Shown: positions 1 through 48,341 of the stretch, piece by piece | How the letters are laid out: each line of letters opens with the position of its first letter | Numbering within the stretch: the stretch's first letter is position 1 | Assembly (NCBI RefSeq): GCF_000429925.1 | Contig: NZ_AUCU01000037.1 | Coordinates: 1-48,341 of the forward strand | Reading direction: 5' to 3' | DNA length: 48,341 bases | Source: Desulfatirhabdium butyrativorans DSM 18734 | Lineage (GTDB): Bacteria; Desulfobacterota; Desulfobacteria; Desulfobacterales; Desulfatirhabdiaceae | The notes under the pieces: model-generated | What the model was told of the DNA's origin: nothing | Seen by the model: only the letters and a program-made list of their open reading frames with translations | Database searches by the model: none | Position numbers and translations under genes: made by a program

Positions 1-160
1 TTACCGTGCTCTGATCCAAATATGCAATAAATGCTCATAGCGAGGGCCGCCGCCCCCGGCCATAAAAATAGCCCATAAACCCATCGCCCATAGCCGTGCC
101 TGTAATCAGCAATATCAGCCTGAACAAAAGAAAAGCAAGCGGATGGTGAGGCCACAATTC

Positions 161-283
161 ATGGGTAAGTGGAGCCCATGTAAACGGAGAGACTTTATCA
201 GGAAACTGAAGAAGTTTGGTTTTGATGCGCCTGAGCCTGGTGGAAACCACCACTACATGCTTTCGCACCAACCCAAAAGCCCC
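161..283 (+). pseudogene. HicA-type toxin, N-terminal fragment
   Basis: About 40 codons from ATG 161 read like the start of a HicA mRNA-interferase toxin: a KRRDFIRKLKKFGF helix followed by PGGNHHYML, where the glycine-histidine segment corresponds to the conserved HicA G-x-H motif. HicA proteins are usually 60-80 residues. Here the similarity stops where a CG-rich repeat (from 281) begins, and the frame continues only through repeat sequence to a stop near 373. The C-terminal strand and helix are missing and no HicB antitoxin is seen next to it, so the toxin is probably dead. Identification rests on motif recall. Confidence 0.6.
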
Positions 284-330
284 TTCGCGTCCTTCGCGCC
301 TTCGCGGTTCAAAAAATCAACCGCCCGCTC
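281..330. repeat. CG-rich interspersed repeat, copy 1
   Basis: Copy of a repeat with core CCTTCGCGTCTTCGCGGTTC followed by an A run and ACCGCCCGC. Read on the opposite strand it gives the peptide NRE(D/G)AKDAKG in spurious frames. It replaces the 3' half of the hicA-like gene. Other copies lie at 1078-1131, 1148-1350 and 2398-2592. Confidence 0.85.
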
Positions 331-419
331 GCGAATCCGACCCAACCAAACCAAAGGAACGAACGACAACTGACGAAAAGAACCGAAAGGTAAAGCAGCG
401 ATGGAGCCGGAGGTGGAAA

Positions 420-647
420 GTGAGCCAGATCGTTTCTTCAACCATCCAAACGGCAATTGATGTCGTTGAAGCGCTACCGTTGGAAGATCAGCAGACGGTG
501 ATCGAACTCCTTCAGCGCCGTATGGTGGAACGGCGGCGAGCTGAAATCGCTCGTAACGCAACGGCCACGTTACAGGCAGTTCGGGAAGGCCGAGCTCGCT
601 ATGGCTCGGTCGAGGATCTGAAGCGCGACCTCTCGGCTGAGCCATGA
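420..647 (+). CDS. Antitoxin of a RelE-type toxin-antitoxin pair
   Basis: A 75-residue protein starting at GTG 420. The start was chosen because GGAGGT lies at 409-414, five bases upstream, while the longer open frame upstream runs through the interspersed repeat. The protein is helical and charged (ALPLEDQQTVIELLQRRMVERRRAEIARN), ending in a segment RARYGSVEDLKRDL typical of small antitoxins with a C-terminal toxin-binding tail. Its stop overlaps the toxin start as ATGA (644-647), so the two are translationally coupled. By analogy it neutralises the toxin and may autoregulate the promoter. No classic DNA-binding domain is obvious. The antitoxin role is inferred mainly from the coupling. Confidence 0.75.
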   Translation: MSQIVSSTIQTAIDVVEALPLEDQQTVIELLQRRMVERRRAEIARNATATLQAVREGRARYGSVEDLKRDLSAEP

Positions 648-928
648 AACAGCTCGCTTGGGATACCAGTTTCCGGAAGGCGTTCAAACGGTGCACCCGC
701 AACAATCCGGGCCTGCAGGACCGAATCCTTGAGGTTTTGGATAGGTTAGCAGAGGATCCATTTTATCCCTCGTTGAAGACCCATAAGTTGAGCGGGCAAC
801 TGAAGGGGCTGTGGGCCTGTTGGGTGGAATATGATTGCCGTATCGTCTTCGCTTTCGAGCCCGATCCGGATACTGGGGAAGAAATGATCGTGTTGATTGA
901 CTTGGGCGCACACGATGAAGTCTATTGA
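644..928 (+). CDS. RelE/YafQ-family mRNA interferase toxin
   Basis: A 94-residue protein with the RelE/ParE-superfamily layout: two N-terminal helices (SFRKAFKRCTRNNPGLQDRILEVLDRLAEDP), the linker FYPSLKTHKLSGQLKGLWACWV, then beta strands YDCRIVFAFE and EMIVLIDLGAHDEVY. The HKLSG...W and LIDLGAHDEVY segments are characteristic of YafQ-like ribosome-dependent endoribonucleases, with the terminal HDEVY histidine as the likely catalytic or substrate residue. Length is normal and the gene looks intact. It is coupled to the antitoxin by a 4-base overlap. Probable activity is translation-dependent mRNA cleavage during stress or plasmid/genomic-island stabilisation. Confidence 0.85.
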   Translation: MKQLAWDTSFRKAFKRCTRNNPGLQDRILEVLDRLAEDPFYPSLKTHKLSGQLKGLWACWVEYDCRIVFAFEPDPDTGEEMIVLIDLGAHDEVY

Positions 929-1077
929 TGTTTGAGGAGATTGAATCAGTCGTCGGCGCGCAGGCGGAGGTTGGACATGGTGGGGCGGTCAGCGGAAGAA
1001 AGGGGCGTGAGTCAAGGCTGCGATAATGAACTGGGATTTCAGGTTTTCAGAATTCGACACAACCACCATATTCTTAC

Positions 1078-1131
1078 ATCCCCCTTTGCGTCCTTCGCGC
1101 CTTCGCGGTTCAAAAAATCAAACCGCCCGTT
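1078..1131. repeat. CG-rich interspersed repeat, copy 2
   Basis: Same core as at 281-330 (CTTTGCGTCCTTCGCG, then CTTCGCGGTTCAAAA and AACCGCCCGT). It begins about 150 bases after the RelE-type toxin, so that toxin-antitoxin pair is bracketed by repeat copies. The stretch 929-1458 holds only repeat copies and spurious open frames; no gene is seen in it. Confidence 0.85.
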
Positions 1132-1147
1132 CCACCCAACCCATATC

Positions 1148-1350
1148 CCCCTTTGCGTCCTTCGCGTCTTCGCGGTTCAAAAAAATCAAACCGCCCGCTT
1201 CGCCCAAGACGCCAAGACGCCAGGAAAACCGACACCCCCATTTCCTTCGTCCCAACACCGCCTCTATTCCAACACCGCTGCCCCTCGAACCCGACCCATT
1301 CCCCATACCCTTACATCTCCCTTCGCGTCCTTCGCGTCTTCGCGGTTCAA
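1148..1350. repeat. Long CG-rich repeat unit (two cores plus spacer)
   Basis: Two repeat cores (from 1148 and 1319) enclose a roughly 130-base spacer containing CCAAGACGCCAAGACGCC and the phrase CACCGCCTCTATTCCAACAC. The same spacer plus core recurs at 2398-2592 with only scattered differences. The two long units are direct repeats flanking the three-gene cassette at 1459-2367. Confidence 0.85.
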
Positions 1351-1458
1351 GTATAAACCCGGTGATTTTCCGGTCGCCGAAAAAATTGCTGGCCAGTTCA
1401 ACTCACAACAAACAAAACGAACGTTCCAGGATCCCGATCCCAGGGCACGGAGGAAAAG

Positions 1459-1683
1459 ATGGGAAGCTATACGGCTGTCGAGGCTTTTGTCCGAAAAGGA
1501 AAAATTTATCCAACAGAGCCAAGCAGGTTGCCCGAGGAAGGCAGACTTTTGTTGATTGTCCTTGAAGAACGAAAGCACAAGGCGGATCCAAAGCGGATCG
1601 GCAGTCTGCTCGGTTGGCTCAAAACGGATCTGGATTCCACGACATGGCAACGGAAGATACGCTCTGAGTGGGACGATCGTTGA
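1459..1683 (+). CDS. Small antitoxin-like protein
   Basis: A 74-residue protein beginning at ATG 1459 behind a strong site (GGAGGAAAAG). The N-terminus MGSYTAVEAFVRKGKIYP followed by PEEGRLLLIVLEE resembles short beta-rich antitoxins of the AF2212/DUF104 kind, which are usually coupled to PIN toxins. The C-terminal tail (LGWLKTDLDSTTWQRKIRSEWDDR) is typical of a toxin-wrapping peptide. No PIN gene follows; instead two other small genes start 14 bases downstream. It may be an orphan antitoxin or part of a three-gene set. Role inferred, family uncertain. Confidence 0.55.
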   Translation: MGSYTAVEAFVRKGKIYPTEPSRLPEEGRLLLIVLEERKHKADPKRIGSLLGWLKTDLDSTTWQRKIRSEWDDR

Positions 1684-1697
1684 TAAGGAAGTACAAA

Positions 1698-2009
1698 ATG
1701 AGTGAAATTGCTTTGTTGGACCAAACGGTGCAATGGCTGGAGGAAGCTCCCATCAGCGGGCAAACTCTGGATGATAAAGTTCGACAGCTCTTGCAAGCGG
1801 AATATCTGCGCAAGCTTGGGCAATTTCACCGCGTAGATAGGGTACTTTCACGCAAGTATGGGATGGATTTCCGCCAGTTCATCGGGCAACGGGTCGTAGA
1901 AAAAAAACAGTATTGTTGGGAAGTCGAAACCGATGCCATGGATTGGGAGACAGCTATCAGTGGAATTCAAACCATCGAACGTAGATTAGCAGTATTGCGC
2001 GAGGCGTGA
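1698..2009 (+). CDS. Hypothetical protein, possible antitoxin partner
   Basis: A 103-residue protein from ATG 1698, preceded by AAGGAAG at the right distance; the frame is open further upstream but without a site. It is predicted to be almost all alpha-helical (LLDQTVQWLEEAPISGQTLDDKVRQLLQAEYLRKL, later MDWETAISGIQTIERRLAVLREA), with no motif I recognise. It ends one base before the next gene's start. This arrangement and the neighbour's features suggest an antitoxin for the following TumE-like protein (inference). Confidence 0.6.
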   Translation: MSEIALLDQTVQWLEEAPISGQTLDDKVRQLLQAEYLRKLGQFHRVDRVLSRKYGMDFRQFIGQRVVEKKQYCWEVETDAMDWETAISGIQTIERRLAVLREA

Positions 2010-2010
2010 T

Positions 2011-2367
2011 TTGTTTTCCTGTGGCGAATTGCACGCTGATGCCCAAAAAGCTTTGCAGCAATACTGGTTTGTCCAATCTATACAAATTGGACAAGAGACT
2101 GACCATACCTTGTCGCTGCGCCTCTATATTCGCACGGATTTATTTGTACAGGCCTTTGTTGGCGAAATCAGTGGTTCTCTGTATCTGGCGTTGATAGAAC
2201 GGGAGCGGCGAATTTTTGGTATCGACCTGGAAGGGGGAAAATGGCACTTGCATCCTTACGGTCAATCGCATGAGCATCATTGGCTCTCCGAACCACTGGA
2301 GCCTTTCCCTCTGCTGAAATTCCTGGCGCAGGTCGAACAAATCCTGCTGCAAAACGATCTGCTGTAG
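2011..2367 (+). CDS. TumE-like putative toxin
   Basis: A 118-residue protein. The only in-frame initiation codon near the beginning is TTG 2011, with GAGG six bases upstream. Features are a beta-rich core LRLYIRTDLFVQAFVGEISGSLYLALIERERRIFGIDLEG and then a His-rich motif WHLHPYGQSHEHH, recalling the HxP..HxH segment of DUF6516/TumE toxins (nucleotidyltransferase-type or mRNA-targeting). It is followed by a helical tail (LLKFLAQVEQILLQNDLL). It forms a compact cassette with the two upstream small genes and is flanked by long direct repeats. The family assignment is from memory of the motif and is moderate. Confidence 0.5.
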   Translation: MFSCGELHADAQKALQQYWFVQSIQIGQETDHTLSLRLYIRTDLFVQAFVGEISGSLYLALIERERRIFGIDLEGGKWHLHPYGQSHEHHWLSEPLEPFPLLKFLAQVEQILLQNDLL

Positions 2368-2397
2368 CATTTTAAGATGCGCTCATTGCATTCGATT

Positions 2398-2592
2398 TCG
2401 CCCTTCGCGTCTTCGCGGTTCAAAACCCCAACCGCCCGCTTCGCTCAAGACGCCAAGCCGCCAAGAAAATCAATGCCCCTATTTCCTTCGCCCCAACACC
2501 GCCTCTATTCCAACACCGCTGCCCCCGAACCCGACCCATTCCCCATACCCTTACATTTCCCTTTGCGTCCTTTGCGTCTTCGCGGTTCAAAA
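2398..2592. repeat. Long CG-rich repeat unit, second copy
   Basis: Near-duplicate of 1148-1350: a core at 2400-2424, the CACCGCCTCTATTCCAACAC spacer, and a second core ending CTTCGCGGTTCAAAA at about 2592. It separates the TumE-like cassette from the ParB-like gene. Confidence 0.85.
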
Positions 2593-2620
2593 CCCTAAAA
2601 CTCACACATAGGAAACTGCG

Positions 2621-3463
2621 ATGAACTACGAAAAAGGAAAACTCTACGACCTTCCGCTCGACGCCCTTCAGGCCGACCCGAACCAGCCCCGCAAGGTGAT
2701 GGACCCGCAGGCCCTTGCAGAGCTCACCACCTCCATCACCCAGATGGGTGTTGTGCAGCCCATCGTTTTCCGCCTGGATGAGGCCGGAAACACCGTCATC
2801 GTGGCCGGCGAGCGCCGGGTGGCCGCAGCCCGGGCAGCCGGGCTTTCCACCGTTCCGGGCATTTTCATCGAGGGCAATTATGCCGAGGTGGCCCTCGTGG
2901 AAAACGTTCTCCGGCAAGACCTCACCCCTGTCGAAGAGGCCGAGGCCATGCAGGCCCTGATGAGCCAGCAGCACTACACCCAGGAGCAGCTTGGCGCCAT
3001 CGTCGGAAAGGCCCAGAACACCCTGAGCGAAATCCTCAGCATCAACCGCCTGCCTGCGGAGGTGCGGGACGACTGCCGGGGAAACCGGGCCATTTCCCGT
3101 GCCGCCCTGGTGACCATCGCCAAAAAGAAGCAGGCCCGGGGCATGGTCACGGCCTACCAGACGCTCAAGGAAAAGCTCGCCAAGGGAAAGGCTACCCGCA
3201 AGGCCAAAGGCCAGAAAACCGCCCAGGATGTCATTGATGCAGCCTCCCAATTCGGCCGCAAGCTCACCGAAGTCGATGCCTCCGCCTGGTCCGATGCCGA
3301 AAAAAGCAACTATAAGGCGGCCATCGAAGCCCTGAAAACCCAGCTCGATGAAGTCCTTGCAGCCCTTGCCGCCGCAGCCACCGCTCCGCCCGCATCGGAT
3401 GCAACGGAAGGCACCAAAAGCACCACAAGTACCAGAAGCAGTTCAAGGAAGAAGACGGGGTGA
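2621..3463 (+). CDS. ParB/Spo0J-family partition-like protein without ParA
   Basis: A 280-residue protein starting at ATG 2621 after TAGGAAA. Residues 8-100 form a ParB/Srx nuclease-like domain with the DPNQPRK box and the CTP-binding motif GERR at 63-66. Residues 117-142 look like the helix-turn-helix (TQEQLGAIVGKAQNTLSEIL). The tail is Ala/Ser/Thr-rich and ends in a basic RSSSRKKTG. Canonical chromosomal ParB sits next to parA; here it stands alone among toxin-antitoxin genes and repeats, so it is more likely a plasmid- or island-derived DNA-binding protein. Its stop codon runs straight into a heptamer array. Protein family confident, role unknown. Confidence 0.85.
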   Translation: MNYEKGKLYDLPLDALQADPNQPRKVMDPQALAELTTSITQMGVVQPIVFRLDEAGNTVIVAGERRVAAARAAGLSTVPGIFIEGNYAEVALVENVLRQDLTPVEEAEAMQALMSQQHYTQEQLGAIVGKAQNTLSEILSINRLPAEVRDDCRGNRAISRAALVTIAKKKQARGMVTAYQTLKEKLAKGKATRKAKGQKTAQDVIDAASQFGRKLTEVDASAWSDAEKSNYKAAIEALKTQLDEVLAALAAAATAPPASDATEGTKSTTSTRSSSRKKTG

Positions 3464-3500
3464 TAGGCGATGGGCGATAGGCGATGGGCGATGGGCGAGG
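3462..3500. repeat. G-rich heptamer array after parB-like gene
   Basis: Tandem degenerate heptamers GGCGATR, five to six units, beginning within the TGA stop of the ParB-like gene and ending at the ribosome-binding region of the S23 fragment. The G-rich strand is the coding strand of the upstream gene. Confidence 0.9.
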
Positions 3501-3502
3501 AA

Positions 3503-3709
3503 ATGGCAAAAGGGTTTAAAGAGTTGGTGGTATGGCAAAAAGCGAGAGATCTTGCCGTCGAGATTTATCAGATCACCAATCAAGGAAAGTTCAAGCAGGA
3601 TTTTGGCTTGATCGATCAAATACGAAGGGCCGCTGTCAGTGTCCCGAGCAATATTGCCGAAGGCGATGAACGTAACACAGACAAAGAATCCGTCCGTTTT
3701 CTTTACATA
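3503..3709 (+). pseudogene. S23 four-helix-bundle protein, truncated by a MITE-like element
   Basis: From ATG 3503 the frame encodes FKELVVWQKARDLAVEIYQ, IDQIRRAAVSVPSNIAEG and a segment ending RFLYI, the hallmark of the S23 / 23S rRNA-intervening-sequence family of small helical bundle proteins (usually about 115-125 residues, function uncertain). After residue 69 the sequence becomes the inverted-repeat element starting at 3709; 26 further codons are element-derived before a stop at 3788-3790. Helices 3 and 4 are lost and no continuation is visible beyond the element. The gene is therefore broken. Confidence 0.8.
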
Positions 3710-4019
3710 GTGCCTGAACGGAAAACCCGTTTTGGGTACAACCTGAGCCGGAGGGCAGGCTGTTTTGCGATGCAGCGGGAACTTGTCTGAAGCCGCCGGA
3801 GTCACGCCAAAGGCGTGATTGGGTCGGGCGTTCTCAGGGAGAAAGCATGAATTAAAACCCTCATTCATTGGATTCGGCTTTTCTTGGTGGACCCGGACCC
3901 GCCCGACCCGTACGAGATCGGGCGGTTGTCCTGTGTTCCGCAGGATTTCACGATGTATCGCAAAATTGCCTGCCCGCAGGCGGCGCACTTCTCCAAACAG
4001 GGGTTTTCCGTTCAGGCAC
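3709..4019. mobile_element. MITE-like inverted-repeat element, long version (311 bp)
   Basis: Left end AGTGCCTGAACGGAAAACCC and right end GGGGTTTTCCGTTCAGGCAC are near-perfect inverted repeats. Just inside are two distinct arms, one with GGGTACAACCTGAGCCGG and one with CCTGCCCGCAGGCGGCGCAC. Compared with the 128-bp copy at 45315-45442 (which is in the opposite orientation) this one has about 180 extra bases in the middle. No transposase is encoded. It disrupts the S23 gene. Confidence 0.8.
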
Positions 4020-4030
4020 CAATTACAATC

Positions 4031-4118
4031 ACCTCACCCATCACCCCTCACCCCTCACCCCTCACCTATAACCTATAGCCTATAGCCTATAGCCTATAAC
4101 CCATAACCTATCACCTAC
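4031..4118. repeat. Heptamer array at the 3' end of the EIIA-like gene
   Basis: About twelve degenerate heptamers, CCCATCA, CCCCTCA and CCTATAG on this strand. It reaches the TAG stop of the minus-strand EIIA-like gene (4115-4117). On the coding strand it reads GGTTATAGG and then GGGGTGA repeats, a G-quadruplex-compatible pattern. Confidence 0.9.
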
Positions 4119-4906
4119 CGCCCCGAACCGGCAATCTTCATCGCCAGGCAGTCGTAAACGATCCTGCCCCCGTGGTAGGCCGAGGCGGTGCGCTTGACGA
4201 TGCGCCAGCCCCCGATCATCATCACCCCTTCGGCATCGATCTTGTCCACCAGATGGGGGGCCTTCTCCAGCAGGTCCACGAGCGCAGCGCTCTGGGTCAG
4301 AACGATGGGTCGAAACTGCGCGCCCGACACCACCGTCACCGGCTCCACAATCAGGTTGGAGATGTCCTGCGTGGGCAACACACTCACGGCAGGTCTTGCC
4401 TGCAATTGGATCATCCGGGCGCGGGCATCCGGTCCGACGGTTTCGCGGGTCGAGCTGATCAGGTCGAGCAGGTGGTTGCGGACATCGTTCAGATCGTTGG
4501 CGGATCGCAGTTTCTCCAACTCCGGATAGGTGCTGAGGGCCTTGGCCAGCAGCGAGACTTCCTTCAGATAATGGTTGCGCTGATTGGCGGGCACCAGATA
4601 CATGGCGATCACGAGAACCGGTGCGCTGTCCGGGGCCCCGTAATCGATCCCCGTCGGGCTCCATCCGACCACGCACATCAGGTCCTCCTCGAAAGGCACC
4701 CGCGCATGCGGGCAGGCCCAGCCTTTTCCGAGAGCCGTGTTGGTGGATCGCTCCCGCTCCATGACCAGCCCAACGATGTCCGTTCCCACGGGCACCGAGG
4801 GAATGGCCTCGAGGATGTGGGCCAGCAGTTGCAGGGCATGGTCTTTCGTGTTGTCGGGAAGCTCGATCAAGCGGCCTTCCTGCAAGGCATCGAAAAGGGT
4901 ATCCAT
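4115..4906 (-). CDS. PTS EIIA (fructose/Ntr-type) domain protein
   Basis: A 263-residue protein. Residues 1-125 match a type-2 EIIA domain: GRLIELP near the start, a helix DHALQLLAHIL, and CPHARV with His67 as the probable phosphorylated histidine, followed by LVIAMYLVPANQRNHYLKEVSLLAKAL. Residues about 160-263 are a C-terminal region I do not recognise (SVLPTQDISNLIVEPVTVV ... GGWRIVKRTASAYHGG). It begins two bases after the stop of the MgtA-type ATPase, so the two are co-transcribed, ATPase first. No EIIB/EIIC sugar permease is nearby, so a regulatory role like PtsN (EIIA-Ntr, which controls K+ transport in E. coli) acting on Mg2+ transport is plausible but unproven. Confidence 0.8.
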   Translation of the reverse strand: MDTLFDALQEGRLIELPDNTKDHALQLLAHILEAIPSVPVGTDIVGLVMERERSTNTALGKGWACPHARVPFEEDLMCVVGWSPTGIDYGAPDSAPVLVIAMYLVPANQRNHYLKEVSLLAKALSTYPELEKLRSANDLNDVRNHLLDLISSTRETVGPDARARMIQLQARPAVSVLPTQDISNLIVEPVTVVSGAQFRPIVLTQSAALVDLLEKAPHLVDKIDAEGVMMIGGWRIVKRTASAYHGGRIVYDCLAMKIAGSGR

Positions 4907-4908
4907 GA

Positions 4909-7707
4909 TCAGTTACCTCCGTAACGCTTGTAGAACCATTTTTTCACATTGTGCGTGATGAGCGCATAGGCGCCCAGAAACACGAAAATCCATGCCCAGT
5001 AAATGCCGGGCAGCGGCACCATGCCCAGCGACGGGGCAAAGGGAGAGTACGGCAGCCATGCGCCGATGGCCATGATCCCAAGCGTCGTGAAGGTCATGGA
5101 AGCAGATGCGCGGCTGTGGAAGAACGGGATTTTCCAGGTCCGGATGATATGGACAATCAGGGTCTGGGTCATCAGCGACTCGACGAACCAGCCGGTTTGA
5201 AACAATTGCTCCAGCCAGATTTTCTGGTCCGGCCCGGTCAGCGGATTGTCCCAGGCGCTGCAGCGGAAGAAATACCACATCAGGGCGAAGGTGGCGTAGT
5301 CGAAAATGGAGCTGATCGGGCCGATCAGGATCATGAAGCGTTTGATGTTCTCGATGTTCCATTTCAGGGGCTTGGCGATCCATTCTTCGTCTACATGATC
5401 GGTCGGGATGCCGGTCTGGGAAAAATCATAGAGCAGGTTGTTGGTGAGAATCTGGATGGGCTGCATCGGCAGGAAGGGCAGCAGATAACTGGCGCCGAGC
5501 ACGCTGAACATGTTGCCGAAATTGGAGCTCGCGCCCATGCGGATGTATTTCACGATGTTGGCGAAGACCTTCCGGCCTTCCACGATGCCTTCCTCCAGAA
5601 CGAGAAGGCTCTTTTCCAGCAGAACGATGTCGGCGGCCTCCTTGGCCACATCCACGGCCGAATCCACCGAAACCCCCACATCCGCAGCCTTCAGCGCCGG
5701 CGCATCGTTGATGCCGTCTCCCATGAAACCGACCACGTGCCCATCCATCCGGAGGCTGCGGACGATCTGCTCCTTCTGCGACGGGGTGAGCTTGACAAAG
5801 ACATTCATCCGCCGGACGGTTTCCGCAAAATCGTCCCCGCTCATCCGGGCCAGCTCCGGACCGCCGATCATGCCGTCGACATCGAGCTCGACGTCCCGGC
5901 ACACTTTCTGCGTCACCAGCGCGTTGTCTCCGGTCAGCACCTTGACGTGCACACCGACATGCTTCAGCAATTTCAGGGCTTCGGTCGCCGAAACCTTCGG
6001 CGGATCGAAAAACGCGATGTACCCGAGCAGGATCAACTGGCTTTCATCCGCGGTCGAGAAGGATTTCCGGTCTCTGGGAAATTCCCGGTAGGCGATCCCC
6101 AGCACCCGGAAGCCGTCGCTGTTGAGCCGCTCCACTTCCTCGAAGAGATCGGCCCGGATCATGTCGATCAGCGGATAGACTTCATCCCCGATCTGGTAAT
6201 GGGTGCAGCAGGAATAGATTTCCTCCACGGCGCCCTTGCAGATCAGCACATAGTCCCCTTCATAGTCCACCACGACGGACATGCGCCGCCGGTGAAAATC
6301 GAAGGGCAGCTCGTCCACGAGCGCGCATTGGGTTTCGACATCGAAATCGGTGTGGGAAACGATGGCCCGGTCGATGAGGTTGCGCAGACCGGTCTGGTAA
6401 TAGCTGTTGAGATAGGCGTAATTGAGCACATCCTGGCTCACGTGCCCCGTGATGTCCACATGGCGCTCCAGAACCACCCGATCCTGGGTCAGGGTCCCGG
6501 TCTTGTCGGTGCACAGGATGTCGATGGCACCGAAATTCTGGATGGCGGGAAGCCGCTTGACGATGACTTTCCGTTGGGCCATGGTCAGCGCGCCCTTGGC
6601 CAGATTGACGGTGACGATCATCGGCAGCATTTCCGGCGTGAGACCGACGGCGACGGAGAGCCCGAACAGGAGCGCCTCGATCCAGTTGCCCTTGGTCAGC
6701 CCGACGATGCAGAACACCACGGCCACCATGACCACCATGAAACGGATCATCAGCCAGGTGAAGGAGCGGATGCCCTGATCGAAACTGGTCTCTTCCCCGC
6801 TCTCCTGCAGTCTGGCGGAAATGGCGCCAAAAAGGGTGTCCACGCCGGTATGGAGCACAACCCCCCGCGCCGTACCGCTGGTGACGGTGCTGCCCAGAAA
6901 GCAGGCATTGGGAAGATCAGCAATCAGGGTGTCTTCCGCGGGCGCCAGCTCCGCATTCTTTTCGACGGCCATCGCCTCGCCCGAAAACGCCGATTGGCTG
7001 ACGAAAAAGTCCTTGGCGCTCAGCAGGCGGATATCCGCCGGCACGATCGATCCGGCATGCATCAGAACGATGTCGCCGACAACCACCTCGGAAATCTTGA
7101 TCTCCGCCTCCTGGCCATCCCGCAGAACCAGCGTCCGGGATTGCACGCGCTTTCCGAGCGCCTCGACGGCCAGATTCGACCGGCGATCCAGCAGGAAGGA
7201 CAATCCGACGCTCAGGGCGACCATGACCAGCACAATGATGGTGGATTTCCACTCGCCGATCAGGGCCGAGACACCTGCGATGATCAGCAACTGGATCACC
7301 AGGGGGCTCTTGCACCGGTGAAAGAGATCGGCCCACACGCTGAGCTGCTGCTGCTGGGCCAGCTCGTTCGGGCCGTTTTCTTCGAGACGCCTTTCCGCCT
7401 CCTCGGCGCTCAAACCCTGCGTATCGGTTTCGAGCGCATGCAGCACGTCCCGGATCGGCATGCGGCACAACTGCAGCAACCGGCCTTCCCGTTCGTTCTC
7501 CGCCTGCTGGGAAAGCGCAGGACCGCCGTGTATTCCGCGACCGGAGGAACGGGGATCGTCTTTGCGGCTCACCGGTTTGCCTCCCAACGGATAAAGCGGT
7601 TCCCGGCGCCGGTCTTCGGGTGCAGGAGCAGCGGAGCCGCTTCGGCTCCGATCATGGCGGAGAAAATGCCAGGCGGATGGGGTGCTTTGGAGAAGTTCAA
7701 GGTTCAC
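4909..7707 (-). CDS. mgtA: Magnesium-translocating P-type ATPase (MgtA/MgtB type)
   Basis: A P3B-type ATPase that imports Mg2+ across the inner membrane using ATP. Numbering from the most upstream start: cation-ATPase N-terminal region 83-120, actuator motif FSGEA at 241-245, membrane motif GLTPEMLP around 355-362, phosphorylation motif DKTGT at 401-405 (Asp401), hinge GDGINDAPAL, and about ten membrane helices. The phrase LTPEMLPMIVTVNLAKGA is diagnostic of MgtA/B. The open frame gives 932 residues from GTG 7707, which lacks a ribosome-binding site; E. coli MgtA is 898, so the true start is probably downstream and the first 50-80 residues are doubtful. It forms an operon with the downstream EIIA-like gene (2-base gap). 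Confidence 0.92.
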   Translation of the reverse strand: MNLELLQSTPSAWHFLRHDRSRSGSAAPAPEDRRREPLYPLGGKPVSRKDDPRSSGRGIHGGPALSQQAENEREGRLLQLCRMPIRDVLHALETDTQGLSAEEAERRLEENGPNELAQQQQLSVWADLFHRCKSPLVIQLLIIAGVSALIGEWKSTIIVLVMVALSVGLSFLLDRRSNLAVEALGKRVQSRTLVLRDGQEAEIKISEVVVGDIVLMHAGSIVPADIRLLSAKDFFVSQSAFSGEAMAVEKNAELAPAEDTLIADLPNACFLGSTVTSGTARGVVLHTGVDTLFGAISARLQESGEETSFDQGIRSFTWLMIRFMVVMVAVVFCIVGLTKGNWIEALLFGLSVAVGLTPEMLPMIVTVNLAKGALTMAQRKVIVKRLPAIQNFGAIDILCTDKTGTLTQDRVVLERHVDITGHVSQDVLNYAYLNSYYQTGLRNLIDRAIVSHTDFDVETQCALVDELPFDFHRRRMSVVVDYEGDYVLICKGAVEEIYSCCTHYQIGDEVYPLIDMIRADLFEEVERLNSDGFRVLGIAYREFPRDRKSFSTADESQLILLGYIAFFDPPKVSATEALKLLKHVGVHVKVLTGDNALVTQKVCRDVELDVDGMIGGPELARMSGDDFAETVRRMNVFVKLTPSQKEQIVRSLRMDGHVVGFMGDGINDAPALKAADVGVSVDSAVDVAKEAADIVLLEKSLLVLEEGIVEGRKVFANIVKYIRMGASSNFGNMFSVLGASYLLPFLPMQPIQILTNNLLYDFSQTGIPTDHVDEEWIAKPLKWNIENIKRFMILIGPISSIFDYATFALMWYFFRCSAWDNPLTGPDQKIWLEQLFQTGWFVESLMTQTLIVHIIRTWKIPFFHSRASASMTFTTLGIMAIGAWLPYSPFAPSLGMVPLPGIYWAWIFVFLGAYALITHNVKKWFYKRYGGN

Positions 7708-8359
7708 CTCCGTTTCGGTTGCGGCAGGATGAGGGACGCGACCGGAGGTGAACCGGAGGGGCTTACGCGGGTACCGTTTCCCTGCAGTTCACCAGATCAG
7801 TCGCGAGAGCCAACCGTCGCGGGTGAGGGTCGTCGTTTTCGCCGGCTGTGTTTTCCATGTTCGTTCCAGAGGGGCTGGGCCCTTCCTTTCGCAAAGAATG
7901 CTCGTCTGTTGTTTCCATAAGGCGCCTACCGTACACCAGCAAGGCCATGGGATCAAGCGCTTTTCACGCCTGGCATCGAAAACTTTACAGGTTGAAAAAA
8001 AGCTTTCCAGACAGGAGGCCGCCATCCGGTTGCCGGAAAACCGGAATGCCGCTATCCGGCCAAAAGCAGCGTGGTATTTTGCGGGTTCCGCCTGATTTGA
8101 CAAAGTGGCATCCCGTATGCATAGGATTGCCTCTGAACGGAATTGGATATTCCTCGACGATTTGGAACCAATGCCATTGACTGAAACTCTTCGGTCGGTT
8201 GATCGGAATTCCTGCGTCATTCCGACTAAAACCGGAATCCCGTTTTTCGAACAGGTTATGGACCACGGCTTTCACCTTGGTGACATTTGAGAGCCGGTAT
8301 TTTTCCGTAATTCAATGCCATTGGATCTGGAACTCCATCCACATTCACAGGAGGTCATC
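7708..8359. other. Divergent intergenic region between mgtA and uspA
   Basis: About 650 bases without a convincing gene. It must contain the promoters of both divergent genes, but I could not pick one confidently. A half-copy of the CCGGAATCC-type repeat lies at 8212-8240 and related CCGGAAAACCGGAATGCC text near 8032-8058. No Mg2+-sensing leader could be recognised by eye. Confidence 0.5.
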
Positions 8360-8836
8360 ATGTATCAGAGCATTCTGGTTCCCCTGGACGGTTCCGCCCG
8401 AGCCGAACGCATCCTGCCCCATGTCGAAGCCCTGGCGATCCGCTTCAAATCGCGCGTCCTGTTTCTTCAGGTGCTCAATCCGCTGCAGGTCGCCAACATT
8501 TCGCTTCATGTCTCGGGCATCCACACCGATCTCATCGCCCAGAGCCTCAAGGATTTCAACCGGCGATACGAGGAGGTCCAGCAATACCTTGCCGGATGGC
8601 AGGGAGAATTCCGGGAAAAAGGCATCGACGCCCGGAAATTTGTCGAGCAGGGCACGATCGTGGAGACGATCATGATGGTAGCCAACCGGGAAAACGCCGA
8701 TCTGATCGCCATGGCAAGTCATGGCAGGACAGGAATGAGCCGCGTGTTTTACGGCAGCGTGGCGGCCGGTGTTCTGCAACTCGTCGATCGTCCGATGCTC
8801 CTTGTCCGTTCGAGAAATCTGGAGAAACCGGCCTGA
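8360..8836 (+). CDS. Universal stress protein, UspA family
   Basis: A 158-residue single-domain protein. ATG 8360 was chosen because AGGAGG lies directly upstream; the longer open frame lacks a site. The N-terminus MYQSILVPLDGSARAERI and the C-terminal ATP-binding loop GRTGMSRVFYGSVA (G-x2-G-x9-G-S) are classic for the ATP-binding UspA subgroup. A cytoplasmic nucleotide-binding stress protein; it is divergent from the Mg2+ transporter and followed directly by a hexamer array. Confidence 0.93.
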   Translation: MYQSILVPLDGSARAERILPHVEALAIRFKSRVLFLQVLNPLQVANISLHVSGIHTDLIAQSLKDFNRRYEEVQQYLAGWQGEFREKGIDARKFVEQGTIVETIMMVANRENADLIAMASHGRTGMSRVFYGSVAAGVLQLVDRPMLLVRSRNLEKPA

Positions 8837-8856
8837 GCGTAATCGGAATGGCGCTG

Positions 8857-9050
8857 CAATCGTTGTCCCTGTCCCTGTCGCTATCGTTGTCGTTGTCGTA
8901 ATCGTAATCGTAATCGATCGCTGTTTCCGGTCGCAATCGCAATTACAATCGTTATCGTTGCCGTTATCGCTGTCCCTATCGCTATCGTTGTCGTTGTCGT
9001 TGTCGTAATCGTAATCGTGATCGTAAGTGATCGTAAGTGATCGTGATCGT
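8857..9050. repeat. Degenerate hexamer array (TCGNNN), GTTGTC orientation
   Basis: Tandem hexamers with TCG fixed and three variable bases (TCGTTG, TCGTAA, TCGCTA, TCCCTG), starting some 20 bases after the uspA stop and ending near 9050, where it passes into an AATCAGAAGTCAGAAG heptamer fragment. Confidence 0.92.
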
Positions 9051-9194
9051 AAATCAGAAGTCAGAAGAAAAACCTTCGATTTCTCTTCCTCCGGAAATCA
9101 CTCCAGGTGGGGAGAACGACGGAAAACCCCTCACCCCACCCTTCACCCTACCCTTCTCCCTACCTCTCTTCATAGCAAGCGGGGAGGGGGAATT

Positions 9195-9388
9195 TACGAT
9201 TACGACAACGACTACGAGACGGCGACTTCGATTACGATTACGACAACGACAACGACAACGATAGCGATAGTGATAGTGATTAGGACTAACTACGATAGCA
9301 ATTAGGACCAAGAACGACTTCGACTACGATTACGACAACGACAACGACAACGACAACGATAGCGATAGTGATAGCGATAGCGATTCGG
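9195..9388. repeat. Degenerate hexamer array, inverted orientation
   Basis: Same repeat as 8857-9050 but in the complementary orientation (CGATTA, CGACAA, CGATAG), lying some 40 bases beyond the fumarase stop. The pair forms large inverted repeats around a 140-base spacer (9051-9194) that holds no gene. Confidence 0.92.
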
Positions 9389-9426
9389 ATTGTGAAGGAA
9401 TTCGAGGATAACGAAGATTCCGGGAG

Positions 9427-11034
9427 TTACAGTAACCCGTCAAAAAAATCGTTCCCCTTGTCATCCACGATGATAAAGGCCGGAAAGTCCTTGACCGTGA
9501 TCGCCCAGATGGCTTCCATGCCCAATTCGGGATATTCGAGGAGTTTCACGCTCGTGATGCAGTCCCTCCCCAGCCGGGCGGCCGGCCCGCCAATGGATCC
9601 GAGATAGAATCCGCCGTATTGCTTGCAGGATTGGGTGACGACCTTGGTCCGGTTGCCTTTGGCCAGCATCACCATCGATCCTCCCCGCTTCTGGAACAGC
9701 GGAACATACGGATCCATCCGGCCGGCAGTGGTCGGTCCGAAAGACCCCGACGCCCGGCCCGCAGGGGTTTTGGCAGGGCCCGCGTAGTAGACGATGTGGT
9801 TCTTGAAATAATCCGGCAAGTCCTCCCCGGTATCGAGCCGCTCTTTCAGTTTGGCGTGCGCGATGTCCCGCGCGACGATGATCGGCCCGTTCAGGCTCAG
9901 CCGCGTGGCCACGGGATATTTCGATAGCGTGGCGCGGATTTCGTCCATCGGGCGGTTCAGATCGATCGATACCGCCTGATCCGCTGCGGCGGTCGGCTCC
10001 GGCAGGAATCGGGCAGGATCGGTATCGAGCCGTTCCAGATAAACGCCATCGGCCGTGATCTTCGCCTTGATGTTGCGATCGGCGCTGCAACTGACCCCGA
10101 TGCCGATGGGGCAGGATGCGCCGTGCCGCGGCATGCGGATGACCCGCACATCGTGGCAGAAGGCAACCCCGCCGAACTGGGCGCCAAGCCCGATCTTTCT
10201 GGATATCCGCTGCAGCTCGGCCTCCATTTCCAGATCGCGGAAGGCCCTGCCGTGAATGTTGCCCGTTGTCGGCAGCCCGTCGAGATATTTGGCCGATGCG
10301 AGCTTGACGGTCTTGAGGTTGGTTTCTGCTGAGGTTCCGCCAATGACGACGGCCAGGTGGTATGGCGGGCATGCCGCTGTGCCGAGGCTTTTCATTTTGG
10401 CTTCCAGAAATCTCGGCAGGGTCTCGGGTGAAAGCGTCGCCTTGGTTTCCTGATAGAGATACGTCTTGTTGGCGCTGCCGCCTCCTTTGGCGATAAAGAG
10501 AAAATCGTACCGGTCCGACGGCGTAGCGTAAATGTCGATCTGCGCCGGAAGATTGGTGCCGGTGTTTTTCTCGAGGTACATGTCGAGCGGCGCATTCTGG
10601 GAATAGCGCAGGTTGTTGCGCTGATAGGCCTGGTAAACGCCCCGGCTGAGCGCCTCCTCGTCGTTGAAACCCGTCCACACGCCCTGCCCTTTCTTTCCGA
10701 TAATGACGGCCGTCCCCGTATCCTGGCACATGGGATATTCCATTTCCGCGGAGATGACGGCGTTTTTCAGAAATTCGAGCGCGACATAGCGATCGTTGGC
10801 CGAGCTTTCGGGGTCTTTGAGGATGGCAGCCAATTGTTCCAGATGGGATGTTCGCAGCAGATGGGCGCTATCCGTAAAAGCCTGATCCGCCAGAAGCGTC
10901 AGGGCCTCCGGTGCAATCTTGAGCATCGCCCGGCCTTCGAAACTGCTTTTTTCGATGGGTTCCGTTGTCAGCAGCCGATAGTCGGTTGCGTCTGCCGCCG
11001 GCTCGAACAGGGGTTGATAATGAAAGTCAGTCAT
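9427..11034 (-). CDS. Fumarate hydratase class I (iron-sulfur)
   Basis: A 535-residue class I fumarase, interconverting fumarate and malate in the TCA cycle with an oxygen-sensitive [4Fe-4S] cluster. The candidate cluster ligands are Cys103 (PMCQDTGT), Cys222 (GTAACPPYH) and Cys316 (GVSCSADR), each offset by two from E. coli FumA Cys105/224/318. The start ATG 11034 has GAGGA eight bases upstream. The frame stays open another 99 codons through a hexamer array encoding Asp-Asn-Tyr repeats; that extension is an artefact. Length matches single-chain FumA/FumB rather than the two-subunit form. A hexamer array sits about 75 bases upstream, in the likely promoter. Confidence 0.95.
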
Positions 11035-11107
11035 GATGTCCTCGTAAAAATGGTTGTTGATCGTGAAGCATCTATCCATCTCAACACAGGGAAACAAGCC
11101 GTTTTTC

Positions 11108-11229
11108 TTATCGTTGTCGCTGTCGTTATCATTGTCGTTATCGTTATCGTTGTCGTTGTCGTTGTCGTAATCGTTGTCGTTGTCGTTGTCGTAATCGTTG
11201 TCGTTGTCGTTGTCGTAATCGTAATCGAT
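11108..11229. repeat. Degenerate hexamer array upstream of fumarase
   Basis: Twenty TCGNNN hexamers (mainly TCGTTG with TCGTAA punctuation). It lies between the MBL-fold gene end and the fumarase start, about 75 bases from the fumarase start codon, so it probably overlaps the fumarase promoter or leader. Confidence 0.92.
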
Positions 11230-11278
11230 CCCCGATCCCGCAAACCGGGGCATGGGAATTGTCATCCCCCGGGAGTGG

Positions 11279-12022
11279 TCAAGCCCCGCCCACCATGAGT
11301 GCGCTTGGTGGGACCGGATGGCTCCTCCCATGCCCGGGGCACAGCGTCACCCCTTCCCCCAGTCGCCCGATCCCTTCGACCGTGTGGCGCTGGCTCTCGG
11401 CATCTTCCACAAACGGATTCACCTGAAGCCTGCCGTCCAGCCACAGAAAAGTGTCCCCGCAAACGAGCAACCCGCTTGGTCGATGATAAAACGATACCGA
11501 ATCCACGGTATGGCCCGGTGTTGCCAGAATCTCGAAACCATCGACGGGCGGGTCGCCCTGCCGGAAAAAACGCACGCGCTCAGCCGGAAATCCTTTGTGA
11601 AACGGGGTGCCATACAGCCTGCCGCAAAGCACGTCCCGGATCTTCGGTGCGTAGCCGAAGGCCCGCATGCACGGCAGCAGCACATCCCGGATGTCGGAGA
11701 ACGACGGCAAGGGCAGCCGTTGGCTGCCCGTCACACGGCGCCTCGCCGCTTCCGAAAAGGCGATGAAAAGGGTCGGCCACCGCTTTTTCAGGGTGAACCA
11801 GCCACCGATATGATCGATGTGAAAGTGCGTACAGAAAATGCCTGCCGGCTCGGGCATGGCCGCCAGTGCCGCAACCAGTCCGTCGAAATCGGAAGGCATG
11901 CCGCTATCGAGCAGAAAGGTTTCGGCGGTCAGCCGATTTTCGATGATATACGTGTTGCTCACCACGCCTGCGAACCGGTGCAGCCGGACGCCTGCGGAAA
12001 GCGTCCACATTTCTTCAATCAT
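11279..12022 (-). CDS. MBL-fold metal hydrolase
   Basis: A 247-residue metallo-beta-lactamase-fold protein. It has the metal-binding motif [10 protein letters not shown] (His66, His68, Asp70, His71 counting from ATG 12022), a second-shell [14 protein letters not shown] and CPGHGRSH. These are the ligands of a binuclear zinc or iron hydrolase such as glyoxalase II-like or quorum-lactone-like enzymes; the substrate cannot be told. The start was set at ATG 12022, overlapping the aldolase stop by 8 bases; ATG 12010 or 12052 are alternatives. The overlap places it in an operon behind the aldolase, so a carbon-metabolism or methylglyoxal-detoxification role is possible. Confidence 0.85.
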
Positions 12023-13304
12023 CGAAATTCCCGGCCGAACCCTTTTGGGCATTCATACCGCCGGCCTTCTGGGCAATGCGCTCCGGTGTCCACTCCGCCG
12101 GGTCTTCGATCCGGCCGGCTTTTGGTCCTGGATCGTGGGAGCCGTTTTTGAGGATCATCTCGATGGCGATCGGCGCCGTGTCGGTTGCGTTGAACACATC
12201 GACAAGCAGGTGGTGGACGAATTTTTCCACCCGCTCGACCATGCGCTCCCGAATGGGGGCTGGCTGGGCCAGGATCCTGCTTTCGAAGGGCAGATTGAGC
12301 TTCTTGTAATCCCCTTTCTTCCAGCCTTTTTCGGCGGCATAGGCCTTCATCTCCTGCCACAGGGCTTCGCTCAATCCCTCGTTTTCCACCTTGATGAACT
12401 CCCCGTTGGCGTCGAGGATGGCGTTTCCGTAGTCGTTGACCTCCAGACCCCAGCCGATCATCTGCAGGGCTGTCGCCACATTGGCCTTGGTCGTTTTGGT
12501 TTCCCGGGCGATCTGGCGCAGCCGATCCGAATTGTTGCCGGAGGTGCCGTGCTGGGCGCCCGATATCCCGTATGGGCTGAGGGCTTCATGAATGCTGCGG
12601 GTCAGATCGACCTGGATCCCCAAATCGGATGCCTCGATGCCGTGCGTCGTGCCGTTGTTGAGCGCGATCCAGTCCGGGAAAATGCCGTGGGCATTGAGGC
12701 CCTGAATCAGGAACAGCGCCTCGGGCACGGTGGAAAGTCCCGTTTTTCCCTTGATTTCGCCGACCTCCGTCTCGAGCCCCGCCCAGGCGGGGATATAGGG
12801 GTTGAGCGCGATATTGGCCATCAGGTTGTCGGCATCGGGCATGTGGGATGCATCGATGGCGATGGAGGTGATGCCCGCCTCGAAAATGGTCGGGATCTCG
12901 ACGATGGCAGGCGCGATGTCGTCCTTGGACTTGATGCCGTAGTGGTCGGCATGGACAGCGACGGGGACGGTGATGCCCAGCTCGTTGCACACGGCGTCCA
13001 CCTGGCGGGCGATGTTCCAGAAATTGACCGGGCAATAATTGCATTCGGAGCGGGCGATTTCGATGATGATGACGGAATTGGCGGCCTGTGCGGCACGAAG
13101 CGCACCGCGGATCACCAGGTGGTTACGGCCGTTGGCTGCAATGGAAATGGCCTTGCCTTTGGCGAGCATGGCCCGATCGATGTATTTCCCGCTGACAATC
13201 AGCGCCCGGGAATTGGGAAACAGCCGGGTGATGTTGGGTGGTCGGCCTACGGATACGGCCTTCAGGAAATCGGGATCATTTGGCTTAAACGTTGAGCTGG
13301 ACAT
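12015..13304 (-). CDS. Class II fructose-bisphosphate aldolase family protein
   Basis: A 429-residue zinc-dependent aldolase-family protein, cleaving or forming fructose-1,6-bisphosphate in glycolysis/gluconeogenesis. Motifs: VAVHADHYG (His118, Asp120, His121; zinc site), the DASHMPDADN loop, GLETEVGEIKGK and GIQVDLTRSIHEAL. It is longer than the 340-360 residues of standard FbaA and may be a family variant with a different substrate. ATG 13304 follows a clear GGAGG; the frame remains open for another 79 codons through a heptamer array (Pro-Ser-Pro-Ile-Ala-His repeats), which is not coding. The downstream MBL gene overlaps its end. Confidence 0.85.
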   Translation of the reverse strand: MSSSTFKPNDPDFLKAVSVGRPPNITRLFPNSRALIVSGKYIDRAMLAKGKAISIAANGRNHLVIRGALRAAQAANSVIIIEIARSECNYCPVNFWNIARQVDAVCNELGITVPVAVHADHYGIKSKDDIAPAIVEIPTIFEAGITSIAIDASHMPDADNLMANIALNPYIPAWAGLETEVGEIKGKTGLSTVPEALFLIQGLNAHGIFPDWIALNNGTTHGIEASDLGIQVDLTRSIHEALSPYGISGAQHGTSGNNSDRLRQIARETKTTKANVATALQMIGWGLEVNDYGNAILDANGEFIKVENEGLSEALWQEMKAYAAEKGWKKGDYKKLNLPFESRILAQPAPIRERMVERVEKFVHHLLVDVFNATDTAPIAIEMILKNGSHDPGPKAGRIEDPAEWTPERIAQKAGGMNAQKGSAGNFDD

Positions 13305-13351
13305 GAGAACCTCCGCTGTATGGGTTTGAAGAGCAGTCGGCAGTGGGCGGT

Positions 13352-13378
13352 AGGGGCGGCCCTTTGTGGCCGCCCAGT
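13352..13378. repeat. Short GTAGGGGCG hairpin repeat
   Basis: GTAGGGGCGGCC, a short TTTG loop and GGCCGCCC form a strong hairpin. Related hairpins lie at 22258-22282 and 34784-34802. It is located in the leader of the aldolase gene on the opposite strand. Confidence 0.7.
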
Positions 13379-13504
13379 GGGCAATGGGCAATGGGCAATG
13401 GGCAATAGGCAATGGGTGATGGGTGATGGGTGATGGGTGATGGGCGATGGGCGATAGGCGATAGGCGATGGGTGATGGGTGATGGGCGATAGGTGATGGG
13501 TGGT
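13375..13504. repeat. Heptamer array upstream of the aldolase gene
   Basis: About eighteen heptamers: GGGCAAT units, then GGGTGAT, GGGCGAT and AGGCGAT. It is the largest such array here and a run of perfect G3N4 units. Unlike the others it lies on the 5' side of a gene (70 bases upstream of the aldolase start) with the G-rich strand opposite to coding. Confidence 0.92.
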
Positions 13505-13582
13505 TGATTGCTGTAGATAGAGGAATACCAATCATTTTCATATATGCTCATGACGAGGGTCGCCGCCCCTGTGGATATAAAG

Positions 13583-13638
13583 AGTGCCTGAACGAAAAAT
13601 CCCGATTCGGAGCAGTGCGCCGCCTGCTGGCAGACACT
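13583..13638. mobile_element. MITE-like element, short derivative
   Basis: Begins AGTGCCTGAACGAAAAATCC, continues with the GGAGCAGTGCGCCGCCTGC arm and ends in GACACTA. It appears to be a deletion derivative of the element at 45315-45442. Confidence 0.7.
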
Positions 13639-13649
13639 AAACACGGCCG

Positions 13650-13735
13650 ACATTCCGGCGAAAGCCGGAATCCAGTTCTGTAGCAGCGGGATGCAGACAC
13701 GTTCCGGACCCGGGCTTTCGCCGGGGTGACGGGCC
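13650..13735. repeat. Paired CCGGCGAAAGCC element
   Basis: Starts CATTCCGGCGAAAGCCGG and ends CTTTCGCCGGGGTGACGG. The ends form an imperfect 16-base inverted repeat around 50 bases. The same two ends occur at 19858-19974 and 45505-45604. It is followed by a short CTGCCGACTGCC heptamer run reaching the stop of the HAD gene. Confidence 0.75.
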
Positions 13736-13767
13736 TCTCTGCCGACTGCCCACTGCCGACTATCTTC

Positions 13768-14613
13768 CTATCGCATCTTCAGCCATTTTTCAATGGCCTC
13801 CGACACACCGGCCGCATCGTGGCTGGATACGGTCGCGAATCGCGCACGGAGCGGCTCGGGCGCATTGGCCACCAGCATCGCCGCACCGGCCCATTCCAGC
13901 AGATCGAGATCGTTGTAATCGTTGCCGATCGCAAGGACGTCTTCGCGGGAAACGCCCAGTTTCCGGCAGAGCCATTGGGCCGCCCGGCTCTTGCTGACGC
14001 AGGGATGAAAAATTTCGATCCACATGCTTTCGTGATCGAGCGGTGAGGTCGATCGGATGACGCTCAGTCCGGGAAATGCTGCCCGGAGCCGCTCCCAAAC
14101 GGGTACCGCTTCCCGGGGAGGAGCCACGACCAGGAATTGGGATACGATGCCGTCGCTTTCCGGATTGCTGCAGCCCACGCCATCGAGCGGCCGCGCAACA
14201 GCCCGGTAACGATCGAGTCTGCGGAAAAAATCCGGGTTCTCGTTGCCCGAACAACGGTACCGGAACCGGTGGTTGTCGGGAAACGGATCATGCATCATGA
14301 AATCGAGATTCATGCCGCACAGCAGTTCACAGACGGCAGACACCTGCCGGGGCTGCAGGTGCTCAGCCCGCAGAAACCCGCCGTCCGGATAGGCCACGAT
14401 GGCAGCTCCTGTGGAAAACAGGATGAAATCGATCGGGAGTTTTTCGGAAACGCTCTTTGCAAAAGAATATGGCGAACGGCCGGTTGCCAGCACCCGGATG
14501 GCATCGAACCCGGCGGCGCGCCTCAGACTGCCGAGGTCAGCCGGCGAGAAGCCCCCGTCACTTCGCATCAGTGTTCCGTCCAGGTCCGTGATGATCATGC
14601 GTTTGGCTGGCAT
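13768..14613 (-). CDS. HAD-superfamily hydrolase, Cof subfamily
   Basis: A 281-residue cytoplasmic phosphatase-like protein. Motif I DLDGTL (Asp10 nucleophile, Asp12), TGRSPYSF in the motif II region, and motif IV GNDYNDLDLL all fit the Cof/YidA-type (C2B cap) HAD phosphatases acting on sugar phosphates or other small metabolites. ATG 14613 has AAGGA upstream; a longer reading adds 17 residues from a repeat (MAGFRRNVDPGF) and is rejected. The G-rich heptamers GGCAGTC/GGCAGTG follow within a few bases of its stop. Substrate not predictable. Confidence 0.9.
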   Translation of the reverse strand: MPAKRMIITDLDGTLMRSDGGFSPADLGSLRRAAGFDAIRVLATGRSPYSFAKSVSEKLPIDFILFSTGAAIVAYPDGGFLRAEHLQPRQVSAVCELLCGMNLDFMMHDPFPDNHRFRYRCSGNENPDFFRRLDRYRAVARPLDGVGCSNPESDGIVSQFLVVAPPREAVPVWERLRAAFPGLSVIRSTSPLDHESMWIEIFHPCVSKSRAAQWLCRKLGVSREDVLAIGNDYNDLDLLEWAGAAMLVANAPEPLRARFATVSSHDAAGVSEAIEKWLKMR

Positions 14614-14644
14614 GAGCGATTCCTTCGGAAACCCTGGATCGACA

Positions 14645-14684
14645 TTCCGGCGAAATCCCGCCATTGACAGGAGGAATCCCGTTC
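14645..14684. repeat. CCGGCGAAATCCCGCC half-repeat
   Basis: TTCCGGCGAAATCCCGCCA, then GGAGGAATCCCGTT. It resembles the left part of the paired element at 19858-19974 and lies upstream of the HAD gene. Confidence 0.6.
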
Positions 14685-14690
14685 TACCAG

Positions 14691-14782
14691 AGTGCCTGAA
14701 CGGAAAACCCGTTTTGTGTACAACCTGAGCCGGAGGGCAGGCGACGCGCTGCTCCCAATAGGGGTCTTCCGTTCAGACACTA
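14691..14782. mobile_element. MITE-like element, 92-bp derivative
   Basis: Ends AGTGCCTGAACGGAAAACCC and GGGGTCTTCCGTTCAGACAC form inverted repeats. The left arm contains TACAACCTGAGCCGGAGGGC and the right arm CGCGCTGCTCCCAATAGGGG. The central part of the 128-bp version is missing. Confidence 0.8.
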
Positions 14783-14821
14783 CCATAGCGGAACATTGAC
14801 AGCTCCCGAGCTCCTCCCTGC

Positions 14822-14911
14822 TCATAACCCATGACCCATAACCTATCGCCTATCGCCTATCGCCCATCGCCCATCGCCTATCGCCCATCGCCCATCGCCC
14901 ACTGCCCACAT
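14822..14911. repeat. Heptamer array at the 3' end of the debranching-enzyme gene
   Basis: Twelve to thirteen heptamers (CCTATCG, CCCATCG, CCCACTG on this strand) ending about 3 bases from the stop of the minus-strand glycogen debranching enzyme gene. The coding strand carries several G3N4 units (GGGCGAT). Confidence 0.92.
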
Positions 14912-14913
14912 AT

Positions 14914-17900
14914 TCACGATGATTTGGGCTTTTCCTGATGGGCCAGCATCCGCCACACCCGCAGGGTCTCGCTCACGCTCCACGCCTGCGCATCGCAGCC
15001 GCGGGCCGTATGCGGGGCATCCCCGTCCATGATTTCCGGAAGATGGCCGATACAGCCCTGCATCAGCCCGAAGGCCGCGCAGCTCAGGTAAGAGAGCGCC
15101 GTCTCCCGGGCCTGATGGCCGTAAGCCTTGAACCAGGCCTCGCAAAAAACCGGAAACTGCCAGCCCCAGGCCGTGCCGTTGTGGTAGGCTGGTTTTCGGG
15201 ATGTATCCTCATCACCGGCGTATCGGCCCCTGTACGGCCGGAAAGGATCGCCCAGCACTTGCCCGTTTCTCCGGATCTCGATGGCCCGCCGAACGGGCCG
15301 GTCCGCCAGGCTCCGGATCCCGCCCGGCACCAGAAGCGCCCGGCAGGCATTCACGATGGAACGCTGTTTTCCCGCATCGGCGATGGCATCGAGGGTAACG
15401 GCCAGAAGCTGGTTGGGCCGCAAGGCATCGTCGGCTTCCGCCTGGGCTGCCGGCATGAAATGATCGGCGTGCAGGCAGTCGGCGAGATGGCCCGGCTCAT
15501 CGCTCCAAAAATAAGCGGGAATGGATCGGGCCACCCGCTCCGAAACCGCTTTCCAGCGTTTTTCCGATGGATCGATTTCGGTCATAAAACCCATGGCGGC
15601 ATGCCAGAGGGCCTGAATTTCGACGGGATATCCCTGTCTCGGGCTGCAGGCCGGGTAATTCGTATCCATCCAGGTAAAATGGGCCGGACTGAAGACAAGG
15701 CCGCTGTCCGCATCCACCCGGATGCCGTTTTCCGTGCCTTCCATGTAGGCGCGGCAGATGGATGCGAGCACTTCCCGAATCTTCCGCCTGCCGCAGGGCG
15801 CATCCAGGAAATCCGTTTTCCCGGTTGCCCGCACCAGATCCCGAACCGCCACCGCGAACCACAGCGGCGCATCGGAAGTATCCCGATTCGCCGGAAGCTC
15901 CCCGGCGATCATGTTCGGCAATGTACCCCGTTCTTCGAACCGGCCGAACTGCAGCAGCATCTTGCGGGCCAGATCGTACGCGCCGGCAGCCACCATGCCC
16001 CGCACGGTGATGAGACTGTCCCGTCCCCAGTCCAGAAACCACGGATAGCCTGCAATGACGCTGGCAAAGGGCTTGCGGCGGACGATGTACGCGTTCAGGC
16101 TGCTTTCCAGAACCGCTGCAGGCGCCAGGGCAGGCCCTTCTCCAGTTCCGATGGCGGCAGGAGGCGAGCCGACAGGCGTTGCGTCAGCCCCAGCCGTCGA
16201 TTTCAGCCTGCACGCCCGATCCGCTGCACCGCGAAGCGCCATCGCCTCCAGCCGGACATGCCCGCCGCCCCTGAGCACTGCGGTGAAATATCCCGGGCTG
16301 AAGAGATCCGAATGGGGATCAAGCCCCCGTTCGGCTTCCAGGGGCCGGAATACCATGTATTGCCATTGGGGCTCGATGTGGAATTCTCCGCCAGCCAGCC
16401 GCATCTGAAGCCGATGGCCGGCTTCGGGTTGAAACGAGAAACCGTCGCCAAGCGGTGTGACACTGGCCGGGAAAAGGGATTCCGGACCCAGATAGGCTTT
16501 GGTCGTATCGTGGAAGCTTCGATCTTCGATATCGGGCCGTAAAACGAGCTGCACCGGCTCATGATCGGGCAGGGTGCTCTTCCTCCCGTCCGCCTTTCCC
16601 CTCCAGAAAACCAGCTCGACGGCGTTTTCGCCTGCAGGCATTCGAACGCCCAAGGTCAGCAGGATGTGCTCCCCCTGGCCCGACGGCACATGAAACCGCC
16701 AATAGCCCGTACCGTCGGGGTCCCGGTAAAACGCATCGAGGCAATCGATGCAGATTTCAAGAGAATACCCCTGGAAAACCACCCAGCCGCGGCAGCGCGT
16801 GAACAGGATCCGCCGATCCTCCGGATAATCGGGATTCAGATTCGCGGCAAGCAAGGCATCGTAGCGGCTCGGCAGCGCCGTCCAGGCCACGGAGGCCCGG
16901 CACATGCCGCCGATCCCGTTTGTGGCCAGAAACATCGGCGGATTCGCCACGATCTCGTTTCGGTGCAGCACCGGCGCGACACGTACCTGCCGCCCTCTGG
17001 GCAGGCAGAGAATTTCGCCCGTCGCATGCTGAACGGCACCGCGCTCATAGACGGTCATCCGCAGCCGAAGCCTCCGGAAACCATCGGACGGCGCAAGAGG
17101 GGCCACGACAAAGAACCGGCCCTGTCCGTCTCGAATGGCATTTTTCTGGAAGACGGTCCGCTTTTCCGCACTCAGCCGGAGCCGGAAAGGCTTTTCAGCC
17201 AGCACCAGCAGCCCATGCCCGTGGGGCACCATGACGATGCGCCTGCTGTCTTCCGGAAAGTGCCAGGGAACGAGGACGGGCTGATCGCCCCTGCCGGCCA
17301 GCCGGGTGCAGAAACCCGACGGGTCATCCGCCAGAAGACGGATCTCCTGCTCGATGTCGATATGCCGCACATCCGCGATCCCACAGAGCCACTGCCGGAT
17401 TTCCCACACCGCGGCCTTCAGCGCCTGCTTGCGCAGGGTATCGTTCGGGTCGAAGGGGGCATCGACGATGGCCGCATCTGCGGCATCGGCACTCAGGCAG
17501 CGCACCTGGCCCGGCTCCAGCCACAGCCGCTGACTGTCGCCTCCGGTTTCGATCTTGAGCCACTGGCCGCTCAGCAGATCCAGCACGTCATCTGTATCGA
17601 AGCAGCGGCTCCAGGAAGCCGTCACGGCCTCCGTGTCGGAAAGATTCACGGCAATGAGCAATTTTTTCCCGGTCGGGCCGTGATGCCGCAGCAGGGCCAC
17701 ATGGTTGCCGGGGCCCGTCTGGATCAGGCGCAGCCGGGTGCTCTTCCGGAAGGCCGGGTGGTTGGTGAGGATACGGCTCAGCCGGCCGATGGCATCGATC
17801 TGGTTGACCGGGTTCCCCCAGTTGAGCGACGGGCTTTCATGAACGATGATCTTGTCTGCTGCCAGCCACTCCACCCCGTTTGCAAAGCCGAATCCGCCGG

Positions 17901-19230
17901 TGTGGGAGAACAGGGCGCACAGGGCCGTGCGCATTCGGGCCCAGGCATGGGAACGGGCGGCCAGGCGGTTGTTGTCGTGGGTCTCGGCGTAGTGCACCAG
18001 AAGCCCGTCGGTTTCGCTGATCTCGATGGCCCCTGGCAGATACGCCTCGATCTGGCCGCGATCGTAGTTCTGGAAGAGCTCCGAGTATGCCCAGTCGAAA
18101 TTGGCGATGTTCAGGATGTCGCGGGCGACCGAAATCTTGCCGCCGAGCCCTTCCAGCAGAAAAATCGTGTCCGGGTACTGTTCCCGGACCACCGCCACGA
18201 TGAAGCGCCAGGCCTCGACCGGGATCATGTATCCGGCATCGCATCGGAATCCGTCCACGCCCCGCCTGCACCAGTTCAGAAACACGTCGGCCATGTAGTC
18301 CCACAGCTCCCTGTGGGAATAATCGAGCCGGGTCAAATCTTCCCACTTGACCCCCCAGGCCCCGGGCACCTCGATGTTGCCCTTCGGATCGCGCGCCAGC
18401 CACTGCGGGTGGGTCTCGTGCAGGCTGGCGGCCCATCCGGTGTGGTTGGGCGCAATATCGATGATGATTTTTCCAGCCCGCGCATGCACGGCATCCACCA
18501 GTTCGATGAATTGATCGAGGGGCGTGGCCTTTGGATCGAATTTTGCAAGAGCTGGATCGACGGCCGTGAAGCTCAGTGCGGCATAGGGGCTTCCGAATCG
18601 GCCCATCCGGCCGTAGGTAGTCGGCGTCGGGTGGATCGGCAGCAGGTGCAGGATGCGGCACCCGAGCCGGTCAAAGATGAAATCGAGCTCCCGGATCAGA
18701 TCCCGGAACGTACCGGATTTGGGGATGACCGTGTATTCCCGGGCATCGAGCCGCTGGATGCAGGTACCCTCCTCCGGGGTCGGCATCGCCGATCCGTCCT
18801 TGTTCGGGCCGAACTGCCGCACGAAGGCGTTGTAGATGATGTTGGCGGCGCACAGATCGGCCGGTTTGACGTTGAGCGCCGTGTTGGGGCCTTCGGGCCA
18901 GAGCGGATCGAAGCGGTCGGCCTCCAGATAGAAGCATTTGGCTTCGAAATGGCCGACTTCGGCCAGGGGTAGCGTCACCTCGAATTCCGTATCCGATACG
19001 CGCGCCATCGGGATGTCGTACCAGTCCTTGCTGAGGGCGGGTTTGTCGTCGCGGATCTTTTCGATGATCTCCCGCCGGATGACGGCCGCATGGCCGATGT
19101 TGGTCCGCACCCAGGCCGAGCCCATGGCGGGCATATCGAGGGTAAGCCGGAAGGACTGCGTATCGCCGGCAAAGGCGACCCTCCGCTCGCCGGGCGCCGG
19201 GATCTGGCGCAGGTGCCTTGACACGCTCAT
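14914..19230 (-). CDS. Glycogen debranching enzyme, GH13 + GH133 fusion
   Basis: A 1438-residue cytoplasmic enzyme predicted to remove alpha-1,6 branches of glycogen. The N-terminal part (about 125-570) is a GH13 alpha-amylase-type barrel: DIAPNHTGW at 258-266, GFRCDAG with probable nucleophile Asp331, LLEGLGG with acid Glu360, and AETHDN with Asp419. The C-terminal part (about 1030-1438) is the amylo-alpha-1,6-glucosidase domain with GYPWFLDWGRD near 1061 and TWMDTNYP near 1185. This resembles the two-activity layout of eukaryotic debrancher (4-alpha-glucanotransferase plus glucosidase). ATG 19230 overlaps the stop of the CBM48 gene (ATGA). A 26-residue upstream extension of the frame lies inside that gene and is rejected. 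Confidence 0.9.
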   Translation of the reverse strand: MSVSRHLRQIPAPGERRVAFAGDTQSFRLTLDMPAMGSAWVRTNIGHAAVIRREIIEKIRDDKPALSKDWYDIPMARVSDTEFEVTLPLAEVGHFEAKCFYLEADRFDPLWPEGPNTALNVKPADLCAANIIYNAFVRQFGPNKDGSAMPTPEEGTCIQRLDAREYTVIPKSGTFRDLIRELDFIFDRLGCRILHLLPIHPTPTTYGRMGRFGSPYAALSFTAVDPALAKFDPKATPLDQFIELVDAVHARAGKIIIDIAPNHTGWAASLHETHPQWLARDPKGNIEVPGAWGVKWEDLTRLDYSHRELWDYMADVFLNWCRRGVDGFRCDAGYMIPVEAWRFIVAVVREQYPDTIFLLEGLGGKISVARDILNIANFDWAYSELFQNYDRGQIEAYLPGAIEISETDGLLVHYAETHDNNRLAARSHAWARMRTALCALFSHTGGFGFANGVEWLAADKIIVHESPSLNWGNPVNQIDAIGRLSRILTNHPAFRKSTRLRLIQTGPGNHVALLRHHGPTGKKLLIAVNLSDTEAVTASWSRCFDTDDVLDLLSGQWLKIETGGDSQRLWLEPGQVRCLSADAADAAIVDAPFDPNDTLRKQALKAAVWEIRQWLCGIADVRHIDIEQEIRLLADDPSGFCTRLAGRGDQPVLVPWHFPEDSRRIVMVPHGHGLLVLAEKPFRLRLSAEKRTVFQKNAIRDGQGRFFVVAPLAPSDGFRRLRLRMTVYERGAVQHATGEILCLPRGRQVRVAPVLHRNEIVANPPMFLATNGIGGMCRASVAWTALPSRYDALLAANLNPDYPEDRRILFTRCRGWVVFQGYSLEICIDCLDAFYRDPDGTGYWRFHVPSGQGEHILLTLGVRMPAGENAVELVFWRGKADGRKSTLPDHEPVQLVLRPDIEDRSFHDTTKAYLGPESLFPASVTPLGDGFSFQPEAGHRLQMRLAGGEFHIEPQWQYMVFRPLEAERGLDPHSDLFSPGYFTAVLRGGGHVRLEAMALRGAADRACRLKSTAGADATPVGSPPAAIGTGEGPALAPAAVLESSLNAYIVRRKPFASVIAGYPWFLDWGRDSLITVRGMVAAGAYDLARKMLLQFGRFEERGTLPNMIAGELPANRDTSDAPLWFAVAVRDLVRATGKTDFLDAPCGRRKIREVLASICRAYMEGTENGIRVDADSGLVFSPAHFTWMDTNYPACSPRQGYPVEIQALWHAAMGFMTEIDPSEKRWKAVSERVARSIPAYFWSDEPGHLADCLHADHFMPAAQAEADDALRPNQLLAVTLDAIADAGKQRSIVNACRALLVPGGIRSLADRPVRRAIEIRRNGQVLGDPFRPYRGRYAGDEDTSRKPAYHNGTAWGWQFPVFCEAWFKAYGHQARETALSYLSCAAFGLMQGCIGHLPEIMDGDAPHTARGCDAQAWSVSETLRVWRMLAHQEKPKSS

Positions 19231-19520
19231 GCGGCGACCACAAGAATGTTGTTGACGGTGCCGAAGGGATTTTTGGCCACCTGGGGGTTTTTGGGATCGG
19301 TGACCCACTTGCCGTCCACCATGAACTTGTATTCATAGCGTCCGGGCGCCAGATGAACGACCTTGCTCCATTGCCCCTTGGCGTTTTTCCTCATCGGGTG
19401 CGAGCTGGTGCTCCACGCGTTGAAATCGCCGCTGAGCGAAACGCTCAGCGCATCCGGCAAGGTGATGGAGAAGGTGATCTGCTTCTTTTTCGGTGAACTG
19501 GTAGAACGGGGGGTTGCCAT
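19227..19520 (-). CDS. Stand-alone CBM48 glycogen-binding protein
   Basis: A 97-residue protein that is essentially one CBM48/AMPK-beta-type glycogen-binding module: KKQITFSITLPDALSVSLSG, DFNAW, the HLAPGRYEYKFMVDGKW strand pair and DPKNPQVAKNPFGTVNNIL. The tryptophans and lysines in those strands are the usual glucan contacts. ATG 19520 has AAAGGAG eight bases upstream; the frame is open for 17 more codons but without a site. It is the first gene of a two-gene unit with the debranching enzyme (4-base overlap), so it probably targets that enzyme to glycogen. Confidence 0.9.
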   Translation of the reverse strand: MATPRSTSSPKKKQITFSITLPDALSVSLSGDFNAWSTSSHPMRKNAKGQWSKVVHLAPGRYEYKFMVDGKWVTDPKNPQVAKNPFGTVNNILVVAA

Positions 19521-19857
19521 GATCGATCTCCTTTCTGATGTCAGGGATTGCAGCCGCGGTTTGAAATACAAACGCCAGCGGACATGATCGGTGCAACGTG
19601 AAAAAATTTCTACACAGGTGTGAAAATGGGTTGATTTTATGAAGGGTTCCAGTATAGGACTGAAACATTCGGTTGAAACACATGTAGGTTTTCGGCCCTG
19701 CCTGGATCATCCACTGCCTTTTGAATCTCTAATCTCGATTGCATTCATTGTCAATGGATTTTGGCACCAATGATCTACGATGGCTCTATGATGGTCCACG
19801 CGTATTTCCGATAGCTTTTCGCACGGCAAGGAGCCGGTGCCCGGAAAGCGCAATCGT

Positions 19858-19974
19858 TTGGTCATTCCGGCGGAATCCCGCCAGTGACGGGAGGAATCCT
19901 GTTTCTCGATCGCGGGCTTTCTGCATGATCTGGTCCCATCACTCCAAAGGCGGGATTTCGCCGGGGTGACAAGA
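19858..19974. repeat. Paired CCGGCG element, 117 bp
   Basis: Left end GTCATTCCGGCGGAATCCCG and right end GATTTCGCCGGGGTGAC, imperfect inverted ends, with an internal GACGGGAGGAATCC. Related to 13650-13735 and 45505-45604. Confidence 0.75.
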
Positions 19975-20186
19975 GCGAGAGCGAATGGGAGAGCGAATGG
20001 GAGAGCGATTACGATTACGATTACGACAACGACAACGATAGCGAAAACGATAGCAAAACGATAGCGATAGCGAAAACGATAGCGAAAACGATAGCGATAG
20101 GGATAGCGATTACGACTACGATTACGACAACGACAACGGCAACGACAACGATAGCAAAACGATAGCGAAAACGATAGCGATAGCGT
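19971..20186. repeat. Degenerate hexamer array upstream of the DUF2914 gene
   Basis: The longest hexamer array: GAGCGAATGG units, then CGATTA, CGACAA, CGATAG and CGAAAA. It ends 27 bases before the DUF2914 start codon, inside the leader or promoter. Confidence 0.92.
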
Positions 20187-20212
20187 GTTCTTCCTTGTGG
20201 GGAGAAGGAGAA

Positions 20213-20689
20213 ATGCATCATCACAATCCATACAGTTTGGTGAGGCTTGGGGCCGTGGCGCTGGCGATCATGCTGCTGGGCCAACCGGCCGTGGTGCTGG
20301 CTGATCCACCCCAGGCGCCGACAACTGCAGTACCTTCGGCGCCTGCATCTTCTTCAGCGCAAGGCAAAGGGAACCTTGTCAACGCCGTGATGTGCGAAGA
20401 CGTCGTCAACCGGGAGCCGCTCAACGTGGCTGCCGTGTTTTCGATATCCGGCGGCAAGGTCAGTTGTTTCACGCTCTTCGATCCGGTCACGGAACGAACG
20501 GCAATCTATCACAACTGGTATTATCGGGATGAGCTGAGCACCAAGATCAAGCTGCTCGTCAACCCGCCCCGATGGGCAACCTACAGCACCATCCAGCTCC
20601 GGGAGGCGGACAAGGGCCCCTGGCGGGTCGAAATTACGGATGCCGACGGGAAGGTATTGCAAACGCTGCGGTTCAGCATCACCGATTGA
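20213..20689 (+). CDS. DUF2914 domain protein, exported
   Basis: A 158-residue protein with a signal peptide (LVRLGAVALAIMLLGQPAVVLA) and a Pro/Ala/Ser linker to about residue 48. The DUF2914 domain follows: VVNREPLNVAAVFSISGGKVSCFTLFD, then the aromatic HNWYYRDELSTKIKL and WRVEITDADGKVLQTLRF. The domain is immunoglobulin-like in predicted fold and of unknown function. ATG 20213 has AAGGAG immediately upstream. It ends 19 bases before the diadenylate cyclase gene and is probably co-transcribed with it, which links it loosely to envelope or c-di-AMP signalling (inference). Confidence 0.8.
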   Translation: MHHHNPYSLVRLGAVALAIMLLGQPAVVLADPPQAPTTAVPSAPASSSAQGKGNLVNAVMCEDVVNREPLNVAAVFSISGGKVSCFTLFDPVTERTAIYHNWYYRDELSTKIKLLVNPPRWATYSTIQLREADKGPWRVEITDADGKVLQTLRFSITD

Positions 20690-20708
20690 AGGACGGTTCT
20701 GAAGGCTC

Positions 20709-22151
20709 ATGGAAGCATTTCTGCATTTTTTCAAGGGAATTCGCTGGCAGGATGTCATCGACATCGGGTTGAACAGCTATATTCTGTTCCGCTTCTACAT
20801 CCTGTTCCGCAAAACCAATGTCTTCCGGATACTGATCGGTGTTGCACTGCTCTGGATCTTCCAACAGGCGGCTGCCTTTCTGGGCCTGATCGTCACCAGT
20901 TGGGTCGTTCAGGCCATCACGACGGTTGCAGCACTCATTATCGTTGTGGTGTTCCGAAACGAAATCCGCAGCGTCCTGCAGACCAAGAACATTCGGGCCA
21001 TCCTGTGGGGGGTTTCTTTCAAGCAACCGCAAACGCCGGTGCAGATGATTGTCGAAAGCGCCTTCGATCTGGCCAAACGCCGCATCGGGGCCATCATGGT
21101 CATCCAGGGAAAGGAGAGTCTGAGCGAAGCTGTTCAGCAGGGCATCCCCTGCAATGCCGTCATCAGCCGGGAGATGATTACCAGCATTTTCTGGCCCGAC
21201 AACCCGGTGCATGACGGCGCCATGATCATCGATGGGGACCAGATCGCCGAGGTCGGGGTCATCCTTCCCCTGAGCCTTCGGCAGGATCTGCCTTCCTATT
21301 ACGGCACACGGCACCGTGCGGCCATCGGGATCGCGGAGATGACCGATGCCCTGGTCATCGTGGTCTCGGAAGAACGGGGAACGATCCTGGCCATCCGGGG
21401 AAACCAGATTCAGCGGGTGCTGCGGCCAGAAGAGCTCGCCGATATTCTGAGCAGGCACGGCGGAGACGAAGGCAGGCACGATGCGGCCCAGACGCGAAGA
21501 CTCCGCATAGAAGCCGCTACCGCAGCTTTCCTCTCATTTCTGGTCATTACCGGCGCGTGGTACAGCATCACCCGGGGCCTGGAAACCCTGACCACCATCG
21601 ATGTCCCGATCGAGTACATGAACCGAAGCCCGGCGATGGAAATCGTCGATACCTCCGTCAGCGCCCTGCGGCTGCAACTCAGCGGCTCCGACACCCTGAT
21701 CCGCTCCGTACGCCAGGATCAGGTGCGGGTCCGGATCGATCTGGACGGAGCCGTCGTCGGCAAGAACACCTATACCATCACCAACGACAACATCTCGCTC
21801 CCTCCGGGTCTTTTTATCAAAGGCTATCAACCTGCCACCGTCGAAGTCACACTCGACACTCCCGGAAAGAAGATGCTTCCGATTCAGGCGGACTGGACCG
21901 GGAAACTGCCCGAAAACCTCCGGATCGCCAGTGTGCAGATCGAGCCATCCCGGGTGCTGGTCGTAGGCGGAAGCCGCATCCTGGAAAAAATCCAGACGGT
22001 CTACACCGAAAAAATTTCGCTCGACACGATCACCTCCTCGAGGAGCATATCCGTAAACCTCGCCCTCACACCGGCTTCCCTCAAGGTCGGGCCGGGGTAC
22101 AGGGAAAAGGTGATGGTGGATATTGTGGTGAAGCCGAAAGAGACGAAGTAG
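20709..22151 (+). CDS. cdaA: Diadenylate cyclase CdaA fused to YbbR (CdaR) domains
   Basis: A 480-residue membrane protein predicted to make c-di-AMP from two ATP. Residues 1-90 hold three membrane helices as in CdaA. Residues 95-245 are the DAC domain with DGA at 169-171 and RHR at 201-203, the two catalytic signatures. Residues 271-289 add a fourth membrane helix, followed by a roughly 190-residue extracytoplasmic part with YbbR-type strands (VSALRLQLSGSDTLIRSV, LFIKGYQPATVEVTLDTPGKK, SISVNLALTP). In Firmicutes CdaA and its regulator CdaR (YbbR) are separate adjacent genes; here they are one continuous frame. The TAG stop is formed at the edge of a MITE-like element. Confidence 0.9.
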   Translation: MEAFLHFFKGIRWQDVIDIGLNSYILFRFYILFRKTNVFRILIGVALLWIFQQAAAFLGLIVTSWVVQAITTVAALIIVVVFRNEIRSVLQTKNIRAILWGVSFKQPQTPVQMIVESAFDLAKRRIGAIMVIQGKESLSEAVQQGIPCNAVISREMITSIFWPDNPVHDGAMIIDGDQIAEVGVILPLSLRQDLPSYYGTRHRAAIGIAEMTDALVIVVSEERGTILAIRGNQIQRVLRPEELADILSRHGGDEGRHDAAQTRRLRIEAATAAFLSFLVITGAWYSITRGLETLTTIDVPIEYMNRSPAMEIVDTSVSALRLQLSGSDTLIRSVRQDQVRVRIDLDGAVVGKNTYTITNDNISLPPGLFIKGYQPATVEVTLDTPGKKMLPIQADWTGKLPENLRIASVQIEPSRVLVVGGSRILEKIQTVYTEKISLDTITSSRSISVNLALTPASLKVGPGYREKVMVDIVVKPKETK

Positions 22152-22229
22152 TGCCTGAACGGAAAACCCCTATTCGGAGCAGCGCGTCGCCTGCGGGCGG
22201 GCTGTAACCAAAACCGGGTTTCCGTTCAA
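22150..22229. mobile_element. MITE-like element, 80-bp derivative abutting cdaA stop
   Basis: AGTGCCTGAACGGAAAACCC at the left (starting inside the cdaA TAG stop), the GGAGCAGCGCGTCGCCTGC arm, then GGGTTTCCGTTCAAGAACGA at the right. The right terminal repeat is less conserved than in other copies. Confidence 0.75.
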
Positions 22230-22257
22230 GAACGAAGCAGGGACGGCAGAGCGGTGT

Positions 22258-22350
22258 GCAGGGGCGCATCGTGATGCGCCCATCCCGGGCGCGACAGCGT
22301 GGCCCCTCGACAGGCTCGGGGCGACAATGCCAGGCCCGGAGTGACAACGC
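22258..22350. repeat. GGGGCGCATC hairpin and TCGACAGGCTC repeat
   Basis: GGGGCGCATCGTGATGCGCC is a near-perfect hairpin of the GTAGGGGCG kind. It is followed by one unit of the CCCCTCGACAGGCTCGGGGC repeat found in numbers at 24537-24836. Confidence 0.65.
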
Positions 22351-22385
22351 CCCGCGAGGGCGGAAAGGCGGGAGAGGATACGACG

Positions 22386-22730
22386 ATGGCGCAAAACGAA
22401 CTGGCGACTCTGATCCAGAAAATTGCCGAAAGCCACTCCGGGATGATCGAGCCAAACAGCCGGTATTATCTCGAGGTGGATTTGGGAAAAGCGGCCGAAG
22501 CAGGCGGATATGCCAACCTTCAGGACCGGTGGCGGGGTGTGCAGGCCGTCATACCGGTAAAAGAGTCCATGGGCGCAGGTATGACGGTGCTCATCGATGG
22601 CCGAACCTTCATCCATTATGTTCAATTCGACAACGGCGTTGTGGTGCCGGGTCATGTGGCCGAGGCTGTATCCGGGATCCCCTGCCGGCCCTACCAGGCC
22701 CATGAGGACATGAAGCTGATTTTTTCCTAA
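22386..22730 (+). CDS. Conserved-looking hypothetical protein
   Basis: A 114-residue soluble protein I do not recognise. ATG 22386 is preceded by GGGAGAGGA. It has an N-terminal helix (ELATLIQKIAESHSGM), then mixed strands including YYLEVDLGKAAEAGGYAN, VQAVIPVKESMGAGMTVLID and FIHYVQFDNGVVVPGHVAEAV. No signal peptide or membrane segment. It lies 76 bases upstream of the KhtT-like gene on the same strand and may be part of that operon, but nothing in the sequence fixes its function. Confidence 0.7.
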   Translation: MAQNELATLIQKIAESHSGMIEPNSRYYLEVDLGKAAEAGGYANLQDRWRGVQAVIPVKESMGAGMTVLIDGRTFIHYVQFDNGVVVPGHVAEAVSGIPCRPYQAHEDMKLIFS

Positions 22731-22806
22731 CCGGAGGCGGAATCCCGTCGGGGGGGCTTTGTCCCATGAAGGACAGACGGGCCGTTTGCCGCCGCAGGAG
22801 ATGTCC

Positions 22807-23349
22807 ATGAAAGTGAAAACGAATGATCTGCCGGGAATCGGCAAGCGCTATTCGCTCGATCTGGCCGAGGGCGACCATATCGCCATGATTCTGCATCAGA
22901 ACGGGTATCGGGAAATTTACCATTTTACCAATGCCGATGCGGATGAGCCCGACTGGACGATAAAGATGACGGACGAGGAAGCCCGGCAGATCGGGGCGAT
23001 CCTGATGGGCGCCGATTATCAGCCGGTTTCCGACGAGCGCATGGAAATGCTGCTGAAAAGCATCCGGATCGAATGGCTTCAGGTGAGTGCGGACAGCGAG
23101 CTGGCCAACCGCCGGATCATCGATTCCCAGATCCGCAAGAAAACGGGCGCAACCATCATCGCCATCCAGCGGGGAGAGCAGATGATCGGGAGCCCCGATG
23201 TCAACGAAACGATTCTGCCGGGCGATGTCCTGATGGTGGTCGGCAATCGCCAACAGACCAAAGGCCTCGATCGGATGTGCCATTCCTGCGTGCTGAAATC
23301 CGCTGGTCCGGAATCCGGTCTTCCCCCCACCGCCGCCTCTTCTTCATGA
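22807..23349 (+). CDS. KhtT-like regulatory subunit with RCK_C (TrkA-C) domain
   Basis: A 180-residue cytoplasmic protein. The C-terminal half (about 75-160) is an RCK_C domain: IEWLQVSADSELANRRIIDSQ, RKKTGATIIAIQRG and LPGDVLMVVGNRQQTKGLDR. The N-terminal half resembles the KhtT N-domain (GIGKRYSLDLAEGDHIAMILH). Such subunits gate cation:proton antiporters in response to nucleotides or pH; KhtT of Bacillus binds c-di-AMP, notable because a diadenylate cyclase lies just upstream. ATG 22807 was preferred over 22801 because AGGAG is better spaced. The stop overlaps the antiporter start (ATGA). Confidence 0.85.
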   Translation: MKVKTNDLPGIGKRYSLDLAEGDHIAMILHQNGYREIYHFTNADADEPDWTIKMTDEEARQIGAILMGADYQPVSDERMEMLLKSIRIEWLQVSADSELANRRIIDSQIRKKTGATIIAIQRGEQMIGSPDVNETILPGDVLMVVGNRQQTKGLDRMCHSCVLKSAGPESGLPPTAASSS

Positions 23350-24503
23350 ACGAGCTGCCCTTTCTGCTGGCGGCAGGCGCCATGCTGTGCGCCTTTTTTG
23401 CGGTCAGCTATGCGTCGCAAAGCTTCCGGCTGCCATCGGTACTCTCCTTTATCCTGTTGGGCGCCGCCGCCCATTTCTGGTTTTTTCAGAACCATCTGGT
23501 GCATCTGGCTTCGGAGATCGGCATCGTGCTGATGTTCTTTGTCCTCGGCCTCGAATTTCCGCTGGCCAGGATGCGCGATATTTCCCGAAAAATCTGGCCT
23601 GCCGGGCTTCTCGATGTCATCTTCAACCTGGGCGGGACCATCGGCATCGGATGGGCCTTCGGCCTCGATTTCTTCACGGCCTTCACCATCGGATCGATTG
23701 CCTATGCCACCAGCTCCTCGATGAGCGCCAAAATGCTCGATGAGAAGAAGCGCCTGGCCAGCCCGGAAACCGAATTCATCCTGGCCCTGCTCATTTTCGA
23801 AGACCTCGTTGCGCCGGTCCTGGTGTCGGTGCTTGCCGGGACACAGGGCGGGGATGCGATCACGGCCGGATCGCTCGGCCTGCTGCTGGCCAAACTCATC
23901 CTGCTGACGGCGAGCGCCATGTTTCTGGGGCTCTATGGATTCCGGAAAATATCCGTTTTTGTGGAGCGAAACATCGACACCGATTTCATGCCGCTGTTTT
24001 CGGTGGGCATTGCCCTGGGGTATGCCGGATTTGCCGTATGGCTGGGGCTATCGGAGATCCTGGGGGCATTTCTGGCCGGCATGATGCTATCTGAAACCGG
24101 CCGATCCGCAGAGTTGGAACATCTTGCCCTGCCGATCCGGGATTTGTGTCTCCCGTTTTTCTTCTTCTGGTTCGGCACATCCATCCGGTTCGACGAGGGC
24201 GTCTCGAACATTGGCATATTGGCAGCGCTGATCGTCTGGGCGGTGACTGGAAAAGTGATCGCCGTCTATGCGGGCGCCACCCGCTACGGTCTGAGCCCGA
24301 AGGTTGCCTGCAGGGCGGCCTGCTCGATGGTACAGCGGGGGGAGTTTTCGGCCATCATCGCAAGCCTTGCTCCCCCGGCATGGCGGGTGTTCAGTGGAAT
24401 TTACATTCTTACCACAGCAGGCATCGGCATGTTGCTCTTTGACAAGGCGCCGATTCTGGCAAAAAGATTCGTCGCGAAGGCAGCCGCGCCTGATGGTTCA
24501 TAG
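23346..24503 (+). CDS. KhtU/KefB-type cation:proton antiporter
   Basis: A 385-residue polytopic inner-membrane protein of the CPA2 (monovalent cation:proton antiporter-2) family, with about twelve hydrophobic segments. Typical features are SEIGIVLMFFVLGLEF, the AYATSSSMSAKML discontinuous-helix region, LLIFEDLVAPVL with its conserved acidic residue, and SEILGAFLAGMMLSET. It lacks the C-terminal RCK_N domain of KefB/C because the regulatory part is the separate upstream subunit. Likely K+ (or Na+/NH4+) efflux in exchange for H+, regulated by the KhtT-like protein. Translationally coupled to it by a 4-base overlap. Confidence 0.9.
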   Translation: MNELPFLLAAGAMLCAFFAVSYASQSFRLPSVLSFILLGAAAHFWFFQNHLVHLASEIGIVLMFFVLGLEFPLARMRDISRKIWPAGLLDVIFNLGGTIGIGWAFGLDFFTAFTIGSIAYATSSSMSAKMLDEKKRLASPETEFILALLIFEDLVAPVLVSVLAGTQGGDAITAGSLGLLLAKLILLTASAMFLGLYGFRKISVFVERNIDTDFMPLFSVGIALGYAGFAVWLGLSEILGAFLAGMMLSETGRSAELEHLALPIRDLCLPFFFFWFGTSIRFDEGVSNIGILAALIVWAVTGKVIAVYAGATRYGLSPKVACRAACSMVQRGEFSAIIASLAPPAWRVFSGIYILTTAGIGMLLFDKAPILAKRFVAKAAAPDGS

Positions 24504-24536
24504 GCCGTCAGACGCGGGTCATGTGCAGGAGGCGAG

Positions 24537-24836
24537 GGCGTGGACACCTCGACAGGATCGACCCCTCGACAAGCTCGGGCTGACAAAGACAAGTCATGGT
24601 GAGCCTGTCGAACCACCCCTCGACAAGCTCGGGGTGACAAAGACAAACTTGTAGGTTCACCCTGAACCTGTGGCTGTCAAACTGAGTATGTGGCTGTCAC
24701 CCTGAGCCTGTCGAAGGGTGACAGCATGGCCCCTCGACAAGCTCGGGCTGACAAAGACAAGTCATGGTGAGCCTGTCGAACCACCCCTCGACAGGCTCGG
24801 GGTGACAAAGACAAGCTCGGGGTGGCATCTGTCCTA
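24537..24836. repeat. TCGACAGGCTC repeat cluster
   Basis: At least eight copies or half-copies of CCCTCGACAAGCTCGGG or its partner GAGCCTGTCGAACC, joined by TGACAAAGACAAG linkers. The motif (TTCGACAGGCTC) is inverted and direct within 300 bases. No gene. The type is widespread in environmental genomes (established observation). It reaches the stop of the protease gene. Confidence 0.85.
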
Positions 24837-26624
24837 CTTGCCTGACTGACTGGCAGCACTTTTGGTACAGACAACCGGTTTCAGGGTTTCGATCGTGCCC
24901 AGATCGTAGGGACAGTTATTGGACAGGTAACCCAGGTAGAAGATTTTGACCGAATTGCTTTTCCATGCCCCCAGAAATGCGGCGGTAGACGTATACATCC
25001 GGTACGCGAGTGCATCGAAGGCAACTGTTTGCGTCGGTGGATACAGATATTCGGGCAGCAGAGATTGAATCCCGTTAAATACGCAATTGACATCCTGGAG
25101 TTCCGTCTGCAGGATGGCTCCGGTTGCCGGATTGTTCTTGAGCCATTTGGTGACGCAGTCTTCTTCGGCTTTTCCGGTAAAGGCCTTGATGCAAACATTG
25201 ATCTGGGACTGCGTTGCGGAAACATCCGTCCAATTGACGCCATTTGAACTGAAAAAGCTCTCCCCTGCGTGTGCGACCGCCTTGGAAGAATACCCATCAA
25301 CCGGCCACTCCGCTGGAATGGGGTAAATGTAATTCGGTGTCGTAAAGGAGACAACCACCGAAAACAACTGACCCGCCGTCAGGGAAACGGCCTGGCTCAA
25401 CGAAACCGTATGGTATCCCATCTCCGAAAGGGTTCCGGCCTGGCTTAAAGCAAGAGAGCCTGAAATTGGATTTCCCGCGGTAACCCCTGTGTACACGCGG
25501 ACTTCATATTGTAGATTGGGAGCTGTCGCATAGAATGCAACCGCTTTCAGGCTGTTGGAAGATGCCGCCTGAAAAATATTGGCCCCCCAGGCGGTATTGG
25601 TCTTGTAGCCATAATCTCCTACCCAGCCGAGTGGATCGTATTCGTATTTTTCGAGGTAATTGTCCGACGCCTCGGCATTGTGGAAAGCCCAGCAGTTGTA
25701 TCCCGCATACGTGTCGTAATATGACAGATAAAAATATCCGCCATCTCCGAAACTCGATCCCCAACTGTTTCGAATGATGAACGCCCCGTCTCCCGGAGGC
25801 TGGGAGAAGAAATTGGATTTGCTGTAGGAATCGTCCCATCCGACAATCGTCACATCATGGTTGGATTCGGATGTTCCGCTGTAATAATATCCATACGTGG
25901 ATGTGTTGTAATAGTCATCCGACCAGTTTATGGATGTATCGATACCCCCATGATCGATGATCGCCTGCTTGATTTCCGGGAACGAATATTTGGTTCGCGG
26001 GACATAGATGACTTTCTGCACATGTTTTTGGGGAGCATACGCCGCATATTTATACGGGACATCCGATTCTCGGACAGGCCCGCTCCATCGGGCAAGATAG
26101 GCCGCAGACATAAAGGAATTGCCGCCCTCACAGGGAGCCGCGTCAAACCCATGGGTGTCGTTGAGGTCCTCTTCCGAAAAATCCCAGTTTTCCGAAGGCA
26201 TCAGATAGGATTCCAGCGATCCGTAGGTGGCAAACGCCCAGCACGCCCCGCACTTTCCCTGATCCCGGACCGCTGTCACTTTTCCGGTTTTCCGAAGGTC
26301 ATAGGTCGCCGGAATGGCGGCGCTGAATTGCGAAAGCGGCGGCCGGTTCTGCTCTGCATGCGAAATATCGACAGGACTTGGGATATGGCCGAGGGCATGA
26401 CCCGAAGCGGTAAAGCTCCCCGAAAGTCGGCCCTGGACCAGTTTCTGCTGATAGCGGACGAAAGCGGGGTTCTGGGGGGCTTGCTCGAAATCGCTGGCAT
26501 AGGCAAAGGAGGACAATGCCAACATCATCAGGATGATTGACAAACGGAAAGGCAGCCGAAAACGGCGGGCCGCGTTTCGAAAACGGTGGTCGCTGGGTCG
26601 GACATCATTCGCTTTTGGAGCCAT
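24834..26624 (-). CDS. Secreted papain-family (C1A) protease with lectin-like domain
   Basis: A 596-residue exported cysteine protease. A signal peptide spans about 20-44 (RFRLPFRLSIILMMLALSSFAYAS), then a short pro-region. The C1 domain spans about 105-305: oxyanion Gln122 and catalytic Cys128 in DQGKCGACWAF, His256 in SNHDVTIVGWDDSY, Asn286 in IRNSWGSSFGDGGYF. All catalytic residues are present. The following lectin-like domain (about 310-470) has NCWAFHNAEAS and the repeated aromatic strands found in bacterial C1 proteases; the C-terminal 110 residues with four cysteines are unassigned. ATG 26624 has AAGGA upstream. Codon use is more AT-rich than in the neighbouring envelope genes. Substrate unknown. 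Confidence 0.9.
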   Translation of the reverse strand: MAPKANDVRPSDHRFRNAARRFRLPFRLSIILMMLALSSFAYASDFEQAPQNPAFVRYQQKLVQGRLSGSFTASGHALGHIPSPVDISHAEQNRPPLSQFSAAIPATYDLRKTGKVTAVRDQGKCGACWAFATYGSLESYLMPSENWDFSEEDLNDTHGFDAAPCEGGNSFMSAAYLARWSGPVRESDVPYKYAAYAPQKHVQKVIYVPRTKYSFPEIKQAIIDHGGIDTSINWSDDYYNTSTYGYYYSGTSESNHDVTIVGWDDSYSKSNFFSQPPGDGAFIIRNSWGSSFGDGGYFYLSYYDTYAGYNCWAFHNAEASDNYLEKYEYDPLGWVGDYGYKTNTAWGANIFQAASSNSLKAVAFYATAPNLQYEVRVYTGVTAGNPISGSLALSQAGTLSEMGYHTVSLSQAVSLTAGQLFSVVVSFTTPNYIYPIPAEWPVDGYSSKAVAHAGESFFSSNGVNWTDVSATQSQINVCIKAFTGKAEEDCVTKWLKNNPATGAILQTELQDVNCVFNGIQSLLPEYLYPPTQTVAFDALAYRMYTSTAAFLGAWKSNSVKIFYLGYLSNNCPYDLGTIETLKPVVCTKSAASQSGK

Positions 26625-26774
26625 GGAGAAGTCCTTTCTATCAAAGAAGTTTTTTAAACGATCCGGTACGGCGGCCAGTGAATCCGGTTGAATCCATCCA
26701 TACAGCATATTCGGGCGGTTGACAATCCCAATTATCCGAATGATCCGGGGAGGTATGAAACGAAAGCAGGCGTC

Positions 26775-26815
26775 AACCCATCACCCATCACCCATCACCC
26801 ATAACCTATAACCCC
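26775..26815. repeat. Heptamer array at the 3' end of msbA
   Basis: CCCATCA repeated with CCCATAA and CCTATAA units, ending about 3 bases from the msbA stop. The coding strand reads (GGGTGAT)3 GGG, a canonical G-quadruplex pattern. Confidence 0.92.
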
Positions 26816-26817
26816 GC

Positions 26818-28569
26818 TCACCCCAGTATCGTATTCTGCATCTGATGCAGCCGCCAATACTCCCCCTGTTGTTCCATCAATGCATCGTGGGTGCCTTCCT
26901 CCACGATTTCGCCGTTGACGATCACGATGATCCGGCTGGCGTAGGTCACGGTGGAGAGCCGGTGCGCAATGACAAAAGTGGTCCGGCCGCGCATCAGGTT
27001 TTCCAGGGCCTGCTGCACCAGCCGCTCGGCCTCGGAATCGAGTGAGGAAGTGGCTTCATCCAGAATCAGGATCGGCGCGTCCTTCAGCAGGGCCCGCGCT
27101 ATGCAAATGCGCTGCTTTTCACCGCCCGAGAGCCGGTTGCCCAGCTCGCCGATGCGCGAATCAAAGCGGTCGGGCAACCGGTCGATGAACTCGTAGGCGA
27201 ATGCGGCCCGGGCCGCTTCCTCGATCTGGTCGAAGCCGGCCGAGGGATTGCCGTAGGCGATGTTGTTGCGGATCGTATCGTCGAAGAGGATCGGCTCCTG
27301 GGTGACGATGGCGATCTGCTCCCGCAGCGATCGGATGGAAGCCTGCCGGATATCGATTCCGTCGATCAGGATGGCCCCGCGGGTCACATCGTAGAAGCGC
27401 GGGATCAGGTTGACGAGCGAAGTTTTCCCGCCGCCGCTCATCCCCACGATGGCCAGCACCTCCCCGGCCTTGACCCGCAGCCGGATCCCCTTGAGCACCA
27501 TGGTCGATCCGTAGCCGAACCACACATCCCGGAACCGCACCGAATGGGGTCCTCTGGGGATGACGACGGGCTGCGGCGCTTCCCGGATATCCGGCTCCTT
27601 TTCGATGATCTCGAAGACCCGGTCCGCTGCGGCCAGCCCTTCCTGGATGGTGTTGTTCAGGCCGCTCATCTTCTTGACCGGATCGTAGAGCATGAGCACG
27701 GCCGCCATGAAGGAGAAGAAGGTGCCCGGTGTCGATGTGCCGGAAATGACCCGGAAGCCGCCGTACCAGATGATGAAGGCAATGCCTACGCCTGCCAGAA
27801 ATTCCATGACGGGCGATGAAATGGCCCGGGCAACGACGGCCTTCATTTCCAGCCGGAAGAGCTCGAGCGTTTTCCGGGCGAAGCGCTCCTTCTCGTAATC
27901 CTCCATGCCGAAGGCCTTGACGATCTTGTTGCCGGAGAAGGTCTCATGCAGGAACACGTTCATCTCGGCCATGGCCTCCTGGCAGCCGGTGCTCACCCGG
28001 CGGACCTTGCGGCCGAAGCGCACTACCGGATAGAAGGCCAGCGGCAGGATGATCAGGGCATAGGCGGCCAGTTGCCAGTCCCGGTAGAAGATGACCCCAA
28101 CCAGGCCGATGATGGAAAAGCAATCCCGAAGCGAGGCCGTCACGGAGGTGGAGACCATGTTCTTGATGATGGTGACATCGTTGGTGATCCGGCTCATCAG
28201 AACGCCGGTGCGCTCTTCCTGGAAAAAGGAAAGCGGCAGGTCCTGAATCCGGTTGTAGAGCTGGTTGCGCAGCTTGCGGATGATGTTCTGCCCGACGGCG
28301 TTCATCAGGTAGTCCTGCCCGACCATGCTCAGGCCCCGCAGCAGGTAGATGAACACGACAACGATGGGGATCACTTTCAGCATGGCCACATCGCGCTTGA
28401 AGAAAATGTCGTCGAGCACGGGTTTGACCAGAAAGGCCGTGGCCGATGTCGCTCCCGCCAGAATCAGCATGCAGCCCATGGCCAGCAGCAGCTTGGGCCA
28501 GGCATCCCGGATGAGGGCGAGGATCTTGCGGTGTCTGGCGGTGAGCCGGGGAAGGTGCGGCAGCTTCAT
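26818..28569 (-). CDS. msbA: Lipid A export ABC transporter MsbA
   Basis: A 583-residue half-transporter that flips lipid A-core across the inner membrane. Six membrane helices lie in about 25-310, followed by an ABC domain with Walker A GMSGGGKTS, Q-loop TQEPILF, signature LSGGEKQR, Walker B ILILDEATSSLD and the switch histidine in IAHRLST. It follows lpxB with a 4-base overlap (ATGA), so coupled translation ends the lpxI-oxidoreductase-lpxB-msbA unit. A G-rich heptamer array follows the stop. Confidence 0.95.
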   Translation of the reverse strand: MKLPHLPRLTARHRKILALIRDAWPKLLLAMGCMLILAGATSATAFLVKPVLDDIFFKRDVAMLKVIPIVVVFIYLLRGLSMVGQDYLMNAVGQNIIRKLRNQLYNRIQDLPLSFFQEERTGVLMSRITNDVTIIKNMVSTSVTASLRDCFSIIGLVGVIFYRDWQLAAYALIILPLAFYPVVRFGRKVRRVSTGCQEAMAEMNVFLHETFSGNKIVKAFGMEDYEKERFARKTLELFRLEMKAVVARAISSPVMEFLAGVGIAFIIWYGGFRVISGTSTPGTFFSFMAAVLMLYDPVKKMSGLNNTIQEGLAAADRVFEIIEKEPDIREAPQPVVIPRGPHSVRFRDVWFGYGSTMVLKGIRLRVKAGEVLAIVGMSGGGKTSLVNLIPRFYDVTRGAILIDGIDIRQASIRSLREQIAIVTQEPILFDDTIRNNIAYGNPSAGFDQIEEAARAAFAYEFIDRLPDRFDSRIGELGNRLSGGEKQRICIARALLKDAPILILDEATSSLDSEAERLVQQALENLMRGRTTFVIAHRLSTVTYASRIIVIVNGEIVEEGTHDALMEQQGEYWRLHQMQNTILG

Positions 28570-29696
28570 GGCCGGTGCTCCAAAAAGGACAGGGCGATGC
28601 GGGCGGCCCGCTCCGAGGCGCCGGGACCGCCCAGAATCCGGCGGGCTTCGAGCAGATCGTTCCGCATGGTTTGCAGCAGGAGCGGATCGCCCAGCATGCG
28701 AAGCGCCGTCTGGGCGATGTTCGGGCCGTCGGCTTCATCCTGGATGAGCTCCGGCACGATTTTGCGGCCGGCAATGAGGTTGATCAGCCCGATGTGGGGC
28801 ACCTTGATGAGCCATTTGCCCAGGCGATAGCTGATCGGGGATACCTTGTAGACGATGATCATCGGGATCCCCTGGATGGCGCTCTGAAGCGTTACCGTGC
28901 CCGATGCGGCCACCACCAGGGCGGCCTGCCGGAACACGTCGGAAAGATCGTCCGCGATCTCGACGGGAAACCCCTCCGGCAGCAGGGCGCGCAGCAGCGA
29001 TGCCTCCACACCCGGCGCCCGGGAGAGCAGAAACCGGGTGGCGGGGCTGTGCTCGGCGATCCGCCGGGCGCTCTCGATCATTACCGGCAGCAGCCTTCGG
29101 ATTTCGCCGGTCCGGGAACCGGGCAGCAACCCGATGACGGCTGGTCCTTCCAAGGGCCGCTCCCGGGGCACTTCGGCCCCGAGCGGCGTATCCATCAGCG
29201 GATGGCCCACGAAGGTGACCGGAACCCCGTGCTTTTTATAGAAATCCGCCTCGAAGGGCAGGATGACGGCCATGTGATCGATGCGCCGGGCGATGGTCCT
29301 CACCCGGTTTTCCCGCCAGGCCCAGATCTGGGGGCTGATGTAGTAGAACACCGGTATGCCGAGCCCCTTGGCCATCCTGGCCACCCGCAGGTTGAAATCG
29401 GGATAGTCGATGAGCAGCACCAGATCGGGCCGCCTTTCGCGCAGCGCCCGCTTCACTGCGGCAAGGCTCGAGAAAATCACCGGCAGGTGAGCAATGACTT
29501 CGGTGATACCGACAACGGACAGGGCCGATGCGTCGATGAGCGTTTCCATGCCGGCATCCCGCAGATGCGCCCCGCCGATGCCCGTCACTGCAATGTCCGG
29601 GTCCATCCGGCGGATGGCCCGCACGACGTTTGCGCCGTGCAGATCCCCCGATGCCTCGCCTGCGATCAGGAAAATGGATTTGGCAGGGCGGCTCAT
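28566..29696 (-). CDS. lpxB: Lipid-A-disaccharide synthase
   Basis: A 376-residue peripheral inner-membrane GT19 glycosyltransferase joining UDP-2,3-diacylglucosamine and lipid X into the lipid A disaccharide. Signatures are IAGEASGDLHGANVVRAI at the N-terminus, LVLLIDYPDFNLRVARMAKG, YYISPQIWAWRENRV, LLPGSRTGEIRRLLP and AASGTVTLQSAIQGIPMIIVYK. Length is normal. It overlaps its upstream and downstream genes by four bases each. Confidence 0.96.
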   Translation of the reverse strand: MSRPAKSIFLIAGEASGDLHGANVVRAIRRMDPDIAVTGIGGAHLRDAGMETLIDASALSVVGITEVIAHLPVIFSSLAAVKRALRERRPDLVLLIDYPDFNLRVARMAKGLGIPVFYYISPQIWAWRENRVRTIARRIDHMAVILPFEADFYKKHGVPVTFVGHPLMDTPLGAEVPRERPLEGPAVIGLLPGSRTGEIRRLLPVMIESARRIAEHSPATRFLLSRAPGVEASLLRALLPEGFPVEIADDLSDVFRQAALVVAASGTVTLQSAIQGIPMIIVYKVSPISYRLGKWLIKVPHIGLINLIAGRKIVPELIQDEADGPNIAQTALRMLGDPLLLQTMRNDLLEARRILGGPGASERAARIALSFLEHRP

Positions 29697-30661
29697 GCGA
29701 GCAGCACCTCGGCATGGCGGCGGTTGAAGGCCTGGATGGTTTCAAGAATGTCGAGGGCGGCCTTGAGGGCGTCGCGGCCCATCTCGCCGGTGACGGGCGG
29801 GGCGTTTCGGCTCCGGACGGCTTCCACGAAGGCGATCAGCTCATCGTTTAAGGCATCGGCCGCATCGAAGCGGATGCTCTGGATGTCGGCCCCCGGTATC
29901 AGGCTGTCGGGCTGGCCCCCGTTCTTGCGGATGCACAGGATGTTGCGGTTGGCAAAATCCACCGATACATAGGCATCCTGCTGGAAGATGCGCAGCTTGC
30001 GCTCGTTCTTGGTGGAGATCCGGCTTGCGGTGACGTTGGCCACGCAGCCGCTGGCGAATTCCAGCCGGGCGTTGGCGATATCGACGTGCTCCGAAATGAC
30101 GGCGACCCCGGAGGCGCGGATTTCCCGGATGGAGGAGCGCACAAAGCTCAGGATCAGATCGATGTCGTGGATCATCAGATCGAGGATGACGCTGACATCG
30201 GTGCACCGGGGCTTGAAGATGCTCAGGCGGTGGCTTTCGATGAACAGCGGGCGGGTGACGATGTCCTGCAGGGCCACAACGGTCGGGTTGAAGCGCTCCA
30301 GGTGGCCGACCTGCAGGATGAGGCCGTTTTTCTGGGCCAGGGCGATGAGCGCATCGGCCTCCTCGAGGCTGGTGGTCATGGGCTTTTCGATGAGGACATC
30401 GACGCCGTTTTCCAGAAAATCCCTGGCGACCGCATAGTGCTGGGATGTGGATACGGCGATGCTGACGGCATCCACCTTTCCGATGAGATCGCGGTGATCG
30501 GCGCAGGAGGCCGTGTGGCATTTTCCGGCGATTTCCGCAGCCCGGGCCGCATCGATGTCGGCCACCCCCACCAGTTCCACACCCGGCATCTGGGCGTATT
30601 TTTCCGCATGGTAGGCGCCCAGATAGCCGACGCCGACGACCCCGACCCGAATCTGTTTCAT
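29693..30661 (-). CDS. Gfo/Idh/MocA-family oxidoreductase in the lipid A operon
   Basis: A 322-residue NAD(P)-dependent sugar-type dehydrogenase. It has a Rossmann motif VGVVGVGYLGAYHAEKY at residues 5-21, the conserved EKPMTTSLEEA motif, and the catalytic-type HDIDLIL in the second domain. ATG 30661 overlaps the lpxI stop (ATGA). The family includes GnnA, which oxidises UDP-GlcNAc at C3 for 3-amino lipid A, but the partner aminotransferase GnnB is absent here. The function in lipid A biosynthesis is inferred from its position between lpxI and lpxB. Confidence 0.88.
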   Translation of the reverse strand: MKQIRVGVVGVGYLGAYHAEKYAQMPGVELVGVADIDAARAAEIAGKCHTASCADHRDLIGKVDAVSIAVSTSQHYAVARDFLENGVDVLIEKPMTTSLEEADALIALAQKNGLILQVGHLERFNPTVVALQDIVTRPLFIESHRLSIFKPRCTDVSVILDLMIHDIDLILSFVRSSIREIRASGVAVISEHVDIANARLEFASGCVANVTASRISTKNERKLRIFQQDAYVSVDFANRNILCIRKNGGQPDSLIPGADIQSIRFDAADALNDELIAFVEAVRSRNAPPVTGEMGRDALKAALDILETIQAFNRRHAEVLLA

Positions 30662-31518
30662 GCTGTGGTCTCCGTTGCATCGATGGCTGCTGCCGGAGCG
30701 TCCGGTTCGGCCTCGATACCGACGATGGTGATGTTGTACCGATTGGCCTGCACGATCATGGCCTCCCGGTCGAAGACCACGGTTTTGCCGGCTTCCACGG
30801 CAAGCGCCCCGACGTTTGCCCGGTGCATGGTTTCGATGGTCTCCCGGCCGACGGCCGGCATGTCGAAGCGCAGGTCCTGGTTGGGTTTGGCGATCTTGAC
30901 GACAACGGCATTGCCCTTGCCGAGGCCGCCGCCCCGCAGGATGGTGGCGTCGGTCCCGTCGATGGCTTCCACGGCCAGCACCGAGCCGCCGCCGATCACC
31001 ACACACTGGCCGATATCGAGTTTGCCGATTTCACGCGCCAGCCGCACACCCAGGGCGATGTCGGCCGATTCGGTCCGTTTGGGTTTGCGGCGGGTCCAGC
31101 AGCCGGCAGGGGCCAGCAGCTCCGGCAGCAGGAAGGTGGATGGCTGGATGCGGATGCCTTCCTTTTCCAGCAGCGAGGCGAATCCGCGCAGGACGGCATC
31201 GTCATGCGTGGCCCGCAGCCTTGCCACCATCAGGATGGCCTGGATGTCGGGCCGGATGTCCGTGAACATCCGGGCCTTCTGGATGGCGCCGATCATCACG
31301 GCCTGGTGTACGTCATGGGACTTGAAAAAGCGGATGAGCTTTTTCACCTGGCCCAGATGCACCCGCTCGAACACCTCGGAATAGGCTTCCAGTGCGGGAT
31401 CGGCCTCGTTGATGTAGGCTGCCGTGTAGAGCCGGTAGCCTTTGTTCCGGGCGGCTGCGGCAAAGAGCAGGGGAAACTGCCCCGAGCCCGCGATCACCCC
31501 GATGCGCTCTTCATTCAT
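30658..31518 (-). CDS. lpxI: UDP-2,3-diacylglucosamine pyrophosphatase LpxI
   Basis: A 286-residue protein of the LpxI (formerly DUF1009) family that cleaves UDP-2,3-diacylglucosamine to lipid X, replacing LpxH. Features are IGVIAGSGQFPLLFA at the N-terminus, an IGAIQKARMFTDIRPD segment, and the catalytic-domain motif KPNQDLRFDMPAVG containing the probable active-site Asp. No LpxH is seen. It starts a new transcription or translation block after a repeat-filled gap following lpxA. The start ATG 31518 has only a weak ribosome-binding site. Confidence 0.94.
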   Translation of the reverse strand: MNEERIGVIAGSGQFPLLFAAAARNKGYRLYTAAYINEADPALEAYSEVFERVHLGQVKKLIRFFKSHDVHQAVMIGAIQKARMFTDIRPDIQAILMVARLRATHDDAVLRGFASLLEKEGIRIQPSTFLLPELLAPAGCWTRRKPKRTESADIALGVRLAREIGKLDIGQCVVIGGGSVLAVEAIDGTDATILRGGGLGKGNAVVVKIAKPNQDLRFDMPAVGRETIETMHRANVGALAVEAGKTVVFDREAMIVQANRYNITIVGIEAEPDAPAAAIDATETTA

Positions 31519-31536
31519 GATAAACGGCCATGATCC

Positions 31537-31603
31537 TCAGGAGTCAGAAGTCAGGAGTCAGAAGTCAGAAGTCAGAAGAAAGCGGATGGCTCCCATTTTT
31601 TGC
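31537..31603. repeat. GGAGTCA heptamer array with conserved 3' flank
   Basis: AGGAGTCA/AGAAGTCA heptamers at 31537-31580, then the flank AGAAAGCGGATGGCTCCC and a T run. The flank is identical to that after the larger GGAGTCA array at 47971-48130. Confidence 0.9.
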
Positions 31604-31615
31604 AGCTTGCTCCTG

Positions 31616-31772
31616 GTCGTTATCGCCATCGTCGTCCTTATCGTTATCCTTATCCTTATCCTTATCCTTTCGTTGTCGTTGTCGTTATCGTTGTCGTAAT
31701 CGTTCTCGTCGTCCCTATCGTTATCGTCGTCGTTGTCGTAATCGCAATCGTAATCGTATTCGAAATTCCCCT
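31616..31772. repeat. Degenerate hexamer array between lpxA and lpxI
   Basis: TCGTTA, TCCTTA, TCGTTG and TCGTAA hexamers in the GTTATC orientation. Together with the GGAGTCA array it fills the 296-base gap between lpxI and lpxA; no gene lies there. Confidence 0.92.
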
Positions 31773-31814
31773 CCCCGCCCACCCCGGCAATATCTGCTGG
31801 TTTTGCAATTGGCT

Positions 31815-32585
31815 CTATCGCGTGATCCCTCTTTCGGAATTCAGCAGAAATCTGACGAAATAGTCGACTTCCTCGGTCATTTCCATTTCGGCCTTCACGC
31901 GCTCGATGGCTTCTTTCAGGGTCAGTCCAATCCGGAAAACGATCCGGTACACTTTCTTGAGCCTGGAAAGACTCTCATCCGTGAACCCCTGCCGTTTGAG
32001 GCCTACGGTGTTGAGCCCATGCAGGCTCGCCCGGTCGCCGGCTGCGATCACGTAGGGCGGAATGTCCTTGACGACGGCCGATTTGCCGCCGATGAAGGCA
32101 AAATCCCCCACCCGCACGAACTGGTGGATGGCCACAAGCCCGCCGACCGTGACATGGTTGCCCAGGATGATATGGCCTGCCAGTGTTGCGGCATTGGCCA
32201 GGATCGTGTGATGCCCCGTCCTGCAATCATGTGCCACATGGCTGCAAGCCATCAACAGGTTGTAATCTCCGACGATGGTCTGACCGCCGCCCTCCACCGT
32301 CCCCCGATGCACGGTGGCAAATTCCCGAACGATCGTATGATCCCCGATCCGGGTGGTGGTCGGTTCCCCTTCGTATTTCAGGGATTGCGGGGCTGCGCCG
32401 ATGGCGGCGAATTGAAAGATCTGACAATGTTCACCGATGGTGGTGTGGCTATCGATCACGGCGTGGGGGCCGATGGTGGTGTGGCTGCCGATGACGACAT
32501 CGTCCTGGATTACGGCATACGGACCGATGGTGACGTTGTCTCCCAGGGTGGCCCCGGGAGAAACGATGGCTGTTGGGTGTATCAT
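31815..32585 (-). CDS. lpxA: UDP-N-acetylglucosamine acyltransferase LpxA
   Basis: A 256-residue left-handed beta-helix acyltransferase catalysing the first step of lipid A synthesis. Hexapeptide repeats run through residues 1-180 (PTAIVSPGATLGDNVTIGPY and onward), with the catalytic histidine in ACSHVAHDC. The C-terminal helical domain has the LpxA-specific NTVGLKRQGFTDESLSRLKKVY. ATG 32585 overlaps the fabZ stop by four bases. Confidence 0.96.
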   Translation of the reverse strand: MIHPTAIVSPGATLGDNVTIGPYAVIQDDVVIGSHTTIGPHAVIDSHTTIGEHCQIFQFAAIGAAPQSLKYEGEPTTTRIGDHTIVREFATVHRGTVEGGGQTIVGDYNLLMACSHVAHDCRTGHHTILANAATLAGHIILGNHVTVGGLVAIHQFVRVGDFAFIGGKSAVVKDIPPYVIAAGDRASLHGLNTVGLKRQGFTDESLSRLKKVYRIVFRIGLTLKEAIERVKAEMEMTEEVDYFVRFLLNSERGITR

Positions 32586-33031
32586 GAAACGCTTTCTCCA
32601 AAAGTGGCCAGGAATTCGGCTTCGGCAACCAGTTTGCCGTCCACGAAGGCCTGGCCTGCCATCTTGATGGCATTCATTCTCTGTTTGAGCAACTGGACTT
32701 CGAGGATCAACTGATCGCCCGGAACGACGGGCTTGCGGAAGCGCACCTTGTCGAACCCCATGAAATAGACGCTTTCCGGCGAGGGCCCACCGGTTTTGAC
32801 CGCAGTCATCAATATGCCGCCCGCCTGCCCCATGGCCTCGATGATCAGCACCCCCGGCATGATCGGATTTGCCGGAAAATGCCCCATGAAATACGGCTCG
32901 TTGTACGTGACGTTTTTCAGCGCGACAATCCGGGATCCCTCGATCAATTCGATGACCCGGTCTATCAGGACCATTGGATAGCGATGAGGAAGACGGTTAA
33001 TGATTCCCCGGATATCCAGAACACATTCCAT
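32582..33031 (-). CDS. fabZ: 3-hydroxyacyl-ACP dehydratase FabZ
   Basis: A 149-residue hot-dog-fold dehydratase of type II fatty acid synthesis. Motifs are [13 protein letters not shown] and [20 protein letters not shown] with the catalytic His and Glu. ATG 33031 is preceded by GAGGAG. A much longer open frame continues upstream inside lpxD in another frame and is rejected. It lies between lpxD (10-base gap) and lpxA (4-base overlap), where it competes with LpxA for 3-hydroxyacyl-ACP (established knowledge). Confidence 0.96.
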
Positions 33032-33041
33032 GGAAGGCTCC

Positions 33042-34091
33042 TCAGTCGGGAGGTGGATTGGTCGGCTGCGGCGGCTCGAGGGCCGAGAACCGTTTTTCGA
33101 GCTGGGCGAGGCGCTTGGCAATCTCCGGCAGTTTCGGCACGGTCCGCTGCACGCGAAGCCACTGGGAATGGGGCATTTCCGGAGAGCCGGATACCACGGC
33201 GCCGGCCTCCACGGAAGCGGCAATTCCAGCCTGGGGACCGACAATGGCCCGATCTCCGATGTTGAGATGACCGGAAACCCCTGCCTGACCCGCCAGGATG
33301 ACGTTCTTCCCGATACGCACACTGCCCGAGATACCCACCTGTGCCACGATGATGCTGTTCTCGCCGACGGTGACATTGTGCGCGATATGAACGAGATTGT
33401 CCGTTTTCACACCCTTCTGGATCCATGTCTTTCCAAAAGTAGCCCGATCGATCGTGTTGCAGGAGCCGATCTCGACATCGTCATCGATCTGGACATGGCC
33501 CAGATGCGGAATCTTATGGTATTCATCACCCTCTCGGACATACCCGAATCCATCGCTTCCGATCACGGTACCCGCCTGAAGAACAACCCGGTGACCGATT
33601 CGGGTGCCATCCAGAATCGTGACATTTGGAAAGATTTCGACATCGTCCCCGATAATCACGTCATTGCCGATGCAAACATGCGGATGAATGACGGTTCGCT
33701 CTCCGATACGGACACGCTCTCCGATGGTCACGAAAGGCGCAAGCGCCGAAGACGTGCCGATGGCGGCGCTGCCCGCAATATGGGCACTGGGACTGATCCC
33801 ATTCCATGCGGGCGTTTTCGGATAAAAGACACGCACAAGCCTGTTGAAGGCAAGCTGGGGATTTTCCACACGAACGAGATTCCCGGATAGGTTCTCGGGC
33901 GCGTTTTTCGGCACCAGAACGGCCCCCGCCCGGCATTGATCCCAGATCTTGTAAAATTTGGGGGAACCCGCAAAGGTAATTTCGCCCGGTCCGGCAATCT
34001 CGAAGGCGGCCACACCGCAGATGGGCACATCCCCGTCACCGCAAAGCGTCCCGCCCAGCATTTCGGCAAGTTCGGCAAGTCGATGGTTCAT
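33042..34091 (-). CDS. lpxD: UDP-3-O-acylglucosamine N-acyltransferase LpxD
   Basis: A 349-residue acyltransferase adding the N-linked hydroxyacyl chain in lipid A synthesis. The N-terminal uridine-binding domain is about 1-100 (ISGVAAF-like ICGVAAFEIAGPGEITF). The beta-helix follows with many hexapeptide repeats, GSDGFGYV, and the catalytic histidine in LVHIAHNVTVG. The C-terminal helix is Pro/Glu-rich (RLAQLEKRFSALEPP). Confidence 0.96.
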   Translation of the reverse strand: MNHRLAELAEMLGGTLCGDGDVPICGVAAFEIAGPGEITFAGSPKFYKIWDQCRAGAVLVPKNAPENLSGNLVRVENPQLAFNRLVRVFYPKTPAWNGISPSAHIAGSAAIGTSSALAPFVTIGERVRIGERTVIHPHVCIGNDVIIGDDVEIFPNVTILDGTRIGHRVVLQAGTVIGSDGFGYVREGDEYHKIPHLGHVQIDDDVEIGSCNTIDRATFGKTWIQKGVKTDNLVHIAHNVTVGENSIIVAQVGISGSVRIGKNVILAGQAGVSGHLNIGDRAIVGPQAGIAASVEAGAVVSGSPEMPHSQWLRVQRTVPKLPEIAKRLAQLEKRFSALEPPQPTNPPPD

Positions 34092-34103
34092 GGGAGACTC
34101 TCA

Positions 34104-34688
34104 TCAGGGCTTTTTCTTGGTTTCTGTCGATTTCGATCCGGAGCCGCTGTCCGTTTTCACTGGCGCTGAAGCATTGTAAAGCTGGATGATCGCATCCGTG
34201 ATATCGATGGCCGGCTGGGCATACACCACGCCGCCGGTTCGCTTTTCCACGATCATCATGAAATTCTCCTTCTTTCCGTAATCCTGAATGATGCCGACAA
34301 CTTCTTTCTGAATCCGGCTGATGACCCGGGCTTCGAGCGTCTTGAAATCTTCCATGTATTTCTGTTGCATGGCCTTGTAATCACCGACCTTGATCCGCAA
34401 GTCCCGCTGCTTTTCTTCCCGCATCTCCCGGCTCATCACCAGGGATTCCCGCTCGAGCTTTTTCTCCAGATCGTCGATCTCCTTGCCCTTGTCCTTGAGC
34501 TCCGTCTCCATCTGCTTGCCCTGGGTGTTGATTTCGTTCTGGGCCGCTTTGCCTTCGTTGGAGAGTTCCAGAATCTTCTGAAAATCAATGATGCCGATCC
34601 GGTTCGAATCGGTGCAAAAACCGACGGTGGAAATCCCCAGAACCATGATCAGAATACCAAGAACCTGTACGCCGTTACGCAACTTCAT
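34104..34688 (-). CDS. OmpH/Skp-family periplasmic chaperone
   Basis: A 194-residue exported protein. The signal peptide is at 1-26 (VQVLGILIMVLGISTVGFC), followed by the OmpH core RIGIIDFQKILELSNEGKAAQNEI and a long coiled coil of charged residues (60-130). The C-terminal strand region ends YAQPAIDITDAIIQLYN. Skp holds unfolded outer-membrane proteins for BamA. The start was set at ATG 34688, giving a normal signal peptide; ATG 34727 is an alternative. The Ser/Lys-rich tail (DSGSGSKSTETKKKP) is not part of the fold. Confidence 0.9.
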   Translation of the reverse strand: MKLRNGVQVLGILIMVLGISTVGFCTDSNRIGIIDFQKILELSNEGKAAQNEINTQGKQMETELKDKGKEIDDLEKKLERESLVMSREMREEKQRDLRIKVGDYKAMQQKYMEDFKTLEARVISRIQKEVVGIIQDYGKKENFMMIVEKRTGGVVYAQPAIDITDAIIQLYNASAPVKTDSGSGSKSTETKKKP

Positions 34689-34836
34689 GCCAACTTGTCC
34701 TTTCAAATGATGAAAATAAATACTCATGATGGTGTCGCCACCCACGTCAATGAAAATACGATCCTTGCTTCCGGAAGGGCGGCCACATGGGGCCGCCCCT
34801 ACAAAATCAGAACGTTCCCATCCACCCCTTTTCCCT

Positions 34837-34903
34837 TACGATTACGATTACGACAACGACAACGACAACGATGACGACAACGATGACGATGGCGATGACG
34901 ATT
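34837..34903. repeat. Degenerate hexamer array between bamA and ompH
   Basis: CGATTA, CGACAA and CGATGA hexamers, about eleven units, in the CGATTACGACAA orientation. Confidence 0.9.
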
Positions 34904-34977
34904 ATCCCCAGGATTGCAAGAGAGGCATTTTCACGATAATCCCCCATGCAGCCGGGGATTCACCCCCCCACTTCCCA

Positions 34978-35036
34978 CTTCCCACTTTCCACTGCCGACT
35001 GCCGACTGCCGACTGCCCACTGCCCACCGCCGACTA
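34978..35036. repeat. GCCGACT/GCCCACT heptamer array after bamA
   Basis: Seven to eight heptamers ending one base from the bamA stop. On the coding strand it reads GGCAGTC and GGGCAGT, continuing into GGGAAGT units. Confidence 0.88.
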
Positions 35037-37673
35037 TCAAAAAGCGCTTCCCATCGTAAATTCCCACCTCCCGCCGCTTTCATTCTCTTTGCGGTCGAGA
35101 ACATAGCCATATTCCAGGCGGATCGGCCCCATCGGCGAATACCACCGGATACCGCCCCCGGTGCTCTTTCGCAGATCGCTCAGGCTCAGGGACTGATCGT
35201 CGTTGTACAGGTTGCCGGTATCGTAGAAGGCGACGCCCATCAAGCCTGCCTCCCGGATCAGCGGGAAAATGTATTCAAAATTGAACTGGATGTATTTGTC
35301 TCCGCCGATCTTGTTGCCGTTCGCATCAACGGGGCTCAGCTCATCCCAGGAAAAGCCTCGGAGTGAATTGATCCCGCCGAGATAGAACCGGTCGTAAGGC
35401 GGCAGCAGTTCACCGGGATGATCCTGGATATAGCCGATCTTGGCGTGTGCAAATCCGACCGTCTTCCAGAACAGGGGGAAATAATGGCCGGCTTCAGCGA
35501 TGTATTTCGTAAAACCGATGGTCCCGCCCAGGAAGTTGCCGGCATATTCCACCGAAATCTGGCTGTTGGAGCCTTCGGTCGGGTTGAAGATGCGGTCGCG
35601 CGAGTCGTAGCGGATCGATGGCGTCAGACTGCTCAGGGTGTTCCGGCCCTCCATCCCCAGGAAATAATCGGAGGCCGCAGTGGTCAGATCGTAGAGATCG
35701 CTGATATCGAAATTGTAGGTCAGGTAGATGCGCGTATAATCCCAGATCGGATAACCCAGACGCAGCTTGGTCCCGACGCTGTCCACGCTGTAGGTATCGT
35801 AGTCCCACGTCTGATCGTAGAGATCGATTCCGAAAGACAGGGGAATATCAAACAGCCACGGTTCCGTAAAGGATGCCACGTATCGCTGGGTCACCCCGCC
35901 GATGGTGCCGCGGAATTCCAGAATCTGGCCTCTTCCGAAAAGGTTCCGCTGGGTAACCGAACCGACAATGAAGAAATTCTCGACGCTGCTGTACCCGCCG
36001 CCGAAAGAGAAGGTGCCCGTGGGTTTCTCCTTGACCTCGATGTCGAGAATCATCTTGTCGGGCTCGCTTCCCTTGGTGGTGTTGACCTTGATATCTTCGA
36101 AATAATCCAGACGGTAGAGGTTGCGGATGCCCCGTTTGAGCTTCTTGCCGCTGAACAGTTCCTGCTCGTAGCTCTGCAGCTCCCTGCGGATGACCTTGTC
36201 CCGCGTCTTGGTGTTCCCGGAAATCCGGATCTTCTCGAAATAAACCAGCGGGCCCTTGGATATGGCGTAGTCGATGTTGACCACCAGATTCTTGGTGTCC
36301 TGATCGAGCTTGGGAACGACATCGGCATAGGCATAGCCTTCATCGGCATAATAATCGCTGATGGCCAGAACGTCGTTTCGGACCTTTTCCCTGCTGTAAA
36401 AGGGTTCGGCGCCGATCTTGACCAGCTTCATCAGGGTGTCCTCGGGTGCGATCATCTCGCCCGAAACCCGGATCGTTCCCACCTTGTACCGGGGGCCTTC
36501 ATCGATCTTGATGGTGATGTAAATCCACTGCGGCGTATACTCGACACTGGGCTCCCCGACTTTTGCCTGGATATAGCCGTTGTTCTGGTAATAGGAATTG
36601 AGCAGTTCCACATCCTGGTTCAGGTCCTGCTGGTTGAGCTCGCCCGAGGAAGTGATCCAGGACCAGAAACCTTTCTCGCTGGTTTTCATGACTTTCTTCA
36701 ATTGCTTGGCCGAAAAGGCCTTGTTGCCCTCGAAACGGATCTCCTTGATCTTGACCTTTTCCCCTTCATCGATATCGAATTCCAGATCCCCCTGGTTGTT
36801 GTCGAGATCCCGGACTTTGTAGCTGACCTTCACGTTGTGGTAATTCTTCTCCCGGTACAGGCTCTCGATCCGCCGGACGTTGTTCTGGACCTTGTAGATA
36901 TTGAGGATGGAGCCGGTCTTGATATCGATGTTCTCCTTGATCTTGTCGTCTTCGAGCACCCGGTTGCCCTTGAATGTAATCATATGAACGGTGGGCTTTT
37001 CCCGCACGTTGATGACCAGGATTTTCCCATCCGCCGCCTGCTCCGCATCGATGCGCACATCGTCGAAATAGCCCATGGCATAGACGGCCTTGATATCTTC
37101 GGAAAGATTCTGAGGCAGGTACGGATCGCCAACCTGCGATTTGACGACCCGGCGGATGGCATCCGGTTCGATACGACGGTTGCCCACCACGCGAATATCG
37201 ACGATTTTCTCCCGCTGAAACACTTTCATGCTGATTTCGGAAATGACGTTCTTGACGGCTGCAGGCAAATTCTCAATGCCCTGGCCGTCTGCATAGAAGA
37301 TCAGGGGGGTATCACCGCCCCTTGCGGCAGCAATGCGGGTATCGAGGCTGAACTGTTTTCCGATCCAGGTCATGCTGCCCCACAGCACATAATCCGCGCC
37401 AAGATCGGCGGCCATTCGCTGCAATACGGGGGAATCCCCGTCGGCAACGGCCTTGCCAAATTCCATGCCCGGCTTCGGCCGGACAATCGAAGCCCCGTCC
37501 TTTTCCAGTTGTTTGGCCATGGCATCGGCCACCTGGGGCTTGAGGTAATCGAGATTCTGCTGGGCATGGATATCGACAGGCAGCAAAAGAATCTTCACGG
37601 CCTGTTCCGCTCGAAGAGAACCGGCGAAAACGGTTGACAGCACCAGGACAGTGAAAGCGATTCGTTTGAACAT
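35037..37673 (-). CDS. bamA: Outer-membrane protein assembly factor BamA with extra N-terminal domain
   Basis: An 878-residue outer-membrane protein inserting beta-barrel proteins. Signal peptide 1-22. Residues 25-152 are an additional alpha/beta domain (VKILLLPVDIHAQQNLDYL, ADYVLWGSMTWIGKQFSLD) absent from E. coli BamA. Five POTRA domains start at about 156 (EKIVDIRVVGNRRIEPDAI). A beta-barrel of the Omp85 type follows, including the DRIFNPTEGSN and YLGGINSLRGFSWDELSP (RGF) signatures, with a C-terminal Phe (GRWEFTMGSAF). GAGGAG precedes ATG 37673. It lies 9 bases after lolD in the same operon. Confidence 0.95.
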   Translation of the reverse strand: MFKRIAFTVLVLSTVFAGSLRAEQAVKILLLPVDIHAQQNLDYLKPQVADAMAKQLEKDGASIVRPKPGMEFGKAVADGDSPVLQRMAADLGADYVLWGSMTWIGKQFSLDTRIAAARGGDTPLIFYADGQGIENLPAAVKNVISEISMKVFQREKIVDIRVVGNRRIEPDAIRRVVKSQVGDPYLPQNLSEDIKAVYAMGYFDDVRIDAEQAADGKILVINVREKPTVHMITFKGNRVLEDDKIKENIDIKTGSILNIYKVQNNVRRIESLYREKNYHNVKVSYKVRDLDNNQGDLEFDIDEGEKVKIKEIRFEGNKAFSAKQLKKVMKTSEKGFWSWITSSGELNQQDLNQDVELLNSYYQNNGYIQAKVGEPSVEYTPQWIYITIKIDEGPRYKVGTIRVSGEMIAPEDTLMKLVKIGAEPFYSREKVRNDVLAISDYYADEGYAYADVVPKLDQDTKNLVVNIDYAISKGPLVYFEKIRISGNTKTRDKVIRRELQSYEQELFSGKKLKRGIRNLYRLDYFEDIKVNTTKGSEPDKMILDIEVKEKPTGTFSFGGGYSSVENFFIVGSVTQRNLFGRGQILEFRGTIGGVTQRYVASFTEPWLFDIPLSFGIDLYDQTWDYDTYSVDSVGTKLRLGYPIWDYTRIYLTYNFDISDLYDLTTAASDYFLGMEGRNTLSSLTPSIRYDSRDRIFNPTEGSNSQISVEYAGNFLGGTIGFTKYIAEAGHYFPLFWKTVGFAHAKIGYIQDHPGELLPPYDRFYLGGINSLRGFSWDELSPVDANGNKIGGDKYIQFNFEYIFPLIREAGLMGVAFYDTGNLYNDDQSLSLSDLRKSTGGGIRWYSPMGPIRLEYGYVLDRKENESGGRWEFTMGSAF

Positions 37674-37682
37674 GGCATCTCC

Positions 37683-38396
37683 TCAAGTCGTTTCGACCAG
37701 ACTGGCGTTCTGGATCGTTACCTGTCGTTGCATGAGCTTCGCCAGATCGGGGTTGTGGGTCACGACAATCATGGACATTCGGTATTCGGTATTGAGTTCC
37801 TTCAGAAGAGCATGAACGGCCTGCCCATTGGCCTGATCCAGATTTCCGGTGGGTTCGTCCGCCAGCAGCAGCGCCGGATTGAGCACCAGCGCCCGCGCCA
37901 GGGCCACCCGCTGCTGCTCTCCTCCGGAGAGCAGGGACACCCGATGGTGGCTCCTTTCCGAAAGCCCGACACGCTCCAGAATCCTTTCTGCGATGGACAT
38001 GGCGCGTTTTCTGGGCATGCCCTGGATCAGCGCGGGCATCATCGTATTTTCCAGCGCGCTGAATTCCGGTAGCAGGTGGTGAAACTGGAAAACAAACCCG
38101 ATAGATGCATTTCGGAACCGGGCGAGTCGCAATGGATCCAGATGCAGGATGTCCCGACCCTGAAACCAGATCTGCCCCCCATCGGGCCGGTCCAGCCCGC
38201 CCAGCAGGTGCAGAAACGTGGATTTTCCGATACCGGAAGGCCCGACGACGGCCACCGTCTGACCGGCATGCAGCTCGAAGTCCACCCCATCCAGAATGAC
38301 GATGGGACTCTTCGAACCGTTGAAAACCTTCTTCAGCCCCTTGCAGGTCAGCAGCGGGCTTCCCTCGGCTGCGAATCGGTCGGGCATCTCAACCAT
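37683..38396 (-). CDS. lolD: Lipoprotein-releasing system ATPase LolD
   Basis: A 237-residue ABC ATPase powering lipoprotein transfer from the inner membrane to LolA. Walker A GPSGIGKST, Q-loop VFQFHHLLPEFSALEN (the LolD/MacB-type sequence), signature LSGGEQQR, Walker B LLLADEPTGNLD and the switch THNPD are all present. The start codon ATG 38396 overlaps the end of the permease gene by 8 bases; ATG 38387 is an alternative. Confidence 0.94.
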   Translation of the reverse strand: MVEMPDRFAAEGSPLLTCKGLKKVFNGSKSPIVILDGVDFELHAGQTVAVVGPSGIGKSTFLHLLGGLDRPDGGQIWFQGRDILHLDPLRLARFRNASIGFVFQFHHLLPEFSALENTMMPALIQGMPRKRAMSIAERILERVGLSERSHHRVSLLSGGEQQRVALARALVLNPALLLADEPTGNLDQANGQAVHALLKELNTEYRMSMIVVTHNPDLAKLMQRQVTIQNASLVETT

Positions 38397-39624
38397 GCCG
38401 GATGGCCTCGACCGGATTCAGGCGGGCCGCCTGCCGGGACGGATAGAGGGTAGAGAGAAAACAGATGACCAGGGAACTGACGGCAATGGTCAGGATGTCT
38501 CCCGTCTTGAGCAGCACCGGCAGCTTCGACAAATAGTAGACGTCGCCGGGAAGATCGATGAATTGGTACCGTTTGAGCAGCACGCACAGGATAACGCCCA
38601 GCGTGCCGCCCAAGACCGTGCCAACCACGCCGATAATCATGCCTTTGAGAACGAAGATACGGCGGATGCTCGCATCCGTTGCGCCCATGGCCTTGAGGAT
38701 GGCGATATCCCGGGTCTTCTCCATCACCATCATGATCAGACTGCTGGCAATATTAAAAGCCGCCACCAGAATAATCAATGCGAGAATGATGAACATGACG
38801 GTTTTTTCCAGCTTCAGGGCGGAAAAGAGGTTGCGGTTCATCTGCATCCAGTCGCGCACCCAGAAATTCTTTCCGAGCATCCCCGAAATGGAGCGGCCGA
38901 TGCTGCGGGCCTGATAGACATCGGCGAGTCTGACCTCGATGCCGGTGACGGCGCCTTCCATGCCGAGCATGCTCTGGGCCACCTGCAGATGCACGAAAGC
39001 CAGCGAGCCGTCATATTCGTACATGCCCGATTCGAAGCGGCCGACGACCCGAAACCGTTTCATCGAAGGCGCAAAACCGGCCGGGGTAATCATCCCCCTG
39101 GGTGAGATGATATGAACGATGTCCCCCTTGACCACGCCCAGGTTGCGGGCCAGCTCCTTGCCCAGAACGATCCCTGCTGGCTGTGCGTCCGCCGCGTCCG
39201 CGCCCTGATCCTGCCGGAGCGCATCGAGGGCCTCCTTGCCGACGATGCCAAGCACCTGATCGACCGATCCGGGATCGATCCCGCGCACGATCGTGCCCGA
39301 AATGGCGCCTGCCGAGCGGATCATGGCCTGGGTCGTCAGGAAGGGCGTGGTTCCGATCACGCCCGGAATCTGTCCGATAAGCCCCCTGACCTTTTCGTAA
39401 TCCTCGAAACGGCCGCCCTGTTTCATCACGACGATGTGGGACTCGACCCCGAGAATCTTCGATTTCAGATCGGCCTCGAACCCGGCCATGACGGCAATGA
39501 CCACAATCAGGGCCATCACCCCGACCGTTACCCCGGCGATGGAAAGCAGGGTGATCAGCGAGATGAAACTGTGGCGCTGTTTGGCGCGAAGATAGCGTCC
39601 TGCGATGAACCATTCGAAGCGCAT
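38389..39624 (-). CDS. Lipoprotein-releasing system permease LolC/LolE
   Basis: A 411-residue inner-membrane protein. An N-terminal helix (ITLLSIAGVTVGVMALIVVIAVMAGF), a large periplasmic domain (about 45-260) with GVESHIVVM and VRGIDP, then three C-terminal helices starting FNIASSLIMMVMEKTRDIAILKAMGA, the FtsX/LolE signature. Only one permease gene is present, so it may function as a homodimer like LolF. Its stop overlaps lolD. Confidence 0.93.
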   Translation of the reverse strand: MRFEWFIAGRYLRAKQRHSFISLITLLSIAGVTVGVMALIVVIAVMAGFEADLKSKILGVESHIVVMKQGGRFEDYEKVRGLIGQIPGVIGTTPFLTTQAMIRSAGAISGTIVRGIDPGSVDQVLGIVGKEALDALRQDQGADAADAQPAGIVLGKELARNLGVVKGDIVHIISPRGMITPAGFAPSMKRFRVVGRFESGMYEYDGSLAFVHLQVAQSMLGMEGAVTGIEVRLADVYQARSIGRSISGMLGKNFWVRDWMQMNRNLFSALKLEKTVMFIILALIILVAAFNIASSLIMMVMEKTRDIAILKAMGATDASIRRIFVLKGMIIGVVGTVLGGTLGVILCVLLKRYQFIDLPGDVYYLSKLPVLLKTGDILTIAVSSLVICFLSTLYPSRQAARLNPVEAIRHG

Positions 39625-39637
39625 CAGGGTTTTTCCA

Positions 39638-41128
39638 TCAGGCGGCTGCCGGTTTCATGTGGGGAAAGAGGATCACTTCCCGGATCGATGCCGAATCCGT
39701 CAGCAGCATGGCCAGCCGGTCGATGCCTACCCCCTCCCCCGCCGTCGGCGGAAGGCCGTATTCGAGGGCTTCGATGTAATCGAAGTCCATTTCGTGGGCT
39801 TCCCGATCACCCGCCTGCCGATCTTCGACCTGCTGCTGAAAGCGGCCGAACTGATCCTGCGGATCGTTGAGCTCCGAGAAGCCGTTGGCGATCTCATAGC
39901 CTGCGATGAAGAGCTCGAAGCGCTCGGTCAGCTCCGGTTCCGTATCGCTTCTTCGGGAAAGCGGGGAGACCTCGACCGGATAACCGATGACAAATGTGGG
40001 TTGGATCAGATGGGGTTCGACCAAGACATCGAAGAGTTTGGTAAGAATTTTCCCCAACCGGTTCCGGTGCGGGACGGGTACACCTTTTTCCTGCGCAAAG
40101 GCAAGCAGGGCCTCTCGATCCGATTGGATTTCCTTTGGCACACCGCCGATTTCGGCCAGGGCGTCGGCAAGCCGGACCCTGCGGTAGGGTCCGGCCATCT
40201 CGATGTCCTGCTCCTGATACCGGATGCGGGTCTGCCCCAGCACGGCCCGGGTCGCCTCGGCGAACATTCGCTCGGTCAAATCCATCAGATCGGTATATAC
40301 GGCGTAAGCCTGATAGAATTCGAGCATCGTGAATTCCGGGTTGTGCCGGGTGGAGACCCCTTCGTTGCGGAAATTGCGGTTGATTTCGAAGACGCGGTCG
40401 AACCCGCCGACAACCAGCCGCTTGAGGTAAAGCTCGGGTGCGATGCGCAGGTACAGATCGATATCGAGGGCCTGGTGGTGGGTGACAAAGGGCGTGGCCT
40501 CGGCCCCTCCAGCCATGGTCTGCATCATGGGCGTTTCCACTTCCAGAAAATCCCTGTCCAGCAGAAAATTCCGGATCGCCTGAATCAGTCGGGACCTTCG
40601 GATAAAGAGCTCCCGGACCGAAGGGTTCATGATGAGATCGAGGTAGCGCTGGCGGTAGCGTTTTTCCGGGTCCTTCAACCCGTGGAATTTTTCGGGCAGG
40701 GGGCGGATGGCCTTGCACAGCAGGCGAAATTCGCATGCAAGCAGGGTCCACTCCCCGGTTTTCGTCTTGAAAAGCGTCCCGACGATGCCGACGATGTCAC
40801 CCGCCTCGAGTTTCTTGAACAACTCATAGGCATGATCACCGACCTTGTCTTTCTGAATATAGGCCTGCAGTTGCCCCGAGCGGTCCCGGAAACGGATGAA
40901 GGCGGATTTGCCGAATCGGTTGATGGCCATCATGCGGCCTGCAACGGAGACAATCGGCTCGCTCAGATGCTCTTGCCCGTCTGCTGCCGCAGCCAGCAGC
41001 CGCTGGATGTCCGCAATGCAGTGGGTCACCCGGAAGTCGTTTGGATAGGCTACGATTCCGGTTTCTTTCAATTCCTGGAGTTTGCGGCGCCGCTTCTCGA
41101 TGACGTCGCCCGGTCTTTCTTCGCTCAT
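39638..41128 (-). CDS. lysS: Lysyl-tRNA synthetase, class II
   Basis: A 496-residue class IIb synthetase. OB-fold anticodon domain about 55-160 (VAGRMMAINRFGKSAFIRFRD), motif 1 region KRYRQRYLDLI, motif 2 FRNEGVSTRHNPEFTMLEFYQAY, motif 3 GVGIDRLAMLLTDS near the C-terminus. AGGAAA precedes ATG 41128. It ends 13 bases before the lolC/E start, so the synthetases and Lol genes form one operon with bamA. Confidence 0.96.
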   Translation of the reverse strand: MSEERPGDVIEKRRRKLQELKETGIVAYPNDFRVTHCIADIQRLLAAAADGQEHLSEPIVSVAGRMMAINRFGKSAFIRFRDRSGQLQAYIQKDKVGDHAYELFKKLEAGDIVGIVGTLFKTKTGEWTLLACEFRLLCKAIRPLPEKFHGLKDPEKRYRQRYLDLIMNPSVRELFIRRSRLIQAIRNFLLDRDFLEVETPMMQTMAGGAEATPFVTHHQALDIDLYLRIAPELYLKRLVVGGFDRVFEINRNFRNEGVSTRHNPEFTMLEFYQAYAVYTDLMDLTERMFAEATRAVLGQTRIRYQEQDIEMAGPYRRVRLADALAEIGGVPKEIQSDREALLAFAQEKGVPVPHRNRLGKILTKLFDVLVEPHLIQPTFVIGYPVEVSPLSRRSDTEPELTERFELFIAGYEIANGFSELNDPQDQFGRFQQQVEDRQAGDREAHEMDFDYIEALEYGLPPTAGEGVGIDRLAMLLTDSASIREVILFPHMKPAAA

Positions 41129-41147
41129 GATGCGCTTTCCTGTCGGC

Positions 41148-42149
41148 TCATCCAGCCTGGAGATTCAATCCCAGTGCCGATCGAACCAGTTCCATGGTGG
41201 CGGCGGCCTCTTTGCGGGCCTTTTGCGTGCCTTCCCAGATGATGTCGGTTACCCGTTGCGGATCGGCCTCGAGGGCTTTTCGCTTTTCCCGAATCGGTTC
41301 CAGCCCGGCGATCAGATACTGCGCCATGCGCTTCTTGCATTCCACGCAGCCGATCTCGGCTTTCCGGCACGCCGGATCGATTTCCGCAACGACTTCCTCC
41401 GGGGAATAGAGTTTGTGGAATTCGAAGACATTGCAGATTTCCGGATTGCCCGGGTCTTTCCTTCTGGCCCGGTTCGGGTCCGTCACCATGGTGGAAACCT
41501 TGGCGGCGATTTCCTCGGGGCTGTCTGCCAGGAAGATGGCATTGTTGTAACTTTTGCTCATTTTCCGCCGATCGAGCCCCAGGATTTTGGAAGTCGGGGT
41601 CAGGATGGCCTGTGGTTCGGGGAAGACATTCCCATAAAGGAAATTGAACCGTCTGGCGATTTCCCGGGTGATTTCGACATGCGGCACCTGATCGACACCG
41701 ACCGGGACGGCATCGGCCCGATAGATGATGATGTCTGCCGCCTGCAGGACGGGATAGCCGAGAAAACCGAAGGTGGACAGGTCCTTGTTTTCGAGCTGGA
41801 CGATCTGGTCCTTGTAGGTCGGATTCCGTTCGAGCCAGGGAACGGGTGTGATCATGGAGAGCAGCAGAAACAGCTCGGCATGTTCCTTGACGAGCGACTG
41901 GACGAAAAGTGTCGATTTTTCGGGCAGAAGGCCCGCACTCAGCCAGTCGATCACCATCTCGCGGATGTATTCGGGAATGGATTTTGGATTTTCATAATCG
42001 CTGGTGAGGGCATGCCAGTCCGCCACAAAGAAAAAGCATTGATATTGTTCCTGAAGCCTGGCCCAGTTGACCAGCGCCCCGTGATAGTTGCCCAAGTGCA
42101 GCCGCCCGGTTGGCCGCATGCCGCTGAGCACCCGCCGTATTTCGGTCAT
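41148..42149 (-). CDS. trpS: Tryptophanyl-tRNA synthetase
   Basis: A 333-residue class Ic synthetase. The HIGH-type motif is RLHLGNYHGAL at the N-terminus, with GMRPTG just before it, and KMSKSYNN is the KMSKS loop. It contains a cysteine pair CRKAEIGCVECKK near residue 260-275 that could bind a metal. AAAGGAG precedes the start. It is the first gene of the long minus-strand block, 20 bases before lysS. Confidence 0.95.
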   Translation of the reverse strand: MTEIRRVLSGMRPTGRLHLGNYHGALVNWARLQEQYQCFFFVADWHALTSDYENPKSIPEYIREMVIDWLSAGLLPEKSTLFVQSLVKEHAELFLLLSMITPVPWLERNPTYKDQIVQLENKDLSTFGFLGYPVLQAADIIIYRADAVPVGVDQVPHVEITREIARRFNFLYGNVFPEPQAILTPTSKILGLDRRKMSKSYNNAIFLADSPEEIAAKVSTMVTDPNRARRKDPGNPEICNVFEFHKLYSPEEVVAEIDPACRKAEIGCVECKKRMAQYLIAGLEPIREKRKALEADPQRVTDIIWEGTQKARKEAAATMELVRSALGLNLQAG

Positions 42150-42193
42150 GATTCTGCAATCTCCTTTCGTATCGATGCCAATCGAAATTTTTC

Positions 42194-42222
42194 CTTTTAG
42201 CCCATTTTGCCCAAGGACTCAA
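42194..42222 (-). promoter_or_regulatory. Possible sigma-70-type promoter for the trpS-lysS-lol-bam block
   Basis: On the minus strand TTGAGT (-35) and TAAAAG (-10) are separated by 17 bases; each matches consensus at four of six positions. Transcription would begin about 40 bases upstream of trpS. A weak call by eye. Confidence 0.3.
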
Positions 42223-42434
42223 TCTTTAAAATGGTTAGGGCTGCTTGATCCTTCATTTGGATTGATCATTGGATGGCCAAGTGGCAGAGTTGCGGTGGAT
42301 ATTGGCAGCAACTCATCGTTTGTGATAGGGTTTTCTGGCGCGCCTCTGCCCGCCTGAATGCCTTCATGCGCAACTTGCGTTGCATTGCCGGATGAAGAAT
42401 CGGCAGAACAGATAGACCTTCAACAGGACAGCAA

Positions 42435-44360
42435 ATGAAAAGCCGAAAAAGAAAAACCCTCGCATGTTCAACCAGCCTGATCATCGCAACCGTCCTGCTG
42501 TTTCTTTGGATCACCAACAAGGGACAGCCTGCGGATATGCAAGGCGTTCTTGACAACACACTGCTGATCTTAAGCGCATTTGCAGTGATTGTTCTGATGT
42601 TTTTCATCTTCTTCGGTGATTTTTTTCATGACGACGGAACCATGCAAAAAAATCAGATCATCCTGATCCTGACGACAGTGATTTGCATCATTCAGGCTAC
42701 GCTGGCCTTTGCCGTATATTCGATGAAACAGCTTGAATTCGAGAATGAATCGCTGAACAAGGCCAAGGCCATTTTTGCCACCATCAAGCAGGATTTGTCC
42801 AAACCGGATTTCAGGCTTGCCACGATTCAGAAAACCGATGAAATCAGTTCGATCTACATCACCGATGATCAGAAACGAGTCATCATGGCCCAGAATGCCA
42901 GTCTGATCGGACGCGTCGTCGAGGTGGATCCGCTCCGTTCATACCGCTTTCCGCTTGGAAATCGGGTGGTGGTGATGGATATTTCGGCTGAGTATCAGCG
43001 AAAGATGGTCACGAATATTCTTCTCGATCTGCTGACGGTTCTGGTGGCATCCATCATTCTGACAGTGGAACTCATCCTCTTCATGATCCGATCGGTTGAA
43101 GACCGGTTTGATAGCACAACAAGAAACGCGGATCAGAAGGCAGCCATGATGACCGGTTATGTCAGACATATCGCCTTCTTTTTTTTCTTTGTCTCCCGGA
43201 TGGCTTCCACGTTTATCGCCCTGATCGCCAAAAACCTGGGTGGCAGTTTTTGGGGCATCAAGGATAATGTGCTTGCGGGTGTTCCACAATCTGCGGAATT
43301 CCTGCTTACCTGTGTTGCAATTTTTGCCACTTCGACGATAATCGAGAGAAAAGGCTGGAAAACATCCTTTACAGGAGGATTGCTGATCGTGGCCGGGGGA
43401 ACATTGCTGAGCGCTTTTTCCGCCCATATCCTGATGTTTATCGTTTCGCGGGCAGTAGTCGGTCTCGGATACGGCTTCTGCTGGATGACCTTGCGAAACT
43501 TCGCCCTCTTTACGAACAGCGACATGGAAAAAATCAACTGTTTTTCCATGCTGAACGCAGGAATATACGCAGGGATCATCTGCGGGGCGGTCACCGGCGC
43601 CGTACTTGCAGATATTCTGGGTTATCGGCTCGTACTGGTGGTGTCGGCCGTTTTGACAGCTTCATGTGTTCTTTCCATCAAAAGATTTCAGAACCTCTCT
43701 TACAGCCAGAGTTCAGTTGACGGCACAACATCGACGACAGGCCAGGGCGACATGGGCGGAAGATGCAACCAATTCAGAAAGGCCGGATTTCTGCATGTAC
43801 TGGTTTTCACCATACTGATGATTGTGCCATCCTGCATCATGGGATCTTATCTGAGCTATTACATTCCTATTTTTTTCAACGGTCTTGGCAAGCTCACCTC
43901 CGACATCGGACGCACGCAGCTTGTCTACGGGCTCGTCATCGTATACATCGGCCCCCACCTGATCCGTCTCATCCACAGACATCCCAATCTCTTCAACTGG
44001 AATATCGGATACAATATCCTGTTTTCCCTCGCGCTTACAGGGTTTGGATTATGGGGCGGGTTCATTCAGGCCATGCTCGTTGTATTTCTGCTGGGGATTG
44101 CCGACAGCTTTGGATTTGCCGTTCAGAACAACTACTTCCTGAATTTTGAATATGCGCGACTGACTGGAGAAAGCCATGCACTGTCATTGATCAGTTTGAT
44201 CAAAAAGCTGGCGGAAATGTTGGGTCCGATCGCCTTTGGCCTGACCTTTCTCTCCAGCGGATTCAACGGCATTACCGTCATGGGGTTCGTTTTTCTGGGC
44301 GCAACGATTCTTTACGTTTTCATTTCAAAAGGATGGCGAAATCATTCCCAATTGGCATAA
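42435..44360 (+). CDS. MFS transporter with N-terminal sensor-like membrane module
   Basis: A 641-residue membrane protein. Hydrophobic helices at about 10-27, 41-61 and 75-97 precede a roughly 95-residue extracytoplasmic segment (98-190), which has a Cache/PAS-like feel (SSIYITDDQKRVIMAQNASLIGR, FPLGNRVVVMDIS). Another helix follows (191-217). Residues 243-636 form a twelve-helix major facilitator domain (GIYAGIICGAVTGAVLADILGYR is the MFS motif region). AGGA lies upstream of ATG 42435. The fusion of a ligand-sensing module to a transporter is unusual. The ATP-grasp gene follows after 29 bases. Codons are AT-richer than in the adjacent trpS-lysS block. Confidence 0.75.
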   Translation: MKSRKRKTLACSTSLIIATVLLFLWITNKGQPADMQGVLDNTLLILSAFAVIVLMFFIFFGDFFHDDGTMQKNQIILILTTVICIIQATLAFAVYSMKQLEFENESLNKAKAIFATIKQDLSKPDFRLATIQKTDEISSIYITDDQKRVIMAQNASLIGRVVEVDPLRSYRFPLGNRVVVMDISAEYQRKMVTNILLDLLTVLVASIILTVELILFMIRSVEDRFDSTTRNADQKAAMMTGYVRHIAFFFFFVSRMASTFIALIAKNLGGSFWGIKDNVLAGVPQSAEFLLTCVAIFATSTIIERKGWKTSFTGGLLIVAGGTLLSAFSAHILMFIVSRAVVGLGYGFCWMTLRNFALFTNSDMEKINCFSMLNAGIYAGIICGAVTGAVLADILGYRLVLVVSAVLTASCVLSIKRFQNLSYSQSSVDGTTSTTGQGDMGGRCNQFRKAGFLHVLVFTILMIVPSCIMGSYLSYYIPIFFNGLGKLTSDIGRTQLVYGLVIVYIGPHLIRLIHRHPNLFNWNIGYNILFSLALTGFGLWGGFIQAMLVVFLLGIADSFGFAVQNNYFLNFEYARLTGESHALSLISLIKKLAEMLGPIAFGLTFLSSGFNGITVMGFVFLGATILYVFISKGWRNHSQLA

Positions 44361-44389
44361 GGCATCATGCAAGCGAAAGAGGCGTTTCG

Positions 44390-45322
44390 ATGAACATAGC
44401 AGTTGTCCACGGAGGCACTTCCACGGAAAGTGCAATCTCCTCGAAAAATGCGCATTACATCAGAGCCGCGCTTGCAGAAAACGGTCATAACGCCTTTATG
44501 CTGACGTTTGATGAAAATACCTACCTGACACTTCACGCTCAAAGGCCCGACCTTGTCTTCATCGCCGTACAGGGGAAACATCACGGCGACGGGACCATGC
44601 AGTCCATCTGCGAGATACTCAAAATTCCCTATACGGGTTCGAAAGCTGCGGCAGCAGCCCTGATCAATAACAAATTTTATTGCAAATCAATATGTTCCTA
44701 TCATCATATCCGGACACCCGAATATCTCCATTTGTCCATGCAGGCGTTTTTCGGAACCCCGCGCCGGGAAATCATCCGGGAAATCGAGAGAAAAATGCGT
44801 CTCCCGGTTGTCGCGAAAGCCGTATCCCAGGGCGGCAGTTTTGGAATCGAACTGATTCAAACCTGGGATGACTATGACTTGATCGCAAAGACCTTTGAAT
44901 TTGATAACGAGATCATTATCGAACGTTTCATCCGGGGGAAACCTGTCACCACAGCTATCCTGGAAATTCAACGTCGGCCGACACCGTTGGCAACCCTGAC
45001 ATGTTTTAACGTGGACCAGCCGAAAGATGGCTTATTTTTATTCAATCGACCATTCCTGGCCAAACCGGAAGAATATCCCAAGAATATGCTTGCGGAAATC
45101 GAACATACTGCGTTAAAGGCCTTCCATCTCCTCGGGGCAAAAAACTACGCAAGGGTTGATTTCATGGTCGAGGATGAAACCGGTTTGCCCTATTTCCTGG
45201 AAATCAATGCTGTTCCAGGTTTGAAGCCGGAAAGTTTCTTCCCGCAGGCCGCCAGAATATCCGGTATTTCCCTGAGCGAGCTGATCAGGATCATTACCGA
45301 AAACGAAATATCGATTGCCTGA
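44390..45322 (+). CDS. D-Ala-D-Ala-ligase-like ATP-grasp enzyme
   Basis: A 310-residue ATP-grasp ligase. Family motifs in order: GGTSTESAIS (the GGxSxExxVS of Ddl), QGKHHGDGTMQ (HGxxGEDGxxQ in Ddl, here altered), YTGSKAAAAALINNKFYCK, PVVAKAVSQGGSFGIELI, ERFIRGKPVTTAIL and ARVDFMVEDETGLPYFLEINAVPG with the metal-binding Glu and Asn. It could ligate D-Ala-D-Ala, but the altered HGxxGEDG motif and the transporter/phosphatase neighbours suggest another amino-acid ligation. ATG 44390 has AAGAGG upstream. The stop TGA is shared with the left end of a MITE-like element at 45315. Confidence 0.82.
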   Translation: MNIAVVHGGTSTESAISSKNAHYIRAALAENGHNAFMLTFDENTYLTLHAQRPDLVFIAVQGKHHGDGTMQSICEILKIPYTGSKAAAAALINNKFYCKSICSYHHIRTPEYLHLSMQAFFGTPRREIIREIERKMRLPVVAKAVSQGGSFGIELIQTWDDYDLIAKTFEFDNEIIIERFIRGKPVTTAILEIQRRPTPLATLTCFNVDQPKDGLFLFNRPFLAKPEEYPKNMLAEIEHTALKAFHLLGAKNYARVDFMVEDETGLPYFLEINAVPGLKPESFFPQAARISGISLSELIRIITENEISIA

Positions 45323-45442
45323 ACGAAAAACCCCTGTTTGGAGCAGTGCGCCGCCTGCGGGCAGGCAATTTTGCGATGCAGCGTGAAACAGCCCGCCCTC
45401 CGGCTCAGTTTGTACCCAAAACGGGTTTTCCGTTCAGCCACT
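45315..45442. mobile_element. MITE-like inverted-repeat element, 128-bp version
   Basis: Ends TTGCCTGAACGAAAAACCCC and GGGTTTTCCGTTCAGCCACTA are inverted repeats. The arms are GGAGCAGTGCGCCGCCTGCG and CGGCTCAGTTTGTACCCAAA, with a centre containing TTTTGCGATGCAGCGTG. It is the clearest complete copy and the reference for the shorter derivatives. It supplies the stop codon of the ATP-grasp gene. Confidence 0.85.
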
Positions 45443-45504
45443 ATCCAACAAAGGCGGCAAATGGCTGTAATGGGGTCCCCACTCGGAGAGCGGGAAATGC
45501 GGCC

Positions 45505-45604
45505 ATTATTCCGTAGAAAGCCGGAATCCAGTTTTACAACCACGGGAGTATGACCGGTTCCGGACCCCTCCTGCCGGAGACAGGATTTCGACGGGGTGAC
45601 GGGC
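45505..45604. repeat. Paired CCGGAATCC element, 100 bp
   Basis: Left AAGCCGGAATCCAGTTTT, internal CCGGTTCCGGACCC, right TTTCGACGGGGTGACGGGCC. Same ends as 13650-13735. Confidence 0.75.
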
Positions 45605-45612
45605 CACGGGAA

Positions 45613-45652
45613 TTTCGATTACGATGGCGATTACGACAACGACAACGATTAT
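45613..45652. repeat. Short hexamer array upstream of the phosphatase gene
   Basis: About seven hexamers (CGATTA, CGATGG, CGACAA), ending 67 bases before the SpoIIE-type phosphatase start. Confidence 0.88.
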
Positions 45653-45718
45653 ACCCGGCGTTGCGGGGAGAGGCCTTTTCACGATGAAAACCAGCAACCG
45701 GATATCAAGCAGGGCGTT

Positions 45719-47863
45719 ATGAAAAACTTCATGAGAAATTTGCGAATCGGAACGAAAATATTGGCTGTCATTCTGATTGTCTCGTTGTTTTCCCTGTTTT
45801 TCGTATCGGCGGTTTCCTATATCGAAATGCTGAATCTGACCAGATATTCCACAGATGCCAATACAAGGCTTGGCATCAATTCATCGGAAAAATCCAGAGA
45901 AGCACTCAAGGCCCAGGCAGAGGAATATATTGTCAAAATTGCCAGGGAACAGGCTTTGAAATGTGACGCGACGCTGGCCAAAGTACAGAGCGAGGTGTCT
46001 TCCGTTGCCGATTATCTGACATCGCTTTACCGGAACAGGGGAAATTTCAAAGGCCGTAAACTGCCGATGGTGCAGGAAACCGTAATGGGGCAGGCCAGTT
46101 CGAAATATATGCTTGCGCCCAAAGTCACCCGAACACCTGAGTTGGAGAAGGAACTTCTCCTGATCAGCAATGCGGAATATGTGTGCGCTCCGGTTTTCAC
46201 AAGCAATCCGATATTGAACAATATCTACTTGGGAACAACAACAGGAATTTCCTACCGGTATTCCAGGTCGAACGCCTACAATCCCGAGTACGATCCAAGG
46301 GAGCGCGGCTGGTATAAAAGCGCCATGCTGAACCCGAATCTGCCTGTATGGGTGGATACCTATCTGGACACCTATGGTTCAATCTGTGTGACCACTTCCA
46401 GGACATTTGCAGATCAAACCGGCCGACCCCGGGGCGTGGTCGCTTCGGATATCACCCTCAAAAGCATGCAGGATGATATTCTATCCATGAAAATCGGCAA
46501 AACGGGATATGCGTTTTTGCTGGATAACACCGGGAAAATCATTGCACATCCCCAATATGGAGAAGGACTGGACACCAAGCCCCTGGAAAATGCAACCGGA
46601 GATTACAGGCTGGCAATCCAGAACATTGTCGAGAACCGGGAGGGTCTGACAACCGCGCATATTGACGGCAAGCTGTCTTATATCGCCTATTCTAAATTTC
46701 CGACAACCGGATGGTCCCTTGCCATCGTTATGGAAGTTGCCGAAATTATCCGGCCTGCCGAAGAAACCAGAATGCAGATCGAGGAATATACATCGGAAGC
46801 CCAAACCTATATCACGAAGACACTGAGCAGCGTCCTGATCCGGCTCGTCGTCATACTGGCCGTTTCCGCGATGGTGATCCTCGTATTATCCTATCTGATT
46901 TCAAAAACCATCACCACACCCGTCAAACAGCTTGTCGAAAGGGTTACCAGCATCGGCAAAGGGGATTTGGATGTATGGATAGATGACCATGGAAAGGATG
47001 AAATCGCCGAACTGGCCAGAGCCTTCAATAAAATGACAGGCGATCTGAAAACCTATATCGCCAACCTCTCCAGGATAACGGCCGAAAAGGAAAGAATCAG
47101 CGCCGAACTCGACGTGGCCAGAAAGATCCAGGAAAGCATGCTGCCATGTATTTTCCCACCTTTTCCGGAAAGGGATGATTTTGAGATTTTTGCAACCATG
47201 ATTCCGGCCAAGGAAGTGGGAGGCGATTTCTATGATTTCTTTTTGGTGGACGAGGATCATCTGGCAGTCGTCATAGCCGATGTTTCGGGCAAAGGAGTTT
47301 CGGCTGCTCTATTCATGGTGATTTCCAAAACCCTTATCCAGAACAACGCACAATCAGGCAAACGGCCCGGAGATGTTTTCGAAACGGTAAACAACCAGCT
47401 CTGCAAAAACAACGGGGCGGATATGTTTGTCACCGCCTTTATGGGGATCCTGCAAATCAGCACAGGAGAATTTGTGTACGCAAATGCTGGACACAATCCG
47501 CCTTTACTGAAAAAAAATAATGGGGAATTTCAATGGCTGCCAACGGAACCGGGTTTTGTTCTGGCAAGCATGGAAGATTTCCGGTTCACTGAAAAGCGAA
47601 CACGGCTCGGTGAAGGAGACGTGCTGTTTCTCTATACGGATGGCGTAACCGAAGCGGCGAATACAGACAATGACCTGTACTCGGACAGTCGTTTGATTCA
47701 GGAGCTGAATGCCAACAAGGATCGAAATGTCATCGATCTGTTGAAATCGGTCAGGGCCAGTATTGCCGGCTTCGCGGGAGAGGCGGAGCAGTCCGATGAC
47801 ATCACGATGCTGGCCCTGAGCATTGGTAAAAAGCCAAATATTGCTTCAATGCCATCGACTTGA
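45719..47863 (+). CDS. Cache-HAMP-SpoIIE (PP2C) serine phosphatase
   Basis: A 714-residue membrane receptor phosphatase. Helix 11-33, a periplasmic double-Cache domain about 50-365, helix 373-394, HAMP about 395-450, a linker helix, and a SpoIIE/PP2C domain 475-702. Metal ligands are Asp503 (GGDFYDF), Asp521 (ADVSGKG), Asp641 (YTDGVTEA) and Asp693/694 (SDDITM). In the Cache domain Tyr191, Arg196, Trp198, Tyr199 and Asp244 (SDIT) fall at the spacing of the amino-acid-binding dCache motif (Y, R, W, Y, D of PctA). It probably dephosphorylates an anti-sigma-antagonist; none is encoded here. The start at ATG 45719 lacks a strong site; ATG 45731 is possible. Confidence 0.9.
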   Translation: MKNFMRNLRIGTKILAVILIVSLFSLFFVSAVSYIEMLNLTRYSTDANTRLGINSSEKSREALKAQAEEYIVKIAREQALKCDATLAKVQSEVSSVADYLTSLYRNRGNFKGRKLPMVQETVMGQASSKYMLAPKVTRTPELEKELLLISNAEYVCAPVFTSNPILNNIYLGTTTGISYRYSRSNAYNPEYDPRERGWYKSAMLNPNLPVWVDTYLDTYGSICVTTSRTFADQTGRPRGVVASDITLKSMQDDILSMKIGKTGYAFLLDNTGKIIAHPQYGEGLDTKPLENATGDYRLAIQNIVENREGLTTAHIDGKLSYIAYSKFPTTGWSLAIVMEVAEIIRPAEETRMQIEEYTSEAQTYITKTLSSVLIRLVVILAVSAMVILVLSYLISKTITTPVKQLVERVTSIGKGDLDVWIDDHGKDEIAELARAFNKMTGDLKTYIANLSRITAEKERISAELDVARKIQESMLPCIFPPFPERDDFEIFATMIPAKEVGGDFYDFFLVDEDHLAVVIADVSGKGVSAALFMVISKTLIQNNAQSGKRPGDVFETVNNQLCKNNGADMFVTAFMGILQISTGEFVYANAGHNPPLLKKNNGEFQWLPTEPGFVLASMEDFRFTEKRTRLGEGDVLFLYTDGVTEAANTDNDLYSDSRLIQELNANKDRNVIDLLKSVRASIAGFAGEAEQSDDITMLALSIGKKPNIASMPST

Positions 47864-47892
47864 GCTCTTCAGCGGGTTGATCTGACACTATA

Positions 47893-47936
47893 CGGCAGTG
47901 GGCAGTGGGCAGTCGGCAGTGGGCAGTGGGCAGTGT
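47893..47936. repeat. GGCAGTG heptamer array after the phosphatase gene
   Basis: Six heptamers (GGCAGTG, GGCAGTC) starting 30 bases after the stop, with the G-rich strand on the coding strand (G3N4 units). Confidence 0.9.
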
Positions 47937-47970
47937 CGTAGCGCGGCTGTCATGTCGCCACACTCTTACG

Positions 47971-48130
<160 letters not shown>

Positions 48131-48228
48131 ATCCTACATTCCACACCCCTCCGCAGGTGCGAAGGGATAATTTTCTGACCTATCTTTTTTCTGGACTCTG
48201 CTCATAGAATGTGGTAAAAGGGTTGGCC

Positions 48229-48341
48229 ATGAAAGTGCCAACTCTCATTCAAAGCCGTCTGATTACCGACGGGGATATTGATTTTGTCCGTGAACTGATC
48301 GAACAAAATCCTTCCTGGAGTCGGTATCGGTTGAGCCGGGA
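48229..48341 (+). CDS. DUF4338 (DruA-like) protein, 5' end only
   Basis: Thirty-seven codons from ATG 48229 to the window edge: LIQSRLITDGDIDFVRELIE then QNPSWSRYRLSR. The spacing of an acidic helix followed by N/HP.WSR..LSR matches the N-terminus of DUF4338 proteins, a family that includes the Druantia defence protein DruA and transposase-like genes. Which of the two cannot be told from this fragment. The upstream bases show no strong ribosome-binding site (GGTTGG). Confidence 0.6.
   Translation, partial: MKVPTLIQSRLITDGDIDFVRELIEQNPSWSRYRLSR

Follow-up and report, generated by a model that had tools for sequence, protein, structure and literature searches.

A sensor-fused MFS transporter, an altered Ddl-like ligase and a putative amino-acid receptor phosphatase in Desulfatirhabdium butyrativorans

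Three genes of Desulfatirhabdium butyrativorans DSM 18734 encode an MFS transporter with a periplasmic sensor domain, a Ddl-like ATP-grasp ligase with altered signature residues and a dCache-HAMP-SpoIIE phosphatase (Table 1). The transporter is one of a family in which an MFS protein is joined to periplasmic sensor domains, and the genes of this family are associated with a recurring enzyme neighbourhood. The trio may represent a divergent, reduced member of this widespread sensor-MFS module, in which a conjugate is made and exported and the phosphatase reads an amino acid, a reading to which we give about an even chance. The window, i.e. the whole stretch of DNA that was analysed (48,341 nucleotides), is an entire contig and ends 478 nt past the phosphatase gene.

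Organization and base composition of the locus

The original prediction placed three same-strand genes here, for an MFS transporter, an ATP-grasp enzyme and a SpoIIE phosphatase, and the list of open reading frames (ORFs) agrees. The spacing between the MFS stop codon and the ligase ATG (44390) is 29 nt; a longer ligase ORF opens at 44333, and homology begins at the ATG. Since the phosphatase ATG lies 396 nt behind the ligase gene, one operon is likely for the MFS and ligase genes only. A promoter and terminator scan of 42100-48341 gave no excess over shuffled sequences.

The low G+C content proposed for the locus is borne out: positions 42151-47863 have 48.9% G+C versus 58.2% in 1-42150, where the lowest value among 73 windows of 5.7 kb is 55.1%. 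Each of the three genes has 48.2-48.5%, and the gap before the phosphatase gene resembles the contig, unlike the genes. Acquisition, which had been suggested from the composition, fits the composition of the genes as well as the absence of any close match in seven genomes of the same family (some incomplete; one, G005, has a distant sensor-MFS), and falls short of being established.

Table 1. Features of the sensor-MFS, ligase and phosphatase locus
Feature	Position	Strand	Basis or remark
Sensor-fused MFS transporter, 641 aa	42435..44360	+	ORF; Pfam MFS_1 9.4e-17; AF2 model
Periplasmic PAS/Cache-like sensor segment, residues ~95-196	42717..43022	+	AF2 secondary structure and family alignment
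Ddl-like ATP-grasp ligase, 310 aa	44390..45322	+	Pfam and NCBIfam
QGKHHGDG replacing HGxxGEDG, ligase residues 61-68	44570..44593	+	
Gap, ligase end to phosphatase ATG	45323..45718	+	396 nt, 56.3% G+C
dCache-HAMP-SpoIIE phosphatase	45719..47863	+	Pfam; alternative GTG start 45596
Amino-acid motif Y191 R196 W198 Y199 Y215 D244, dCache_1 domain	46289..46450	+	
Two arrays of 7-base repeats, near contig end	47894..48104	+	

The sensor-fused transporter

The extra extracytoplasmic segment ascribed to the transporter is real according to an AlphaFold2 model (mean pLDDT 80), which shows a helix (residues 72-120), four strands within 137-183, a further helix (185-226) and then the helical MFS domain. 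The sensor segment precedes the last helix leading into the MFS domain and aligns with the second periplasmic domain of the sensor-MFS family; the first one is missing from the window protein (641 aa versus ~820). A Pfam search of this protein returned no Cache match, and among 30 members of the family sCache_3_2 was found in two and dCache_1 in two (E up to 0.1). Like the family, the window protein carries a periplasmic domain between TM helices that is fused to the MFS domain. Its fold, compared over residues 231-641, is nearest to VMAT2, G6PT and NorA (Z 36-38 over 368-386 residues), and the family profile weakly resembles VMAT and NorA antiporters (E 2e-4 to 4e-3). In a quick tree calculated without bootstraps, from which short or broken rows were omitted (L098, L134, L150, L162, L171), the window protein has a very long branch (4.57 changes per column), its row being left unplaced.

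Only distant relatives of the transporter were encountered. Searches of the order at E 1e-20 (291 genomes) and of the phylum at E 1e-30 (395 genomes) gave matches in 44 and nine further genomes, respectively, those in the order being mostly open frames of 700-900 aa with the sensor-MFS layout; none of 29 candidate stretches in genome_contigs was confirmed as a close ortholog. For the ligase, a search of 281 genomes likewise gave no close ortholog: two other genomes pass E 1e-34, with 30-33% identity, and both proteins (L012, L184) are canonical Ddls by motif. Plasmid-borne kin were considered and rejected, as every one of 587 matching plasmid records is below 60% identity; six among the ten listed are annotated as ddlB.

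Gene neighbourhoods of the sensor-MFS family

Neighbours were counted within 4.5 kb of 77 non-redundant sensor-MFS genes, the window included. MFS genes sharing a 60-residue stretch were dropped and close relatives kept; second ORFs in L098 and L170 were left out, three loci in which gene calling gave no sensor-MFS ORF (L137, L149, L157) stand outside the 77, and SpoIIE neighbours were counted by catalytic domain. An amino-acid isomerase (DapF-like, Orr-like or alanine racemase) is found near 45 of the 77 genes, a putative conjugating enzyme (c2, GCS2-like, Ddl-like or AstA-like) near 47, and one or the other at 56 loci. The other 21 loci have none of these named enzymes within 4.5 kb; some of them have c22 or c8 proteins or are situated on short contigs. 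A TrpX-like binding protein accompanies 57/77 genes, a SpoIIE phosphatase only 25/77.

The neighbourhood was also compared by distance (window excluded), a control that is favoured by the choice of the enzyme families, which were picked because they had been seen near the MFS genes. DapF-like proteins account for 22/511 ORFs within 4.5 kb versus 0/360 beyond, c2 proteins for 36/511 versus 0/360, and Ddl-like ligases alone for 4/511 versus 0/360 (p 0.15). SpoIIE phosphatases make up 17 of the 221 ORFs within 1.5 kb and six of the 360 beyond 4.5 kb (p 0.0006). In one locus (L085), a DapF-like epimerase and the sensor-MFS are fused in a single protein of 1212 aa.

The commonest gene after the sensor-MFS encodes c2, the predicted fold of which (pLDDT 93) resembles BshC (Z 16.8 over 371 residues) and class I LysRS (Z 13.5). 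BshC is the cysteine-adding enzyme of bacillithiol synthesis. As a comparison of c2 with one BshC gave no link by sequence (hhalign probability 0.2), the likeness is one of predicted fold; Foldseek returned nothing below E 0.3 for c2. The 409-aa protein c22 has no match in Pfam or PDB. Neither c2 nor the TrpX-like protein has a match in the D. butyrativorans assembly (97.3% complete), in a search run there without a positive control.

Of the named families, only the Ddl-like ligase and SpoIIE occur within 4.5 kb of the window MFS gene; no DapF-like gene lies within this distance, and no isomerase was found beside the window genes. The window shares with the family a putative conjugating enzyme, the Ddl-like ligase, that adjoins the MFS. 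Four other loci (L071, L078, L098, L142) combine a sensor-MFS with a Ddl-like ligase. In L098 the ligase gene is directly 3' of the MFS gene, as in the window; a chemoreceptor ORF is also present in that neighbourhood. In L078 the ligase and a Cache-SpoIIE gene are 6 nt apart. This is the one further case of a sensor-MFS with both a Ddl-like ligase and SpoIIE. The co-occurrence expected from the original prediction is therefore seen in general form, with sensor-MFS, amino-acid-modifying enzyme and Cache-SpoIIE recurring in many genomes; the exact trio was not found elsewhere and is unique so far, since no close exporter or ligase ortholog was detected.

The Ddl-like ligase

The window ligase matches Dala_Dala_lig_C (4e-30) and Dala_Dala_lig_N (3e-12) of Pfam. 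The proposed alteration of HGxxGEDG to QGKHHGDG is confirmed, and HGxxGEDG is kept in 29/29 Ddl-like best matches of relatives that were checked, a sample drawn from 50 relatives with a match. The glutamate of the motif is missing in all five module ligases versus retained in these 29 Ddls. The YEAKY loop of Ddl, within which we place the substrate lysine of the omega loop by our reading, is FNRPF in the window ligase; a simple pattern for the loop is present in 23/29 of the relatives' Ddls. In the available part of PMC6899670, the corresponding residue of BpDdl, Lys220, is described as a strictly conserved substrate lysine.

The family fold is shared with Ddl, as are R255 and D257 (window numbering) and the residues of the ATP site: the ATP-grasp nucleotide and Mg residues K143, E178, D257, E271 and N273 are invariant in nine aligned proteins. 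Because the ATP site is intact, a broken Ddl is not favoured. Unlike Ddl, the enzyme scores below both curated cut-offs (NF002378, 202.9 vs 243 bits; TIGR01205, 173.1 vs 245.65). That it might be the sole housekeeping Ddl of the genome, which would have spoken against the original prediction, is rejected, as a canonical Ddl with HGPYGEDG is encoded elsewhere (L110, contig C1; 356.9 and 305.1 bits, respectively). Two more Ddl-like proteins of the genome (L111 and the tandem one in L112) also lack HGxxGEDG, so that this loss is not peculiar to module ligases. All 34 matches among solved structures (E up to 1e-10) carry the names of Ddl, Van or D-Ala-D-Lac ligases. The window enzyme probably joins amino acids.

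The phosphatase and its amino-acid motif

The phosphatase matches SpoIIE (2e-49, 168 bits), dCache_1 (3e-24) and HAMP (5e-13) of Pfam and contains EVGGDFYD, ADVSGKGV, YTDGVTEA and DDITML, which we take to be the usual SpoIIE motifs. Five residues of an amino-acid motif had been named in its sensor (Tyr191, Arg196, Trp198, Tyr199, Asp244), which is right when the ATG at 45719 is taken as the start. The published motif, as given in the available parts of PMC9796306 and PMC11245519, also includes Y144; Tyr215 stands at its place, so that all six residues are present. Their offsets are +5, +7, +8, +24 and +53, the last two being +23 and +52 in PctA. The window phosphatase thus resembles the dCache_1AA receptors (PctA; available parts of PMC9796306, PMC11245519, PMC10104139) in the six residues, with one extra position between the fourth and the fifth. 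It differs from them in being a predicted binder, and none of the other module phosphatases that we checked shows the motif (0/31 ORFs of cluster c3, including duplicates and two partial ones).

According to the accessible text of PMC9796306, the residues of the motif bind a single amino acid by both its amino and its carboxyl group. An ordinary dipeptide has no such pair on one carbon. The receptor probably detects amino acids. The idea that all three genes serve one amino acid or dipeptide stays a guess, as the motif fits one amino acid and not an ordinary dipeptide and was not seen in the 31 ORFs of other module phosphatases.

Discussion

The domains, the altered residues and the recurrent neighbourhood are observed directly. 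In the proposed working of the trio, the altered Ddl-like ligase would use ATP to join an amino acid, the first substrate being other than D-alanine, to a second amino-acid-like molecule. The MFS domain, with a fold nearest to drug, amine and related antiporters, would export the product, and the attached sensor segment may tune or gate this transport. We infer that the dCache-SpoIIE phosphatase would act in the same pathway, with a free periplasmic amino acid as its signal, and would change gene expression via dephosphorylation of an anti-sigma antagonist. The enzyme neighbourhood, the epimerase fusion in L085, the four further pairings with a Ddl-like ligase, the missing motif glutamate, the BshC-like fold of c2 and the antiporter-like MFS fold speak for this scheme. 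Against it stand the lack of close exporter and ligase orthologs in the genomes searched, the long MFS branch, the missing first periplasmic domain, the absence of an isomerase beside the window genes and of c2 and TrpX-like matches in the assembly, the lack of a sequence link between c2 and BshC, the loss of HGxxGEDG in L111 and L112 as well, the 21 loci without the named enzymes and the limited share of SpoIIE neighbours.

Possible, and clearly less probable than this scheme, is that the unit comprises the MFS and ligase genes only, as an exporter pair for a dipeptide or amino-acid conjugate, and that the phosphatase is a separate sensor located downstream by chance. The long phosphatase gap with its contig-like G+C content, compared with 29 nt between MFS and ligase, points this way, as do the 12 SpoIIE matches in the genome, the small share of sensor-MFS genes with a SpoIIE neighbour and the absence of the motif from the 31 other module phosphatase ORFs checked. 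Against it stand the enrichment of SpoIIE beside sensor-MFS genes, the SpoIIE gene that adjoins the Ddl-like ligase gene in L078 and the low G+C content common to all three window genes.

Bacilysin synthesis provides a precedent for such a pair, with the dipeptide ligase BacD and the exporter BacE. There, as in the window, an ATP-grasp amino-acid ligase adjoins an MFS exporter; the window differs in that its ligase is Ddl-like, with best solved relatives named Ddl, in the periplasmic sensor of the exporter and in the sensor phosphatase that follows. The D-cycloserine cluster includes an ATP-grasp enzyme (DcsG) and an MFS protein (DcsJ). We know of no periplasmic sensor on the exporter and no orphan binding protein in either type of cluster. 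The available part of PMC8225329 adds the racemase DcsC of the D-cycloserine cluster. Two loci, L071 and L078, resemble that cluster in these gene kinds, combining DapF-like, Ddl-like ATP-grasp and MFS proteins; the window is unlike it in having no DapF-like neighbour, and the module adds sensor domains, SpoIIE and a binding protein. This likeness, together with the MFS fold near NorA and VMAT2, suggests a toxic amino-acid analogue or a dipeptide antibiotic as the product that the module would synthesize and export, or else a role of the module in protection against such a compound. We regard this alternative as unlikely: exporter sensors and orphan binding proteins are foreign to such clusters as we know them, no DapF-like gene accompanies the window genes, and ligases without the Ddl residues are unlikely to be spare Ddl copies. 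A decaying or fast-drifting acquired fragment of little function, which would agree with the long MFS branch, the missing first sensor domain, the low G+C content and the repeats at the contig end, is very improbable in view of three intact ORFs, the retained ATP-site residues of the ligase and the preserved catalytic and six-residue sensor motifs of the phosphatase.

The available part of PMC2922099 describes peptide-ligase operons that encode class I synthetase-like enzymes, efflux transporters and periplasmic binding proteins and are proposed to make signals or siderophores. Like these operons, the sensor-MFS module places amino-acid ligases that differ in fold and can replace one another next to an exporter and a binding protein; it differs in the fusion of its MFS to a periplasmic sensor, and the words 'MFS' and 'racemase' are absent from that part of the paper. 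The original prediction that no described system has this combination holds in our literature search, which covered few subscription papers and yielded no published description of the sensor-MFS module.

A wider and more speculative view, which we hold to be rather doubtful, is that the module constitutes a so far undescribed type of system by which bacteria communicate or probe their environment, with interchangeable enzymes, a cargo-sensing transporter and outside readers; the window trio would then be the dialect of one lineage, equipped with an amino-acid receptor. Racemases and the BshC-like c2, GCS2-like, Ddl-like and AstA-like enzymes would produce modified amino acids or isopeptides particular to each lineage, a transceptor-like transporter would sense its own cargo outside and release these compounds, and orphan binding proteins and Cache-SpoIIE phosphatases would read the products and switch gene expression. 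A transporter with an extracellular sensor of its own, encoded next to varying amino-acid-tailoring enzymes and often a sensor phosphatase, would bring together in one cassette how a small metabolite is made, exported and sensed. Members of the family are found in gut bacteria (Desulfovibrio piger, Mailhella) and in other sulfate reducers, e.g. Desulfosarcina cetonica and Desulfonema magnum, so that the product could be sought in cultivable organisms. The recurrence of Ddl-like enzymes that lack the motif glutamate leads us to predict new ligase specificities.

The trio and its sensor-MFS transporter

All three genes named by the original prediction were recovered at their positions by ORF calling, in an assembly of 73 contigs (4.48 Mb, 97.3% complete) whose contig C23 is spanned entirely by the window. 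For the ligase, homology begins with the ATG at 44390, and as this lies 29 nt past the MFS stop codon, the transporter and ligase genes are probably co-transcribed. The phosphatase starts either at a GTG (45596) or at the ATG used in the original numbering (45719), the latter 396 nt past the ligase stop. Near the contig end, two arrays of 7-base repeats are found.

Coordinates of the features discussed
Feature	Location	Strand	Remarks
Sensor-MFS	window 42435-44360	+	641 aa
Ddl-like ATP-grasp ligase	window 44390-45322	+	
dCache-HAMP-SpoIIE phosphatase	window 45719-47863	+	
Repeat arrays	window 47894-48104		GGCAGTG x6, GGAGTCA x19
Tandem Ddl-like protein	L112 (G000:C66:185421-187259)		679 aa
Ddl-like gene	L111:8239-9303		
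Epimerase/sensor-MFS fusion	L085:3840-7475		1212 aa
c2 family, example	L125:3928-5526		
FlhB/YscU-family gene	L161:4517-5572		

The transporter represents a family of MFS proteins with fused periplasmic sensor domains (sensor-MFS). At E 1e-20 or better, 45 of the 291 genomes of the order, own genome counted, contain matches to it, mostly within open frames of 700-900 aa. An alignment of 19 proteins, from which the helix positions were taken, reveals the common layout TM, periplasmic domain, TM, TM, second periplasmic domain, TM, MFS; of the two periplasmic domains, the window protein retains the second but not the first. In its AlphaFold2 model (mean pLDDT 80), the periplasmic part forms a helix, four strands, and a helix, followed by the helical MFS domain. 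Export is favored as the predicted direction of transport, since the MFS part aligns best by structure with VMAT2, G6PT, and NorA (Z 36-38) and the family profile finds VMAT and NorA first, with weak matches (E 2e-4 and higher). In a tree of MFS domains, the window protein forms a very long branch without supported placement.

A recurring module in other genomes

Within the order, stretches surrounding 39 sensor-MFS sites (L071-L109) were fetched, and a second search with the MFS sequence alone as query yielded 51 loci (L121-L171) from named genomes, among them Desulfobacterales, Syntrophobacteraceae, Desulfovibrionaceae (Desulfovibrio piger, Mailhella), SAR324, Candidatus Competibacter, other Gammaproteobacteria, and a Sutterella bin. 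The typical order of the module, the gene group recurring around sensor-MFS, is Cache-HAMP-SpoIIE phosphatase, isomerase, sensor-MFS, c2 (a protein cluster), and TrpX-like binding protein; isomerase, binding protein, and phosphatase can vary in position, opposite strand included. In certain Desulfovibrionaceae loci (L161, with same-cluster ORFs in L155, L159, L160, and L165), an FlhB/YscU-family gene lies upstream of the module, Pfam Bac_export_2 being assigned from L161 only.

After duplicate removal, 77 sensor-MFS genes, the window's among them, were counted for neighbors within 4.5 kb. Families named via Pfam and NCBIfam on representatives only were ABC_sub_bind/TrpX-like (57 of 77), DapF-like epimerase (22), Orr-like racemase (22), Ddl-like (5), GCS2-like (5), alanine racemase (3), and AstA-like (3); SpoIIE was found near 25 and the clusters c2, c8, and c22 near 34, 8, and 4, respectively. 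An isomerase lies near 45 of the 77 genes and a conjugating enzyme near 47; 36 genes have both kinds nearby, and 21 have neither. In a control comparing ORFs within 4.5 kb (n=511) and beyond (n=360) in the same loci, whose p values are too favorable because the families were picked for having been noticed near the MFS, DapF-like (22/511), Orr-like (22/511), and c2 (36/511) ORFs were each absent from the far set (0/360), SpoIIE reached 25/511 versus 6/360 (p 0.014), or 17/221 within 1.5 kb (p 0.0006), and Ddl-like by itself 4/511 versus 0/360 (p 0.15). Both Cys motifs of the DapF-like ORFs (CGNG and ACGTG; n=27) are conserved in at least 85% of rows, and in L085 the epimerase and sensor-MFS are fused into a single protein.

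The commonest gene after sensor-MFS is c2 (~530 aa), present in both sets of loci. Pfam searches of 20 members gave no match at E below 0.03, Foldseek with the predicted model (pLDDT 93) found none, and hhalign against one BshC gave no link. Structural comparison placed this model next to BshC (Z 16.8 over 371 residues) and class I lysyl-tRNA synthetase (Z 13.5 over 286 residues), with all following rows at Z 6.4 and below. We read c2 as an enzyme of class I synthetase-like fold for activating or adding an amino acid. Varying putative amino-acid-conjugating enzymes thus occupy the position behind the MFS, one into which the window ligase fits. In L097, L099, L100, and L104, the gene directly behind sensor-MFS encodes c22, a 409-415-aa protein without a match in Pfam or PDB.

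Divergence of the ligase

In a published Ddl structure, Lys220 of the loop region that holds YEAKY is described as strictly conserved (PMC6899670). The window ligase falls below both curated Ddl cut-offs (202.9 versus 243 bits; 173.1 versus 245.65 bits), and a canonical Ddl with HGPYGEDG is encoded on contig C1 of the same genome (L110, 356.9 bits). By alignment, the window enzyme keeps the residues of the ATP site as well as R255 and D257, QGKHHGDG replaces HGxxGEDG, and FNRPF replaces YEAKY. The His and Glu of HGxxGEDG are assigned to the first D-Ala site. We infer that the first substrate has changed.

Four further module ligases are Ddl-like, with HGRNGAGG (L071, L078), DGPVGTDG (L098), or no motif (L142) at this place. 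The Glu is found in 0/5 module ligases versus 29/29 fetched Ddl-like best hits of relatives (p 4e-6, taking L071 and L078 as independent though related). As L111 and L112, Ddl-like proteins encoded in the own genome away from sensor-MFS loci, have likewise lost it, Glu loss marks divergence from Ddl rather than the module. L112 carries two tandem Ddl-like ATP-grasp stretches without HGxxGEDG; such pairs give matches in each of the seven same-family genomes as well (G001-G007; open frames 549-1057 aa). L111, also without the motif, is separated by one small ORF from a tRNA-guanine transglycosylase gene. L098 is arranged as racemase, then sensor and MFS split into two ORFs, then ligase; its Cache protein is a chemoreceptor and no phosphatase.

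The phosphatase and its relation to the pair

The dCache_1AA motif of PctA comprises Y121, R126, W128, Y129, Y144, and D173 (PMC9796306). The window phosphatase, whose catalytic domain shows the usual SpoIIE motifs, has all six residues (Y191, R196, W198, Y199, Y215, D244), with one extra residue relative to PctA between the fourth and fifth positions. In its cluster c3, the remaining 31 ORFs (duplicates and two partial ORFs counted) all fail to match the pattern. Among the loci of 12 SpoIIE matches in the own genome, the window copy alone fits a relaxed pattern, and some of the others may have a missing or cut-off dCache. In L078, a Cache-SpoIIE gene lies 6 nt from the Ddl-like ligase. A phosphatase separate from the exporter/ligase pair is a less likely alternative to a common system, and it bears the weight of the facts that speak against the latter.

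Placement of the trio

The observation of the trio as a whole is upheld. The amino-acid-centered system proposed for it gains real support from the module in other genomes; one ligand common to exporter, ligase, and phosphatase is conjectural. Isomerase, c2, and TrpX-like genes do not adjoin the trio, and neither c2 nor TrpX-like genes were found across the own assembly at its level of completeness. Owing to the missing neighbors and the long MFS branch, the trio is a divergent, reduced form of the module, whose membership is backed less by the phosphatase than by the transporter family and the ligase paired with it.
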